Source of the DNA: a virus
Length of the DNA: 48,961 nt
Strand: one strand, 5' to 3'
IMG/VR virus record: IMGVR_UViG_3300047310_000028
Span: 1 to 48,961 of that record
Part shown: positions 1 through 48,961 of the stretch, piece by piece
Layout: each line of letters begins with the position of its first letter
How positions within the stretch are numbered: position 1 is the first letter of the stretch
Notes under the pieces: generated by a model
The model's database searches: none
What the model was told of the DNA's origin: nothing
The model's input: the letters and a program-made list of their open reading frames with translations, nothing else
Made by a program: the position numbers and the translations under genes

Positions 1-11
1 GATGTGATTGA

Positions 12-2861
12 TCAGACCTTCCCGGCCTCCGCTCCTCCTAGCCTCCTCCATCGTCTACAGTCGATCTTCCGAAACCCCTTGCGCATAAGACCCTTGAAAA
101 TGTACCAGTCTCCTATCTTCGCCTTCTCCACAATCGGGACTCCCCACACTTTGTAATTGTGACGATTTATCGTGACACGAATATTCGCCGTATCATCCTC
201 GACCGTCAAGTGAAGAATCAAACTCTGCCCGTTGATTCGCTTCCCATCCCGCTTCTTCACCGCATTGGGGTCATTGAGGTCACGTAAGTCCTTCTCCTTA
301 ATCTTCCCCATGACCAAGAACTCTCCGTCATCGTCTTCCGTAATATTAATCAGGTCTGTGATCGGAGTTCGGATGTTGTACTTCTCCGGGTTCTTCTTTA
401 TGTCTCCCCAACGCTCCGCACACTCAAAGATCGAATCGAATGGAGTTGTTCCGTTGGCTAACTTATTCCGCTGACCGTTCGTCAAAGGCTCACCGCGCTG
501 CCGGCGTGCGATAATATCGTCAGCAGTCTTCTCTCCTATCCCTTTGACGTTGAGCAATCCTCCAATCATCACTCCATCCTTAATCGTCCAGTTTTTCTCC
601 GACAACTCCGGGTCGTAAGCCTTGAACCGGAAACCCTCACGATGCATTTCCCGGAGGAGCGTGGTGCATTGATCTTCGTCTGCCGAACGGAGACAGGCTG
701 TGGCGAACTCTAGCGGGAACCTCGCCTTCAATACCAGCGTCCAATACGATACCATACCATAGGCAACCGCGTGGCTCCGGTTGAAAGACCACGAACCCAT
801 CGTGTTGATATTGTCCCATACCGTTTTCGCATCGTCTTCCTCGACCCCTTGCGCCAAGGCTCCTTCCCGGAATCGCTCCCAGTACTTGTCGAAGAACTCC
901 TTGCCGTAACTCTTCGACATAGCCTTGCGGAGGTCTGACACGTCCTTCCACGAGAGCTTGCCCATTTGGCGTGCGATCTGCATAACCTGTTCCTGATAGA
1001 TGATGATGCCATACGTTAACGCGGTCACTCCTTCTATCGAGGAATGGAGATGCGATGTGTCGGCCTTCCCGGTGCGCCGCTTAATAAACTCGGCAGCTCC
1101 TCCGCTCTCCAGCGGCCCAGGTCGAGCCAGAGCAGTAAGGGATGCGATGTCCTCGAAGTTCTCGACCCGGAGCTGAGCACAGAGAGATTGCAGAGCGTAT
1201 CCTTCAAACTGAAAGATGCCGCTGAACTTTCTATCGTTCAAGACTGCGAACGCATCCTCATCGTTTGTTGGATAGGCCAGCAACTTCTCCTTCGTCCAGC
1301 CAATCTGATCTAGGCAATCCTGAATTACGCTCAGGGTTCGGAGTCCCAGCGCGTCTATCTTCAGCAGGTCGAGCACTTCGGCATCCTGCTTAGTCACTTG
1401 CGCCGCTCCCGTTTTTCTATCCACGGTGCAATATTGCGAGATGTTATTGGCCGTCACAACGATGCCGGCTGCGTGCTGCCCCGAAGACTTGGCGTGATTC
1501 TCGATATGGGCTGCGACCTTGAGCTGTGGGAACTTCTCCAAGGTCTTCCGGCCTATCTCCAGCTCAGCGAACGTATCCATGATACAGAACGCAGCACGAG
1601 CATCGCCGGTGCTCCGCTCGATAATCGCATTGGAGAGGTCTTTCACTTCCCATGTTGGTATGCCTAGGTTCTTCGCTACATCGCCAATCGTGCTCTTGGC
1701 CTTATAGCGGAGCACCGTTCCCAACCTCGCAACGTTCTCGCTGCCATACTTTCCACGGATATATTCAAACACCATATCTCTTCGCGTGTCCGGAAAATCA
1801 ATGTCGATGTCCGGTAAGTCCTTCCGGTTGACATCAATGAACCGCTCGAAGAGGAGCGTGTAAGGTATCGGGTCAATGTCCGTTATCCGTAGCAGGTAGC
1901 AGACCAACGACCCGCAGGAGCTTCCGCGTGCCGGCCCAACCAGCATGTGCTTCTTTGCATAGTCAATAATATCCGCCACCAAATAGAAGTAATCCTCAAA
2001 CTTCTTTTCAGCAATCAGTTCCAGTTCCCTCTTCAGCCTATCCCTATACACCGGCTTGCGGAGGTCGATGCCTCTTACCTTTGCGGCCTTCTCGCACATG
2101 GACTTCAAGCTGGGCATATTCTCGAAGTGAACCATCGGAGCCTTCGGAAGTTCGGCACAGCATAGATCGACAATCTGTTGCTGGTTCAGCAGAGCTTCCT
2201 TCGGAGCCTGTGGCCAGATCATCTGCCATTCACGCCAAGAGAGAAGATGCATAGGCGATGTACGCATCTGACGTTCTCTTCCACTAATTACCTCGTATGT
2301 GCCCTTGTCTTCTAATCTTGGATAGTAGTTGTCCGAGGTCGCAACGACTGGTAACCGGAGTTGCGCGGCCTGAGCTAGGACGTTGATAGGGCTGTTGGGA
2401 TTTATCTCCACATACAAGTTCTCCCGCTTCTTGGGCAACTTAGCCCAGACAGGGTGAGTCCCGGAGAGGAGGAGAATATTGCTGCTGACCTCCGAAAGAA
2501 TGTTGTAGTCGATGCGCGGGTGGTAATAGAAGTTGAGCGGGTCTGTAGAATAGGAAATTAGTTCATACATCTCCTTGAGGCCGGCATCGTTGACCGCAAG
2601 CATGGACATCCAGTTGATGCCTTGCTTCTCCTTCAACTTGGCATCCGCTACAACCGCCAGCTCCGTTCCCAGCAGCGGTTTCCTCCCGGCCTTCTTACAA
2701 GCGGAGGAGAATTGGACGTGACCCCAGCTACCGGACTGGTCACAAATACCCACTGGGCCTTCCGTGGCTTCAAGAACTTTGGCTATGGGGCCAAATACTT
2801 TTCTGAAGGTGAACTCAGTCCGGCATTTCAGGTTGATCATTTTTAGCTGTTCGTTAGCCAT
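12..2861 (-). CDS. dnaE: DnaE-like C-family DNA polymerase (Pol III alpha)
   Basis: Replicative DNA polymerase of the bacterial Pol III alpha family, 949 residues against about 1160 for E. coli DnaE. The catalytic acidic motif PDIDIDF lies at residues 350-356 and the third carboxylate in KIDALGLRTL at about 503. The nucleotide-binding GSS is at 313-315. Towards the C-terminus are a helix-hairpin-helix (GIGEKTADDI) and an OB-fold-like stretch (about 835-945). The N-terminal PHP domain is recognisable (EFTF...KPLLGTE), but the usual metal-binding His-x-His is replaced by Lys-Cys-Arg, so proofreading probably comes from the separate DnaQ-like exonuclease at 4289. The start overlaps the stop of the upstream helicase by 19 bases. 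Function is certain at family level; a processivity partner is not visible. Confidence 0.95.
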   Translation of the reverse strand: MANEQLKMINLKCRTEFTFRKVFGPIAKVLEATEGPVGICDQSGSWGHVQFSSACKKAGRKPLLGTELAVVADAKLKEKQGINWMSMLAVNDAGLKEMYELISYSTDPLNFYYHPRIDYNILSEVSSNILLLSGTHPVWAKLPKKRENLYVEINPNSPINVLAQAAQLRLPVVATSDNYYPRLEDKGTYEVISGRERQMRTSPMHLLSWREWQMIWPQAPKEALLNQQQIVDLCCAELPKAPMVHFENMPSLKSMCEKAAKVRGIDLRKPVYRDRLKRELELIAEKKFEDYFYLVADIIDYAKKHMLVGPARGSSCGSLVCYLLRITDIDPIPYTLLFERFIDVNRKDLPDIDIDFPDTRRDMVFEYIRGKYGSENVARLGTVLRYKAKSTIGDVAKNLGIPTWEVKDLSNAIIERSTGDARAAFCIMDTFAELEIGRKTLEKFPQLKVAAHIENHAKSSGQHAAGIVVTANNISQYCTVDRKTGAAQVTKQDAEVLDLLKIDALGLRTLSVIQDCLDQIGWTKEKLLAYPTNDEDAFAVLNDRKFSGIFQFEGYALQSLCAQLRVENFEDIASLTALARPGPLESGGAAEFIKRRTGKADTSHLHSSIEGVTALTYGIIIYQEQVMQIARQMGKLSWKDVSDLRKAMSKSYGKEFFDKYWERFREGALAQGVEEDDAKTVWDNINTMGSWSFNRSHAVAYGMVSYWTLVLKARFPLEFATACLRSADEDQCTTLLREMHREGFRFKAYDPELSEKNWTIKDGVMIGGLLNVKGIGEKTADDIIARRQRGEPLTNGQRNKLANGTTPFDSIFECAERWGDIKKNPEKYNIRTPITDLINITEDDDGEFLVMGKIKEKDLRDLNDPNAVKKRDGKRINGQSLILHLTVEDDTANIRVTINRHNYKVWGVPIVEKAKIGDWYIFKGLMRKGFRKIDCRRWRRLGGAEAGKV

Positions 2862-4075
2862 GTTAGGTGCTCCTTTGCTCTAGTTACTGCTGTATACAGC
2901 CACCGCTTCCGCATTGCCCTGTTTCCTATTTGCATCTCATCATCTACCAGAACGACCCTGTCCCATTCGGAGCCTTGAGACTTATGGACAGTTATGGCAT
3001 ATCCATAGTCGAACTCCGAGAGCTTCGAGCGGGCAGCCCACGGGTCTTCCTCCGCTCGATCATTGTAGTGAACTTCAAAAGGATAGTGATAACATTTGAG
3101 CTTATAGAGCAGCTCTCCTTCGTACAGAACGTCCATCACAAGCTCTCCCTCATCCGTTACTTCCATGCTGCTCGCAGCGAGGCATTGCATCCCGTTAACA
3201 ATCCCGCCATGAGTGTATTGGTTCTTCAAGCAGATGAGCTTCTCGCCTTCGAGCGGGAACTTACCCTCAAAGCCTCTGACCTTCCGTATGGCTCGATTCA
3301 ATCTGCGCCGCATAAAGTTCATGCCGGTGATAACTTGATCGGCCTTGGATAGCTCCGTTATCGGGTAGCCAGTTTTACAATGCTTGACTATATGAGCATT
3401 CTCTATGTTGGACTCGATTCGTTCTCCGTTCCTAACTCGCATAGAGAGGTTGATGATGGGGTTGTCGAGAGCTTGCCGTTGAATCTCCGATAGCATCGCA
3501 TCCGGCTCTTGCTTGTTAAAATAGCCGGCATCACCAACAGGAGGTAGCTGGCCTGGGTCACCAACGAAGATAACGATGGCCCCTGTGCGATGGAGGTCTT
3601 CTACCATCTTAGCAGTTACCATAGATGCCTCATCGACCATCACAACCCGGCCTCGCTTTATCTCCTTTGCCTCGTTGTCCATGAATGATATCTTTAGATC
3701 GGCAAGCCTCCGCTTCTCTTCCCGGATAGCCTCAATCAACTCCCTAGCTCCCGGATTCGCGGCCAGATGAGCTTCGAGAGCTTCGAGTTGTTTGATATTC
3801 GGCATCACAGGCTTATACAACGCCTTGTGAATGGTGGTGACCGTTGCATTCTTCAACTTCCGCTGAAGCACGCTGGCTGCCTTACCTGTAGGAGCAATAC
3901 AGATAGGAGGAGTGTCGAGACGGTTGATGATCTCTTGAAGGAGCGTGGTCTTACCTGTGCCCGCATAGCCTCCAAGATAGAACATCCAATCATCTACAAA
4001 TGGCCCCTCTCTAGGATTTTCGAGCCAATGCATGATCTTGCTTAATGCTCCTTCTTGCTCGAAAGAAAGTTTCAT
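2843..4075 (-). CDS. RecD/Dda-like SF1B DNA helicase
   Basis: ATP-dependent DNA helicase of superfamily 1B, 410 residues, the size of phage Dda-type helicases. Walker A is GYAGTGKT at residues 36-43. The Walker B DEAS is in VVMVDEASMV, a GDPGQLPPVG motif III follows, and the C-terminal motifs VHKSQGSEWD and YTAVTRAKEHL match the RecD/TraA/Dda pattern. It probably unwinds DNA at the fork or remodels recombination intermediates. The ATG overlaps the TGA of the tiny ORF upstream (ATGA), and its end overlaps the polymerase start, so the three are probably translated in series. No replicative DnaB-type hexameric helicase was seen in the window, which makes this protein a candidate for the fork helicase. 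Confidence 0.93.
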   Translation of the reverse strand: MKLSFEQEGALSKIMHWLENPREGPFVDDWMFYLGGYAGTGKTTLLQEIINRLDTPPICIAPTGKAASVLQRKLKNATVTTIHKALYKPVMPNIKQLEALEAHLAANPGARELIEAIREEKRRLADLKISFMDNEAKEIKRGRVVMVDEASMVTAKMVEDLHRTGAIVIFVGDPGQLPPVGDAGYFNKQEPDAMLSEIQRQALDNPIINLSMRVRNGERIESNIENAHIVKHCKTGYPITELSKADQVITGMNFMRRRLNRAIRKVRGFEGKFPLEGEKLICLKNQYTHGGIVNGMQCLAASSMEVTDEGELVMDVLYEGELLYKLKCYHYPFEVHYNDRAEEDPWAARSKLSEFDYGYAITVHKSQGSEWDRVVLVDDEMQIGNRAMRKRWLYTAVTRAKEHLTWLTNS

Positions 4076-4167
4076 AAGACCTCCGGGTGATCATATAGGC
4101 AACGATCATAGACTAGTTCAAATTTCAATCCCAAATATGTCTCATCATTGGGGTTGTAGTGGATCAT
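4072..4167 (-). CDS. 31-residue hypothetical peptide, coupled to helicase
   Basis: A tiny ORF filling the gap between the exonuclease and the helicase. It starts with ATG preceded by GAGGAG at short spacing, overlaps the TGA of the ORF upstream, and its own TGA overlaps the ATG of the helicase (ATGA at both ends). The peptide begins MIHYNPNDETYLGL and is rich in Tyr and acidic residues. No function is recognised. The tidy overlaps are the main evidence that it is translated; it may serve only to couple translation through the operon. Confidence 0.5.
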   Translation of the reverse strand: MIHYNPNDETYLGLKFELVYDRCLYDHPEVL

Positions 4168-4292
4168 CGCATCTCCTCGGCAGAGTAAGTCTGAACGATT
4201 TGATGGATGCAATTCAGTATTGTTGGATAATCTCCTTGATGCTTTAACAGATACTCTGCAACCAATTTGAAGACAATTCCTGGGACAATCAC
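4164..4292 (-). CDS. 42-residue hypothetical peptide, coupled to exonuclease
   Basis: A short ORF starting with GTG inside the stop of the DnaQ-like exonuclease (GTGA overlap) and ending in a TGA that overlaps the next ATG. The peptide begins MIVPGIVFKLVAEYLLKHQG and looks like a single amphipathic helix followed by a second helical stretch. No family is recognised. It fills a gap of more than 200 bases in an otherwise gap-free operon, and its overlaps at both ends argue for real translation. Confidence 0.5.
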   Translation of the reverse strand: MIVPGIVFKLVAEYLLKHQGDYPTILNCIHQIVQTYSAEEMR

Positions 4293-4981
4293 AGATGGCC
4301 TTCCTTCCTGAGCCACCGGACTACCGTGACCAGCTCCTCGACATCCTTCATAGCTCCGTGGGCTCCCTCGAAGGCCGCACCCTTGAACATCTTAGCTTCG
4401 AGGGTCTTGATGGCTCCGTCTGTTTCCTTCTTCACTTTCAACTTCTCTCCCAGCACTTCGAGAATCGTACACTTGCCGAGAGTCTTGTGCTTGACGAACT
4501 GTCCCGGAGCGAACGCAACCCGTTGTTCGGGAGTCTTGCCGGCTGCGAGCAGGTGAAGATCGGAGAGGCCAAGACGATGCCCCTTGATACCTTCGCTTAT
4601 CTCGACCGTGCAAATGTGACGAATAGGCCACGGGAAGTTTAGCAGCTTACCTATACGGGTCAGAGAATATCGGAGCAACCCGGAGTCATAGGCCATGTTA
4701 TGAGCTACCATCTCCCGCTCTCCCAAGAAGAACTCCGAGAGAGCGGTGTAATGGGCAATGAAAGGTTCCTTACCGTCTATATCGGCCTCCGTTATGCCGG
4801 TGATCTTGGTGAATAGCTCCGGGAGAACGATGCCGGGATGACAAAGGAACTCGTGCCGGCTAACCTCCTTCAACTTGCTGTCCAACTTAATAGCAGCTAG
4901 CTGGACAAGGTGCGGCTGATCGGAAAGCGGCGCAACCTCCGGCTTAAGGAGGTCTGTCCCTTCTGTATCGTAAATGATCAA
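4289..4981 (-). CDS. DnaQ/RNase T-like 3'-5' exonuclease
   Basis: DEDDh-type 3'-5' exonuclease, 230 residues. The first acidic pair is in YDTEGT (residues 4-9), the second Asp in AHNMAYDSGLL, and the His/Asp pair in GHRLGLSDLHLL, in the order expected for DnaQ-family proofreading enzymes. After the nuclease domain there is a short beta-rich segment (about 155-200) that looks SH3/KOW-like. Encoded close to the DnaE-like polymerase, whose PHP domain lacks metal ligands, it is the obvious proofreading subunit. The ATG overlaps the stop of the upstream gene. Confidence 0.88.
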   Translation of the reverse strand: MIIYDTEGTDLLKPEVAPLSDQPHLVQLAAIKLDSKLKEVSRHEFLCHPGIVLPELFTKITGITEADIDGKEPFIAHYTALSEFFLGEREMVAHNMAYDSGLLRYSLTRIGKLLNFPWPIRHICTVEISEGIKGHRLGLSDLHLLAAGKTPEQRVAFAPGQFVKHKTLGKCTILEVLGEKLKVKKETDGAIKTLEAKMFKGAAFEGAHGAMKDVEELVTVVRWLRKEGHL

Positions 4982-5484
4982 GACTCCCTCCTATCTCCGC
5001 AGTTGACGCAAGTTGGTTTGCCGCAGCTATGAATAGTATTTGGTACAACCTTCTTACACCGCCTTGCAAAATGCTCCTTGGCGCAAGGATATTCGTACAC
5101 GTGCTCGCAGACGGTCGCTTTTGGCCCAACTTCCTGAACTGTAGTTACTAGAGGCAACGGAGGGCTAACATCAAACCCTTCAGCCTCCGCATCCAGCTCC
5201 TCTAGCATAAAAGAGTACACTCCCATGTCGTGAGCAGAATCCAGATGGCCCTTCTTAGGGTCTGTGACATAGCGGGACATCTTGGCAATGATCATGTGAA
5301 TAACGCCCATACGATTCCAATGCTCGACCGAATTGATAGTCAAGCCATTAGGAAACAAGGCCATCATTATCTCGCCAAACCGCTTGTAGTTATTGCCATA
5401 TCTCTTATTGCGAACTCGATATGTGCCGGCACCACGCTCCATATTACTGATTGCGTGATGATTCTCTTTTTTATTATCCGTCAT
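4978..5484 (-). CDS. small phage protein, MazG/DUF1599-like plus Cys-rich tail
   Basis: 168 residues from an ATG at 5484 with GGGAG seven bases upstream; the ATG overlaps the TGA of the phosphatase gene. The N-terminal half contains YGNNYKRFGEI and later LDSAHDMGVYSFML. This Tyr-Gly helix followed by an Asp-x-x-x-Asp helix is the pattern of small all-alpha phage proteins of the DUF1599 / nucleotide-modification-associated group, related in style to MazG pyrophosphohydrolases. The C-terminal 45 residues carry several Cys and His residues (CEH, C-x7-C, CGKPTCVNC), probably a zinc site. The family assignment is from memory of the motif and is tentative. Its position beside ThyX and the carbamoyltransferase suggests a nucleotide-metabolism role. 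Confidence 0.6.
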   Translation of the reverse strand: MTDNKKENHHAISNMERGAGTYRVRNKRYGNNYKRFGEIMMALFPNGLTINSVEHWNRMGVIHMIIAKMSRYVTDPKKGHLDSAHDMGVYSFMLEELDAEAEGFDVSPPLPLVTTVQEVGPKATVCEHVYEYPCAKEHFARRCKKVVPNTIHSCGKPTCVNCGDRRES

Positions 5485-5963
5485 CAATATTCTCCCTTCC
5501 CCACTTGAAGACACGGGAGGCCAACGCTCCTCCAGAACTCAACCAGCTTGTCTCGATCTTCTAACACAAGCTCAATGTTGTGGCCCTTTAGATACTTCTC
5601 GTACATATCCCGCTTGACGTCTACATCGCTGCGGAAGTCACCCTCATTCCGCATGAACAGAGCATCGAACGGGACATTATGCCGGCGAAGCCACATTACC
5701 ACCAGCATGTGATACCGCTCTGGAGTTCCGGTTACCAGTACCACCGTCCATTTCCTTTGGGCTGCTAGACGGAGCGTGTTAATAGTCCCAGCCACCGGGA
5801 GGTCTGCCCCTAGCTCTCGATTGAATTGATCCCAGTCCGGCTTGTCTCCTCCCTTGATGAACTTGAGACGGTGAGTGAAGTCCGACAGCGTACCGTGAAT
5901 GTCGGAGACGATTGTTTGCTGCTTGGCCGGCATAAACCGGAGGGTGGCGAGGCCGCTCGTCAT
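5484..5963 (-). CDS. HAD-family phosphatase, Pnkp 3'-phosphatase-like
   Basis: 159 residues resembling the phosphatase half of T4 polynucleotide kinase. It has the nucleophile loop SDIHGTLSD near residue 20, then VTGTPERY (motif II Thr), FMRNEGDFRSD, and near the end VLEDRDKLVEFWR and GLPCLQVGKGEY, which mirror the Pnkp DDR...WR...G..C.QV..G pattern. There is no kinase P-loop, so it is a stand-alone phosphatase. The usual general-acid Asp of the DxD loop is His here (D-I-H), which may weaken or alter the chemistry. Its ATG overlaps the stop of thyX and its stop overlaps the next ATG. Possible roles are end repair of nicked phage DNA or dephosphorylation of a modified nucleotide. Confidence 0.8.
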   Translation of the reverse strand: MTSGLATLRFMPAKQQTIVSDIHGTLSDFTHRLKFIKGGDKPDWDQFNRELGADLPVAGTINTLRLAAQRKWTVVLVTGTPERYHMLVVMWLRRHNVPFDALFMRNEGDFRSDVDVKRDMYEKYLKGHNIELVLEDRDKLVEFWRSVGLPCLQVGKGEY

Positions 5964-6811
5964 TTGGCCTCCTTTGTCATCTGTTTCGGAACGGCCTCGA
6001 ATCGAGTGCCCTCCCAGATGACTTGAATCTCGGAACGGGTTAAGGGTTTTTCATATTGATAGATAACTGCATCAAACTTTTTGTCCCACCGAAGTCCCGT
6101 GTCTGGGTTGAATACTCCAGGTTTGATAGGACACTCTGTGTAATTAGGAAAGCAGCATACTCCGTCAGCGGCACACGCAACACGGATGAATGGCTCTGCC
6201 CATGGATGAATTCCAAGCACAAGGTCACGCATTTTTCTGAAGATAGTTTGATACTCACCCTGTGTTCGGGTACAGAGACGGACACGTGCCATTTCGGACA
6301 ACGTCCTAAGATTGAATTTTCCAATGATGTTTGTTGAAACATTGGTGGGCAATAATCCGCGAGCATCTTGTGGATTAGCTCCGCACGCAACCAGCCGCTC
6401 ATAAAAACCATCGATGGCCTCCATTGCCTGTTGGAATTCATACCCCAATGTATTGAATTCAGTTTCCTCCTTATCCTGAAATGCTTCGGGCATAATGAAA
6501 TCAAACCCGGACATATCGACTGTGCGTTGAGACTGTTGGGCATAATGGCCGGAGCGCGTGCGGACATATTGATGCGTGAAGCCTCTCGATACTCCATCAA
6601 TCGAGAAGACATAGTCGCAGAACTCCCAGCTGGACTTAATTGTCCCCAGCATGTAGTCAAGTTCCTTTTGTTTCTTCTCCTCAGGCCAGTCTCGAATCTC
6701 TTGCATAAGGCCGGCATCCATAGACAGACGTGTCTGTTTTGTGAAGAGCAGAAGCTCACGTGCTTCGTGAGTATGGTTGATCAATGTTACGTTTGGTGTA
6801 ACTGCCTGCAT
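5960..6811 (-). CDS. thyX: divergent ThyX-like flavin-dependent thymidylate synthase
   Basis: 283 residues from the ATG at 6811, which overlaps the TAA of the carbamoyltransferase and has GGGAGG six bases upstream; longer in-frame starts would intrude into that gene. The ThyX signature region is QYVRTRSGHYAQQSQR, where canonical ThyX has RHRxxSxxxxSxR. The His is Thr and the first Ser is His, while the second Ser and last Arg are kept. A second conserved block, ARGLLPTN...FNLRTLSEM...RTQGEY, matches the dUMP- and flavin-binding C-terminal helices. ThyX transfers a methylene from folate to dUMP using FAD. The altered signature, and the neighbours, leave open that it makes a different 5-substituted pyrimidine nucleotide. 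Confidence 0.88.
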   Translation of the reverse strand: MQAVTPNVTLINHTHEARELLLFTKQTRLSMDAGLMQEIRDWPEEKKQKELDYMLGTIKSSWEFCDYVFSIDGVSRGFTHQYVRTRSGHYAQQSQRTVDMSGFDFIMPEAFQDKEETEFNTLGYEFQQAMEAIDGFYERLVACGANPQDARGLLPTNVSTNIIGKFNLRTLSEMARVRLCTRTQGEYQTIFRKMRDLVLGIHPWAEPFIRVACAADGVCCFPNYTECPIKPGVFNPDTGLRWDKKFDAVIYQYEKPLTRSEIQVIWEGTRFEAVPKQMTKEAK

Positions 6812-8490
6812 TAGCGGCCTCCCTTGTAATTTTGGTTGGTGTAGAGGAACCCATTTGCCCAGATGTACTTTGTCCTTCCCCATCGCATCGCTGACTCTAC
6901 ATCCGGGAAGAACCCTGACCCGTTCAAGTTTGCGCTCGTATTACAGAGGAGCGGATAGCTGGAGAGCCTTCGATATTGAGTCAACAATTCGTGGACATTG
7001 AAGTTCTGAGAACGGTTGACGGTTTGGAGACGCGCTGTGTTGTCGAGATGAATTACAGCAGGTATCCTTGTGCGATAAAAGTCTCTGACCTCGTGGTCGA
7101 AGAGCATGTATGGGTCTGGAGTGCCTGGGTCGAATATCTCCTGAGCTTGCTCCTCTAAGCAGATCGGAGCTACTGGCCGGAAGCTCTCCCGCTGCTTGAG
7201 CAGGTTGAGGAGGTCTTTGTTGCTGGCCACAGTAGCAGCGCACAGGATACTCCGATTTCCGAGAGCACGTGGGCCAATCTCTGCCCGTTCGTTCAGAAAC
7301 ACAACAGGCTCCTCCGGCTCACAATAGAAAATACGCGCCAGTTGACGGAGCGTACAGTTGGACGATTCCCACCGCAGTCCATCTATCTCTCCCGGCTTGA
7401 GATGAGGCCCACAGTAGACGTTCCAATCCATAGACCAGTTTCCCAACGTTGCCATCTCGCAAGCAGCCGTTCCAATTGCACTCCCGCAATCATTCGGGAA
7501 CGGAGGCACCCAGACATCCTTGAAGTGACCGCTCCGGCGCAACGCGCTGTTCCATTTGATATTCAATGCGCTGCCGCCGGCAAAGCAAAGATTCGACCCG
7601 AATGGAATGTGATTCTCCGCTCGATTAACCAAGGTCATAGACAACCATTCGTGAATCGTTCGGAGAACATCCGCATCCGAGAGATGGGAGAAATACTCCT
7701 TGACTGTGCGCGCAATCCGTTGCATGAAGCGATGCTCCGGGGTTCCTGTTTGGTTATAGGCAAGACGATTCTCAGGAAGATGACGCTGCAAGACCTCTAC
7801 ATAAGCAGAGTATACATGCGTCATCAACTGGTGATGTTCTTCCCCCAGTGCAATATAAGACATCAACTTGCCTGGCTTGTCATAGCCTCCATACAACTTC
7901 TCTCCGCTCTCTAATCTCCGCTCGACCTCCGGCATCTTATATGGGCCGAAGTAATAACCCATAATACCATAGATGATACCGTACAACTCCATCAAGGAGC
8001 AGACAAACTCGATGCCTCCTTTCGGAGTTACGAGATGGACACGCGGGTTCTGCCCTCCATCCCACGTTATCACATAGGCTGGTTCTCCGGCCTTGGCAAA
8101 CGGAGATGTGGTGTAGGCTCCCATTATGTGACTGGACATGTGAGGGTAGCTTACATACGGAGCTGAGCGGCCCATAATGTGCAGGCCTTCCCGGAACTCC
8201 CGGCGATAGTCGAGGAAGGAAACATCGCCATCATACTCGTGGTAAGGAGCCACCCGGAGGTTGTATCCATTGCGGTCGATCTTCCCGTGCTTCCATCCAT
8301 CTACCACAAATATATCAGGGTCAAAATCGTGATCTACCAGTATCTTGCTAATGGTAGCAAAGTCCGGCATCGTGCTGTAACGCGGATTGTTGTTGAGTTT
8401 CTCGACCTCTACACAGAAGAGCAGCTTGCTGCCCTCTATGCCGGCCACGGCTGCGTCATGTGTGAGCTTAAGTCCGCAGATTTTCTTCAT
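6811..8490 (-). CDS. NodU/CmcH/TobZ-family O-carbamoyltransferase
   Basis: 559 residues with both domains of the family. The N-terminal Kae1-like ATPase domain has GLKLTHDAAV near the start, the metal-binding HxxxH in PHMSSHIMGAY, and TWDGGQ; FAGGSALN follows. The C-terminal YrdC-like part has EIGPRALGNRS, RESFRPVAPICLEE and LLCNTSANLNG. Such enzymes use carbamoyl phosphate and ATP to carbamoylate a hydroxyl. Phage members acting on 5-hydroxymethylcytosine in DNA have been described, which is the basis for proposing a DNA base as substrate here; an antibiotic-like sugar substrate is unlikely in a phage. GGAGG precedes the ATG by seven bases. It is flanked by a flavoprotein and thyX in the same tight operon. 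Confidence 0.92.
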   Translation of the reverse strand: MKKICGLKLTHDAAVAGIEGSKLLFCVEVEKLNNNPRYSTMPDFATISKILVDHDFDPDIFVVDGWKHGKIDRNGYNLRVAPYHEYDGDVSFLDYRREFREGLHIMGRSAPYVSYPHMSSHIMGAYTTSPFAKAGEPAYVITWDGGQNPRVHLVTPKGGIEFVCSLMELYGIIYGIMGYYFGPYKMPEVERRLESGEKLYGGYDKPGKLMSYIALGEEHHQLMTHVYSAYVEVLQRHLPENRLAYNQTGTPEHRFMQRIARTVKEYFSHLSDADVLRTIHEWLSMTLVNRAENHIPFGSNLCFAGGSALNIKWNSALRRSGHFKDVWVPPFPNDCGSAIGTAACEMATLGNWSMDWNVYCGPHLKPGEIDGLRWESSNCTLRQLARIFYCEPEEPVVFLNERAEIGPRALGNRSILCAATVASNKDLLNLLKQRESFRPVAPICLEEQAQEIFDPGTPDPYMLFDHEVRDFYRTRIPAVIHLDNTARLQTVNRSQNFNVHELLTQYRRLSSYPLLCNTSANLNGSGFFPDVESAMRWGRTKYIWANGFLYTNQNYKGGR

Positions 8491-8519
8491 GATGGGCCTC
8501 CATCTGGCTTTGAATTTTG

Positions 8520-9461
8520 TTAGATGTTCTGTAACTTGAAACTATAACCATCACGTTCTGTGATGAATGACTCGACCCGTTTGACATCCTGAACGACATC
8601 ATCCAGTAATATGTTCCGCCATGTAGCATACCTTCCGAGAGAATAGATGTCATTTCTATCGGACATAGCAAGGATAAACTGCCGACGATCACGCTCCGGG
8701 ATAGGAGCAATTTTGCCGAACCGCTGAACCTTGAGATGGTATTCGGTAAGGTTGACCTGCTTATAAATGCCGAAGTCTCCGAGAACCTGCTGGATGCTGC
8801 GCTTCCAGTAGCCTATATCTTGCTGAGGCTCTCCGGCCATTTCAATGGTCAAGTGATTTCCTGTCAGGCTGGCTCTGTACCAAGGTTCGTGACCCGGATA
8901 GTAGATGGTCTGAAAGACATCGACATTTGGCTGAACTACGTCACAAGAAAGAATTGTGATAGTCCGGTAGTTGAAGGCTGGCATCGGTGACCACTTAGCA
9001 ATCTTCATTAAGAACGGCATCGGGATTGTACTGATAACAGCATCCCGTGGATCCACCGGAACATCCTCCAAAGGGGAGTTGTAATGAATCTCTAACCCAT
9101 GGGCTAGCTGCTTGATAAGGTTCGGAGGAGCAATGAACCGCTCGACCGTATCCATGTTCAAAATACTACGGTCAACAACCTCTCCCATTGCCTTCAACGA
9201 GTAAAGATTGTTGAGATAGATATCAGCCTTGGTGACTCTCCGGGAATCACCTGTATTGATATCAGAATGAATTATGAGCTTCCGCACCGTTACCTTACGG
9301 AATGGAATGCCAATCTCCCGGCTTACCGTATCGGAACGGAAGCGGAGGAGGGCATCGTGGTTGTTGGGAAGAGAGGGTTGGGCCTCAAATATAATAGGCT
9401 TATGCCTCCGAAGCATAGTTGCTGCGAGGAGTCCGGCAAGGCCGGCACCATAGATTCTCAT
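8520..9461 (-). CDS. FAD-dependent oxidoreductase, UGM/amine-oxidase-like fold
   Basis: 313 residues from an ATG preceded by GGAGAG. The N-terminus is a Rossmann dinucleotide-binding motif, IYGAGLAGLLAATML, followed after one strand by an acidic residue (IIFEAQ) as in FAD proteins. The C-terminal SLGRYATWRNILLDD resembles the FAD-pyrophosphate segment of UDP-galactopyranose mutase and flavin amine oxidases. The substrate cannot be read from sequence. It is the first gene of the cluster with the carbamoyltransferase and ThyX, after the hairpin at 9495-9533. Flavin-dependent enzymes take part in known phage thymine hypermodification routes, so a base-modification step is a reasonable guess but no more than that. 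Confidence 0.8.
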   Translation of the reverse strand: MRIYGAGLAGLLAATMLRRHKPIIFEAQPSLPNNHDALLRFRSDTVSREIGIPFRKVTVRKLIIHSDINTGDSRRVTKADIYLNNLYSLKAMGEVVDRSILNMDTVERFIAPPNLIKQLAHGLEIHYNSPLEDVPVDPRDAVISTIPMPFLMKIAKWSPMPAFNYRTITILSCDVVQPNVDVFQTIYYPGHEPWYRASLTGNHLTIEMAGEPQQDIGYWKRSIQQVLGDFGIYKQVNLTEYHLKVQRFGKIAPIPERDRRQFILAMSDRNDIYSLGRYATWRNILLDDVVQDVKRVESFITERDGYSFKLQNI

Positions 9462-9494
9462 ATTGCTCTCCAAGTTGATTGAGTAGACGTGGAA

Positions 9495-9533
9495 AGAGGT
9501 AGCATCAAACCCTGCCAGGTCAATGCTACCTCT
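9495..9533 (-). terminator. hairpin terminator after the 9562-9825 gene
   Basis: An 11-bp perfect stem (AGAGGTAGCAT with ATGCTACCTCT, 17-base loop). On the minus strand it is followed by TTTCC. It lies between the stop of the lysine-rich small gene and the start of the flavoprotein, so it may separate that gene from the modification operon or act as a partial terminator. Confidence 0.65.
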
Positions 9534-9561
9534 CGCGTGCGCGGCGCCAGGTCAAATATGT

Positions 9562-9825
9562 TTACGCTGCTACCTTGACGTGCTTGTGTTTGATACCCCA
9601 GTCGAGGTCTGTGCGTCTGCCGCCGGCAGCAATGTATGCCTCGTATGTCATTCCGTTCTTGATCAGCTCGAAACTCTTGAACCCTGCGCTGCCCTTCCTG
9701 CGCGGATTTTCCTTCACCAATTTGGCAATTTTCTTGCCGGTGAACTTGCTGGGCCTTCCGGTGCTCCCGTTGGTTGTTGACTTCTTGACGGCCTTCTTTT
9801 TTGCAGCTTTCTTCTTGGTGCTCAT
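9562..9825 (-). CDS. lysine-rich protein with NPRR...GGR...DLxWD domain (paralogue 1)
   Basis: 87 residues. The first about 35 are very rich in Lys and Ala (histone-tail-like: STKKKAAKKKAVKKS). The rest is a compact domain with NPRRKGS, FKSFELIKNGMT, YIAAGGRRTDLDWGI. The same domain occurs in the proteins at 46207-47319 and 47438-47746, and similar segments are common in phage proteins of unknown function. The basic tail suggests binding to DNA or RNA; the spacing of G, W and R residues suggests a small winged-helix-like fold, but that is inference. Preceded by GGAGG and a 78-base AT-rich leader, and followed by a hairpin terminator, so it is probably its own transcription unit. Confidence 0.75.
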   Translation of the reverse strand: MSTKKKAAKKKAVKKSTTNGSTGRPSKFTGKKIAKLVKENPRRKGSAGFKSFELIKNGMTYEAYIAAGGRRTDLDWGIKHKHVKVAA

Positions 9826-9903
9826 GTTTCCTCCGATTTGTGTGATATAGATTCCGCATAATTATTATCTCTGTTCTGAATGTTTTAAGCTACTCTGAAT
9901 AAA
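9826..9903 (-). promoter_or_regulatory. AT-rich leader with candidate promoter
   Basis: Non-coding 78 bases upstream of the lysine-rich gene. Read on the minus strand it contains AGAGATAATAATTATG. A close relative of that box, GGATAATAATTT, lies upstream of the gene at 17455-17937, and AGAGATAATTAAATAT upstream of paralogue 3 at 47438-47746. The position fits a -10-like element of a phage promoter; no clear -35 was recognised. Confidence 0.35.
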
Positions 9904-10101
9904 TCAATTGGTTGATTCTTTCTTTCTGATTATTCCTAGCTCTGCCATTCTGCCGGCCTTTGTTTCGAGCGGCACGCGGTTGTAGAGTCTCCGGCCAACT
10001 CTACACAGTTCCATCGTATCTGTGCCACCCTTCTTCACAACCGCATCGCATTGCGAGCAGAGGTCTTTGTGACGACCCCATTTGTCCCAAGCTGATTGCA
10101 T
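9904..10101 (-). CDS. small hypothetical protein, 65 aa
   Basis: 65 residues, ATG with AGGAG close upstream, lying just after the UvrD-like helicase. It has one Cys pair (CSQCDAV) and a later Cys that could bind a metal, and is basic overall. Not recognised. The short segment LCSQCDAVVKKGG looks like half of a zinc ribbon. Confidence 0.6.
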   Translation of the reverse strand: MQSAWDKWGRHKDLCSQCDAVVKKGGTDTMELCRVGRRLYNRVPLETKAGRMAELGIIRKKESTN

Positions 10102-10113
10102 ACGCTCCTCCTG

Positions 10114-11568
10114 TTAGATCGAATAGTGTCTGTTAGATTGTATCTGGCAAATTGTTAAGGTCTTCCGGGCACGCGTTATCGCTACATATAGCACGCGCTG
10201 TTCTTCGTCTGTGTGCCGCTGAGTCCAAGGGTTGTGCGATAGATCGGGAATCAAAACAACGTTATCGGCCTCTCCTCCCTTGACGCGGTGAATGGTGCTA
10301 ATCGTGATTCGAGGCTCAGCCGTTAACCGCTCCCGGTTAGCCAAGCAAGCTCGCAGATATTCACGGGTCTTGGGTTTGACTTCCAGCGCATCCATCCAGT
10401 TCTTCCTCTTCGTCTCCGGCTTCAGCGGAGCATCCTCCAAATAGACCTCCTCCGAAGGACGCCACATTGCCAGCTCCGGGAGCAACGCTCCAATAGCCTT
10501 CACATCTCCCGGCTTAATCGGGTTTCCCTTTCTCCACCGCTCCCAAGCTATAATGCCTCTTGTGACTGAGTTATCGGTCGAGTGCCGGCCTTCCTTCCGG
10601 TAAGCAACGCCTTGATTCTGGCAAACCTCCTCAAAGCGAGAGAGTGCGCTGTGGTTCCTCGCAATCAACATCCATTCGCCTTCCGACAAGTTCAAAGACC
10701 TCTCGTTGAAGCTCCTGTGGACTTCGCCTTCGTCTTCCCTAGGTTTCCAAGTCTTCGGCTGCCTGACCTGTATTCTCCCGGTTATCTCCGTTGCGAGACG
10801 GAAGACGGAGCGTGGTAACCGGAAGGACTCCGGGCGAACCTCGATGGGAGCCTTGATCCTGAGGAAGCGGTTGACATTTGCTCCGGCCCACCCATAGATA
10901 CATTGATCATCGTCACCGGCCAGATAGACTTGCTTTGCGTTTGCGGAGGATGTCCTTACAACCTTCCATTGTAAGTCCGAGAGGTCTTGTGCCTCGTCAA
11001 TTATGAATAGGTCTACATCCAGCGGCGCATCGTATTGTTCCAGCAGGTCTGTATAGTCGAGCATGCCTCTGGTTTCCTTATACCGCTTCAGCCCTTCTGC
11101 CCATTGCCCAACCGCCAGCCAAGGGACATCCCTGTAGTTGCTATCTCTCCATTGCTCTTCCAAGCCTACGTTCCGAACTCTGGCCAGAGACTCGATGCGG
11201 GCAACCTTATCTCCGAGAGCAGTGCCCATTGGCATCATAGTGTACTCGTCATCGAGCGAGGTAAACTGAAAGCCTAGAATCCGGCCTAGCTCCTTGAAGT
11301 GCTCCTCCTGCATAATGTCATCGCGTCTTGCGTGGATATAGTGAAACGCCATACTGTGGAGAGTTCGGAAGTGCGGGAACCTCTCCTTGGCAAACTTGAA
11401 TCGTTCCTGTGCGCGCTGAGCTGCCTCATCAGCAGCCTTGCGGGTGAAGGCCATGAATGCTATACGCTCCGGCTTTATGCCAGCAGCCATGGCCTCCTCC
11501 ACAAGGGAGAGTAATCGAGTGGTCTTCCCGGTGCCGGGAGGCCCAAAGATTTTAGTGACTCTGCTCAA
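10114..11568 (-). CDS. UvrD/Rep-like SF1A helicase
   Basis: About 484 residues from a TTG at 11568, which has GAGG six bases upstream and starts MSRVTKIFGPPG; the reading frame is open further upstream (ATG at 11658) but that would overlap the previous gene by about 100 bases. Walker A is FGPPGTGKTT within the first 20 residues. FMAFTRKAADEA is motif Ia, FIIDEAQDLSDLQW Walker B, and LAGDDDQCIYGWAGA motif III. STIHRVKGGEADNV and LYVAITRARKTL close the family pattern. It is shorter than host UvrD (about 700) because the 1B/2B insertions are reduced. Probable roles are replication restart, recombination or removal of bound proteins. Confidence 0.92.
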   Translation of the reverse strand: MSRVTKIFGPPGTGKTTRLLSLVEEAMAAGIKPERIAFMAFTRKAADEAAQRAQERFKFAKERFPHFRTLHSMAFHYIHARRDDIMQEEHFKELGRILGFQFTSLDDEYTMMPMGTALGDKVARIESLARVRNVGLEEQWRDSNYRDVPWLAVGQWAEGLKRYKETRGMLDYTDLLEQYDAPLDVDLFIIDEAQDLSDLQWKVVRTSSANAKQVYLAGDDDQCIYGWAGANVNRFLRIKAPIEVRPESFRLPRSVFRLATEITGRIQVRQPKTWKPREDEGEVHRSFNERSLNLSEGEWMLIARNHSALSRFEEVCQNQGVAYRKEGRHSTDNSVTRGIIAWERWRKGNPIKPGDVKAIGALLPELAMWRPSEEVYLEDAPLKPETKRKNWMDALEVKPKTREYLRACLANRERLTAEPRITISTIHRVKGGEADNVVLIPDLSHNPWTQRHTDEEQRVLYVAITRARKTLTICQIQSNRHYSI

Positions 11569-11773
11569 GCTCAACCTCAGGTTCGTTCTCTCCGTCCTTC
11601 TGGACGGTGACGCGTGTGATCTTGCCATCAACGCGGAAGGTAACTCCACGCACTTCAAAATCCGGCGTGCCCTTCCAAACTACTGGTGATTTGTCATCGG
11701 AGATGAAGACCTTGAGAACGGTCTGAATCTCTACATTGTGTGGCTTGTACGATACTCGAAGTGTCCTTGCCAT
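11552..11773 (-). CDS. small hypothetical protein, 73 aa
   Basis: 73 residues, beta-strand-rich by pattern (alternating hydrophobic residues: TFRVDGKITRVTVQKDG), strongly acidic at the end. Not recognised. It lies directly before the UvrD-like helicase, and its stop is 14 bases inside that gene's preferred TTG start, so the two are probably coupled. Confidence 0.65.
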   Translation of the reverse strand: MARTLRVSYKPHNVEIQTVLKVFISDDKSPVVWKGTPDFEVRGVTFRVDGKITRVTVQKDGENEPEVELEQSH

Positions 11774-11774
11774 G

Positions 11775-11999
11775 CTATCTCTTCCTCCTGTGCCGCCATT
11801 GGCGGATTAAGTATTTTGACTTCTTGATTGCTGTTTCCAGCTCCAAATACGGATAGAGATTGCCGACTGCATCCGATTTGAACTTGTAGCAAGAGCGGTG
11901 TAGCGTCAACCGCTTCCCGTTAGGGAGTATAATGCGAAACCACTCTGGTGTAGTTTTGACATATACCTTGTTTGGTATCTTGCGAGTAAATGTGATCAC
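11775..11999 (-). CDS. small basic hypothetical protein, 74 aa
   Basis: 74 residues, very basic, ending in IRQWRHRRKR. Its ATG overlaps the stop of the primase gene (ATGA). The pattern of Lys/Arg and aromatic residues would suit a nucleic-acid-binding accessory to the primase or the helicase that flank it, but no family is recognised. Confidence 0.65.
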   Translation of the reverse strand: MITFTRKIPNKVYVKTTPEWFRIILPNGKRLTLHRSCYKFKSDAVGNLYPYLELETAIKKSKYLIRQWRHRRKR

Positions 12000-13537
12000 A
12001 GTTCCTCCTCCACGCTCTCTGGCAATGCTATGCTGGTGCTGATGTCGAATCGTTCTGGCGCAGGGAGAGTCCAGACCCGGAGCACTCTATCCTTGACGCG
12101 AATCTGCCGGTTGTCTCCTCCCATCTGTTTAATCCACATCCATATCTCGTGTGGAGTATGTTGGAACCTCTTAATGGTAAGGTAGTTGGTGAGGTCTTCG
12201 GAGCGGAACAGGACACGATCTTCCTGAATCAATGAGTTACCCTTTATCAACTCATCCTTGTTCCGCGCCATCGAGCTGTTCTCAAAGAAGTTACCAACAA
12301 GGTTCTCGAATTGTCCTTGCCGGCTAGCATCGTCCGGGTCTGTAACTACATCGCACGTCTCCATCAGCTCCTTCAATCGGAGCACCCAGTCACGCTGCTT
12401 CCCTATTACAATCACAATGCTCAATCGGTCGAGGAAGACCCGCTGGAGAAGGGCTGGGCTGAGCAGCTGCTCAGTAGTAAGCTCGACCCGCTTGCCTCCG
12501 CTCTCAGCATACCACCGGACAGAATCCTTGCTCTCGCACTTCGTTATGTTGTCTATCGGGAAGAGTTCGCCGGCATCTTTGCCGAAGGTAATGCCGAACT
12601 CCCGCTTGGCGCATAGCTTCTTGTCGCAATGGTTACAGATCGGAGGCTGAGCACAAGTGTAAAAATAGTCCTTGCGCTCTATGTTACGAATGACCTGTGT
12701 GACCTCTTGGTTATCGAGCGGAGGTTTCATCAACTGTTGATTCTGCTCGTGAAGAATATCGTGCCAAGTATCCGGGTGTTTCTTCTTCAAGTAGACTGCT
12801 ATATTGTATAGAGAGTTGTTGCGGCCTCCCTCCTCGAATCCGAATGTGGCGAGATGCTGAAGGCACGGTGGGCCATCCGAGAAGAGAGCGGAGAGCGGCA
12901 CATCTACCTTGCCAAGAGCCTTGTTATCGACCCGCATCATGTTGGCATATTTGACGAAGTCTTCGAGCTTCCGAATAGGCTTGCCGTTGCGGAGACAATA
13001 CCGCTCTGTGCCTTCCTTCGATGTAGCTCCGTAATAGGCGATGTTGATCCAGTTGCCCCTATCCTTTTCATCAACCCGTGTCGATTGCTTCGGGAAGACC
13101 TCGCAGCCTCCGTATCCTAGGAGTGCGGCCAACTCCCGGAGCTTCTCCACCATTGCTTTGGCAGCCAGAGGCTCTGTGCCGAAGAGGTACAAATGTGCTC
13201 CTCCGCTCTTGCTCCTACAGACTACCAGCGGCAACTCTAGCTTCCTTATTCGCTTCTCCAGAGCCTCGACTGATTCCTTGAGAGGCTTGTCGCCTTTGAT
13301 GTCGATGTCGATAGCTCCAAACCAGCAAGTGTTATTAAGGAGGAGCGGGATAATGCCAAGAGATGTGCCGCTGCCGGCTAGATGGGCTGTATACTCTGTT
13401 GGTGATGCTCCGTAACCTTTTGTTGATGCGTGACCTTTTATCTTGCCGCTGTTATCCGGCTCAGAGAACAACTTGTGCTGACCGTGGCCGTTCTCGAAGC
13501 CACGGAACAACGCCATAAATTGCTCTAATAATTCCAT
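11996..13537 (-). CDS. AEP-superfamily (TOTE-type) DNA primase
   Basis: 513 residues. The N-terminal archaeo-eukaryotic primase domain has the catalytic acidic motif FGAIDIDIKGD at about 74-83 and the following GGAHLYLFG at about 112-120, as in the primase domain of TOTE conflict systems and many phage primases. Next comes a PriCT-like helical region with GGRNNSLYNIAVYL. A Cys cluster follows (CAQPPICNHCDKKLC at about 294-308) that probably binds zinc. The C-terminal 200 residues are helical and unassigned. It synthesises primers for the phage polymerase. No fused helicase motifs are seen, so unwinding must come from the separate helicases. The start lies 57 bases after the upstream gene. Confidence 0.85.
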   Translation of the reverse strand: MELLEQFMALFRGFENGHGQHKLFSEPDNSGKIKGHASTKGYGASPTEYTAHLAGSGTSLGIIPLLLNNTCWFGAIDIDIKGDKPLKESVEALEKRIRKLELPLVVCRSKSGGAHLYLFGTEPLAAKAMVEKLRELAALLGYGGCEVFPKQSTRVDEKDRGNWINIAYYGATSKEGTERYCLRNGKPIRKLEDFVKYANMMRVDNKALGKVDVPLSALFSDGPPCLQHLATFGFEEGGRNNSLYNIAVYLKKKHPDTWHDILHEQNQQLMKPPLDNQEVTQVIRNIERKDYFYTCAQPPICNHCDKKLCAKREFGITFGKDAGELFPIDNITKCESKDSVRWYAESGGKRVELTTEQLLSPALLQRVFLDRLSIVIVIGKQRDWVLRLKELMETCDVVTDPDDASRQGQFENLVGNFFENSSMARNKDELIKGNSLIQEDRVLFRSEDLTNYLTIKRFQHTPHEIWMWIKQMGGDNRQIRVKDRVLRVWTLPAPERFDISTSIALPESVEEEL

Positions 13538-13594
13538 TGCCCACCCAGTCTATAAAAATTTCTGCGTTGTTGGTATGCGCAGCCCACCTTCGAT

Positions 13595-14500
13595 CTACAG
13601 CGTGCTGGAGTCTTCCGGTGAACCACCGTTGCCCGTAGAACCATCGGACACCGGCTTGGTTACCTCGACCGCACCAGCAACCACAGCCTCACGGAAGTGA
13701 CGCGCCTGCAAATACAGGTTCTCTCCACCAGTGAAGGCCAGAGTGTCGCCTTGACGAACAACGTTCCAGCCCATCCAATTGAATTCGTTCTTTGACTTCG
13801 GAACGCTCGTGGCATCAAAGATCGAGTACCACATGGATGGATTGAATTTGCCTGGGCCTTTCGTGCGCGGCACCATCAGCTCGTTGATCATTGTATTCAT
13901 CTTCCGAGCGGCGTCCCACTGCGTGCCGGCCAGAGAGATAACGGCATTGCGCGTGACGAGAGTTTCCCGGTGAATGGCGATGATGTAGAACTCAGCCGTG
14001 GGCACGACCTCGTGACCATTCTTCAGCATGAGTTTGTTTTCGATCTTGGTGCATTGTTTCAGGATAGCATCATCCGCGCCATGATCAGCAACAAACCCAC
14101 CGCCTTCTTTCTTCGGAATCCACTCGATGTTCGCTCTCCGGTAACTCACCGGGATGAACAGGAACCCGTCCTCACCCTTGGCATAGACGGAGTTGGTAAC
14201 GTTGTCAAAAAAGTCACCTTCCTCTGCGCCTTTGACATAGGCTCCTTCGGACTTCTTCACCTGTGGACTGCCGGACTGGAGGAGCGAGATGCGAGGGATG
14301 GCAAAATCCCTTGCTTCCATCTTATCCTGCCCACCGCCTTCGTCTTCCTCGACCAGGGCCAGCAACTGTTCTTTAGACATCTGCTTCCCAGATACCAAGG
14401 CAGCCGAAACCTTCTGCCGAACTTCGGGTTGTTCCTGCTCGCCGGCAGTTTCATTCTTCCGGCCTTGTGGTGGTTTGCTTGCGGTTTTCTTAGTAGCCAT
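13595..14500 (-). CDS. conserved phage replication-region protein, 301 aa
   Basis: 301 residues. After a low-complexity charged N-terminus, the segment FAIPRISLLQSGSPQV followed by GDFFDNVTNSVYA and GFLFIPVSYRRANIEWIP is a pattern seen in a widespread phage protein family usually found beside replication or recombination genes. Its function is not established; some members are labelled single-strand binding proteins, on weak grounds. The C-terminus is acidic and Ser/Gly-rich (DGSTGNGGSPEDS), as is typical of single-strand DNA-binding proteins. I regard that role as plausible for this gene because no other SSB was found in the window. Confidence 0.75.
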   Translation of the reverse strand: MATKKTASKPPQGRKNETAGEQEQPEVRQKVSAALVSGKQMSKEQLLALVEEDEGGGQDKMEARDFAIPRISLLQSGSPQVKKSEGAYVKGAEEGDFFDNVTNSVYAKGEDGFLFIPVSYRRANIEWIPKKEGGGFVADHGADDAILKQCTKIENKLMLKNGHEVVPTAEFYIIAIHRETLVTRNAVISLAGTQWDAARKMNTMINELMVPRTKGPGKFNPSMWYSIFDATSVPKSKNEFNWMGWNVVRQGDTLAFTGGENLYLQARHFREAVVAGAVEVTKPVSDGSTGNGGSPEDSSTL

Positions 14501-14536
14501 AATTGTTCTCGTATCCTTTGATTGAATTTGTGCTGC

Positions 14537-15169
14537 TTACTTCTGAACTTTCTTCTTAATCTCTGCCTTCTTCCCGTTGAAGAGAGCGAAGGTGTCTGTT
14601 GGAACGTCCTTACCTTCTTCCAACCGCTCCCGGATGAAGGCATTGAGAGTCTGGAAGTTGACAGACTCGTCACGCTGCACTTGATACCCTGCTTTGCCTA
14701 TCTGTGCGGCGAACTTCTTTGCTGCTGCTGATTCTCCTTTCCCGAATGTTGCTTTGATGGTGTTCTTGAGGAGAGCTTCGCCATCGTGCTTCTTCAGCCA
14801 TGCGATGCCGTCCTTTCTCCTCTTCGCCAGAACCTGTTTGTCCATCGGGTCTTTGCACTCGTCAATCTGCGTTTGTGTGGGTATGTTTGCCCGGATGAAA
14901 TCCTTAATCTCGATCACATACCCGTTGTTTAGCTCGAAGGACTGAATGCCTGCGGAGGTCATCCGCTCCGGCAGCGTGGTCATCGAGAGTGTATTCAACT
15001 CCACGGCCTTCTTATTGAGGGCTATTGTATCGACCTCGATTTGAAGTTGGAGCTTGTACATCTGTTTGGCGAGAGCTATGATTGCTGCTAGCTCCTCCGG
15101 TTTAGCAGTCTTGACGGCATCGGCCTCGATGTCGATTCCCGCTGGGACTACTCTCTTCTGTTGTGCCAT
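14537..15169 (-). CDS. conserved phage protein of unknown function, 210 aa
   Basis: 210 residues. It has a helical N-terminus, then TLPERMTSAGIQSFELNNGY, IKDFIRANIP, RKDGIAWLKKHDGEALLKNTI and FIRERLEEGKDVPTDTFALFNGKKAEIK. This ordered set of motifs is common to a family found beside the 13595-type protein in many tailed phages. The function is unknown; the pairing suggests a complex in DNA replication or repair. The ATG is followed by a normal start and lies 13 bases after the next gene. Confidence 0.75.
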   Translation of the reverse strand: MAQQKRVVPAGIDIEADAVKTAKPEELAAIIALAKQMYKLQLQIEVDTIALNKKAVELNTLSMTTLPERMTSAGIQSFELNNGYVIEIKDFIRANIPTQTQIDECKDPMDKQVLAKRRKDGIAWLKKHDGEALLKNTIKATFGKGESAAAKKFAAQIGKAGYQVQRDESVNFQTLNAFIRERLEEGKDVPTDTFALFNGKKAEIKKKVQK

Positions 15170-15182
15170 CTTGTCTCCTTAT

Positions 15183-15545
15183 CTATTGAAGGTTGAATAC
15201 GATGGGCGTGTAAAAGCCCTTCCGGTTATCCCGCTCACCATCCACCAAATTGCGCTCAAAATACAGAGTCTTCACCTTGCGGATTCCCTTGCGACCTAGG
15301 ACAAGCATAACAGCCCACGCCGCAGCAGGGTCACCCGTATTTGGCCACAAAACAAAATCCCGCTCCGGGTCGAAGTCCACCAGAGCCTTCTCAGCCGTTC
15401 GGAGCGCACGAGCAGTATTGAGAAACGGTTTGTCTTCGGCATCAAAGACATACTCCATCGCTCCAAACTTCGAGGCCGGTGTCAGGTTCGGCATCCAACC
15501 GGAGCGGTTCGGAGCGGGTTGTTGAGTGATAAAAACTCTGGGCAC
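15183..15545 (-). CDS. hypothetical protein, 120 aa, GTG start
   Basis: 120 residues when started at the GTG at 15545, which follows GGAG by nine bases and the TAA of the MazG gene by about 20. A longer in-frame start (15671) would overlap MazG by over 100 bases and lacks a ribosome-binding site. The first residues PRVFITQQP and later DFVLWPNTGDPAAAW are reminiscent of small phage proteins of unknown function. It probably belongs to the same transcript as MazG. Confidence 0.65.
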   Translation of the reverse strand: MPRVFITQQPAPNRSGWMPNLTPASKFGAMEYVFDAEDKPFLNTARALRTAEKALVDFDPERDFVLWPNTGDPAAAWAVMLVLGRKGIRKVKTLYFERNLVDGERDNRKGFYTPIVFNLQ

Positions 15546-15564
15546 AGTATTGCTCTCCTCGTTG

Positions 15565-16350
15565 TTACTCGCGAACGATTTTGGGGAAGTCCGAACCATT
15601 TGGAACAATGGAGAATGTTGTACGGTCGAGGCCGGCATCCTCGCCATCTCCGTGGAAGGCTGCCTCGCCATCTGCCTGCGAGATTGCTACGGGAGGAAGA
15701 TAAGGAGCAGCATACAACTTGACCTTGCTGCCTACCTCATCAGACTTCTCGTTGAACTTCTGAATGATTGCCGCACTCAAGCTCCGGCCAGTCTGCGAGG
15801 CGACCAGATCGGCATAGATGACCACGTCAGCAATCTCCTTTAACAGGAGGTCGATGCCAACAGAAAGATCATCATCGTAATCGCCACGGCGAATCTTCTT
15901 GGAGTAGTTGCAAGCTTCTCCGGCCTCTCCCGCCATTGCGTTTGTCCATTCGGCCAGCGTCCAGTCGCTGCCATCCGATTTTGCGTGAGCGATTCGTCCA
16001 AGCCTATTCTTGAACTCTCCGACACGCGCCAGGTTTGCTTCTTTCAATTCATCGAAGCGTAGTGTATTCATTTGTTGTTCTCCTTTGTACCCTGTAATGT
16101 CTAAGGTCGAGTGAAGCGGGTGATCTAGCTCCGGCACAATCTCGACTGGTGGTGCGCACTTGTGCCGCTCCGTTTGGAGTATGGCAACTGCTTCCTTCTT
16201 CCAAGTAGGCTGCCCAAGGAACCCGCCATTGCGGAACACCGGACATTCCCGTTTGTGATTGACTATGAATCGTTCAGAGGTTACGCCGGCAAACTTCCGC
16301 TCGACTAGGAACCCGCCATCTGCTGTACCGCTAATCTGAATTGCTCTCAT
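15565..16350 (-). CDS. MazG-like pyrophosphohydrolase with 93-residue extension
   Basis: The frame is open for 261 residues. Residues 94-215 form a MazG-type all-alpha NTP pyrophosphohydrolase with the metal-binding GEAGEACNYSKK and KEIADVVIYADL (ExxE and ExxD). The first 93 residues are an unrelated Cys/His-containing segment. Both possible starts have good ribosome-binding sites: ATG at 16350 (GGAG) and ATG at 16071 (AAAGGAG). Either two proteins are made from one frame, or an older stop codon between two genes was lost. Such enzymes clean dNTP pools or hydrolyse a specific dNTP; with the nearby modification cluster, removal of an unmodified dNTP is a possible job. Confidence 0.8.
   Translation of the reverse strand: MRAIQISGTADGGFLVERKFAGVTSERFIVNHKRECPVFRNGGFLGQPTWKKEAVAILQTERHKCAPPVEIVPELDHPLHSTLDITGYKGEQQMNTLRFDELKEANLARVGEFKNRLGRIAHAKSDGSDWTLAEWTNAMAGEAGEACNYSKKIRRGDYDDDLSVGIDLLLKEIADVVIYADLVASQTGRSLSAAIIQKFNEKSDEVGSKVKLYAAPYLPPVAISQADGEAAFHGDGEDAGLDRTTFSIVPNGSDFPKIVRE
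16069..16084 (-). promoter_or_regulatory. internal ribosome-binding site and start of MazG core
   Basis: On the minus strand AAAGGAGAACAACAA directly precedes the ATG at 16071. The site is in frame with the longer ORF, so ribosomes starting here would make a 168-residue protein containing only the MazG domain. Confidence 0.6.
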
Positions 16351-16352
16351 TG

Positions 16353-17014
16353 CTACTTGTCTCCTTTATTTGGGAATGGTTTAATTTGTCCTGGGTCTTG
16401 AAGCAACCCCCATTGATCTTGTCCAGCGAACAGGCCAAGCTGAGGGTTGAAAAGCACTTTGTTAATACGCTTCCATGCGAACCAGCAAACAGCCTGTACT
16501 TGATTCGGTCTGATGCCAAGATGAAACGCTGCTGTGCGGAAGTCTCCGGCAACTTGCTCATAATTGAACCTCTGTTCTGCTACCGCTTTCATCGTCAATC
16601 GCTTGCCCAACCATACAGAGTACATGTGGCCATCTATCGTTACCGGGTCAAGCGCATCTGGGAAACAGATGTTGGTAAAGAAGCTCCGAGTTTTAGGCCC
16701 ACGCGTAAAAGAAAGGAAGTCAACTTCATCCAAGCACTTCCATGCCCGTAGTTTGCAGGCGTTATAAGTGGATACCGTAAGTACAGAAGGGTCAATCCCT
16801 TCCATGTGACCCTTAATAAGAGTGACGAGACTGCGTAAGTTACCAATCCATTCATTATTAGGCGAGAGAGCGCAAAATGCATAGTTTTATTGTACCGTTC
16901 ATAAGCAACCATTCCCTCCCGGAGGTCGATTGGATCAGCAGCGCGGAAGACACGAAGGATATTGCCAACGTGATCTATGCGTGCGCCGCTTTCGATTTGA
17001 AGTGTTCGTTCCAA
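16353..17014 (-). pseudogene. DNA-glycosylase-like phage protein split by a frameshift
   Basis: Two reading frames together make one known phage-type protein. The first (TTG at 17014, after a GAGGGAAGAG stretch) gives GNILRVFRAADPIDLREGM and ends homology at FALS near 16865. The second continues as ALSPNNEWIGNLRS, then GPKTRSFFTNI and DPVTIDGHMYSVWLGKRL and runs to 16353. The join is at a CTCTCTCG run, where removal of two bases, or a -1 slip, restores one frame. The pattern GPKT...VTIDGH recalls the helix-hairpin-helix glycosylase motif (G-x-KTA ... VDTHV), so a base-excision role is possible. A sequencing error, a genuine mutation and recoding cannot be told apart from this one sequence. 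Confidence 0.6.
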
Positions 17015-17310
17015 CGTTTCTCTTCCCTCTTATCCTTTTCTCGCATGAACCAAAATTGCTTTGACGAATACCATCCGTGCTCCGAGTGCCCGTGAACCTC
17101 TAAGTTGCGGAATCGAAAATCTAGCTTGTTGCCGTTACGATGGTGAACGTCCTCATCCTTCTTCAACTTCCTGCCCATCTTCCGCTCCATCATTACGCGA
17201 TGGACATAGCGGCCTCGATGCTTCCCGGCAGAGTAACGCGGATAACCTTTTTCATTGATGTACCATCCGCGATTCCTTATGAACCTTCCACGCCTATCCC
17301 TTAGCCTCAT
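16975..17310 (-). CDS. HNH homing-type endonuclease
   Basis: 111 residues from the ATG at 17310, which has GGAG nine bases upstream; the frame is open further but upstream codons overlap a small gene. The core RYVHRVMMERKMGRKL, then DEDVHHRNGNKLDFRFRNLEVH is a typical HNH_3-type nuclease with an HHRNGN catalytic loop, ending in a basic C-terminus. Such proteins cut DNA at long recognition sites and spread between phages. Its end overlaps the start of the split glycosylase-like gene by 40 bases, which could reflect insertion next to it. Confidence 0.85.
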   Translation of the reverse strand: MRLRDRRGRFIRNRGWYINEKGYPRYSAGKHRGRYVHRVMMERKMGRKLKKDEDVHHRNGNKLDFRFRNLEVHGHSEHGWYSSKQFWFMREKDKREEKRWNEHFKSKAAHA

Positions 17311-17458
17311 ACTCGCATCGCTCCCACCACCGATTCTCTGCCGCAACTTCCTTCCTTGCATACTCGCTCTGCTCGATCTTCCCGGCCTCCTCTTCCGATA
17401 GAACCTCTGGCGGGTCGAGACTACCACGCTGTAGAGTCCATACCACTATGTATTTCAT
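17294..17458 (-). CDS. small hypothetical protein, 54 aa, overlapping
   Basis: Starts with ATG overlapping the TGA of the upstream gene (ATGA) and ends 17 bases inside the HNH gene. The sequence begins MKYIVVWTLQRGSL and is then strongly acidic and helical (LSEEEAGKIEQSEY), ending in WWERCEYEAKG. Not recognised. The clean overlap and the balanced composition support real coding; the same stretch in the HNH frame gives only a Ser/Arg-rich filler. Confidence 0.6.
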   Translation of the reverse strand: MKYIVVWTLQRGSLDPPEVLSEEEAGKIEQSEYARKEVAAENRWWERCEYEAKG

Positions 17459-17937
17459 TTCTTCACCGCATAGTGCTCGGCAAGATGATTCTCTGTCATA
17501 CGGAGATGGTCATCGTCACGGGTTTTCTTCTTGCTGCGCGGAAAGACCTTGCCACAAACGCAGCACTCGGATTGTTCCTTGGAATGCTTGATGGAGAGGA
17601 AGAGGAACCACATGTCCTTAGATACCTGCCCGGAGTCCGCAGCCTTGTCCATCGAGAACTCCTTGTCCCAAGTAGAAAATCCGTAACTGTACAGGATGAC
17701 GCCTAGCTTGTTACATTCGGAAGGAGACTTGCGGAGCGGGTCGTGGACTGTGATCTGTGAAAGGCCGAACTCTAACAAAACACATTGGCCTTCCTTAATG
17801 GCGGGTCTTCCGCTCCCGAAGTCCTGTGCTGTTGCGGCTATGGCCGGCATAGTGAAAGGCTTACGGGTGAGCAGATTGGAAGTGTGCGGAGTTGTTGTGG
17901 CAGTACTACCTGCTGCTAAAGTATTCTTTGCGGGCAT
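17455..17937 (-). CDS. hypothetical protein with C-terminal C2H2-like zinc site
   Basis: 160 residues. The N-terminal 40 are Thr/Ala-rich and probably disordered. The middle is an unassigned globular region (GQCVLLEFGLSQITVHD). Near the C-terminus CCVCGKVFPRSKKK and HLRMTENHLAEHY place two Cys and two or three His residues at classical zinc-finger spacing. Function unknown; the zinc site suggests nucleic-acid or protein binding. Upstream is an AT-rich leader with a GGATAATAATT box, so it may be the first gene of a transcript. Confidence 0.65.
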   Translation of the reverse strand: MPAKNTLAAGSTATTTPHTSNLLTRKPFTMPAIAATAQDFGSGRPAIKEGQCVLLEFGLSQITVHDPLRKSPSECNKLGVILYSYGFSTWDKEFSMDKAADSGQVSKDMWFLFLSIKHSKEQSECCVCGKVFPRSKKKTRDDDHLRMTENHLAEHYAVKK

Positions 17938-18038
17938 TCGCTTGAATCCTTGATTAGATAGATTGTGTTAGAGGTTACAGAAATTATTATCCGGGAACTC
18001 TGGACGGAAAGCGAGAGTTATCCGACCAACTGTATTGA
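17938..18038 (-). promoter_or_regulatory. leader with shared CCAGAGTTCCCG motif
   Basis: Between two minus-strand genes. Read on the minus strand it contains CCAGAGTTCCCGGATAATAA, then ACCTCTAACACAATC and AAGGATTC before the ATG. The 12-base CCAGAGTTCCCG followed by ATA recurs upstream of the gene ending at 47319. The CTCTAACA element recurs upstream of the decoration and capsid genes. These shared pieces mark it as a likely promoter or leader. Confidence 0.4.
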
Positions 18039-18434
18039 TTACTTCTCTGGTACGCTCTTAGCCATACCCTCGATAAACTCCTTTGCAACCTTCAGCTCCC
18101 GCTCGATCTTCTCGATGTAAATGTTAAGGTTACAGCGAGGCCGCTCTACATCCGCAAACCACAACCTGTGGCCGGCAGTCTTGAGCCATTCTAATTGCGA
18201 CAATTCCCCAAAGCTCGCACAACGTTGTTCGAGGTAGCAAATGTCCATTAGCTCTCTCCGGGAAGATTCATACAGGTTGAGCCATATGCGTCCTGAAAAA
18301 TGACCTTCTGGCATCTCGACCATAAAACGGATGCGCGCTCCTATATCCTTCACCTTATCCAATATCCCGCCACGCAAGAACAAAGGAGGAATACGAGTGT
18401 TGAAAGGTTCGCTGTGTTTAATCTTCTTAGCCAT
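18039..18434 (-). CDS. hypothetical protein, 131 aa
   Basis: 131 residues from ATG at 18434 (MAKKIKHSEPF), with GAGG seven bases upstream; the longer in-frame start at 18611 would run through a strong hairpin and is less likely. The protein ends in a long charged helix (IERELKVAKEFIEGMAKS). Not recognised. It is the first gene of the leftward block, so it may be expressed earliest. Confidence 0.6.
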   Translation of the reverse strand: MAKKIKHSEPFNTRIPPLFLRGGILDKVKDIGARIRFMVEMPEGHFSGRIWLNLYESSRRELMDICYLEQRCASFGELSQLEWLKTAGHRLWFADVERPRCNLNIYIEKIERELKVAKEFIEGMAKSVPEK

Positions 18435-18457
18435 AATTGATCCTCTGCTAAATAATG

Positions 18458-18488
18458 AAGGGCCACCGCTAGGTTGGCGGCAGCCCTT
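18458..18488. other. strong hairpin in leader of leftward block
   Basis: AAGGGC pairs with GCCCTT and, inside, CCGC with GCGG, separated by matching CA bulges. It sits in the 5' leader of the first leftward gene, 24 bases upstream of its start. It could be an attenuator, a processing site or an RNA stabiliser; there is no long U-run on either strand. Confidence 0.5.
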
Positions 18489-18699
18489 ATTTGTCATAAC
18501 CTGGATTACTTGTGCAAACCCTTTAACTAACGGTTCATATTGAGCCTCCCGGAAAACTCCCTGTTGAATGCAGAGTTGGCCAACCTCATAGCGAATTATA
18601 AGCAGCCTCAAAGTTCCTTCTAAAGAGAGTAGCGGGATTATTACCCGGATAGAGGCCGGAGGTCGAGCGATAAAGGAGCAAGGTGGATTGATAACGGAA

Positions 18700-18735
18700 G
18701 ATCGACCCGAAGGCCGGGAGCCTATATAGAGAGCG
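18700..18735 (+). repeat. inverted repeat, left arm (36 bp)
   Basis: GATCGACCCGAAGGC, seven unmatched bases, CTATATAG, then AGAGCG. The same order and spacing occurs in reverse complement at 18952-18987. The palindromic CTATATAG core could be a -10-like element or a protein-binding site. Confidence 0.8.
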
Positions 18736-18799
18736 ATTCAGCTGGAGTGTAATTCTAGGTCGAATTTTGATGCAACCGGGATAGAGGCTTACGAAGAAT

Positions 18800-18909
18800 C
18801 AATAACTTACAGACTGCGAAGCGGATCAGTCCCGGAGTTATCATGTCTGACGGTACGCTGTAAGTACTTCCGGTTTCAATAACTTAGAAGCTCCGAAGCG
18901 GCGAAGCGG
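18800..18909 (+). repeat. direct repeats CAATAACTTA + CGAAGCGG
   Basis: CAATAACTTA starts at 18800 and again at 18877, each followed about five to seven bases later by a GCGAAGCGG- or CCGAAGCGG-type box (the second copy doubled: CGAAGCGGCGAAGCGG). These may be iterons or operator sites. Confidence 0.6.
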
Positions 18910-18951
18910 TATTTTACCCCAAAACTACCTAGACCCTCTCTAGGTGTCACA

Positions 18952-18987
18952 CGCTCCCTATATAGGCCGTGAGCCTTCGGGTCGATC
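18952..18987 (-). repeat. inverted repeat, right arm (36 bp)
   Basis: Read on the minus strand: GATCGACCCGAAGGC, seven bases different from the left arm, CTATATAG, then GGAGCG. Conservation of both blocks but not of the spacer between them suggests two contacts made by a protein or polymerase at fixed distance. Confidence 0.8.
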
Positions 18988-19067
18988 TTACCACGCTCGA
19001 TCTAATCAACGCGATATTGAATTGACAGGTTAGTTGTAGACTTATCTAGGGGTTAGGGTCGAGACTC

Positions 19068-19244
19068 GTGTTGCACCCGTACAAAGAATGGTTACGCTCC
19101 GGCCTCCGTGACGGCAAGCACCTGTCAAGGAAGGTCACCTCAAATAGAGGTCAGCTCCTCTTCGCTGGAAGTCAGAGGCATAGTTGCTCTGTATCAATAG
19201 GTGTCCCGAATGTCAGCAAATGTCTGCCGGCTAAGTTGGCCTGA
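19068..19244 (+). CDS. possible small basic ORF, 58 aa
   Basis: A GTG-initiated frame of 58 residues starting about 80 bases after the right arm of the inverted repeat (MLHPYKEWLRSGLRDGKHLS) and overlapping the next ORF in another frame. It is basic and its composition looks protein-like, but there is no clear ribosome-binding site. If not translated, the stretch is simply the rightward leader. Confidence 0.25.
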   Translation: MLHPYKEWLRSGLRDGKHLSRKVTSNRGQLLFAGSQRHSCSVSIGVPNVSKCLPAKLA

Positions 19245-19470
19245 AGTAATTGCCTATTCCGAACACGGCATCCTACCCAAGTGCAAGAATCATCTCCACT
19301 GCACAAATAGCAAAGCTCTCTTGCTTATTGCTTCTAACGATTCCGTATCACTCACCGAGTTCCCGGAGCTAGGCGCAATAGTCGATTACACTTCCAACGG
19401 ATATGTCTGGAAGTCCCGGCAGTCCTCCGGTTACAATGTCCGGCAAATGGTTAGGTTGGTTCAAGGATGA
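19201..19470 (+). CDS. hypothetical protein, 89 aa
   Basis: The first clear rightward gene. The frame opens with GTG at 19201; an ATG at 19210 (MSANVCRLSW) is an alternative, and neither has a strong ribosome-binding site. Not recognised. The end overlaps the next start (ATGA), which supports coding. Confidence 0.5.
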   Translation: MSRMSANVCRLSWPEVIAYSEHGILPKCKNHLHCTNSKALLLIASNDSVSLTEFPELGAIVDYTSNGYVWKSRQSSGYNVRQMVRLVQG

Positions 19471-19697
19471 AGCGAACTATCAACATGGTTACAACTCATC
19501 GCTTCTCTATTGAGGTGATCGAAGCGCCACAACCTGCCACTGGCAATAAGTATCAGCTAGTGCCTTGTGTGGCTTGTACGGATGGAACGCTCGTTGTTAT
19601 CCACCCTCGCAAATTCACAGCAGAAAGAATTCAGTGTCCCGATTGCAAGGGGACAATGAAAAAACCAGTACCAAGAAAAGGAGCCACCCATGGCTGA
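19467..19697 (+). CDS. small zinc-ribbon-like protein, 76 aa
   Basis: 76 residues with two Cys pairs, PCVACTDG and QCPDCKG, about 25 residues apart, the spacing of a small zinc ribbon. The C-terminus is basic (KKPVPRKG). ATG overlaps the upstream TGA. Probably a DNA- or protein-binding accessory factor; no specific family is recognised. Confidence 0.65.
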   Translation: MKRTINMVTTHRFSIEVIEAPQPATGNKYQLVPCVACTDGTLVVIHPRKFTAERIQCPDCKGTMKKPVPRKGATHG

Positions 19698-20028
19698 AAT
19701 TATTCCCATCTCCGCTGCCGGTAAGTTGAGCACCACTGGTCTCGACCTAACTGGCGGTCAGGTAGCAGCAACCACTCCATCGCTCTTTGCGAATGACGGG
19801 CAGACCTTGCTCGTGATCACGTTGGGCGCCACGGCCTGCACCATTACCATTCAACAGAATGCCTGTTCCCACGGTCGAGTTGGAACGCAAGTGATTATCC
19901 TCAACACCAACAAGACCACGATCTTGGGGCCATTCCCGCAGCAGGAATACAACGATGGCAACGGCAAGCTGAACTTCACGATGAGCTCCGTTGTCGCCGT
20001 CACAATTGCCGCACTCAAGCATCCGTAA
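19690..20028 (+). CDS. probable small virion protein (head fibre/decoration-like)
   Basis: 112 residues, Thr/Ala/Val-rich and beta-stranded, with SLFANDGQTLLVITLGA near residue 31 and ILGPFPQQEYNDGNGKLNFT near the end. This ANDG...L...GPFP...YND pattern is shared by small phage proteins encoded just before terminase genes, generally regarded as structural head or decoration proteins. It begins eight bases before the end of the previous gene, with GGAG upstream. A hairpin terminator follows. Confidence 0.6.
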   Translation: MAEIIPISAAGKLSTTGLDLTGGQVAATTPSLFANDGQTLLVITLGATACTITIQQNACSHGRVGTQVIILNTNKTTILGPFPQQEYNDGNGKLNFTMSSVVAVTIAALKHP

Positions 20029-20047
20029 GACTTCGGATTGCCGGCAA

Positions 20048-20099
20048 GGAGCGGAGGAGCCTAATGGCCTTACCACCCATCCTCTTCCGCTCCGCTCTT
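20048..20099 (+). terminator. hairpin terminator after 19690 gene
   Basis: A 12-bp stem (GGAGCGGAGGAG at 20048-20059 with its near-perfect complement at 20082-20093, one G-T pair) with a 22-base loop, followed by GCTCTTT. Located between the small structural gene and the next membrane protein. Confidence 0.6.
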
Positions 20100-20112
20100 T
20101 AGAAAGGACACA

Positions 20113-20391
20113 ATGTATTACAAGCTGACCTCGCTTCGCTGGTGGTTCACAGGAGTCAATCCCTTCCGCACTCTTGGCGTTTGGCAAACGCTAGTGTGGT
20201 TGCTCCCGGTGATTGCTTTCTTCCTTATGTACTTCCCTGTATGGGAATACATTGGGGTCAAGAGAAAGTACGATGCTGTTCCATTCACTTGGTTCATCGA
20301 GTGTCAGCCTCCGGCCTTGATAGCATTCGAGGTGCTACTGATGGTTTGGCACTTCATCCTACACAATTGGCCTTTGGGCCGCAACCATTAA
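20113..20391 (+). CDS. small membrane protein, 92 aa
   Basis: 92 residues with two likely transmembrane segments: VWQTLVWLLPVIAFFLMYF (about 23-42) and PALIAFEVLLMVWHFIL (about 67-84). AAAGGA precedes the ATG. Inner-membrane location is expected. Holin-like by topology, but it is far from the lysis genes and sits before the terminase, so the role is open. Confidence 0.65.
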   Translation: MYYKLTSLRWWFTGVNPFRTLGVWQTLVWLLPVIAFFLMYFPVWEYIGVKRKYDAVPFTWFIECQPPALIAFEVLLMVWHFILHNWPLGRNH

Positions 20392-20414
20392 GCTCTTAGA
20401 AAGGAGCACAAGCA

Positions 20415-20666
20415 ATGACCGTACCTCATGCAATACTGTTAGCAATCGGAGTGATGCTTGCTGGTGTCTTGTACTCAGCATACATTCAGGACAAGCTTCA
20501 ATACAACCTGTGGGACTGGCTGCGGGATAAGTATGCGGCCTTCCGAGGTCGAGCGGTTCACGACACTCAGGTTGTCATCAAGTTGACGGCCTCCGAGTAT
20601 CACCACCTTACTGAAGCACTCGACAAGATACCTGCCGCAATCCGGTGGGCCATTCGCCGGAGGTAG
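20415..20666 (+). CDS. small membrane-anchored protein, 83 aa
   Basis: 83 residues: one N-terminal hydrophobic helix (AILLAIGVMLAGVLYSAYI, residues 6-24), then a soluble part with ASEYHHLTEALDKIPAAIRW and a basic C-terminus. Preceded by AAAGGAG. Paired with the membrane protein upstream; function unknown. Confidence 0.65.
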   Translation: MTVPHAILLAIGVMLAGVLYSAYIQDKLQYNLWDWLRDKYAAFRGRAVHDTQVVIKLTASEYHHLTEALDKIPAAIRWAIRRR

Positions 20667-20671
20667 CAACC

Positions 20672-20800
20672 ATGGCGTGGGAAATCCACTGCCCCTCGTG
20701 CGGTGTTCTTCTCCGAGTTCGGGAAGGCACCGCAAGGTTGTCCCGATTGTCGCAACCCGCAAGCCATCATCCTCTATCAACAAACGGAGCAAGGCAATGA
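20672..20800 (+). CDS. short zinc-ribbon ORF, apparently frameshifted
   Basis: An ATG frame of 42 residues begins MAWEIHCPSCG and then runs into unlikely Ser/Arg-rich sequence, ending in a TGA that overlaps the terminase small subunit ATG. In the +1 frame from 20706 the next residues read FFSEFGKAPQGCPDCRNPQ, which supplies the missing second Cys pair and a natural zinc ribbon. Either a one-base insertion near 20705 or recoding joins the two. Confidence 0.4.
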   Translation: MAWEIHCPSCGVLLRVREGTARLSRLSQPASHHPLSTNGARQ

Positions 20801-21528
20801 GCCAAGAGACGAAACCTGCTGGGCAATATTCGCTGAAGAAGACCCGGAACCACGGCCCAAAGAAACTGAGACCACGAGTTGGCCCGGATGGTCTGACTAT
20901 TAGAGAGCGCGCATTTGTCGCGGCCTTCGTACAGACGCTGGCGGAGACGAACGGCAAGGGCAATCAAACCAAGGCCGCACTCATGATCGGCTGCCCACCT
21001 GCCGGAGCTGCAACGCGTGGCTGCAACTTCATGAAGATGGAACATATCAAGTCTGCCATCGCAGTTCATGTAGATCAAATGGTCAAGACCTATGACATCA
21101 CTACAGAGAACATTCTGTCCAAGCTGCGGAGCCTTGCTTACACCGGCATGTCGAAGTTTGCGCGGAAGGAATACCGCAACTGCGCGGGGTGCCAAGGAAA
21201 GAAATGTGAGAGCTGCAACTTTGAGGGCATTGTACCCACCGGCGAACTCCGGTTGGACTTCTCGGATGCCACAGATGATGAGCTAGACGCGCTGACGGAG
21301 CTTGTCATCGAAGAGTATCAAGAGGGCAAAGGCGATCAAGCCAAGCAAGTAAAGAAGACCCGCATCAAGATGGACAGGCGCGGTGCTCTCGACCTGCTGG
21401 GCAAGTATAAGGAGATGTGGACAGACAAGCTCTCGCTTCAGAACCCGGATGGCTCTGCGATGCAGGCTCCCGTTCTCAACATCATCTTCAAAGACTCTCG
21501 CTTCACAAAACCCGTAGCAAAGGAGTAG
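20797..21528 (+). CDS. terS: terminase small subunit (TerS)
   Basis: 243 residues from ATG at 20797 (MSQETKPAGQY), with GGAG seven bases upstream; the frame is open further upstream but that part shows no protein-like sequence. The region LTIRERAFVAAFVQ, QTKAALMIGCPPAGAAT is the helix-turn-helix DNA-recognition part of phage small terminases. In the middle a four-Cys knot (CAGCQGKKCESC) probably binds zinc, which is found in some TerS proteins. The C-terminal half is acidic. It recognises the packaging site and recruits the large subunit encoded next. Confidence 0.82.
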   Translation: MSQETKPAGQYSLKKTRNHGPKKLRPRVGPDGLTIRERAFVAAFVQTLAETNGKGNQTKAALMIGCPPAGAATRGCNFMKMEHIKSAIAVHVDQMVKTYDITTENILSKLRSLAYTGMSKFARKEYRNCAGCQGKKCESCNFEGIVPTGELRLDFSDATDDELDALTELVIEEYQEGKGDQAKQVKKTRIKMDRRGALDLLGKYKEMWTDKLSLQNPDGSAMQAPVLNIIFKDSRFTKPVAKE

Positions 21529-21531
21529 ACC

Positions 21532-22866
21532 ATGCAGGCGCAACAACAGACATCGCCCATTATCGTTGCGCCTTCGTATGATATTGAGTTCCCAAGCAAA
21601 CTTCAGTTCTTGTTTGATAGGCGAGGCCGCTACAAAGTCATGCGTGGCGGTCGAGGAGGAGCGAAGAGTTGGGGTGTTGCGCGTGCTCTCCTTTTATTAG
21701 GCACACAATCTCCTCTCCGCATTCTGTGCGCTCGTGAAGTCCAGAAGTCAATTGCTGATTCCGTTCACGCTCTCCTTTGTGATCAGATAATAGCAATGGG
21801 CCTTCAGAAGTGGTACAAGGTTACTGATACTCAAATCACAGGGAAGAACGGAACAACATTCATCTTTGCCGGCCTCCTTCGTAATATCAACAACATCAAG
21901 TCTCTCGAAGGCGTTGACATCGTATGGATTGAAGAAGCGGAGAAGGTCAGCAAGATCAGCTGGAAGAAGCTCATCCCAACTATCCGCAAATCAGGTTCGC
22001 AAATTTGGGTCACCTATAACCCGGATGAAGAGGATGATCCGACTCACAAGAGGTTTGGATCATCCGACCCTGCTGATTGGCCACCTAATTGCGAGGTCGT
22101 TGAAATCAACTGGTGGGACAACGATTGGTTCCCTGAAGAGCTAAGAAAGGAAATGGAGTATGACTATAAGGTTGATCCTGATACTGCTGCTCACGTTTGG
22201 GAAGGCAAGACCAACTCCCGTTCGGATGCGCAGGTATATAAGGGCAAGTGGAGCGTGGAAGCCTTCGAGCCACATGTTACTTGGGATGGCCCATACTTCG
22301 GGCAAGACTTCGGCTTTGGCCCTGACCCAGCAGCCACAGACAAGAGCTGGATATGGGAGAACAAGTTATTCATCGAGTATGAGGCCGTTGGCCACGGACT
22401 CAAGAATGCCGATCTTAACACACTTATCCGAACAATCCCTGGTGCCGCGAATCATATCATCAGGGCAGACTGTTCGAGGCCGGAAACTATTGCCATGTTG
22501 TCGGAAGACTATGGCCTCAACATGGTGGGATGTAAGAAATGGGAAGGCTGCGTTGAAGACGGCGTTCAATACTTTCGGAGCTTCGAGCAGATCATCATTC
22601 ATCCCAGGTGCACCTATGCGAAGCAGGAGCATCGTCTTTACAAGTACAAAATTGATCGTGTTACCGGTGACGTCCTTCCAATCATCGTAGACAAGTGGAA
22701 TCACACCATGGACGCAAGACGTTATGCGCATGAGCCGGCAATCCTCCGCTTGCGCGAAGAAACGATTGTGGTAGACGGCGCACCTGACGTTCAAATCAGC
22801 CAAGACCTCGATGAGGCCGAACTAATGGAAGGCTATGAGCAACCGGCCTTCTCCATCTGGGATTAA
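21532..22866 (+). CDS. terL: terminase large subunit (TerL)
   Basis: 444 residues, with the ATPase and nuclease halves of phage packaging motors. Walker A-like GGRGGAKSWGVA is at about 39-50, VDIVWIEEAEKV is Walker B with the catalytic Glu, and TYNPD is the coupling motif. The nuclease domain begins with GQDFGFGPDP (first metal Asp) and later RADCSRPETI and VDKWNHTMDA. It drives ATP-dependent packaging into the prohead and cuts the DNA. Size and motifs fit the Terminase_3 / PBSX-like type. It starts three bases after terS. Confidence 0.95.
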   Translation: MQAQQQTSPIIVAPSYDIEFPSKLQFLFDRRGRYKVMRGGRGGAKSWGVARALLLLGTQSPLRILCAREVQKSIADSVHALLCDQIIAMGLQKWYKVTDTQITGKNGTTFIFAGLLRNINNIKSLEGVDIVWIEEAEKVSKISWKKLIPTIRKSGSQIWVTYNPDEEDDPTHKRFGSSDPADWPPNCEVVEINWWDNDWFPEELRKEMEYDYKVDPDTAAHVWEGKTNSRSDAQVYKGKWSVEAFEPHVTWDGPYFGQDFGFGPDPAATDKSWIWENKLFIEYEAVGHGLKNADLNTLIRTIPGAANHIIRADCSRPETIAMLSEDYGLNMVGCKKWEGCVEDGVQYFRSFEQIIIHPRCTYAKQEHRLYKYKIDRVTGDVLPIIVDKWNHTMDARRYAHEPAILRLREETIVVDGAPDVQISQDLDEAELMEGYEQPAFSIWD

Positions 22867-22874
22867 GGAGCAAT

Positions 22875-24611
22875 ATGGAATTCATCGCATTGAACATCGG
22901 CTCATTAGATATAGTCGAAGCCACGGCGCAACGGCAAGAGATTGCTGAAGCTGCATCCAATAAAGTGGAGATAAGCGAACTGGCTGGCCTCCTATTGGAG
23001 ACTGTCCCAGAACTCCGGGAGGCTTACACAAGAGCTGACATCGAGCTGGCTCTTGATGATCGTGGCTGGCTCAACAGCAAGGCTGGCCTCCTATTGGAGA
23101 CTGTCCCAGAACTCCGGGAGGCTTACACAAGAGCTGACATCGAGCTGGCTCTTGATGATCGTGGCTGGCTCAACAGCAAGGCTTATCTCTCTGCTGAGAC
23201 TGATCCAATGACTCGGCAGCTAACAGTCGGCAAGTCCCGGTTATACTGGCAGAAAGACCCGTTAGCCAAGCAAGCAGTCCGGCTGCATACGGATTACGCG
23301 CTGGGAACCGGGATTACATTCCAGTCGAGCGTGCCGGAAGTTCAGACTGCTATCAATACATTCATGAAGGATAGACGCAACCGCGCCATCATGAGTTCGC
23401 GTGGGCAGCGGAAGAGTAGCAAGAAGCTCCTTGTGGATGGCGAGATTTTCTTTGCGATCTTTACTGATAAGGCCGGCAAAAAAGTTATCCGGCGAATCGA
23501 CCCGCTTCAGATCACCCACATCGTTACAGACCCGGATGACGATGAGCACATCTTAGGGTATCGCCGGCAGTTGCCGGTAAGGAATCCTTCTGACTCTCAA
23601 GCAGTAACAGGGCAGACAAAGGCTCTGTACTATGCAGACTGGACTGCGGACGATGAGGACAAGGCTCTAGGCGAGCAGCAGAAGTGCTTCATGAATGAAA
23701 ACATATCGTTTGAGGATGATGTGGTGATCTACCATCTCCCTTATGACGATATAGGGAAGCGCGGGAATGGTCTGCTGAGTGCGGCGAACGATTGGAGCAA
23801 GGAGCATCGCCGCTTCATGGAAGCTCGTGTTGCGATCACACAGGCCTTGAGCAAGTATGCCTACAAGCTCACCACGAAGGGTGGACAGAAGGCAGTCGAT
23901 GCACTCAAGACAAAACTTCAGTCCACATATGTAAACTCCGGCAGCCAGCAGGTCGAGAAGAACCCCCCACCCGCTCCCGGAGGAACTTGGGCACAGAACC
24001 AAGCCGCAGACCTCGAAGCGGTGCCGAGAGCAACGGGTGCCGGCGATGCAGCAACAGACGGTAACCAACTTAAGCTGATGGTGGCCGCAGCAACCGGCAT
24101 CATGATTCATTACTTCGGTGACCCATCGACCGGGAACCTCGCCACAGCAACGGCGATGGAACTACCGATGTTGAAGATGTTTAAGAGCTATCAAAAGCTC
24201 TGGTGCGATGCTTACATCGACATCTTCACTATCGTCATGGATAAGAACTCCGGCGATGGTATTGATGAAGCTCTGGAAGACCTCGACCTTGAGGTTGAGT
24301 TGCCTCCGATCTTGGATGTTGACTTGCAGAAGCTAGCAAGCGCAATTACCGCTTGCGCAAGTATCTGGCCGGAGCTTGCGGAGAACGATGACATTCTGGC
24401 CTCTGTTCTTGCTGCGCTCGAAGTTCCGGACATCGATGAGGCGATGAAGGAGCTGAGAGCAATTCGGAAGACGCAACAAGCGGAACAAAAGAAGAAAGAT
24501 GATCTGGAAATGAAGGTGATGGCGGCTGGAGCAGCTCCCGGACTTAATGCCAAAGAATCGCAGGAGCTAACCGCTGCTTTGGTTAAAGTTGCGGAGTCAA
24601 TGCGCTTGTGA
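22875..24611 (+). CDS. portal protein, with exact internal 33-residue duplication
   Basis: 578 residues. The core (WQKDPLAKQAVRLHTDYALG, GEIFFAIFTD, RRIDPLQITHIVTDPDDDEH, AATGIMIHYFGDPSTGNLA) is that of a phage portal, the dodecameric ring through which DNA enters the capsid. It has an acidic helical C-terminus. Near the N-terminus residues about 37-69 are repeated exactly at 70-102 (bases 22982-23080 and 23081-23179 identical). The duplication lies outside the clip and crown, in a helical leader, so the protein may tolerate it. Gene order TerL-portal-MuF-protease supports the call. Confidence 0.93.
   Translation: MEFIALNIGSLDIVEATAQRQEIAEAASNKVEISELAGLLLETVPELREAYTRADIELALDDRGWLNSKAGLLLETVPELREAYTRADIELALDDRGWLNSKAYLSAETDPMTRQLTVGKSRLYWQKDPLAKQAVRLHTDYALGTGITFQSSVPEVQTAINTFMKDRRNRAIMSSRGQRKSSKKLLVDGEIFFAIFTDKAGKKVIRRIDPLQITHIVTDPDDDEHILGYRRQLPVRNPSDSQAVTGQTKALYYADWTADDEDKALGEQQKCFMNENISFEDDVVIYHLPYDDIGKRGNGLLSAANDWSKEHRRFMEARVAITQALSKYAYKLTTKGGQKAVDALKTKLQSTYVNSGSQQVEKNPPPAPGGTWAQNQAADLEAVPRATGAGDAATDGNQLKLMVAAATGIMIHYFGDPSTGNLATATAMELPMLKMFKSYQKLWCDAYIDIFTIVMDKNSGDGIDEALEDLDLEVELPPILDVDLQKLASAITACASIWPELAENDDILASVLAALEVPDIDEAMKELRAIRKTQQAEQKKKDDLEMKVMAAGAAPGLNAKESQELTAALVKVAESMRL
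22982..23179 (+). repeat. perfect 99-bp tandem duplication inside portal
   Basis: Two adjacent copies, 99 bases each, identical at every base, followed by four more matching bases. Being a multiple of three it keeps the frame and adds 33 codons. Absence of any difference means the event is very recent or an assembly artefact. Confidence 0.95.
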
Positions 24612-25423
24612 TTCCGTTCCTACTACGCAAGCTGGTCGAGACACTCAACCGTCCTGGACTTCTCGGAGCTGCCGGCATGCGGCGAGAGAAGGCTTGTGCC
24701 CGTGATGTAGCAACTTACTTCCGGGCACTTGGGGAACGGTTACCAATCGAGAGTCTTGCCCAGCTTGCCGAGTCCCAGCACAAGGAGGCCGCTCTCCATA
24801 GTTCGGAGCTGATGATTAAGACTGTGCTCCGACAAATGCGGCCAGCGTTGGTTAGTCTCCTCTCTTCCCACAAGATGATGGCGTGGAAGGAAGGATACAA
24901 GAACGCGCAAGTCCACGATGATGCTTCTCTAAAGGAAGCGGCCAAACCAAAAGCCAAGGTCAAACAAACTCCTCTCGATCAACTTGGGCCCACCGGAGAA
25001 CGGGCAGCGGATTATGCAGCAACCTCCGCAGCAGAGACGGTCGTTGGAATTGATGCTACAACTCTATCTCTAATTCAGGATGCCATATCGACAGGCATCG
25101 AGGAGCGGTTGGGCGTAGGTGGTACAGCAAGACTCATCCGGGAAGTTGTGACGGATATGTCTGTTAAGAGGTCTGAGGCCATCGCTACAACAGAGATGAA
25201 TGATGCTATTAGTCAGGCAACTCTGGAGAAGCTTGGTGACCTAGGGATTGAATACAAGAAAGCAATTCCTGTAGATGACCCCTGCGACATTTGCCAAGAG
25301 AATGCGGATGCTGGAGCAATACCAGTAGATGATGAATTTCCGAGTGGCGATGATGCTACTCCATTCCATACACGTTGCCGTTGCGCCGTAGTTGGAGCAC
25401 GGGCACCACAGGAGGATTTATGA
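24608..25423 (+). CDS. MuF-like minor head protein
   Basis: 271 residues starting at GTG that overlaps the portal stop. The C-terminal half is the Mu F-like domain: RSEAIATTEMNDAISQATLEK, then DPCDICQENADAG, and finally TPFHTRCRCAVV, the usual C..C ... H..CRC signature. The N-terminal half is helical. It probably sits in the prohead near the portal and helps assembly or is ejected with DNA. The stop overlaps the ATG of the protease. Confidence 0.9.
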   Translation: MIPFLLRKLVETLNRPGLLGAAGMRREKACARDVATYFRALGERLPIESLAQLAESQHKEAALHSSELMIKTVLRQMRPALVSLLSSHKMMAWKEGYKNAQVHDDASLKEAAKPKAKVKQTPLDQLGPTGERAADYAATSAAETVVGIDATTLSLIQDAISTGIEERLGVGGTARLIREVVTDMSVKRSEAIATTEMNDAISQATLEKLGDLGIEYKKAIPVDDPCDICQENADAGAIPVDDEFPSGDDATPFHTRCRCAVVGARAPQEDL

Positions 25424-26787
25424 ACCCCAAGTACAAGTTAGTTGACGGAACAATCCTGAGCGAGGCCGCTGCTCTATCTAAGGGAAGCAGCTTCACAGCA
25501 ATCCAATCGCAGGTCTACTCTGCCATCAATACCCAAATTCGCAAAGGCGCGGATATGGACTTGGACGGAGACGGCGATGCCGACATGAATGATTACGCTT
25601 ATGTCGTTGACCTCTATCCTGACGTTGCGATCTACAGCATGAACGGTTTCCTCTTCAGCGTCAAGTACAAGATCGCAAAGAACGATGTCACGCTGGGCGC
25701 GCCTGTTCGCGTGGATGTCTGCTATGCTCCTGTTAAGGAGTCCGGCAGAGTCCCGGTTACCAGCAGCCGCAAGCTCTCGGAAGGAGCCTACAACAAGTCA
25801 ACCGGAAAGTTAACGGTGACGGTTATCCAGCCGGGATTCAATACCAGCCAGAGCAAGTATTACAAGGAGAGCGCACTCAAGCGCGGGCACAAGGTCTTCG
25901 AGGGAGCGAAGATGTTTGCCAATCACCAGACTGCTCTCGAAGAGAAGGCGAGGCCGGAGGGAGATGTCAACCACTGGGTTGCTAATCTAAAGAGCACCTG
26001 GGTTGAGTCGGATGGCTCGATAAAGGGAGATGTGGTTGTAATCGACCCAACCTTCAAAGCCAAGCTTGAAAACCTCGCAGAGGCCGGGTTGCTGGGAGAG
26101 ATGGGAGTGTCCATCCGCGCAATCGGAGAAGGATACAACGACACGGTCGAGGGTGTCGAGACGATGGTGGTAGAAAGTTTCATTGCTGCCCGGAGCGTGG
26201 ACTTTGTGACGTATCCCGGTGCTGGCGGCAGGGTTGAAACTATCGAGTCTGATAGCAACGACCCGAATGATGTGGACTTGGTGACTCTGGCTGAGCTTAG
26301 CAAGAGACGCCCAGACCTTGTGCTCTTAATCGAATCCAAAACTAAGAAGGAGCTTGACAATATGAAGACTGCGGAACAACTCAACACGGAGCTGGCTGAG
26401 GCCAACAAGAAGATCGAAACGTTGACCACGGAAGCTCAAGAGGCAGTGAAGACTGGGAAGAAAGCGGTTGCGGCCGCAGAGCTTACCAAACTCCTGTCAG
26501 AAAGCAAATTGCCCGCACCGGCGCAAGTGCGGCTGAAAGAGCAGTTCAAGGAAGCGGTCGAAGTGGCCGGCATGAAAGAGGCCATCGAAGCAGAAAAGAC
26601 CTACATTGCTTCTCTCACCGGCAACAAGGGTGGAGTTCGCAATATGGGAGCTTCCGAGGCTGATCTGTCCGAGGCCGATGCCGGAGATAAGGATGATGCT
26701 GCCGACAAGATCAGCATGGTTGAGTCCTATCAGAAGATGGGGCTGAGCAAGGAAGAGGCTGAGATCGCAGCTAAGGGCCACCGATAG
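25420..26787 (+). CDS. prohead protease fused to scaffold domain
   Basis: 455 residues from ATG at 25420, preceded by GGAGG. Residues about 150-290 (KVFEGAKMFANH, then EGDVNHWVANLKSTW, LGEMGVSIRAIGEG, RSVDFVTYPGAGG) form a phage capsid maturation protease of the serine type. An unusual N-terminal part carries a Ca-binding-like DLDGDGDADMNDYAYVVD (dockerin/EF-hand style). The C-terminal 140 residues are coiled coil and acidic, as in scaffolds, and can be made separately from an internal start at 26362. The lambda C/Nu3 pair has the same arrangement. Confidence 0.85.
   Translation: MNPKYKLVDGTILSEAAALSKGSSFTAIQSQVYSAINTQIRKGADMDLDGDGDADMNDYAYVVDLYPDVAIYSMNGFLFSVKYKIAKNDVTLGAPVRVDVCYAPVKESGRVPVTSSRKLSEGAYNKSTGKLTVTVIQPGFNTSQSKYYKESALKRGHKVFEGAKMFANHQTALEEKARPEGDVNHWVANLKSTWVESDGSIKGDVVVIDPTFKAKLENLAEAGLLGEMGVSIRAIGEGYNDTVEGVETMVVESFIAARSVDFVTYPGAGGRVETIESDSNDPNDVDLVTLAELSKRRPDLVLLIESKTKKELDNMKTAEQLNTELAEANKKIETLTTEAQEAVKTGKKAVAAAELTKLLSESKLPAPAQVRLKEQFKEAVEVAGMKEAIEAEKTYIASLTGNKGGVRNMGASEADLSEADAGDKDDAADKISMVESYQKMGLSKEEAEIAAKGHR
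26362..26787 (+). CDS. nested in-frame scaffold protein
   Basis: An internal ATG in the protease frame, preceded by GGAG nine bases upstream (AAGGAGCTTGACAATATG). It would give a 141-residue protein beginning MKTAEQLNTELAEANKKIE: coiled coil, Lys/Glu-rich, with an acidic end and no Cys, all features of phage scaffolds. Prediction rests on the ribosome-binding site and on the known lambda Nu3 precedent. Confidence 0.6.
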   Translation: MKTAEQLNTELAEANKKIETLTTEAQEAVKTGKKAVAAAELTKLLSESKLPAPAQVRLKEQFKEAVEVAGMKEAIEAEKTYIASLTGNKGGVRNMGASEADLSEADAGDKDDAADKISMVESYQKMGLSKEEAEIAAKGHR

Positions 26788-26809
26788 TTCGGCATGTAGT
26801 TCAACCAAC

Positions 26810-26825
26810 AACTTCTAACAAATTG
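26810..26825 (+). promoter_or_regulatory. leader element CTTCTAACAAATT (copy 1)
   Basis: CTTCTAACAAATTGAA, followed after a few bases by AAGGAGC and the ATG of the decoration gene. The same arrangement recurs before the major capsid gene, and a relative occurs before 17937. It may be a late promoter or a translation-enhancing leader for two very highly expressed genes. Confidence 0.4.
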
Positions 26826-26844
26826 AAATAAGGAGCTTTGATTT

Positions 26845-27228
26845 ATGGCACAGAACTTTAAACAACCCGGACGCGTGATTGACGCTCTGGGCTCTGAATG
26901 CACTTGCCCTGCGTTGAACAACAAGCCCACTGCCGGCGACCCTGTGGTGATTGGCACCGGCCTCGCTGGTGTTGCGGAAACTACGGCTGCTGCTACCACA
27001 GACACCGTTCCCGTCAACACCATGGGAGTTTATAACATCCCGGTGTCGGGCACTAACAACGCCGGCAACATTGCGGTTGCGAAGGGCGATAAACTCTTCA
27101 TCAAACCTGCCACCGCGGTGGTCAGCAAGGATTCAGTCACTGCCGGCCAGATTCCTTACGGCATTGCGCTGGGCCCTGTGAACTCAGGCGCGGTTGCCAG
27201 CATCGATGTTCGCCTTGGCGTCAACTAG
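26845..27228 (+). CDS. capsid decoration protein (DUF2190-like)
   Basis: 127 residues, Ala/Gly/Val/Thr-rich and beta-stranded, with GDPVVIGTGLAGVAETTAAA near residue 32 and GDKLFIKPATAVVSKD later. This is the pattern of the DUF2190 head-decoration family that trimerises on capsids. Position directly before the major capsid gene and its own leader agree. No Cys apart from CTC near the start. Confidence 0.85.
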   Translation: MAQNFKQPGRVIDALGSECTCPALNNKPTAGDPVVIGTGLAGVAETTAAATTDTVPVNTMGVYNIPVSGTNNAGNIAVAKGDKLFIKPATAVVSKDSVTAGQIPYGIALGPVNSGAVASIDVRLGVN

Positions 27229-27246
27229 GCAAGCAAAGCAATTAAA

Positions 27247-27262
27247 CCTCTAACAAATTCAG
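27247..27262 (+). promoter_or_regulatory. leader element CCTCTAACAAATT (copy 2)
   Basis: CCTCTAACAAATTCAG, then AACAAGGAGC and the ATG of the capsid gene, 20 bases downstream. Nearly the same as the copy before the decoration gene. Confidence 0.4.
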
Positions 27263-27281
27263 AACAAGGAGCAACAACTGT

Positions 27282-28442
27282 ATGGCGGATTTTTTGGAAA
27301 CAATGAATGAGGCAGAAGGCTTTGCTGAGGTTCGCACGAAGGATAAGAAGAAACAAAAATACCTCAATGAAGCTTGCAAGAAACTGATCTCACTCATCGT
27401 CAATGAGAAGGGTTATCGCACCTCGATGCGGCGCGCAATGCTCGAAGAGGCTGCGACCACCACAGAGTTTCCGATCATTTTCGGAACCATCCTCGACCGG
27501 CAGCTGCTGGCCAAGTATGCAATCGCAAAACCTGACTGGCGCCAGTATGTCAAAGTAGGCAGCCAGATGGACTTCCGGCCTCAGCAGCCCATCGGAGTCT
27601 TCGGACTTCAGGGTGCGTTGAACCAGGTCAAGTCCATGACTGAATACAAACAGGATGCCAAGCTGGGCTCCGGTGCGGTAACGATCAGCTTGAACAAGTT
27701 CGGACGCCGGTTTGGTCTGGGCTGGGAAATTCTGATCGGTGACGACCTGGGTGCCTTCTCGGACATCGCAGAGCGGTTGGCGAATGCTGCGTTGCGGACG
27801 GAATACCGCGAAGCAACGAAGCTCCTGATTGCTGCTGGCGGTGGCGGTAACGCTGCTCTCTTCGGTGCGCCTATCGTTCACCCGATTGACGCCGGCAACG
27901 TTCAGAACAAGCTGACTGGTGCTGGTTCTGCTCTCTCCGTAACGGGAGTCCAGAACGCGGTGCAGCTGTTCCGCCAGATGTTGGATGCGGACGGCGAACC
28001 TGTGATCATCGATGGCTTTGAGATGGTTGTCCCTCCGGCTCTCGAAGTTCCGATGTATCAGGTTCTTCAGTCTCAGCTGCTCATCGCGGCTGGCGGTGGT
28101 GCGAACCTCCTGAGCCCCAACAAGAACGTGATCACCAACTTCTCGATCACAGGCCACATGAATCCTTACTTGCCGATTCTCGACACTTCGGCCAGCAAGA
28201 ACACCACGTGGTACCTGATTGCACGGTTGGCGAACGGAGCAGCGGTGCAGTTGAACTTCCTCCGTGGTCATGAATCTCCTGAACTGGTTATGAAGAACCC
28301 GAACAAGCTCACGCTTGGCGGCGCCATTCAAGACCCGTTGCAGGGAGACTTCGAGCAGGACGCGATTGACTGGCGCGTTCGGCACATCATGGGCGGAGTG
28401 CAGATCGACCCGCGCATGGCCGTTGTCAACGTTGGTCAGTAG
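27282..28442 (+). CDS. major capsid protein (Mu gpT-like)
   Basis: 386 residues with a long charged N-terminal helix (VRTKDKKKQKYLNEACKK), then TEFPIIFGTILDRQLLAKYA, RRFGLGWEILIGDDLGAFSD, and repeated AAGGG segments. The overall pattern is that of Mu-type / HK97-fold major head proteins. It follows the protease, scaffold and decoration genes, and a strong terminator closes the gene. AGGAG precedes the ATG by ten bases. Expected to form the icosahedral shell after scaffold removal. Confidence 0.93.
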   Translation: MADFLETMNEAEGFAEVRTKDKKKQKYLNEACKKLISLIVNEKGYRTSMRRAMLEEAATTTEFPIIFGTILDRQLLAKYAIAKPDWRQYVKVGSQMDFRPQQPIGVFGLQGALNQVKSMTEYKQDAKLGSGAVTISLNKFGRRFGLGWEILIGDDLGAFSDIAERLANAALRTEYREATKLLIAAGGGGNAALFGAPIVHPIDAGNVQNKLTGAGSALSVTGVQNAVQLFRQMLDADGEPVIIDGFEMVVPPALEVPMYQVLQSQLLIAAGGGANLLSPNKNVITNFSITGHMNPYLPILDTSASKNTTWYLIARLANGAAVQLNFLRGHESPELVMKNPNKLTLGGAIQDPLQGDFEQDAIDWRVRHIMGGVQIDPRMAVVNVGQ

Positions 28443-28463
28443 TTCTGGCCGGCAATAACCTAG

Positions 28464-28492
28464 AGGCCGGGATGAAAGTCCCGGCCTTCTTT
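28464..28492 (+). terminator. rho-independent terminator after major capsid gene
   Basis: AGGCCGGGA pairs with TCCCGGCCT around a six-base TGAAAG loop, followed by TCTTTAT. A nine-bp GC-rich stem with a U-rich tail, directly after the capsid stop codon. Confidence 0.88.
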
Positions 28493-28513
28493 ATCGCTTA
28501 TTAGAGAGGGCAT

Positions 28514-28891
28514 ATGTCGACATCGTTAGATGCTACAACAACAACTGGTCAGATGCGTTATCTCATTGGCGATACAGACCTAACAAAAGCCAATTTTCAA
28601 GACGAAGACCTTGCTGCCATTTTCAATCTTTCTCCGAATGGGAGCTTGTATCTTGCTTGTGCGCTTGCGCTCGATTCCCTTGCCAACAAGGCCGCCAGTA
28701 AGCTCAACAACATCGTTCTTGGAACGTTGAAGATCGACCAAACTTCAAAGGTAGCTGCCCTGAAGGCCGCAGCCGCAGGATTCCGTGACCTCGAATACAA
28801 CACCCCAGCCTTTGCAATAATCGAGGATAACCTTAGCAGCATGAACGAGCTGCTTATCATCCGCAACCGCATCATGAGAACGGAGACATAA
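28514..28891 (+). CDS. head-tail connector / head completion protein
   Basis: 125 residues, helical, starting MSTSLDATTTTGQMRYLIGD and including FQDEDLAAIFNL and a regular Ala-rich helix. The RYLIGDTD...L.D..L pattern is common to the small connector (gp6-like) proteins that follow the capsid gene. Expected to form the ring below the portal. Normal spacing to the next gene. Confidence 0.7.
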   Translation: MSTSLDATTTTGQMRYLIGDTDLTKANFQDEDLAAIFNLSPNGSLYLACALALDSLANKAASKLNNIVLGTLKIDQTSKVAALKAAAAGFRDLEYNTPAFAIIEDNLSSMNELLIIRNRIMRTET

Positions 28892-28895
28892 GCCA

Positions 28896-29261
28896 ATGGC
28901 GATTGAGATTGATCTCGACCTCTCGGAAGTCTTTGACGATGTATGCGACATCAAACAGGATTCAGCTACAACAGGAGTATATGGCCATCCCACTGTGCCT
29001 ACCAGTAATGCGGGCACCGTGGTAGCTCCTGCTGTAGCCTGTAAGCTCCTCCCGGATACCCGCAGAGGTGTAGCTCCCGGAGGAGACAAGCACGCCATCG
29101 TTTCCAAATACATTCTCTATCTCTTCCCGGTGCCTGGTGTGACCTTCTCGGAAGACATGTGGGTGTTCATCGACAACCAGAGATACAATATCATGGACAT
29201 TGTGGAACCCGTAGTAATAGGAGCGCCATACGAGTTCCGAATGCAGCGTGTCAAACCATGA
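28896..29261 (+). CDS. head completion / neck protein, 121 aa
   Basis: 121 residues, beta-stranded, with KYILYLFPVPGVTFSEDMWV and INDQRY-like IDNQRYNIMDIV near the C-terminus. That is the shape of stopper-type neck proteins (a central barrel ending with a hydrophobic strand). Position between a connector and the tail completion proteins supports the call; the sequence itself is not diagnostic. Confidence 0.6.
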   Translation: MAIEIDLDLSEVFDDVCDIKQDSATTGVYGHPTVPTSNAGTVVAPAVACKLLPDTRRGVAPGGDKHAIVSKYILYLFPVPGVTFSEDMWVFIDNQRYNIMDIVEPVVIGAPYEFRMQRVKP

Positions 29262-29632
29262 CCGTACCTAGAACAACGAGGGCCACAGAAATGTCACCCA
29301 ACGCTGACTTCGTCACAAGGCCGGAGCTGGATGCCACAATCGAGTCTATCAACCGGGAGCTTTCCGGTTTAAACTCGAAGATGGATACTCTCCTCACAAA
29401 CAAATTCGAGGAGTCCCGGAACATGGGTGCTCTTCAAGAACAGGTGAGAGGTCTGGCATCAAAGTCAGACATTCAAGCCGCAGCCATTCAGCGAATTGAG
29501 AACGATTCGAGGAAGAATCAGATTGCTCCTCGTGACGCGCTCATTAAGTTTCTGTACGATGCATTGAAATTGATTGCTGGAGCTGCTCTTGGGTATCTCG
29601 CCAGCGGAGGCAAGCTACCACATGCCCAATGA
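29258..29632 (+). CDS. coiled-coil protein with C-terminal membrane helix
   Basis: 124 residues from the ATG at 29258, which overlaps the upstream TGA. The middle (LDATIESINRELSGLNSKMD and following) is a long coiled coil, and the end LIKFLYDALKLIAGAALGYL is one hydrophobic helix. Topology is like small holin or tail-assembly accessory proteins; an xhlA-like protein also has this shape. It is unusual between neck genes. Function not established. Confidence 0.6.
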   Translation: MTVPRTTRATEMSPNADFVTRPELDATIESINRELSGLNSKMDTLLTNKFEESRNMGALQEQVRGLASKSDIQAAAIQRIENDSRKNQIAPRDALIKFLYDALKLIAGAALGYLASGGKLPHAQ

Positions 29633-29972
29633 CGTCAAGTTCACCCTTAATCTCGATACGGAAGGAGCCAAGGCGAAGATACGCGAGGCAATACTTGCGG
29701 GTGTGACGGAGGTCTTTGAGTTAGACATCAAGCCGGAAGCAGTCAACCTTTCTCCATATATCACAGGAACCAATCGAAGGCTCATCGATGAGGATGTGGT
29801 CGAGGTTCCCGAAGGAGTGCAGGCAACTCTTTATGGTCAATCTGGATACAGTGGTTATCTGGAATTGGGAACTGTGAAGATGAAAGCTCAGCCCTATCTC
29901 TGGCCGGCATTTAATCAGTTTGTAAGCAAGATATTCGATGTTGTCAAAAGTAAACTAAGAGATACACCGTGA
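29622..29972 (+). CDS. HK97 gp10-like tail completion/neck protein
   Basis: 116 residues from ATG at 29622 (MPNDVKFTLNLDTEGAKAK). The segment LDIKPEAVNLSPYITGTNRR and later YSGYLELGTVKMKAQPYLWP is the pattern of the gp10-like family: V..SPv.TG.L...I, Y...vE.GT..m.A.P.l.pA. These proteins join head and tail. Ten-base overlap with the preceding gene. Confidence 0.85.
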   Translation: MPNDVKFTLNLDTEGAKAKIREAILAGVTEVFELDIKPEAVNLSPYITGTNRRLIDEDVVEVPEGVQATLYGQSGYSGYLELGTVKMKAQPYLWPAFNQFVSKIFDVVKSKLRDTP

Positions 29973-29979
29973 GGTTGTG

Positions 29980-30414
29980 ATGGTTGACCCTAATGCTCTT
30001 CTCGCTCTCTGGTTCCGTTCCATCGCTGCAATCACTACTCTTCTGCCAAATCGGAACAATACCAATAGCATTTATGCAGTCGAGCTTCCTCCTAAGTTCG
30101 ACCCTTCGTTGGGGCCAGCAATAACAATAATGGCAAGCGGAGGCTTTTCCAACCCGGAGATTCCCACCATCATCCGGCCTCGCATGCAGATTAAAATTTG
30201 GGGCGATGTACTTGCTGTTGAGGCAGTTAGGGCAGTATATTCTGCAATGTACGATTCGATAAACGGGATGGGCAATATCAAGATTGTGAACGGAGCTACT
30301 CCTGTGGGCACGATCTTATCCTGTTGCGAGGTAACACCACCCCAAGACCTTTCTGATCCAGACACGGATTGGGCAACTGTTGTTTCATTCTACGAGCTCA
30401 TTGCGCGTAGTTAA
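29980..30414 (+). CDS. tail terminator / completion protein
   Basis: 144 residues from ATG at 29980, with GAGG five bases upstream (a GTG one codon earlier is also possible). It starts with a helix followed by SIYAVELPP and ends VVSFYELIARS. Location after the gp10-like gene and before the tail tube is that of the tail terminator (gpU / DUF3168-like), whose ring caps the tail. Sequence evidence alone is moderate. Confidence 0.65.
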   Translation: MVDPNALLALWFRSIAAITTLLPNRNNTNSIYAVELPPKFDPSLGPAITIMASGGFSNPEIPTIIRPRMQIKIWGDVLAVEAVRAVYSAMYDSINGMGNIKIVNGATPVGTILSCCEVTPPQDLSDPDTDWATVVSFYELIARS

Positions 30415-30454
30415 TCTGTCGGAGAACACCGACTCAAAATGGAGGTAATATCCT

Positions 30455-31054
30455 ATGTCGAACCTTACGCAGGGCACAGCAGGCAATATTATTGTTGGCC
30501 CGGCAAGACTCTTGGTGGCTCCGGCTGGAACTACCTTGCCCACCTTGGACGGAACACTTGATCCTGTTACGTTCCCTGCGGGTTGGCAAGAAGTTGGTTA
30601 CACGGATGCCGGCGTCCAGATTGCCTACACTCCCGGAGTGAAGGACATTATGGTGGATGAAGAAATGGCCACTGTAAAGAAAATTCTGGACTCTGAAAAA
30701 CTCGCGATCAGCTGCTCTCTGGCAGAGACCACCCTCAAGAACCTCAGCCGCGCAATCTCCGGGTCTATCCTGACCCAGACTGCGGCTGACGTCACTCACG
30801 CCCAGCTCGATGTATTGGAAGTTGGTTCTGGCTTGCTGACAGAAGTAATCGTTGCACTCGAAGGCTTGAACCAGGCAGGACGTCAGCGCATCATCATCGG
30901 CTATCGAGCTGTTGCTGAGGCGAACGTTCAGGCAACTTTCAAGCGCAACGATAAGCTGGTGTGGCCGGTACAGTTCGGCCTCTTGGCGGATTCCACAAAG
31001 ACTCCCGGCAAGCGGTTGATCAAGATCGTTGACCTGGTTGCGCCTCACAGCTAA
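30455..31054 (+). CDS. major tail tube protein
   Basis: 199 residues, beta-rich, starting with IIVGPARLLVAPAGTTLP, then PAGWQEVGYTDAGVQIAYTP and KKILDSEKLAISCSLAETTL. This is the pattern of siphovirus tail tube proteins (gpV-like: GYTDxGV...). GGAGGT precedes the ATG. It is followed by a hairpin terminator, as expected of a highly expressed gene. It polymerises as hexameric rings along the tail. Confidence 0.8.
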   Translation: MSNLTQGTAGNIIVGPARLLVAPAGTTLPTLDGTLDPVTFPAGWQEVGYTDAGVQIAYTPGVKDIMVDEEMATVKKILDSEKLAISCSLAETTLKNLSRAISGSILTQTAADVTHAQLDVLEVGSGLLTEVIVALEGLNQAGRQRIIIGYRAVAEANVQATFKRNDKLVWPVQFGLLADSTKTPGKRLIKIVDLVAPHS

Positions 31055-31065
31055 ACTGAACTTGA

Positions 31066-31098
31066 GCCGGAGGTCGAGTGGCCTCCGGCATTCTTCTT
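31066..31098 (+). terminator. terminator after tail tube gene
   Basis: GCCGGAGG pairs with CCTCCGGC around an eight-base loop, followed by ATTCTTCTT. Between the tail tube stop and the next ribosome-binding site. Confidence 0.82.
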
Positions 31099-31112
31099 GA
31101 AGGAGGAGAACG

Positions 31113-31538
31113 ATGTTACCAGAAGGCAAGCGGTCACAAGACCAAATTCTCGCACAAGCTCCGATTGAGGTCACTCTCGGAGAAGTTGTCTACAAGATTA
31201 AACCTCTGCGCATTCTCAAGTCCAGAGATTGGCGCCAGTCGATGATGACGAAGATGGGAGAGGTAACAAACACAATGAGGGGTGATATGGGCAGCGATGC
31301 AGCCTTCCTCTCAGGACTGGGATATGTTCTCCTTCAGTTCCCGGAGATTCTTGCTGACCTCGTCTTTGAATACGCTCCTGATCTTCCGAAGGATAAGATC
31401 ATGGATTCAGAGACTGGAGCCACCGAAGAACAAATTGCTGTAGCCTTCAGCAAGATACTAGCAGTTGCGTTCCCTTTCATGGGAGAACTGAAGACGGTAA
31501 TGATGACGCTGGGGGCGTCAGCAACCTCCCGGAGCTAG
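31113..31538 (+). CDS. tail assembly chaperone (G-like)
   Basis: 141 residues, preceded by AAGGAGGAG. Position between the tail tube and the tape measure is that of the lambda G gene. It contains LGEVVYKIKPLRILKSRDWR and an acidic middle, as small chaperones often do. Near its end the run CTGGGGGCG allows a -1 shift into the frame of the next ORF, which has no stop codon upstream to this point. The product coats the tape measure during assembly. Confidence 0.75.
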   Translation: MLPEGKRSQDQILAQAPIEVTLGEVVYKIKPLRILKSRDWRQSMMTKMGEVTNTMRGDMGSDAAFLSGLGYVLLQFPEILADLVFEYAPDLPKDKIMDSETGATEEQIAVAFSKILAVAFPFMGELKTVMMTLGASATSRS

Positions 31539-31771
31539 GCGACATGTACGAGATTGCCCTCAGAGAATGGGGACGAACCCCAGAGTATATCAACACACGT
31601 TGGACGGAAGAGTTGTTGGGACTAATGTTCCAATCCCGGACTCGCAACCTTATCCGCTCAGCAGAAGCACGGCAACCGGAAGGCTCCGGTTTGAAGTACG
31701 TTCAGAGCGATGCGGAGTTATTCCGCTCAATGGGGTATTCACCGGAGGAGGTAATTACTCGTGCCCATTAA
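31514..31771 (+). CDS. tail chaperone extension (T-like), reached by -1 frameshift
   Basis: The frame is open from before 31514 without a stop to 31771, and joins the upstream gene through a GGGGGC slippery run (GGG GCG read as GG GGC after slipping one base). The fused product would be about 219 residues, the lambda gpG-gpGT arrangement. An ATG at 31544 (MYEIALREWGRTPEY) would give a free 75-residue version. The peptide ends SMGYSPEEVITRAH and overlaps the tape-measure start. Confidence 0.65.
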   Translation, partial: GVSNLPELGDMYEIALREWGRTPEYINTRWTEELLGLMFQSRTRNLIRSAEARQPEGSGLKYVQSDAELFRSMGYSPEEVITRAH

Positions 31772-34700
31772 TGTTGGCGATGGTGTACTGACTTTCCTTG
31801 GCGATGCAACTTCGCTTGAGGGCATGCTTGATACTTTACCGGCAAAGGTTTCCGCGAAAATGAAGCCGGCAGAGGATGCTGCGAGAGGAGTTGGAACGGA
31901 GCTAGACAATGCTGGTAAGAAGGGAGCGGAGGCCGGAGAGAAGATCAGCAATGCTTGGATTAAGGTTGCCCGTGCAACTCAGGACAATCAAATAGCTCAG
32001 AAAGAACTCAAGGTTGCTTTGGAGTCTGCAAAGAAAGCAGGGTCAGATGATTCCGTAGCAATGGCAGAGTTAGCCGCAGCACAGGAGAAGGCCGCTGCCG
32101 CAGCTCGTAATCTAACTGTTGCTACTAAGGAAGCTAGGACTGCCGGCGAGAGCGAAGTTGTCGACATGCGGCAGAGAAGGGAAGCTGCCGCAGCCTACGG
32201 AGAATTAACAGGCAATACAATCCCGCGTGGACTTCGCACTTGGTTGGCAGAGATGAAGTTAGTTGGGCCAGCCATGGAAGCAGCCTTCTCTGTTCTCGCT
32301 CCTCTCCTTCTCTTGAGTGTCCTTTCTGAAGGAATCAACAAACTGATCGAGTGGCACGAGGCATCCGAGAAGTTACGGGAAGAATGGACTGCGAGCGATA
32401 CGCAATTCAGGACTACCAGCAACAGCATACGGGATGAGATCAATCAGCAAGAGGAAGACTTCATCCGGCTTACCCAAGGGCCAATCGCAGCTTACGAGTT
32501 CGCTCTCAAGCACATCAAGTCTACCTTCGATGAGACTGTGGGGAAGATCGGAGGGGAACTTGATCAGCAAGGCGATAAGTTCATCAATCGTGGTGGGTTC
32601 TTCTCTTCTCTATTTGGCGGAGAGGAAAAGGCTAATGCAAAATCTGCCGGGAAAGACCTCAAGGAGTTCTCTGCTCTTCTTCAAGAGGTAGGAAAAAAGG
32701 CGCAAGACCTCCATCCAGAAAACCCGTTTGCTGGCATGGATGCGATGTTGGATAGAATAAATGGTAAGATCAAGGAAACCACTACAGCTATTCAGGATGA
32801 GCAGGAGGAAATTCGTCAGGCAAAAGCTCGTGACGCAGGTGGTGTTCCTAGTGCTCTTCTTGGCTTTGATGCTTCTTCTTTAGAGCGCATGCGTGCTGTC
32901 CTTCAAGAAGCTCAGCAACTCCTGCAACAAAGCCGGGATAGGGAGAAGGCGGCACGCGATGCCGATACTGCCAGAATAAAGAGCGATGAGATTGCACATC
33001 AGAAAGATATTGATGGCGCCAAGCTCACCGTCCATCAGGCCTTCCTTCTCGCCACATTATCTGTTAACGAAGAAAATCAGCGAATTGCTTTCGAGCGCGG
33101 TAAGGAAAGTCTCAACCAGTTTCTCCAACAGCAAAAGACCAACGAGGTTGAGAAGTACAACATCGAGAAGAAAGGGTATGAAGACCAGCTCGCGCTTGCC
33201 AACAAGGACAAAGTTCGCAACGAGCAAGAGATTATCACAATCAATGGTCATCTCGAAGACCTCCGCATTCAACATCACCTGCGCATGCTTCAGATAGACC
33301 AAGCGGCCTATGTAAAGCAGGCTGACCAGGTGGTCAAGGCTCTGGAGAATGTAGTTGCTTCAACCAAGGATGGTTCCGAAGATCGTATCAATGCCGAACA
33401 AGCGGTGTTGGACTTCCTAGAGATCACCTATGGCCGGGAGAGCGATGCGTTCTTGGCGCAGCAGAATAGAGTTACTGCGGCAATTCAATCGCATGTTGAG
33501 GTTCGGAAGACCCTGGCATTGAAAGAGGTTCATTACAACGAGGCTTTAATTGCAGACAAGGAATCGGCTGAGGTTGCTTATTATTCCTTCCTCCGTTCTT
33601 CGGCCCAAGTCAGCGCGGTCACCCTTCTCAAGATACAACAGGATGCCTCCGAGAAGGCTTATCAAAGCAAACGCGCTGCTCTTCTGTACGAGTTAAATCA
33701 GCTTGGCCCGCAAGAGGTCGTTGCGCGTCAGAAGTTAAATGCTGATATAACAATGATTGACCAGAAGCACGAAGAGGAGAAGCGGTTGATGTACGCCCAA
33801 ACCGTTAACATTATAGAGCTTGAGTACCAGCAACTTGGTATTAAGAGCACTATGATGTATATGCGGGAACGGGACTTGGCGAAGCAATCCTATGAAGCGA
33901 TTGCGAGGAGCGGCACCGCTTCTTACGGCCAACTGCTTGCTGCTCAGATCAAAGTATTCCAAGCCCAAATTGCCCTGAATGCTGCTGAGGGGAAGAACAC
34001 AGCCAAAGATCAGGCTGCGCTCGATAAGCTAATTGCTACCTATCACAAGTGGGAGTTAGCTATCAAGGGAGTTAATTCTCAAGGCAAAATTCAGGAATCA
34101 ATTCTCAAAGGTCTTGGCGTTGATGCGAGGCTGATGGGCTCGACTATCTCCAATGTAGCCTTGGGAGCTACTGCCGCACTCCAGCAAATGTTCCAAGCTT
34201 GGGCCAGCGGAGGAGTTACCGTTGCTCAGGCTTGCGCCCAAATAACTGCTGCGATCTTGCAATCCGTAGCACAGTATGCATTCGTCAAGGCTATCGAGCA
34301 AATGGCCCTTGGTTTCGCAGCTATGTCTCCAACCTCACCGGACTTCGGGCACGCAGGAGAGCACTTCACTTCTGCCGGCCTTTGGTTCCTAGTTGGAGCT
34401 GGAGCCAGCGTGGCCGGAGGTCTTGTCAGCAGAGCATCGTCTGGCGGAGGTTCGACAGCCCCCGGTTCAACCGGGAGCTCAACCAGCCTAGCCTCTCCAG
34501 GCCAGAATCAAACCACTCCTCCTCCGGTACAGAGCGTCAACGTTCAGTCCTTTGCTGGCGGAGGCTTGATTACGAAACGAACAATGGCTGTAATGGGAGA
34601 TGCGGCGAACGGAGGAGATGCAGCGGAGGCCGCTTTGCCGTTGGATGACCCGAAGGCGATGCAAGCAGTAGGTGATGCTATTGCTCCGCATATATCTGGC

Positions 34701-34853
34701 GGAGGAGGTATCCACAATCATTTCCATATCAAAGGTCTTGTGAGTCCTGATAGCCTGACCAAGGTTATGGAACAGATGAACCGGAAGGTGCAACGAGGCC
34801 AAGGCAATCTTGTGGCTAGCAATGCACTCAGGGTGACGAAGAGGTCTTCATGA
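31761..34853 (+). CDS. tape measure protein
   Basis: 1030 residues. Mostly helical and charged with long coiled-coil regions (about 80-160, 390-560) and a hydrophobic stretch LLLLSVLSEGINKL near residue 195. The C-terminal region is Gly/Ser-rich with SFAGGGLITKRTMAVMGDA, the GGLI...P motif common at the end of tape measures. Length predicts a tail of roughly 150 nm if the common 0.15 nm per residue holds. Overlaps the chaperone gene by 11 bases. It fixes tail length and is ejected with DNA. Confidence 0.92.
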   Translation: MPINVGDGVLTFLGDATSLEGMLDTLPAKVSAKMKPAEDAARGVGTELDNAGKKGAEAGEKISNAWIKVARATQDNQIAQKELKVALESAKKAGSDDSVAMAELAAAQEKAAAAARNLTVATKEARTAGESEVVDMRQRREAAAAYGELTGNTIPRGLRTWLAEMKLVGPAMEAAFSVLAPLLLLSVLSEGINKLIEWHEASEKLREEWTASDTQFRTTSNSIRDEINQQEEDFIRLTQGPIAAYEFALKHIKSTFDETVGKIGGELDQQGDKFINRGGFFSSLFGGEEKANAKSAGKDLKEFSALLQEVGKKAQDLHPENPFAGMDAMLDRINGKIKETTTAIQDEQEEIRQAKARDAGGVPSALLGFDASSLERMRAVLQEAQQLLQQSRDREKAARDADTARIKSDEIAHQKDIDGAKLTVHQAFLLATLSVNEENQRIAFERGKESLNQFLQQQKTNEVEKYNIEKKGYEDQLALANKDKVRNEQEIITINGHLEDLRIQHHLRMLQIDQAAYVKQADQVVKALENVVASTKDGSEDRINAEQAVLDFLEITYGRESDAFLAQQNRVTAAIQSHVEVRKTLALKEVHYNEALIADKESAEVAYYSFLRSSAQVSAVTLLKIQQDASEKAYQSKRAALLYELNQLGPQEVVARQKLNADITMIDQKHEEEKRLMYAQTVNIIELEYQQLGIKSTMMYMRERDLAKQSYEAIARSGTASYGQLLAAQIKVFQAQIALNAAEGKNTAKDQAALDKLIATYHKWELAIKGVNSQGKIQESILKGLGVDARLMGSTISNVALGATAALQQMFQAWASGGVTVAQACAQITAAILQSVAQYAFVKAIEQMALGFAAMSPTSPDFGHAGEHFTSAGLWFLVGAGASVAGGLVSRASSGGGSTAPGSTGSSTSLASPGQNQTTPPPVQSVNVQSFAGGGLITKRTMAVMGDAANGGDAAEAALPLDDPKAMQAVGDAIAPHISGGGGIHNHFHIKGLVSPDSLTKVMEQMNRKVQRGQGNLVASNALRVTKRSS

Positions 34854-35695
34854 TCACGCCGCAGTTTACCTTTGATGAACGTCTCATTGCTGGTTCTGAC
34901 TTCACCAATGCTGCATGGGCCAAAACAAATATTACGATCACGCCAGCGTTTGCTGTTGCCCCTGACGGAACTAACACCGCTCAGAAGGTAGCAGCAACCG
35001 CAACGGCGGTGGCCCTTATGAATCAGACTTGCCTTGCTGCTGGGAAGGCTTCCGGGAAACCCTATTCCATTTATGTTAAGATTGGAACTGGTGCAGCAGT
35101 AGCCAATGCGTTCATTCTTCGGAACGGAACCACAGCAACCAATATTCAATCGTGCACAGTTAACTTTACCACTGGCGCCGTCCTTACAGGGAATGCAACG
35201 ATGGTCTCTGTCGGCAACGGGTGGTGGAAGCTGACTCTCACTCCGACTGCCGGCCAAGTATCGGATGGAGATGACCTCCTGTGCTATGTTGGCTTTGTTG
35301 GAGGAGCACAGACTGCTGGAGACTTCCTGTTGGCTTGGGGAGGTTCTTTGCGCTCCTCGTTGCTTCCTACTTATCCAGCAGTCCAGAGGCCGTTGGCTCA
35401 GGAGATGGAAGCTACACGTCAGGATTCGATTACATCGAGCGGCATTAAGCAGTCTATAACGGAGAGGACAGATTTTTTCTTCACATTGAGCTTTCCGTTT
35501 GTTCCTGCTGCTGATATTGCAACGTGGAAAACTTTCATGACGTGGGCTTTGCCGGGAGGATTCTTCACCTACTACCCGGATTCAACTGACCCAACTACCC
35601 ATACCGATTACACAATGGAGGAGACGCTCTGGGCCCCAAAGCGGGCAATCTTTGGGCACGCTGCGTTTCAATTCCGTATGAGACAGGTGGTGTAA
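34850..35695 (+). CDS. minor tail protein with carbohydrate-binding-like domain
   Basis: 281 residues beginning four bases before the tape measure stop (ATGA). The N-terminal 165 residues (FTNAAWAKTNITITPAF, APDGTNTAQKVAATAT, WWKLTLTPTAGQVSDGDDL) look like a jelly-roll sugar-binding module. The C-terminal segment QSITERTDFFFTLSFPFVPA and FFTYYPDSTDPTTHTDYTME is like distal-tail/baseplate proteins. A tail-tip protein with cell-surface binding is a sensible call. Confidence 0.65.
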   Translation: MITPQFTFDERLIAGSDFTNAAWAKTNITITPAFAVAPDGTNTAQKVAATATAVALMNQTCLAAGKASGKPYSIYVKIGTGAAVANAFILRNGTTATNIQSCTVNFTTGAVLTGNATMVSVGNGWWKLTLTPTAGQVSDGDDLLCYVGFVGGAQTAGDFLLAWGGSLRSSLLPTYPAVQRPLAQEMEATRQDSITSSGIKQSITERTDFFFTLSFPFVPAADIATWKTFMTWALPGGFFTYYPDSTDPTTHTDYTMEETLWAPKRAIFGHAAFQFRMRQVV

Positions 35696-35696
35696 T

Positions 35697-37067
35697 GTGA
35701 TTGCTGCTACTACTAACTTCAAGAATGCTCTGGCTGTATTCCGTTCTGGAAAAATTCTTTTCCTTATTACTATCGCGGGATACAGCAAGGTGTTTACCAA
35801 CTACAAAAGCGGAGTTGGTGGGCAGGTTGATTGGATTGTTTCGATGGATGATTGCGCCACTTCTATTAGTGATCTTAATGGAGGAGCTTCGCAAATATCG
35901 TTCGCCTTTACAGTTCAAGATAGACTAGGAGCAATCACAGCTGACTTCCCTGGGTTCACATTCGAGGGCAAACAAATAACCCTCCAGATGGGTCTTCCCG
36001 GCCTCGCCCAAGTGGACTTTGTTACTCTCTTCACCGGGAACGTGGACACAGTAGCAAGTGTAAATGCAAATAACGATTACTATTTCACCTGCAACGACAT
36101 CTCCGCTGTCCTCTCTCAAGTCATATATCTCAATGGTGACTCCGGGTTGCCTATCTCTAGCACAAACCCCAAGACCTTATTGGCCCATCCGCTCGACCTC
36201 TTGCTAAACATCCTCAGCGTTCAAGTTGGTCTTGCTGGAGGTTTCATCGACACAACCAAGATTCAAGCATATCGAGACGGAATATTCAGTGGTCTTCAGT
36301 TCCAATTCAAGCTGACCTCTTCCGTTGCGGCCGCAGACTTTATCAAGGCTCAACTCCTTAAGCCTCTTGGCGGTTACTTGTGGGTGAATAGCCTTGGCCA
36401 AGTCACAGTCAACTTCTTCTCTCCACTTACTGTGCCGGCTGCCATTGCAACCTTGGGGCCAAATGTATGGGTCAATATCCCGGAGGCCGAACAGCTCGAC
36501 ATCATCAACACAGTCCAGTTCCAATTTGATAAGGACGATTCATCTGCCAACTCCTCCGGGAATTACTTGGCTGTGGATACGGAGATATATGGGCCCAGCA
36601 TAACCAAATACGGAACGCAATTTGGAGAACAGGTCATTCAAGCAGATGGCATCCGCTCCGGGTTCCAAGGATTCTTTACTGCCCGGATGGTGAGTCGGAT
36701 GATATTTGGCCGCTATGGATTGAAGAATTTGAAGTTTGATCAATCCGCTCCCGATTCTATTTGGCAGACTTGTTTGCTTGAGCCGGGAGATATAGTTGCC
36801 GTCACTCATCCTCAAATACCAGATCGAGTTGCCGGCGTGGTGGGAATTACCGGGAAGCTGTTTGAGATAATGAATCGCTCCTTTCTCTTCTCGACTGGGC
36901 GAATGAATTTGACGATGATTGATGCTAGCTACCTAAGTGTGTTTGGGTTGTTCAAGATCGCACCCAACGGCACCGCAGACTACACAGCTGGTAGCAACAC
37001 CTTCATGTACCTCTGCGATAATACAGACAAGTACACCAACGGTGACGCCGGTCACATTCTAGGATAA
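35697..37067 (+). CDS. tail tip / baseplate hub-like protein
   Basis: 456 residues, ATG absent at the very start (GTG at 35697), one base after the previous stop. The region VDWIVSMDDCATSISDLNGG, FAFTVQDRLGAITADFPGFTF and VTLFTGNVDTV is beta-barrel-like, as in siphovirus tail-hub (gp27/Dit-Tal) proteins, with later DSIWQTCLLEPGDIVAVTHP. It probably forms the tail tip with the 34850 and 37074 products. Family level is uncertain, location and size support it. Confidence 0.65.
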   Translation: MIAATTNFKNALAVFRSGKILFLITIAGYSKVFTNYKSGVGGQVDWIVSMDDCATSISDLNGGASQISFAFTVQDRLGAITADFPGFTFEGKQITLQMGLPGLAQVDFVTLFTGNVDTVASVNANNDYYFTCNDISAVLSQVIYLNGDSGLPISSTNPKTLLAHPLDLLLNILSVQVGLAGGFIDTTKIQAYRDGIFSGLQFQFKLTSSVAAADFIKAQLLKPLGGYLWVNSLGQVTVNFFSPLTVPAAIATLGPNVWVNIPEAEQLDIINTVQFQFDKDDSSANSSGNYLAVDTEIYGPSITKYGTQFGEQVIQADGIRSGFQGFFTARMVSRMIFGRYGLKNLKFDQSAPDSIWQTCLLEPGDIVAVTHPQIPDRVAGVVGITGKLFEIMNRSFLFSTGRMNLTMIDASYLSVFGLFKIAPNGTADYTAGSNTFMYLCDNTDKYTNGDAGHILG

Positions 37068-37073
37068 ACCAAA

Positions 37074-39848
37074 ATGTCTCCTTTAACTCTCGCAACAATA
37101 CCTGGCTTTAGTGATTTGTCGAATACTCCGTTGGCCGCAAACAAGTTCTCCCTCGGAGCCCATCTCAGCGCAATCAACTTCAATGCTTCGTTCGGAATTG
37201 TGCGCTTGGAAATCTTTACTGACATTTACAAGCATGGCGATGTTGTTCCGTTGCCGAAGTCTCCAGTGGATGGGTACACATACCGTCAGGATGAACTGAT
37301 GTATATGTGGGTGCCGCAGAATACCGCCAATCAACTCACAGGTTGGGCCACCTACCGGGAACCTTGGACGATGTGGTACGGCATCTGGAATGTCAACCAG
37401 CTTACCGGCCTTGTGAGCAGCGAGATTGGATACAGGGGCAATAACGATCACAAAGACAATCAAGCCACAACGAACGATGGCGTGGTGCAGGTCTTCGTAA
37501 TAGCACAACGGCAGAAGGCTAGCATGATCATGGCGGCCTCTCCTTCGTTCGTTCGGCATCTCGATGCAGACTTCTTTACCAACAAGGCTCTTAATACAAG
37601 TCTATTGACGGAGATGAATGGCAACGCCAAGTTTGCTATTGTCAACACAGAGATAATCTATTGCGGAGAGTTTTTCAATGGACAGACAGTTCCTCTTGCC
37701 AACATCGTCTCCCCGGTAGATGGGCACGCCTATGCCTATGCTGATTGCATGTTTCAAACCTCTTGGCGATGGACAGCGGATACAGACGGAAGTGGCAATC
37801 CTATCAAGCCGGCAATTAACAAAGGCCAGCTTCAAGATTGGTCTGCTTCCGTTACGACCTCCGGCGCAGTAAAGATCGCAAACACTTCGGTATCTTACGA
37901 GCTGAGCGGCACTCATACCGGCACAACAGGCAAGGTTGCCGTCTTCGCCTTCTGCAATCGCGCACTGGGCACAACCTTCCCTAGCTCCGTCAACTTATTC
38001 TCTGAGGTTGTCGATAGCGCGTTTGCTCCCGGTTCAACCCTCCGCGCCACGACCCTTCAACAGGTTAACCGGAATATCAATCAGGCCATCTGTACGCCTG
38101 AGTTCTTCGGGCCAACCAATTACTCGAATGGCAATACAATCCCTGTCCCCACCAGCCCTTTGGACGGTTATGTCTATGCCCGAACGGAGTTGTTCTATAT
38201 ATGGGATTGGAACAATACAGGCCCAAGTGCAGTAAGCTCCGGGAGACTATCCCTTGTCCACGGGAGTATCAGCGCAGCAGGGGTGGTGACGATTAATGAT
38301 TATCGACTGAACTCAGGAGCCTCTTCTGTAGCTTTGGCAAACGAAGGCTCGATGAGGGTTGTGGTGGTTGGATTCCGTAGCAGAACCTTGGCCAGCCCTC
38401 CTGTCTCGACCCCTGGGCCTCCAACGTTTGGCATCGATGATGTGATTGAGTTCTATGGCCCCAATGATCGGCAGACACAATACTTGAGCAAGGGAGATGG
38501 AAGCGTCACAGTAAGCTCTTTGCTGAATAGTCAGGGTTCTGTTCTTCCAAACCAAGTCATTGCTCTGACATTCACCATGACTAGTTCATCTGTGCTTATC
38601 TGTACCTTTGCTGACCAGTCTTTGTTGAGGCCTGATAATACAAACCTCAACCTTCTGGGGTCAAACACAGCTGCCAACTTGTCGGTGAATGGAGATTTTG
38701 AATCGGCAGGCACTCTTGGTGCGCAAGCGGCTAACTGGTCTCTGATTGGTGGTAATGCCCTTGTTAAGGACAATAGCGCAATCGTCAATGGATCATTCAA
38801 CGGAAAAATAAACAATGCCGGAGGAGCTACATCTCAGAACTTTAGTGCAGCAGCAATTGCTTTAACTGCGGGGCAGGTATATGTGTTAGAGGCATTCATC
38901 AAAGTTGGAACAGCAATGCCAAATATCCCTGCACACGCGGGAGCTTGTATTGATCTTGTTATTGCTACCGGCATCACTAGCTTTACCATTATCACAAAGT
39001 TTGGAGCATTTGAGGGAGGTTCTACTACAACCCCAAGATGCGGATGGCCGGCAGATGGAGCAGCTCACGGATACGGATTTTTTCAGTGCTACTTCATTCC
39101 TACTGCTAACGGCACAGTCAATATAAATACCATTATGCAATCTAATGGTGGGGATTCGGAATGGGACAACATCAGACTCTATCCCTTCCGTGGGAAAACT
39201 TATACTGGCCTAAGCGCATCAACTCATTACTATCTCTATCCTTACATTGAGGTGGCCACTGGGTTGCTTAAGTTCAGGAATGGTGCCCCTCCCGGCTCGA
39301 CTCCTAGTGATTCTCTAGCTGCTCAATGCTTATTGGATGGAGGAGTTCAGGTTGCGCCAAAGAATATCTTGACGCCTACTGCGGGAGGCTCCTCATCCGA
39401 TACTGGTGGTGGATCTGGTACGTGTCCCGAATGGGAAGAGCCAGTCTATATCCGGCGATATTCTAGCGATGGGATATTGACGTTTGAAGGTGAGATTGAG
39501 GCTGGAGATGTTAAGGTTGGGTTTGAATCTGATGATGGCCTTATCCTAAGAGGTGATCTAATCAAGGGATGGTCGTTTGCCAAACAAGCTTACGTCTGGC
39601 GTGCCGTTCAAAAGGTCATCATCGTTCCTTGCTCAGCTTGGTCTTCTGTTAGAGGCCGTTTGTTAACTCCTTGTGAGGCAGTCTGGTGGGAGGATAGATG
39701 GATGGCTGCGTGGAAGACTCCCGGAGCAGGGCACGTCAAGAAGATCAGCTTCAAGGTGCTGATTGAAGTTGAAGCCGATTGGGATGATGAGCATAATTAC
39801 CTCGTTGGTGATCTTATCATCCACAACATGATCGTTCTACCCTGCTAA
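37074..39848 (+). CDS. large tail protein: three repeats, binding domain, C-terminal Hint domain
   Basis: 924 residues. Three related modules (about 41-145, 188-300, 340-445) share NG..xP.P.SP.DGY.Y...EL.Y.W (PKSPVDGYTYRQDELMYMW; IVSPVDGHAYAY; PTSPLDGYVYARTELFYIW). A later Thr/Gly-rich region (about 530-700) with FESAGTLGAQAANWSLIGG is like a carbohydrate-binding domain. The last 141 residues look like a Hint/intein-type domain: Cys784 in GTCPEWEEPV, TPCEAVWW in the middle, and DEHNYLVGDLIIHN six residues before the end. Probably a receptor-binding tail protein that can process itself. Confidence 0.75.
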   Translation: MSPLTLATIPGFSDLSNTPLAANKFSLGAHLSAINFNASFGIVRLEIFTDIYKHGDVVPLPKSPVDGYTYRQDELMYMWVPQNTANQLTGWATYREPWTMWYGIWNVNQLTGLVSSEIGYRGNNDHKDNQATTNDGVVQVFVIAQRQKASMIMAASPSFVRHLDADFFTNKALNTSLLTEMNGNAKFAIVNTEIIYCGEFFNGQTVPLANIVSPVDGHAYAYADCMFQTSWRWTADTDGSGNPIKPAINKGQLQDWSASVTTSGAVKIANTSVSYELSGTHTGTTGKVAVFAFCNRALGTTFPSSVNLFSEVVDSAFAPGSTLRATTLQQVNRNINQAICTPEFFGPTNYSNGNTIPVPTSPLDGYVYARTELFYIWDWNNTGPSAVSSGRLSLVHGSISAAGVVTINDYRLNSGASSVALANEGSMRVVVVGFRSRTLASPPVSTPGPPTFGIDDVIEFYGPNDRQTQYLSKGDGSVTVSSLLNSQGSVLPNQVIALTFTMTSSSVLICTFADQSLLRPDNTNLNLLGSNTAANLSVNGDFESAGTLGAQAANWSLIGGNALVKDNSAIVNGSFNGKINNAGGATSQNFSAAAIALTAGQVYVLEAFIKVGTAMPNIPAHAGACIDLVIATGITSFTIITKFGAFEGGSTTTPRCGWPADGAAHGYGFFQCYFIPTANGTVNINTIMQSNGGDSEWDNIRLYPFRGKTYTGLSASTHYYLYPYIEVATGLLKFRNGAPPGSTPSDSLAAQCLLDGGVQVAPKNILTPTAGGSSSDTGGGSGTCPEWEEPVYIRRYSSDGILTFEGEIEAGDVKVGFESDDGLILRGDLIKGWSFAKQAYVWRAVQKVIIVPCSAWSSVRGRLLTPCEAVWWEDRWMAAWKTPGAGHVKKISFKVLIEVEADWDDEHNYLVGDLIIHNMIVLPC

Positions 39849-39857
39849 GGAGGGATT

Positions 39858-40205
39858 GTGCAGCACATCTGGGTAATGAGTAAATCCTATCAAGCTCTTG
39901 GCGGAGAGATTCTGCCTGTTGCTTGGAATTACGGCCTCAACCATTCTGCTATGGGATATAAACCAAATGGTTGGGGTCTTGTTTGGGTATCGGTCGAGAA
40001 CCAGCATCTTGAGTTTATGAAATCTGGTACAGACTCGGATGTTGAAGTTGTAGGGCAGGAAGACGACCCGCCAACACAACTGGTTCTTGATACTTATGCT
40101 GATGAACTCGGCACTGCCTCATACGATACTCTGAGGAAGGTGCTTAAGAAACTTGCAGAGAGAGAGCCACGATTCATGATGGATCGTGATCCAAGGAGAC
40201 CATGA
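39858..40205 (+). CDS. hypothetical protein before lysis genes, 115 aa
   Basis: 115 residues, GTG start with AGGAGG upstream. First half hydrophobic/aromatic (VMSKSYQALGGEILPVAWNY, GWGLVWVSVEN), second half acidic then basic. Not recognised. Its place after the tail protein and before lysozyme suggests a small tail chaperone or accessory. Overlaps the lysozyme start. Confidence 0.5.
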   Translation: MQHIWVMSKSYQALGGEILPVAWNYGLNHSAMGYKPNGWGLVWVSVENQHLEFMKSGTDSDVEVVGQEDDPPTQLVLDTYADELGTASYDTLRKVLKKLAEREPRFMMDRDPRRP

Positions 40206-40639
40206 TGAGAATGAAATACTCGAAGCAAGGCTTACAACTAACTGAACGTTCGGAAGGTTGTAAGTTAGTTGCCTACTGGGATGATAAGGGTAAGGTATGG
40301 ACAATCGGATACGGCCACACGCGTGGCGTGTACGAGGGCATGACCTGTACTCAACAGCAGGCAGAAGACTGGCTAATGGCAGATATTGCTTTCTGCGAGC
40401 AAGACGTTAACCTTCACGTGACAGTCGAACTAACACAGGGAGAGTTCGATGGTCTGGTTGACTTCTGCTTTAACCTAGGTTGTCAATCCCTGAACGGTTC
40501 CACGCTCCTCCGCTATCTCAATGCCGGCCACCGGGAGCTAGCTGCGAGAGAGTTTGAACGGTGGGACATGGCGGGTGGCGTTCACATGGCAGGACTTCTC
40601 CGGCGCAGATTGGCTGAGGAAGCTGAATTCAATTCTTAG
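40202..40639 (+). CDS. endolysin, GH24 lysozyme (T4/P22/phage 21 type)
   Basis: 145 residues. The catalytic core is TERSEGCKLVAYWD (Glu), then DDKGKVWTIGYGHTRGV (Asp, Thr, GYGHT), followed by a helix with EFDGLVDFCFNLGCQ and FERWDMAGGV, matching GH24 muramidases that cut N-acetylmuramic-acid bonds of peptidoglycan. There is no signal peptide, so release needs a holin. GGAG precedes ATG, which overlaps the upstream TGA. Starting point of the lysis cassette. Confidence 0.93.
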   Translation: MMRMKYSKQGLQLTERSEGCKLVAYWDDKGKVWTIGYGHTRGVYEGMTCTQQQAEDWLMADIAFCEQDVNLHVTVELTQGEFDGLVDFCFNLGCQSLNGSTLLRYLNAGHRELAAREFERWDMAGGVHMAGLLRRRLAEEAEFNS

Positions 40640-40653
40640 ATCGGGAGGGCGAA

Positions 40654-41370
40654 ATGGTAACTACAATCGGTGCTCTATTGGGCACCAAGTATGGTAAGTG
40701 GATTTTTGAAATTGTTGTTGTTGTGGGCCTAGTCTTCGGAGCCTACAAGTGGGCTGAGCATCGAGGTCGAACACAGCAGAAAGAAACTGACGACCAACAT
40801 CAATCTCAAGAGATTGAGACATCCCGAAGAGAGGCCAGCGATGCCAAGAACCAACTCGTCAAACAAGCCAACGATAAGGCTTCGGCAGCAGAGGCTGATG
40901 CCAAGGATGCACGCGCCCAATTCACAACGCTCGCAAACCTGCTCCAAGGTCTATCTGCCAAGGAGAAGGCTGGGCACGACCAAGTGGGCAAAATAGCAGA
41001 CTCCGAACTCCATGCGGATGTTATCGGCAAGTTAGGACTCCGAAGGCCGGGAGACGTATCGGCCTGTTATCTGCCCAGCGAGGAAAGAACGATTGATGAG
41101 GCGGTGACGCAGTATCCTATTTGTAAGGATGAGAAGACTGCGCTCACAAGTCAAGTTGCATCGAAGCAACGAGAGGTTAGCGACAACGAGAAAGTCATTG
41201 CGGCCAAACAGCAAGCTCTCGATGCCAACGACAATTATCTCAAGCTGCTGGAGAACGATTACAAGACCCTGTTCGAGCAGCACCCTCCTCGCTACAGGTC
41301 TGCCGGCTGTCTCTTCCTTTGGAGCTGCGGGAAGAGGAAGGTTGAACTGAAGCTCCCGGAAAGGAAGTGA
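40654..41370 (+). CDS. spanin-like coiled-coil membrane protein (Rz-like)
   Basis: 238 residues. An N-terminal membrane helix (IFEIVVVVGLVFGAYKWA, about 17-34) is followed by a long charged coiled-coil domain (about 40-110 and 160-205), a type II membrane topology with the bulk in the periplasm. This is the layout of inner-membrane spanins (Rz), though it is longer than most. It ends basic and Pro/Lys-rich with two Cys (RSAGCLFLWSCGKRK). A separate outer-membrane Rz1 lipoprotein was not found overlapping it. Confidence 0.7.
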   Translation: MVTTIGALLGTKYGKWIFEIVVVVGLVFGAYKWAEHRGRTQQKETDDQHQSQEIETSRREASDAKNQLVKQANDKASAAEADAKDARAQFTTLANLLQGLSAKEKAGHDQVGKIADSELHADVIGKLGLRRPGDVSACYLPSEERTIDEAVTQYPICKDEKTALTSQVASKQREVSDNEKVIAAKQQALDANDNYLKLLENDYKTLFEQHPPRYRSAGCLFLWSCGKRKVELKLPERK

Positions 41371-41371
41371 A

Positions 41372-41668
41372 ATGATCAAGAAAGTAATTGGCCTTATCAA
41401 GAAAGCAATCGCGTGGGGCAAGTCTGTTGCTTCGGAGAGCGATGGAACTGGTTCTGCCAGCCGCGTGGTAAAGCTCCTCTTGGCCTCGACCTGTAGTGCT
41501 GCGCTGCTGCTGTACGTATTCTTCAAGCACGATCTTCCCTCAGCAGATCAGCTCTCCGCTCTCGCCAAGATTATTGGCGCAGGTTCGCTTGGCTATGTCG
41601 CCAACATGATCAAGAACGGATTGAAGAAAGATGACCCTCCTCCCGAAGACCCGGAGGAGGCTAAATGA
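41372..41668 (+). CDS. holin-like small membrane protein
   Basis: 98 residues, with one clear transmembrane helix (VKLLLASTCSAALLLYVFF, about 33-51), a second less hydrophobic one (LAKIIGAGSLGYVANMI) and a charged tail ending DDPPPEDPEEAK. Location as the last gene of the lysis group, directly before the strong terminator, makes a holin role likely. AAGGAAGTG precedes the ATG. Confidence 0.65.
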   Translation: MIKKVIGLIKKAIAWGKSVASESDGTGSASRVVKLLLASTCSAALLLYVFFKHDLPSADQLSALAKIIGAGSLGYVANMIKNGLKKDDPPPEDPEEAK

Positions 41669-41669
41669 G

Positions 41670-41718
41670 AAAGGCCGCTAGAGGTTCCCGGTTAATCCCG
41701 GAGCCTCTAGCGGCCTTT
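41670..41718. terminator. strong bidirectional terminator between converging blocks
   Basis: A 15-bp perfect stem (AAAGGCCGCTAGAGG at 41670-41684 and its complement at 41704-41718), extended by an inner TCCCGG/CCGGGA-like pairing, with T-runs on each side (TTTTC on plus, TTTCTC on minus). It lies between the rightward lysis genes and the leftward nuclease gene and should stop transcription from both sides. Confidence 0.92.
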
Positions 41719-41845
41719 TCTTGCGTCTACTCAATTTCCTAGCGGTTTAAAGGCTGTTTGAGCCTTGTTTCTGGAGAGGAAACATACTACCCTACATCAA
41801 ACTCCAGAGGGTGGTTCTCCGTCCAGCCCTGTGTTACCGTATACA

Positions 41846-42319
41846 CTAAGCTGGCACAGTTCTGCCGGCTGGGGGCTGGATTCCTACGGGAGCACGGAGC
41901 TTCCCGGCGATCTCCTCCCAAACGTCCTTCTTGTCGAGGTCGAAGACCCAATGGGCTGCTAACCGGAGGTTGCTCGATGCGAGTTGACTATACCTTCCGG
42001 GAATGAGGAGGAGATGGCGGGTGGAGGTTATGTGAATTGCGGTGAAGCAGCGGCCTCCGTTCTTTGCGTATTGGATAAGCCAAGGCACTTGCGCTGGACG
42101 ATAATCCACGCGGAAGGGAGTTCCAACCTCTTCCTTCATTTCTATCCATCCTGTTTCGCCAGCCCAGACCCTCCCGGCAACCTTGGCATCTTCGCCGCAG
42201 ATGAAATGGTTATCTGGGATGCCGGGAGAAGTGCTGTGGCTCTCGACCCGGAATATGAGAATGTTGGCTTGCTCTTTTAACTTCTTGCGGAAGTCTTTGT
42301 TGAAGGCTGACTCGCTCAC
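41846..42319 (-). CDS. VRR-NUC-like PD-(D/E)xK nuclease
   Basis: 157 residues from GTG at 42319, which overlaps the upstream TGA (GTGA) and has GGAGG five bases upstream. The N-terminal helix SAFNKDFRKKLKEQANILIF is followed by GIPDNHFI (catalytic Asp), TGWIEMKEE (Glu-x-Lys) and FRVDYRPAQVPWLIQYAKNG, the pattern of phage VRR-NUC / Holliday-junction-resolvase-like endonucleases. Probably cuts branched or flapped DNA during replication, recombination or packaging. Confidence 0.82.
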   Translation of the reverse strand: MSESAFNKDFRKKLKEQANILIFRVESHSTSPGIPDNHFICGEDAKVAGRVWAGETGWIEMKEEVGTPFRVDYRPAQVPWLIQYAKNGGRCFTAIHITSTRHLLLIPGRYSQLASSNLRLAAHWVFDLDKKDVWEEIAGKLRAPVGIQPPAGRTVPA

Positions 42320-42585
42320 CGTGTCCTCCCAGTAGGCATGCAAGAAAGGGTTTCCCGGTACATTCCGCTGAAGCAGACAATCTCCGTATGAGTTGCCTTA
42401 TCTCGGAAGAAGTGAGCGCGTGCCGGCGCATTGTCATATGGCGTGGAGATTTTCTCTGTTCCAAGATATTCAATTCTTGGAGTTGGGTCTTGAGATTGAG
42501 CGTGGGCCGTTCCGTACAAGGTCATAATCGCTCCCTCGATTAGAACGGCAATGACTAACGATAGCGTGATGATCTTCCCTTTCAT
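42316..42585 (-). CDS. exported protein, 89 aa
   Basis: 89 residues with a clear Sec signal: charged MKGK, hydrophobic core IITLSLVIAVLIEGAIMTLY, and an AHA-type cleavage site near residue 29 (GTAHAQ). The mature part of about 60 residues carries two Cys (VCFSGMY, LSCMPTG) that could form a disulphide. It would act in the periplasm. Not recognised. ATG overlaps the stop of the 58-residue ORF upstream. Confidence 0.6.
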   Translation of the reverse strand: MKGKIITLSLVIAVLIEGAIMTLYGTAHAQSQDPTPRIEYLGTEKISTPYDNAPARAHFFRDKATHTEIVCFSGMYRETLSCMPTGRTR

Positions 42586-42758
42586 GATTCCCTCCCGGTG
42601 AGTAATTCGTTATGGATTGAATAGATCGTGTTGGTGTAACTTTGGTTTCCGTGAGTCTCTTGGATAAGGCGATTGAAGATTTTGAGTGCTGCCTTCCGTC
42701 CAATCTCCTCATCCAAGATTTTGACAACTTGCATCCTTGTCTCTTTACTAGCCGGCAT
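42582..42758 (-). CDS. small hypothetical protein, 58 aa
   Basis: 58 residues, ATG with GAGGAGGAAGAGG upstream, starting 11 bases inside the end of the helicase and ending at a TGA that overlaps the next start. Sequence starts MPASKETRMQVVKILDEEIG and is helical, ending RESX. It resembles a small transcription or helicase accessory, but no family is recognised. The tight overlaps on both sides support real coding. Confidence 0.6.
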   Translation of the reverse strand: MPASKETRMQVVKILDEEIGRKAALKIFNRLIQETHGNQSYTNTIYSIHNELLTGRES

Positions 42759-44511
42759 CCTCTTCCTCCTCTAGGAATAAACTGCGCGGGTCTTGATTTA
42801 TTTGATCGGCCAACTCTTTGTTGGAGCGGAGAGCATTGATGATCTTTCGATCAGGGCTGGCCGTGCACTTTGCTTCTAGGTCGATGTACAGAACCTTCTC
42901 TGTTGTACCGTAACGGTAATTGCGCTTCTCGCTCTGGAGTCTATCGTCCAAGCTGGACGCCTGACTGTGATAGACTGTTCGGCTGGCTGCGGTAAGGGTG
43001 AAAACTCTAGCTGCCGCTCGACTGGCAACGAAGTATCGGATGCGGTCATCGTCCTGTATCCGCTTAATGGCCGCAATGCGATCATCCTCGCTGATGCCTC
43101 CGTAATAGGAGACTGCTTGGGCTCCTAGCTTCTTGGACAGCTCTAGGAGGCAAGGCTTGAACCGCGCAAAGATCAAGACCTTTCTCCCGCCAACTGAAGA
43201 CTCCTCGACCTCCTCCAAGGTTGCCGTCATCCTAGGGTCAGGCTCTCCGAAGTCCAGTTTGGTGGCATTCTCTGTTGGGGTAAGGCCGCACACGATCTGA
43301 TGCATGCGAAGACCTCTCACAAGGCTTATCTCTTGTGCCCGCTTCAATCCCTCCTCCTCTCCCATCAAGGCAGTAATCTCTTCGAGCGATTGCTTGCGGA
43401 AGGCTTCATACAGCCTCTGTTGCTTCGGAGCGAGAACAAATGGCCTCCGCTTCCACATCTGTCCCGGAAGGTCGAAACAGTCCTTGGCTAGGACTCGATG
43501 CGAGTGCCCATCGATGATCTTAATCAGACGGTCGATGTTCTTGTATCCAACAATCTGCCTTCCCTCGAATCCTCCCATGATACAGTACTCGGCACGGAAA
43601 GCAGTAAAAGAAGTGTGGCCCAATATGCGCGGGTCGAGAAAGTAATATTGACTGTAAAGGTTTTCGATGCCGGTGGTAAGCTGCGTGCCAGTCATAATCC
43701 TTCGGTAAGGAGCAAGCTCACGATGCTTGTTGAGGAACTTTGTACGGTCAGCGGAATGATTCTTGATGGTTGTGGATTCGTCTATCACAAACAAGCACCG
43801 CTTCCCTCGAAGCCACGTCAGCAGAAGGGTCTGGAGCTTTCCGAACTCTCCGCTAGGCAGAAAGCGTACACCCTCGATATGGAGAGTGAGAATGTTGAGG
43901 ACTCCGGGAGACGGAGCGGTTGCGGCCTCCATCATATTCTTAATCTCGGCATCGCGCCAATTGATCGAGAAGTATGTAGAGTGATATTGGATTCTGGCCG
44001 GCATGTGCTTGGGTATCTCCTCGATGACCCAATTGATGTGGCCTCCGATAGGAGCCAGCACAATCAGCGCGTCTATCTTCCCTTGCTCGAAGAGATAGGC
44101 TGCCGTGTCGATGATCGGCTTTGTCTTCCCGGTTCCCTGCTCGTGGAGGAGCGCAAACACTTCCCTATCCCGGCTGAGGAGGAAGCATTGGAGCTGATGG
44201 TTGAAAGGCTCCGTCTCAAACACGTAACCGGAAGAGTCCGTGAGAGTCTCCTTCTTGGCTTCCCGCGTGTTTGTCTCCTCCATCCTTAGATCGAGATAGG
44301 CGTCACGGAGCTTCCCGGCCTCCGGCCTCCAATCGGCCTCCGGGAAGGTGTCGAGGATGTATTGAATATTTGCACCGGAGGGTTGGAAGATCATGTGACG
44401 TTCCACCCACTTCTTTCTTCCCGGCATCGCATTGAGTAAAGAGAAAACTGCCCCAACACGGAAGTCCGTGATGAGGCAGTCTTTACCAGCTTGAGTTAGC
44501 TGAATGATCAA
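42748..44511 (-). CDS. SNF2-like SF2 helicase
   Basis: 587 residues. Motif I is EQGTGKTKP (about 119), motif Ia ALIVLAPIGGHINWVIEE, motif II FVIDESTTIKN, motif III IMTGTQ, and in the C-terminal half VLIFARFKPCL, SYYGG and LTAASRTVYHSQ correspond to motifs IV-VI of SNF2/RapA-like ATPases. Phages often encode such proteins to move proteins on DNA or to aid recombination. Start ATG lies after the lipoprotein gene with a short gap. Confidence 0.9.
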   Translation of the reverse strand: MIIQLTQAGKDCLITDFRVGAVFSLLNAMPGRKKWVERHMIFQPSGANIQYILDTFPEADWRPEAGKLRDAYLDLRMEETNTREAKKETLTDSSGYVFETEPFNHQLQCFLLSRDREVFALLHEQGTGKTKPIIDTAAYLFEQGKIDALIVLAPIGGHINWVIEEIPKHMPARIQYHSTYFSINWRDAEIKNMMEAATAPSPGVLNILTLHIEGVRFLPSGEFGKLQTLLLTWLRGKRCLFVIDESTTIKNHSADRTKFLNKHRELAPYRRIMTGTQLTTGIENLYSQYYFLDPRILGHTSFTAFRAEYCIMGGFEGRQIVGYKNIDRLIKIIDGHSHRVLAKDCFDLPGQMWKRRPFVLAPKQQRLYEAFRKQSLEEITALMGEEEGLKRAQEISLVRGLRMHQIVCGLTPTENATKLDFGEPDPRMTATLEEVEESSVGGRKVLIFARFKPCLLELSKKLGAQAVSYYGGISEDDRIAAIKRIQDDDRIRYFVASRAAARVFTLTAASRTVYHSQASSLDDRLQSEKRNYRYGTTEKVLYIDLEAKCTASPDRKIINALRSNKELADQINQDPRSLFLEEEEDAG

Positions 44512-44523
44512 GTTCGTTCTCCC

Positions 44524-45258
44524 CTAGGGTATGGACTTTGTGAAGGCCGCATTGAGGTTGACGAGATTGTCGCCATCGTTGCGGGAGATTGTCACCAGCA
44601 CACGGTCGAGGTTCTGTACAAGGAACTTCGTTGTGCTCTGACAAATTTGTTCGTCGTTGCCGGCCACAAGATCGCAGGTAAGGCCGGTGGCGAGGGTATC
44701 AGTGCCGCGTTTGACATAGACGGTTACGTGGACAGGCAGTTGAATAGATGTTCCGTGCTCAACGCTCACAACGAGGTTGCTCAACGTTCCATCTCCGTAT
44801 ATAAGTTTGCCGGCAGTATTAAAGCCAGCAGCCAAAGACCCGTCAGAGTCATTTTTGAAGAACTCATGCGAGCAGGTTTCATCCGATGTTTGCCCAACTC
44901 CGAAGAGCACTATGCTTGCCACTCCTCCGGTGGTAGGAGGGCTGGACTGACAGGCACCTTCCCAGTTCTGGGATACGGCAACGATGGTAGCGGCCTCGAC
45001 CGAAGGCAACGAGAACCACCCATTCCATTTAACAGATGTGGTGGTCTTCGTCTCCGCAGCGTGGACGTGCATCCCGCGCACCAGAGTGAAGCTCATTGCC
45101 GGAGCGGCAGAGGCTTGCGGCACCGGAGAGGGAGTTGGAGAAGGCGTGGCCACCGGAGTTGGGGTGGGCGAGGGAGACGGCGAAGGTTTGGGTGGATGCC
45201 CACAGGCAATTAAGCCTAAGAGCATCACGGTGGCGAGCAAACATTTCATACGGGTCAT
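44524..45258 (-). CDS. phage-encoded lipoprotein, Pro-rich linker
   Basis: 244 residues. Signal with a lipobox (LLGLIAC, Cys19) and then a long Ser/Pro/Thr linker (SPSPTPTPVATPSPTPSP) to residue 50. The mature domain is beta-rich with four Cys (CQSS, TCSHEFF, LTCDLVA, ICQSTT) likely paired. It would be anchored in the outer membrane and face the periplasm. Possible roles are superinfection exclusion, receptor blocking or an unusual spanin. AAAGGAG precedes ATG. No family recognised. Confidence 0.65.
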   Translation of the reverse strand: MTRMKCLLATVMLLGLIACGHPPKPSPSPSPTPTPVATPSPTPSPVPQASAAPAMSFTLVRGMHVHAAETKTTTSVKWNGWFSLPSVEAATIVAVSQNWEGACQSSPPTTGGVASIVLFGVGQTSDETCSHEFFKNDSDGSLAAGFNTAGKLIYGDGTLSNLVVSVEHGTSIQLPVHVTVYVKRGTDTLATGLTCDLVAGNDEQICQSTTKFLVQNLDRVLVTISRNDGDNLVNLNAAFTKSIP

Positions 45259-45295
45259 TTAGTTCTCCTTTTACGTTTGGGTTGAATTGTTGGAA

Positions 45296-45640
45296 CTACC
45301 TAATTGGGAGCAGGTTCCTCCGGCGATTTTCTGCCTCGACCTCCTCCTTGCTAAAGACTCTGGCTTTCTTGACTCCGGGATTCCCGGAACCACGGCCACT
45401 ACCGATGCCCGGCCTCTTCGTCTTCGGAGCATTGGCCTTGGATACTTGCTTCGATAGCTTGCCGAGAATTTGGATGCGCATCTCCGTTATCTCGATGCCC
45501 ATTTCTTTTGCGACGAACTCTGACAGAGGTTCGCCATTAACGGTGATGCGACATTCGGTGATTCCTTCCCTCTCCTTCCTGTGGGTGTCATAGCTCTCCG
45601 CCATATTCCAACCTCTGTCAAAGTTCGTCTCTTTGCTCAT
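45296..45640 (-). CDS. hypothetical protein, 114 aa
   Basis: 114 residues from ATG at 45640 (MSKETNFDRGWNM); the longer in-frame start would run into the alanine-repeat gene. Middle contains CRITVNGEPLSEFVAKEMG and a basic Gly/Pro-rich linker (GIGSGRGSGNPGVKK). Not recognised. Next to the alanine-repeat gene in the same direction. Confidence 0.6.
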   Translation of the reverse strand: MSKETNFDRGWNMAESYDTHRKEREGITECRITVNGEPLSEFVAKEMGIEITEMRIQILGKLSKQVSKANAPKTKRPGIGSGRGSGNPGVKKARVFSKEEVEAENRRRNLLPIR

Positions 45641-45644
45641 TGTC

Positions 45645-46205
45645 TTATGCCTCGCTCCACGGCTGCTTGAGAGTCTTCCGAATGAGGGCAAGTATCTCTG
45701 CCTTCATAGCAGCAGCAGCATAAGCAGCAGCATCAGCAGCATCAGCAGCAGCAGCAGCAGCATAAGCAGCAGCATCAGCAGCAGCAGCAGCAGCAGCAGC
45801 ATAAGCAGCAGCATCAGCAGCAGCAGCAGCAGCAGCATAAGCAGCAGCAGCAGCAGCATAAGCAGCAGCAGCAGCAGCAGCAAAATCCCAAGCCGCTCTC
45901 CTTGCTGCGAGAACTAATTTCCGGTTATCCTCTGTTGGGTCGTTGGCCCAAGCCTCCGCTGCCTCGATAGCTTGAAGCGGCCTCAACTCTCCCTCCGGGA
46001 TAAACTTAAGAACAAGGCGAGCAATAGAGCAAGCTACTCGCACAATGTCTTGCTTGGAGTTAACGGAGGTCTTCGCTGCCCACCACAGGAGCCAATCCGC
46101 TCTTGGGCATTCTTCCCAGGTTTGTTGAGCAGTTCTTTGTGCAGCCCAACATTTTGCTTCCGCACAAGCGGATAAGGATGTAAGGTGACTCTGTAATAGG
46201 GACAA
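45645..46205 (-). CDS. alanine-repeat protein resembling putative immunity proteins
   Basis: 186 residues, probably starting at a TTG at 46205 near the stop of the upstream gene. The N-terminal 100 residues (EECPRADWLLWWAAKTS, DIVRVACSIARLVLKFIPEG, RPLQAIEAAEAWANDPTEDN) match a protein group labelled 'putative immunity protein' in phages and bacteria. The next about 65 residues are almost all Ala with Tyr and Asp every few residues, coded by a GCA/GCT-type triplet run. It would form a long amphipathic-looking helix. The label is from memory of the family; activity is unproven. Confidence 0.65.
   Translation of the reverse strand: MSLLQSHLTSLSACAEAKCWAAQRTAQQTWEECPRADWLLWWAAKTSVNSKQDIVRVACSIARLVLKFIPEGELRPLQAIEAAEAWANDPTEDNRKLVLAARRAAWDFAAAAAAAYAAAAAAYAAAAAAADAAAYAAAAAAAADAAAYAAAAAADAADAAAYAAAAMKAEILALIRKTLKQPWSEA
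45703..45881. repeat. imperfect GCA/CAT triplet repeat coding poly-Ala
   Basis: About 60 triplets of GCA with single ATA or ATC-type changes that give Tyr or Asp when read on the minus strand. Such runs expand and contract easily, so the length probably differs between related phages. Confidence 0.85.
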
Positions 46206-46206
46206 T

Positions 46207-47319
46207 TTATTTCTTTCCTTTCTTCTTAGGCGTAACGGCCTTTTTGGTTATTGACTTTTTAGCCTTCGGAGCGGGAGACTTCCCGGACTCTACAACTTGC
46301 TTCTCGATTTTGGCAGCTTCCCGCTTCTCCATCTCCGCCAACTTCTGCCTCAACTCTTCCATCTCCTTCTGCGGGTCTACCTTCGGTGCGGCCTTCTCCT
46401 TCCTAGGAGCGGAGGCCGGAGCCTTCGGAGCGGGAGCAGCTTCTGCTTTCTTCTTTGCTGGAGCCTCTTCGCCGGGAGCACGAACGGCTGTGAATCCGTG
46501 AGCGATGTCCCACGCAAGATCGGTATTCCGGCCTCCGGCCTTCCGGTAATCCTCGAAGGTCATACCGTCTTTGATGAGGTTGAAGCTCTTCCATCCCTCC
46601 GAGCCTTCTCTGCGCGGGTTGGTGGGCACCAGACGGTGGATCACCATTCCTCCGAAACCGGAGCGTGGCCCAGGGTTGCTGGCCGGCAATTTGGCCGGAG
46701 TCTTTGTTACCTCCAGCTCTCTTCCCGCAGGGAGAAGCGAGAGCCAGAAGAGAGGAGAAGCGGGTTGGCCGGGAACGGAGTCTGGTGTATCATCCTCCAT
46801 CTCGATCAACTTTTGTTTAGTCAATTGCTCAGCGGCCTTAATTACCGCGTTGACGTTCGTTCCTAACTTCTCTGCTACCTTCGTTGTGTCTACAAAGGCA
46901 TTCTCTCCTTCAGCCTCCACCGGGATAAGCTCCCGGATAGCTAGAAGGATTGCAGTGGAACTGGCATTGGGTTGCTTCGCTGCTCCGTCCTTCTTGTCGA
47001 TCTTCTGGCCGGCAGAGAGAGCTTGTTGGTGAGCCTTCAGTTGCTTAGGGGTCATCTGTCCTTCCGGGAAGGCGATTGGGCCGCGCAACATCGTTCCGTA
47101 TTGATCAATGGTAGCCTTATCGAGGCCGACAGCTTTGAAGGCCTGAACCATTACGGGAGTTGGCTTGTTATAGGTGACGTTGAGGAGACGAACCTCAGCA
47201 TCGTTGCGATCTTTGAAAGTGACTTTGGTGACGCCTGAGAAGTGTTTGTACAGAGCAGTGACCTCTTCCGTTTGGAGGAGGTCGATGAAGTGAGTAACTT
47301 TCTTTCCGTCTTTCTTCAT
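46207..47319 (-). CDS. 370-aa protein with NPRR...GGR...DLxWD domain and basic tail (paralogue 2)
   Basis: The N-terminal 100 residues are unassigned and charged. Residues about 120-185 (LLAIRELIPV, DTTKVAEKLGTNVNAVIKAAEQLTKQ in pieces) look like a winged helix. Residues about 234-283 hold the shared domain (NPRREGSEGWKSFNLIKDGM, YRKAGGRNTDLAWDI). The last 90 are Lys/Ala/Pro-rich (histone-H1-like). Together this suggests a DNA-binding, perhaps chromatin-like or regulatory protein. The promoter-like CCAGAGTTCCCG motif lies upstream. Confidence 0.7.
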   Translation of the reverse strand: MKKDGKKVTHFIDLLQTEEVTALYKHFSGVTKVTFKDRNDAEVRLLNVTYNKPTPVMVQAFKAVGLDKATIDQYGTMLRGPIAFPEGQMTPKQLKAHQQALSAGQKIDKKDGAAKQPNASSTAILLAIRELIPVEAEGENAFVDTTKVAEKLGTNVNAVIKAAEQLTKQKLIEMEDDTPDSVPGQPASPLFWLSLLPAGRELEVTKTPAKLPASNPGPRSGFGGMVIHRLVPTNPRREGSEGWKSFNLIKDGMTFEDYRKAGGRNTDLAWDIAHGFTAVRAPGEEAPAKKKAEAAPAPKAPASAPRKEKAAPKVDPQKEMEELRQKLAEMEKREAAKIEKQVVESGKSPAPKAKKSITKKAVTPKKKGKK

Positions 47320-47384
47320 TGGCAGGGTCTAGCTCCTTGTATGGGATGAACTGAATTGATGTATCGGGAACTCTGGAAGCCTAC

Positions 47385-47415
47385 AAAAAGGGAGAGGCCG
47401 TCATCGACCTCTCCC
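47385..47415 (-). terminator. rho-independent terminator after 47438 gene
   Basis: GGGAGAGG pairs with CCTCTCCC (ten-base loop) and, on the minus strand, five T follow directly. It lies between the gene ending at 47438 and the leader of the 46207-47319 gene. Confidence 0.9.
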
Positions 47416-47437
47416 GAAGGGAGCTACAGTTTGTGCC

Positions 47438-47746
47438 TTATCCGGCTTTGCGGACAAGCTTGACGTTCTTCGCGTTGACATCCCAGTGGAGGTCACGGAG
47501 CCTTCCACCCTTCTCCACAAACGTCTCGACCGTCATTGGCTTGCGCGCCTTGACGATAATCTCGAAGGACTTGTGGCCCAGAGACTTCTCCCGGCGTGGG
47601 TTGCCTTCGACCAGCGAAACAATCTTCATCTGCGGGTCGAGACGGTGACGCGCCACAGCAGCCTTCTGAGCAGCAGAGTTCTCCCGGGTTGACTTACGGG
47701 TGGAGGCTGAGGTTGACTTTGCGGACTTGCGGCTGGTGCTTTTCAT
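47438..47746 (-). CDS. 102-aa basic protein with NPRR...GGR...DLxWD domain (paralogue 3)
   Basis: Ser/Lys-rich N-terminal tail (KSTSRKSAKSTSASTRKS) and then the same domain as in the other two paralogues: NPRREKSLGHKSFEII, PMTVETFVEKGGRLRDLHW. Compared with paralogues 1 and 2 the two-residue core pattern is kept while the tail differs. Flanked by an upstream AT-rich leader and a terminator, so probably expressed on its own. Function unknown; basic tail suggests nucleic-acid binding. Confidence 0.72.
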   Translation of the reverse strand: MKSTSRKSAKSTSASTRKSTRENSAAQKAAVARHRLDPQMKIVSLVEGNPRREKSLGHKSFEIIVKARKPMTVETFVEKGGRLRDLHWDVNAKNVKLVRKAG

Positions 47747-47788
47747 TTCGTTTCTCCTTGATTATTTTGGGCCGTCTAACGGCTATAT

Positions 47789-47881
47789 TTAATTATCTCT
47801 CCAATCTGCGGAGAGGTCGAGCAAAATCCTGTTCCATTGAGCGATTATCGGTTGTGGAAGGAAGCGGAGCACGCCGGACAT
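47789..47881 (-). CDS. tiny ORF, 30 aa, with RILLDLS
   Basis: ATG frame of 30 residues overlapping the end of the 47845 gene. It starts MSGVLRFLPQ and includes RILLDLSADW. A second small ORF at 48444-48578 also has LRF followed by RILLDLS, coded with different synonymous codons, so the shared peptide may be real. Without a clear ribosome-binding site the translation is uncertain. Confidence 0.3.
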   Translation of the reverse strand: MSGVLRFLPQPIIAQWNRILLDLSADWRDN

Positions 47882-48075
47882 ACGAGGTTAGGCTGATCAA
47901 CACAGGTATGGGCCGGAAGAACAACTGGAGGCTCCGGGTATTCCGTAACGGTAGCAGAGACGATTCCCGCACCCTTCAATATCTTCTCCAGTACCTCTTC
48001 CGGTTTAGTACCGGGAGCGGTGAAGGATATGTAGCGGGTTAGCCTCTCCGAATTAACATCGAGCAGGTACTTCAT
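47845..48075 (-). CDS. hypothetical protein, 76 aa
   Basis: 76 residues, ATG overlapping the stop of the upstream gene (ATGA). It begins MKYLLDVNSERLTRYISFTA and has CPAC near the end with an earlier Cys and His (HTCVDQPNLVCPAC), so a small zinc site is possible. Not recognised. Confidence 0.6.
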   Translation of the reverse strand: MKYLLDVNSERLTRYISFTAPGTKPEEVLEKILKGAGIVSATVTEYPEPPVVLPAHTCVDQPNLVCPACSASFHNR

Positions 48076-48326
48076 CGTTGCTCCTTTCTCTTCCGCATAC
48101 GGAACAACTGTTCCCAGCTGAAGTATTTGTGAGTGATCTTCCCGGCCTTCCGAATACGGAGCGTGATGCCGAGATTCGTTATGCGCACATCTCTTCCGAC
48201 TGAGATGCGGCGATAGAGAGGTTGATTAAAGAAGGAGTGGCACGGCCATCCGGTAGCAGCATCGCTCGCAAGCAGTTCTTCGAGAGCTTTATTTATCGGA
48301 GGAGCTTTGAGCATACGTCTCGTCAT
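48072..48326 (-). CDS. hypothetical protein, 84 aa
   Basis: 84 residues, very basic, ATG preceded by AAAGGAG. It contains GRDVRITNLGITLRIRKAGK and ends FRMRKRKEQR. Not recognised; basic, beta-stranded, so nucleic acid binding is possible. Confidence 0.6.
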   Translation of the reverse strand: MTRRMLKAPPINKALEELLASDAATGWPCHSFFNQPLYRRISVGRDVRITNLGITLRIRKAGKITHKYFSWEQLFRMRKRKEQR

Positions 48327-48340
48327 TTATTCTCCTTTGA

Positions 48341-48397
48341 CTAAATCTCATCAGTAACGGTTTCACCGTTATACGAAGGAAGGTTCCAATCTGCCAT
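48341..48397 (-). CDS. candidate leader peptide, 18 aa
   Basis: GGGAG six to eight bases before an ATG, then MADWNLPSYNGETVTDEI and a TAG, followed after 14 bases by the next gene. It contains the hairpin TAACGGTGAAACCGTTA. A leader peptide or a very small gene; unproven. Confidence 0.35.
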   Translation of the reverse strand: MADWNLPSYNGETVTDEI

Positions 48398-48443
48398 CGC
48401 AGTTCTCCCTATCGTTTCGATTTATCGAAAATTCTGAATCCTT

Positions 48444-48578
48444 TTATTCCGGCCTCCCTGTCGGTGCGTCTCCGAGTCCCAGCGAGAGGTCTAACAAAAT
48501 TCTACAGAATCGAAGAGTACCTTTGTTCCTCTTCTTGCCCTTTCCCTTCGCAACCTTCGGCCTATCCGGTGCGGTCAC
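48444..48578 (-). CDS. possible small basic ORF, 44 aa, with RILLDLS
   Basis: GTG frame giving MTAPDRPKVAKGKGKKRNKG and then TLRFCRILLDLS. Very basic first half. Shares LRF...RILLDLS with the 30-aa ORF at 47789. No strong ribosome-binding site; could be RNA-level similarity. Confidence 0.3.
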   Translation of the reverse strand: MTAPDRPKVAKGKGKKRNKGTLRFCRILLDLSLGLGDAPTGRPE

Positions 48579-48725
48579 AGATTACCGATTAACTAAGGGT
48601 TAAAGCCTTCTCGTCTCTAATCTCAGACGGTAGGAAGATTATGACGGAATTGAGCAGTTTGCGCTACACTTTTATGCTCAATCAAATCAATCACTTACAA
48701 AGTATCGTTTCACGATATGATTAAA
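48579..48725. other. sparsely coding region with small hairpins
   Basis: No convincing ORF seen on either strand. Contains TATCGTTTCACGATA, a small hairpin, and AT-rich stretches compatible with a promoter for the leftward genes below 48444. Its role is not clear. Confidence 0.35.
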
Positions 48726-48751
48726 CCTCCGGCCTAAAGCGAGGCCGGAGG
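48726..48751 (-). terminator. hairpin terminator after 48734-48931 gene
   Basis: CCTCCGGCCT pairs perfectly with AGGCCGGAGG around six bases. The stem begins inside the last codons of the 65-aa gene and is followed on the minus strand by TTTAATC. Confidence 0.8.
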
Positions 48752-48931
48752 ACAGCGGGTTGTGTGGGCTATCGTTATTATAGACAGAACGTCTTTGCTG
48801 TAAAGACCCTCCGCTGGAACTGCCATAACGCTCTCGCAAAATTTGCATTCGAGTATCATAACCGTTCTCTGTTTCTCCGGGTGGAGATATAACTCAACTT
48901 TGAATCGAGCCAACAATGGAGCAGTTCCCAT
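48734..48931 (-). CDS. small hypothetical protein, 65 aa
   Basis: 65 residues, ATG preceded by AAAGGAG; the last leftward gene before the right end of the window. It has CKFC and one further Cys (TTRCPPASL) with a His nearby, so a small zinc ribbon is possible. If the window ends are joined, it would lie 41 bases after the DNA polymerase gene and so belong to the replication operon. Confidence 0.6.
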   Translation of the reverse strand: MGTAPLLARFKVELYLHPEKQRTVMILECKFCESVMAVPAEGLYSKDVLSIITIAHTTRCPPASL

Positions 48932-48961
48932 AATCCTTCTCCTTTATTATCGGGATGCAGC

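Follow-up and report, generated by a model that had tools for sequence, protein, structure and literature searches.

Both 5hmdC within DNA and the triphosphate 5hmdCTP are known substrates of a phage carbamoyltransferase of the NodU superfamily (PMC8670742). In the MetaGPA 5hmdC system (eLife 2021, PMC8670742) the phage NodU/TobZ-family enzyme adjoins a pyrimidine-C5 nucleotide enzyme, and the same is seen in the DNA analysed here, an IMG/VR record of 48,961 b (hereafter the window, meaning the whole stretch), which is classed as linear and is possibly an incomplete contig. However, the partners differ: those of MetaGPA are a ThyA-type enzyme (PF00303), a dCMP deaminase and PRA-PH, while those in the window are a divergent ThyX and a flavoprotein with a predicted UGM fold, with no ThyA. 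The MetaGPA substrate is cytosine-based, whereas that of the window is probably uracil-based; the two enzymes are set apart here by description and not by sequence. TobZ, GdmN, NovN and NodU have the two-domain architecture and catalytic motifs of the window enzyme, but they belong to secondary metabolism and act on antibiotic or sugar substrates. NodU-type base carbamoylation is already known; the novelty would lie in the ThyX-based handle, the UGM-fold partner and the uracil substrate.

The window comes from a tailed phage, as indicated by structural genes located elsewhere in it (terminase, portal, protease, tail and spanin), and megablast with 25 kb found no near phage relative. On the minus strand, from 9461 down to 4978, genes for the flavoprotein, NodU, ThyX, a HAD phosphatase and a DUF6378-like protein form a tightly packed operon, followed downstream by a DnaQ exonuclease, a Dda helicase and DnaE (Table 1). 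All five genes joined in the sequence-only reading are real and lie where it had placed them, with small corrections of their starts. The flavoprotein and NodU are 29 b apart, with a good RBS; the stop of NodU shares TAATG with the ATG of ThyX, ThyX and HAD overlap by 4 b (ATGA), and the HAD stop runs into the fifth start as TGATG. Because of the TAATG overlap, and because relatives align from there, the ThyX start is most likely 6811 rather than the longest-ORF 6883; that of the fifth gene is most likely the ATG at 5484, within TGATG, and not the GTG at 5514. The flavoprotein starts at ATG 9461, its longest ORF beginning at TTG 9473. HAD motif I reads DIHGT in place of DxDGT, the DUF6378 match of the fifth gene is below the cut-off (E 0.022), and a domain search of the window found no ThyA domain in the record.

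Table 1. Features of the window discussed in the text, with their coordinates and the evidence for each.
Feature	Coordinates	Strand	Evidence
Flavoprotein, FAD protein of phrog_4828	8520..9461	-	phrog_4828 6e-62; UGM / amine-oxidase-like predicted fold
NodU/TobZ-type O-carbamoyltransferase (predicted)	6811..8490	-	Carbam_trans_N 2.1e-58, Carbam_trans_C 2.2e-44
ThyX-like enzyme, module-specific clade	5960..6811	-	Thy1 4.7e-35; AF2 model; residue tables
HAD phosphatase, PNKP type	5484..5963	-	HAD_PNKP 2.5e-24
DUF6378-like helical protein	4978..5484	-	phrog_4889 residues 237-324, 6e-13; alignment
DnaQ-type 3'-5' exonuclease, next in conserved block	4289..4981	-	RNase_T 2e-16
Dda-like helicase of block	2843..4075	-	phrog_325 2e-96
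DnaE-type DNA polymerase III alpha of block	12..2861	-	DNA_pol3_alpha 3e-67
UvrD-type helicase, upstream of flavoprotein	10114..11658	-	UvrD-helicase 3e-28; synteny, kept in viral-contig relatives

The flavoprotein was matched by tblastn in 359 phage records, foremost 291 from Pseudomonas, and ThyX of the module type occurs in the same groups. The order flavoprotein, ThyX, PNK/HAD, exonuclease, DnaE is identical in PB1, Kyle, WTB, Pluto, VA-RY-3, Gekk3-15, XcP1 and Ss1. The window has this Pbunavirus-type order (flavoprotein-ThyX-HAD/DUF6378-like-DnaQ-DnaE), with the Dda helicase between DnaQ and DnaE. Blocks of the Pbunavirus, Kylevirus, Carpasinavirus and Ss1-like type, whose proteins are 35-47% identical to those of the window, share its gene order but lack NodU, and in PB1 and Kyle the DUF6378-like part is fused behind the HAD domain, whereas the window has separate genes. 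Hundreds of phages, Pbunavirus among them, have the flavoprotein-ThyX pair as a fixed component of their replication block. The idea of a five-gene operon dedicated to modification, raised from the sequence, does not hold: flavoprotein, ThyX, HAD and the fifth gene are the core of this block and NodU alone is the added element.

The pairing is obligate in both directions. In viral contigs, which were searched with alignments (single-sequence NodU or flavoprotein queries gave no match), the flavoprotein accompanies ThyX at 62 of 62 testable ThyX-found loci, with a median gap of 3 b, and ThyX is present at all 71 flavoprotein-found loci; the search patterns were built from module members, so that both counts apply to the module clade rather than to ThyX in general, and some loci share a contig. 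That ThyX records outnumber those of the flavoprotein is accounted for by remoter ThyX from phages (Gordonia, haloviruses and others), of about 34% identity or less; the flanking regions covered around six of these were small.

Carbam_trans_N and Carbam_trans_C both lie in one NodU chain, and HDAA, the metal histidines H117/H121, WDGG, GGSALN and GPRALG are invariant or nearly so in its clade. With TobZ, GdmN and NovN as its PDB relatives, this protein is predicted to be an O-carbamoyltransferase that transfers carbamoyl to a hydroxyl. Clade relatives, 40-58% identical, came from viral contigs only, and the clade, with its ten lineages, is monophyletic (support 98/98). None was found in bacterial genomes, so a recent pick-up of a host gene is not supported at that sensitivity.

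All members of the NodU clade sit inside the block, where they occupy at least four different sites: between flavoprotein and ThyX (the window and loci L165, L167, L168, L169 and L170/L174), after flavoprotein and ThyX and before HAD (L172), between HAD and the exonuclease (L164 and L173), and between the exonuclease and a methyltransferase (L171, a 12.4-kb fragment with NodU and the flavoprotein and no ThyX). This shifting within the block, and never outside it, is expected if the block makes the substrate of NodU. The flavoprotein is found near the NodU-clade gene at 8 of 9 loci, the ninth being a 7.4-kb fragment, and at none of a control set of 80 viral carbamoyltransferase loci among the matches listed, all from other clades, one of which has a weak ThyX-like match. 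Fisher's test of clade against control loci among the matches listed gives p 1e-10, a value to be taken as descriptive only, since the loci are related to one another. None of the ten NodU-clade contigs, which may be incomplete, carries ThyA, and among other NodU-bearing viral records it occurs in 2/40, so a link with ThyA is no general rule there either. The sequence-only reading had pointed to a NodU whose neighbours are a flavoprotein and a divergent ThyX, with ThyA missing, and had suggested looking for the same gene set in related phages; the association proved recurrent and not due to chance, in ten lineages and always in the block. It had also held that conserved neighbours indicating a sugar or tail role would speak against modification, and the neighbours found are replication and nucleotide genes. 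Action of NodU on a tail component or glycan is disfavoured, as its neighbours include no genes for glycans or tails.

The ThyX-like protein has a Thy1 domain and a predicted ThyX fold, its AF2 model matching the M. tuberculosis and T. maritima enzymes (Foldseek E 5e-12). T. maritima TM0449 and M. tuberculosis ThyX have the same fold and FAD/dUMP-binding residues as module ThyX; however, they have RHR, H53, Y91 and H178, of which the last three are replaced in the module clade. In T. maritima numbering the window protein has Ile for H53, Thr for H79, Thr for Y91 and Arg for H178. Across 52 module ThyX, His53 is always replaced (Ile in 51, Val in one), Tyr91 is always non-aromatic (Thr, Val, Ala, Ser, Gly or Met) and His178 is always Arg or Lys, while the dUMP/FAD residues Q75, R78, R80, R90, R147 and R174 are kept in every one. 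The RHRx7S motif reads RTRx7S in the window; RTR occurs in 35 and RHR in 13 of the 52. Six phage ThyX outside the module have Tyr or Phe at position 91. Y91 is strictly conserved and critical in ThyX, Y91A slowing carbinolamine use >100-fold; His53 provides folate stacking and a hydrogen bond to Tyr91, and Arg174 is thought to activate dUMP via N3 deprotonation (PMC8316439, PMC11940539).

From these alignments, module ThyX has kept its nucleotide and flavin sites and has had its C1-transfer/folate side rebuilt. The changes fit an altered product or an altered C1 donor, the sequence being compatible with both, and could mean another C1 donor or reductant with a product that is still dTMP. The sequence-only reading was right to call this ThyX divergent, but understated it: residues characteristic of thymidylate synthesis (H53, Y91) are lost. 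Since Arg174 is invariant (52/52), a uracil (thymine-position) product is likelier than a cytosine one, cytosine having no N3-H.

For the flavoprotein, the AF2 model (pLDDT 92.8, pTM 0.87) has its best Foldseek match in A. fumigatus UGM (E 1.9e-11, TMq 0.67), followed by amine oxidases and renalase. A GAGxxG motif is present, and the model predicts a UGM fold with an FAD site. A Pfam search gave no GLF match, and NAD_binding_8 alone, below threshold; neither a sequence relative of known structure nor a close relative of known function was found. The predicted fold is common to the UGM / FAD amine oxidase superfamily, but the protein differs from UGM in its sequence (about 12% identity) and in lacking a sugar-nucleotide context. 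In UGM the substrate becomes covalently bound to flavin N5, which is also the atom on which ThyX carries its methylene, a parallel drawn in PMC8316439.

Taken as a whole, we consider it close to an even call that ThyX and the flavoprotein make a hydroxyl-bearing deoxyuridine whose handle NodU carbamoylates, shielding virion DNA. The ThyX-like enzyme and the UGM-fold flavoprotein would act as a pair on dUMP and produce a C5-hydroxymethyl-type (or similar hydroxyl-bearing) deoxyuridylate, replacing plain thymidylate or beside it, and this nucleotide would be incorporated into DNA. In the window phage and about nine related lineages, NodU would then carbamoylate this hydroxyl at the expense of carbamoyl phosphate and ATP, acting either on the nucleotide before its incorporation or on DNA afterwards. 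We infer a 5-carbamoyloxymethyl-dU-like base, which would protect virion DNA from host nucleases.

More tentatively, the module of ThyX and UGM-fold flavoprotein might be a generator, not described before, of C5-functionalised dU in the genomic DNA of hundreds of phages, the Pseudomonas Pbunaviruses among them, with lineages decorating the handle by interchangeable transferases. As most module phages lack NodU, the handle, if real, would usually be bare or otherwise decorated. DNA of Pbunavirus JG024, a phage without NodU, resists ScaI, NdeI and BsaI and is cut by XbaI and by SacII, whose site is T-free, for which its authors suggested methylation (PMC10913387, PMC3008698). Plain hmdU blocks few enzymes, and hmdU derivatives block NdeI (PMC7653180, PMC6449724). 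The JG024 pattern is a weak hint of modified DNA in a module phage; beyond this restriction resistance, we found no report on Pbunavirus base modification in the literature.

The same genes may be read differently. ThyX and the flavoprotein could be an unusual but ordinary dTMP synthase, where the flavoprotein offsets the missing H53/Y91 as a reductase or C1-handling partner and NodU has an unrelated target (host glycan, nucleoside antibiotic or other metabolite). ThyX has kept its fold and dUMP/FAD site, the block is widespread without NodU, earlier authors filed module ThyX under the replication machinery (PMC3008698), and sugars and antibiotics are the usual NodU-family substrates, all of which suits this explanation. 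We nevertheless think it unlikely, as it leaves unexplained why the NodU clade occurs in the block only, in several positions, when the 80 other viral carbamoyltransferases among the matches listed are not near it, and the genes adjoining NodU offer it no glycan or tail context. Should the modification reading fail, the reciprocal ThyX-flavoprotein linkage and the missing Tyr91/His53 still point to unstudied thymidylate chemistry.

Two further routes to a hydroxyl handle seem improbable to us, each to a similar degree. In one, the flavoprotein itself would oxidise the thymine methyl in DNA or dTMP, as a flavin oxidase or monooxygenase; the part of ThyX would be limited to supplying dTMP, and NodU would modify the resulting hydroxymethyluracil. 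A predicted fold near FAD amine oxidases, renalase and UGM is in line with this, as is the obligate pairing with ThyX; however, it does not account for ThyX having lost both H53 and Y91, and no protein of known function is a close sequence relative of the flavoprotein. The other would follow MetaGPA, module ThyX converting dCMP to 5-hydroxymethyl-dC and NodU making 5-carbamoyloxymethyl-dC. The invariance of Arg174, with its role in N3 deprotonation, argues against a cytosine substrate, and so do the absence of a ThyA-type dCMP hydroxymethylase from 10/10 NodU-clade contigs and the cutting of JG024 DNA by SacII at CCGCGG, which is at odds with cytosines being modified throughout a module phage's DNA. 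In its favour, the sole characterised phage carbamoyltransferase of the NodU kind acts on 5hmdC (PMC8670742), and the sequence-only reading had drawn the same cytosine analogy, which is probably wrong.

If carbamoylation of a ThyX-derived uracil handle is true, modified pyrimidines would be made by a flavin-based route as well as by the ThyA-type one, and the former would be present in common cultivated phages of therapy work (Pbunavirus); it would also explain the conserved unannotated phage family phrog_4828 and add a new carbamoylated base. The variable slots of the block hold other genes in relatives: among the screened ORFs there are 40 SDR dehydrogenases, 57 copies of a Pyr_excise-related protein and 19 SAM methyltransferases, counts that take in overlapping loci. 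The transferases among the slot genes are what a decorated handle would need, yet variable slots gather unrelated genes too. Further slot genes in relatives are FkbM methyltransferases, radical SAM proteins and a weak GT2 match, and Vibrio phage VA-RY-3 carries a sulfotransferase two genes past ThyX.

In the HAD phosphatase of the window, motif I carries a His at the position of the second Asp of DxDGT, a substitution found in one of the 139 sequences screened; this second Asp is present in almost all relatives. The enzyme may be inactive or altered.

The gene slots near ThyX hold further proteins in the related phages. Shortly after ThyX, a conserved protein of ~170 aa was observed in L021, L070, L079 and about 50 further loci; its match to pyrimidine dimer DNA glycosylase (PF03013; phrog_624, annotated as 'DNA binding protein') is weak. 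In Vibrio phage VA-RY-3 (L005) the slot after ThyX holds a sulfotransferase-family gene, which is possibly another decorating enzyme. In L002, L004, L006, L007, L016, L030 and other loci, the interval from the PNK/DUF6378-like gene to the exonuclease repeatedly holds a FabG-like short-chain dehydrogenase (phrog_3142).

On the related 12.4-kb fragment L171, NodU lies together with the flavoprotein, HAD and exonuclease genes and one for a SAM methyltransferase; ThyX was not found there. For the distant viral carbamoyltransferase of the compared locus L175, the position between its two neighbouring genes suggests a link to 7-deazaguanine modification. The record of Pseudomonas phage WP1 (L182) shows split pieces annotated for the flavoprotein, ThyX and polymerase genes, which look like assembly frameshift errors.

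Coordinates of the individual genes in the window and in compared loci
Feature	Location	Strand	Remarks
HAD phosphatase	window 5484-5963	-	motif I DIHGT
Primase	window 11996-13537	-	TOTE-type archaeo-eukaryotic primase domain (PF22548); PriCT-like tail
Sulfotransferase-family gene	L005:9181-9933		slot after ThyX
Distant viral carbamoyltransferase	L175:7197-9566		flanked by RecA-like gene and QueC

Follow-up and report, generated by a model that had tools for sequence, protein, structure and literature searches.

A probable Hint domain with glutamate in place of the block B histidine at the C-terminus of a putative phage tail-tip protein

The C-terminal part of a 924-aa protein encoded by an uncultured virus infecting bacteria is very probably a divergent Hint (hedgehog/intein) domain (residues 784–918; 39423..39827, plus strand, as are all features given below unless stated otherwise). 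The DNA analyzed, referred to here as the window, is the complete 48,961-bp record of this virus. We favor, with a probability of roughly 0.6, the reading that a non-splicing, BIL-like Hint domain, which together with a carbohydrate-binding-like module is attached to the C-terminal end of a siphovirus tail-tip protein in a small phage lineage, serves as a removable module. The Hint fold, the order of the motifs, the tail context, the conservation, the modular gain or loss and the co-occurrence with a 115-aa gene were obtained by computation; that the Hint domain may cleave we infer from its sequence.

The genome is of the siphovirus type. Matches to PHROG families were found for terminase, portal, minor head protein, head protease, major head protein, neck, tail terminator and major tail protein, and the genes are ordered terminase, portal, head, neck, tail terminator, major tail protein, tape measure and distal tail genes. 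The major tail gene is followed by a long open reading frame in the tape-measure position, which has no family match, then by a gene that weakly matches a tail protein (34850–35695), a 456-aa gene, the 924-aa gene (37074..39848, ATG to TAA), the 115-aa gene and a lysozyme gene. The 924-aa protein itself matches no family; it is assigned to the tail because of the gene order, its gene being the fourth of the tail module when counted from the tape-measure position. The tail location claimed in the earlier note agrees with this order, and we regard the product as probably a receptor-binding tail-tip protein.

Residues 1–460 of the protein (37074..38453) form a conserved N-terminal core of three repeats of about 150 aa, which is kept in relatives without the Hint domain; across the relatives the mutual identity of the repeats is roughly 23–31%. 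Residues 530–720 (38661..39233) are a putative carbohydrate-binding-like module, since the homologue in contig L006 matches Pfam CBM_4_9 with an E-value of 2e-4, which is under the curated cut-off, and the copy in the window is 72% identical. A Gly/Ser-rich linker (residues 770–783, AGGSSSDTGGGSGT; 39381..39422) with Thr at position −1 leads into the Hint domain, where the GC content shows no break.

The domain begins with Cys784 (39423..39425) in the context SGTCPEWEEPV, the nucleophile at position 1, which is invariant in the family and in all 43 comparison phage Hint domains (see below). The protein ends with DWDDEHNYLVGDLIIHN-MIVLPC (the end is also given as DEHNYLVGDLIIHN-MIVLPC), that is, with His917-Asn918 (39822..39827), the putative C-terminal cleavage dyad, followed by exactly six residues (39828..39845) and the stop codon. 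The earlier note, which had proposed an intein-like domain here, placed the starting Cys784, the terminal dyad and the six-residue tail exactly. Protein and domain searches found the domain in four further contigs, namely L001 with an identical protein, L002, L006 and the truncated L003. In relatives which are 56–64% identical over the Hint region Cys1, Thr865, the block F His907 (39792..39794), His917, Asn918 and the terminal LPC are invariant; Thr783 at −1 is invariant in the family, and the tail has the consensus [MT][IF][VI]LPC. With a pN/pS of 0.26–0.36, at synonymous sites near saturation, the Hint region is under purifying selection.

None of the curated Pfam and NCBIfam profiles matched the domain above cut-off; the nearest was TIGR01443 (intein_Cterm) with an E-value of 0.069 in the L006 homologue, under the cut-off. 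A HMMER search with a phage Hint profile scored the window at noise, and phmmer against PDB sequences gave chance matches only. For the profile–profile comparison with hhalign we used 50 phage Hint-like domains gathered by a C-terminal DNA pattern (a few with doubtful starts were dropped for the 43-member comparison set). The family scored 26.7 globally and 29.7 locally against these domains; in 200 column shuffles the maxima were 12.0 (global) and 20.8 (local). Tiles of the remaining protein stayed at background except the tile containing the domain start. The N-terminal half of the domain with the linker gave a separate match to the phage Hint profile. The blocks Cys1, DG, AGDVKVG, TPxx, W, HNY and HN occur in the same order as in the phage Hint domains, and EAGDVKVG aligns onto their consensus AGDLxVG.

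An AlphaFold2 model calculated from a 30-row alignment reached a pLDDT of 89.4 and a pTM of 0.82. The top 42 PDB matches of this model in Foldseek are all Hint structures (BIL2, Clostridium thermocellum BIL, inteins and Vint), and VIA-align gave Z-scores of 14.7 for the DnaX mini-intein and BIL2, 14.4 for hedgehog (1at0) and 14.1 for the BIL domain 2lwy, spanning domain residues 1–137 with an rmsd of 1.6–1.8. This comparison with Hint folds, which the earlier note had called for, thus turned out in favor of its identification, as did the motif order and the profile–profile comparison. The model is not independent of the Hint hypothesis because 27 of the alignment rows were phage Hint domains; from the four family sequences alone the prediction was unusable (pLDDT 45). 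It counts in favor of the model that it places a strand (19–26) and a turn (27–29) at the AGDVKVG position even though the input alignment had the phage block elsewhere.

The chemistry of the domain is less straightforward. Block B (T865-P-C-E868; 39666..39677) carries Glu instead of the usual His of the TxxH motif in the three family members checked (window, L002 and L006, the only full-length distinct members known), whereas His is present in 43/43 comparison domains. The earlier note, which had suggested self-cleavage at Cys784, overlooked this exchange. Because of it, cleavage at Cys784 is in doubt: it may be slowed or altered, or have been lost. No residue of inteins is more conserved than the block B His, and many inteins depend on it, yet a few natural inteins are without it (PMC6333167). 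Glu868 therefore does not exclude membership in the Hint superfamily. Inteins without this His can splice via compensation, and a bulkier residue at −1 can substitute (PMC6333167, PMC7664689); the −1 residue of the window protein is Thr783. Since the residues for C-terminal Asn cyclisation are intact, cleavage after Asn918 would be the best-preserved and better-supported reaction, while a cut ahead of Cys784 is an uncertain possibility. On catalysis the earlier note, which also thought that the tail protein might be released or cross-linked during assembly or upon host contact, is supported in part.

A splicing intein was considered and rejected. Class 1 inteins have Cys, Ser or Thr at +1; splicing is not expected in the window because the residue there is Met919 (Thr in L002, L003 and L006), and only six residues follow the domain. 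There is also no interrupted host protein that needs both exteins, since eight relatives have the core without the domain.

We envisage the following course of events. After folding, Asn918 would cyclise with the assistance of His917 and His907, and the last six residues would be cut off. Cys784 together with Thr865 could form a thioester at Thr783-Cys784, presumably slowly or with a different catalysis because Glu868 replaces the block B His, and through hydrolysis or capture of this thioester the tail protein would lose the 15-kDa domain. The Hint domain would then be a removable C-terminal module, possibly with the 115-aa product as a helper. It speaks against this explanation that loss of the hexapeptide alone has no obvious use. 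Possibly, although we consider this rather unlikely, the Hint fold is kept merely as a structural or binding domain, a compact beta module which stays on the tail tip with no N-terminal cleavage and perhaps with none at all. The uniform Glu at block B would fit such a role, and the protein could work with a C-terminal domain still attached. A structural role alone, however, would require neither Cys1 and Thr865 nor the block F His, the penultimate His and the terminal Asn, all of which are invariant at 56–64% identity, and the natural inteins which still splice without the block B His also argue against it.

The BIL domains of C. thermocellum (2lwy) and Tetrahymena (BIL2, 6y75) share the fold (Z 14.1 and 14.7), Cys1 and the terminal HN with the window domain. 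Like BILs the window domain lacks a nucleophile at +1, which is not the case for the relatives with Thr; BILs of this kind yield mainly cleaved products (PMC7664689). The window domain differs from them by the Glu at block B and in that it closes a phage tail protein, with six residues left behind it, and its cleavage is putative. With class 1 inteins (Ssp DnaB, 1mi8; gp41-1, 6qaz) it has the fold, Cys1, the block F His and the terminal HN in common, but it has Met at +1 and a tiny C-extein, does not interrupt a conserved host protein and lacks the block B His. A C-terminal domain which removes itself from a tail protein has been described in the Peptidase S74 intramolecular chaperone of tail fibers and spikes (PMC7824862). 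Here the proposed role is shared, but fold and catalysis differ, so the analogy is one of use only; Pfam searches for the S74 profile gave no match at E-values up to 1 or 10, and the best matches of the fold search are Hint domains. If C-terminal Hint domains of phage tail proteins do cleave, they would represent a second, unrelated solution beside S74 for removable tail C-termini, and the Glu that occurs naturally at block B would probe to what extent the chemistry can do without its most conserved His.

Similar arrangements were found among the comparison domains. The sample consists of the matches listed for one DNA pattern, and its proportions are therefore not estimates for all phages: among these matches 14 of the 43 domains end 15 or fewer residues before the end of the open frame (two of the 14 are cut by the contig end), and 24 have Lys at +1 and four a nucleophile. 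Ten proteins with short tails, again among the matches listed, were scanned, and four match tail families: L058 and L061 are tail fiber/J proteins (PHROG 5616/31), L057 and L063 belong to tail protein PHROG 2048, and all carry the Hint domain at the C-terminus with tails of 1–14 residues. As in the window, +1 is mostly non-nucleophilic (K, V or I), and several have a Gly-rich linker before Cys1. Unlike the window domain they keep the block B His and have neither the additional residues that follow block A nor the DWDD insertion, and no gene related to the 115-aa one turned up in their neighborhoods. Hint domains at the C-terminus of tail proteins thus recur in metagenomic phages, and the window domain, having this position and a short tail, is a divergent example. 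What distinguishes its family is the Glu at block B, additional residues both behind block A and ahead of HNY, the conserved LPC end and the neighboring 115-aa gene. Searched against 50,697 phage records, the L061 domain gave one match, in an unannotated human-gut contig, and the L017 domain gave none. Our literature search turned up no description of Hint domains at the C-terminus of phage tail proteins; those phage papers that were found dealt with inteins in terminase or ribonucleotide reductase.

The lineage carrying the domain appears to be small. Searching the 50,697 phage records by tblastn with the protein, the domain or the 115-aa product gave no match, neither the domain nor the 456-aa neighbor had a relative in bacterial genomes, and a DNA pattern for D-E-H-N-[YF]-x-x-G-x4-H-N retrieved no contigs beyond those already known. 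More distant phages were reached via the 456-aa neighbor. The eight relatives mentioned above (L134–L136, L138–L142) have an N-terminal core 35–68% identical to that of the window protein and different ends, and both the domain and the 115-aa gene are missing from them. The Hint domain is therefore a module that was gained or lost.

The 115-aa gene (39858..40205) directly follows the tail gene in the same frame, as is also the case in L002, L003 and L006. A separate scan for this gene found it only in contigs with the Hint domain; its product has no Pfam, PHROG or phage match. The co-occurrence comes from one lineage, and shared ancestry alone could explain it. Between 39846 and 39860 the stop codon TAA of the tail gene is followed by the Shine-Dalgarno-like GGAGGG (39849..39854) and then by GTG, with which the 115-aa gene starts. 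Readthrough of the stop codon, which would fuse the domain to the 115-aa frame, is not favored because of this Shine-Dalgarno-like sequence and because the stop codon varies (TAA or TGA); for the same reasons, that the frame is shared probably reflects inherited spacing. Recoding of stop codons was rejected, as the genes of the window use all three. We consider it improbable, but worth stating, that the domain is a Glu-for-His Hint enzyme for which the 115-aa product acts as a gate or as a conjugation partner, so that the tail-tip protein would be cut or ligated only with its partner; if so, tail maturation or host attachment would include a controlled self-processing step.

Inteins, hedgehog proteins and secreted bacterial proteins are known to contain Hint domains. 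The C-terminal autoprocessing domain of hedgehog (1at0) resembles the window domain in fold (Z 14.4) and in its C-terminal place on a larger protein; hedgehog keeps TxxH, and a sterol-recognition region then follows, whereas in the window HN is followed by six residues and the stop, leaving no sterol- or adduct-recognition region. By analogy with hedgehog, which is joined to cholesterol and is among the close structural matches, the thioester at Cys784 might be captured by the 115-aa product, by a different subunit of the tail or by a surface molecule, and the tail protein would thereby be cross-linked. The invariant Cys1 and −1 Thr and the lineage-specific gene directly behind the domain in every carrier contig, and found nowhere else, would be in line with such a ligation, but with just six residues after the domain, no acceptor residue or complex known and thioester formation made less likely by the loss of the block B His, we think it very unlikely. 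That the domain is not Hint at all but an unrelated beta domain with a chance likeness at its ends and a model forced by the Hint rows would agree with the HMMER scores at noise and the poor model of the family alone, but is scarcely credible in view of the shuffle and within-protein controls of hhalign, the correctly ordered internal motifs AGDVKVG, TPxx, W and HNY and the confident model with a Z-score of 14.7.

Some further observations concern the surroundings of the tail genes. The 456-aa neighbor is 604 aa long in L002 (1835–3649) and in L010, where about 150 aa resembling a beta module of the carbohydrate-binding type are inserted. In L139 (9366–13439) the tail protein core is split into two open reading frames (291 and 284 aa) that are separated by three other genes. 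Behind the lysis region of the window a gene on the minus strand (42748–44511), with counterparts in L003 and L009, encodes SNF2-type helicase domains. In related phages without the Hint domain a fused galactosyltransferase-like and family 2 glycosyltransferase is encoded just behind the tail genes (L135, 12377–13831; L138, 13539–14978; L140, 12760–14337; L142, 12947–14731), with matches above the Pfam cut-offs in L135 and L138 and below them in L140 and L142.
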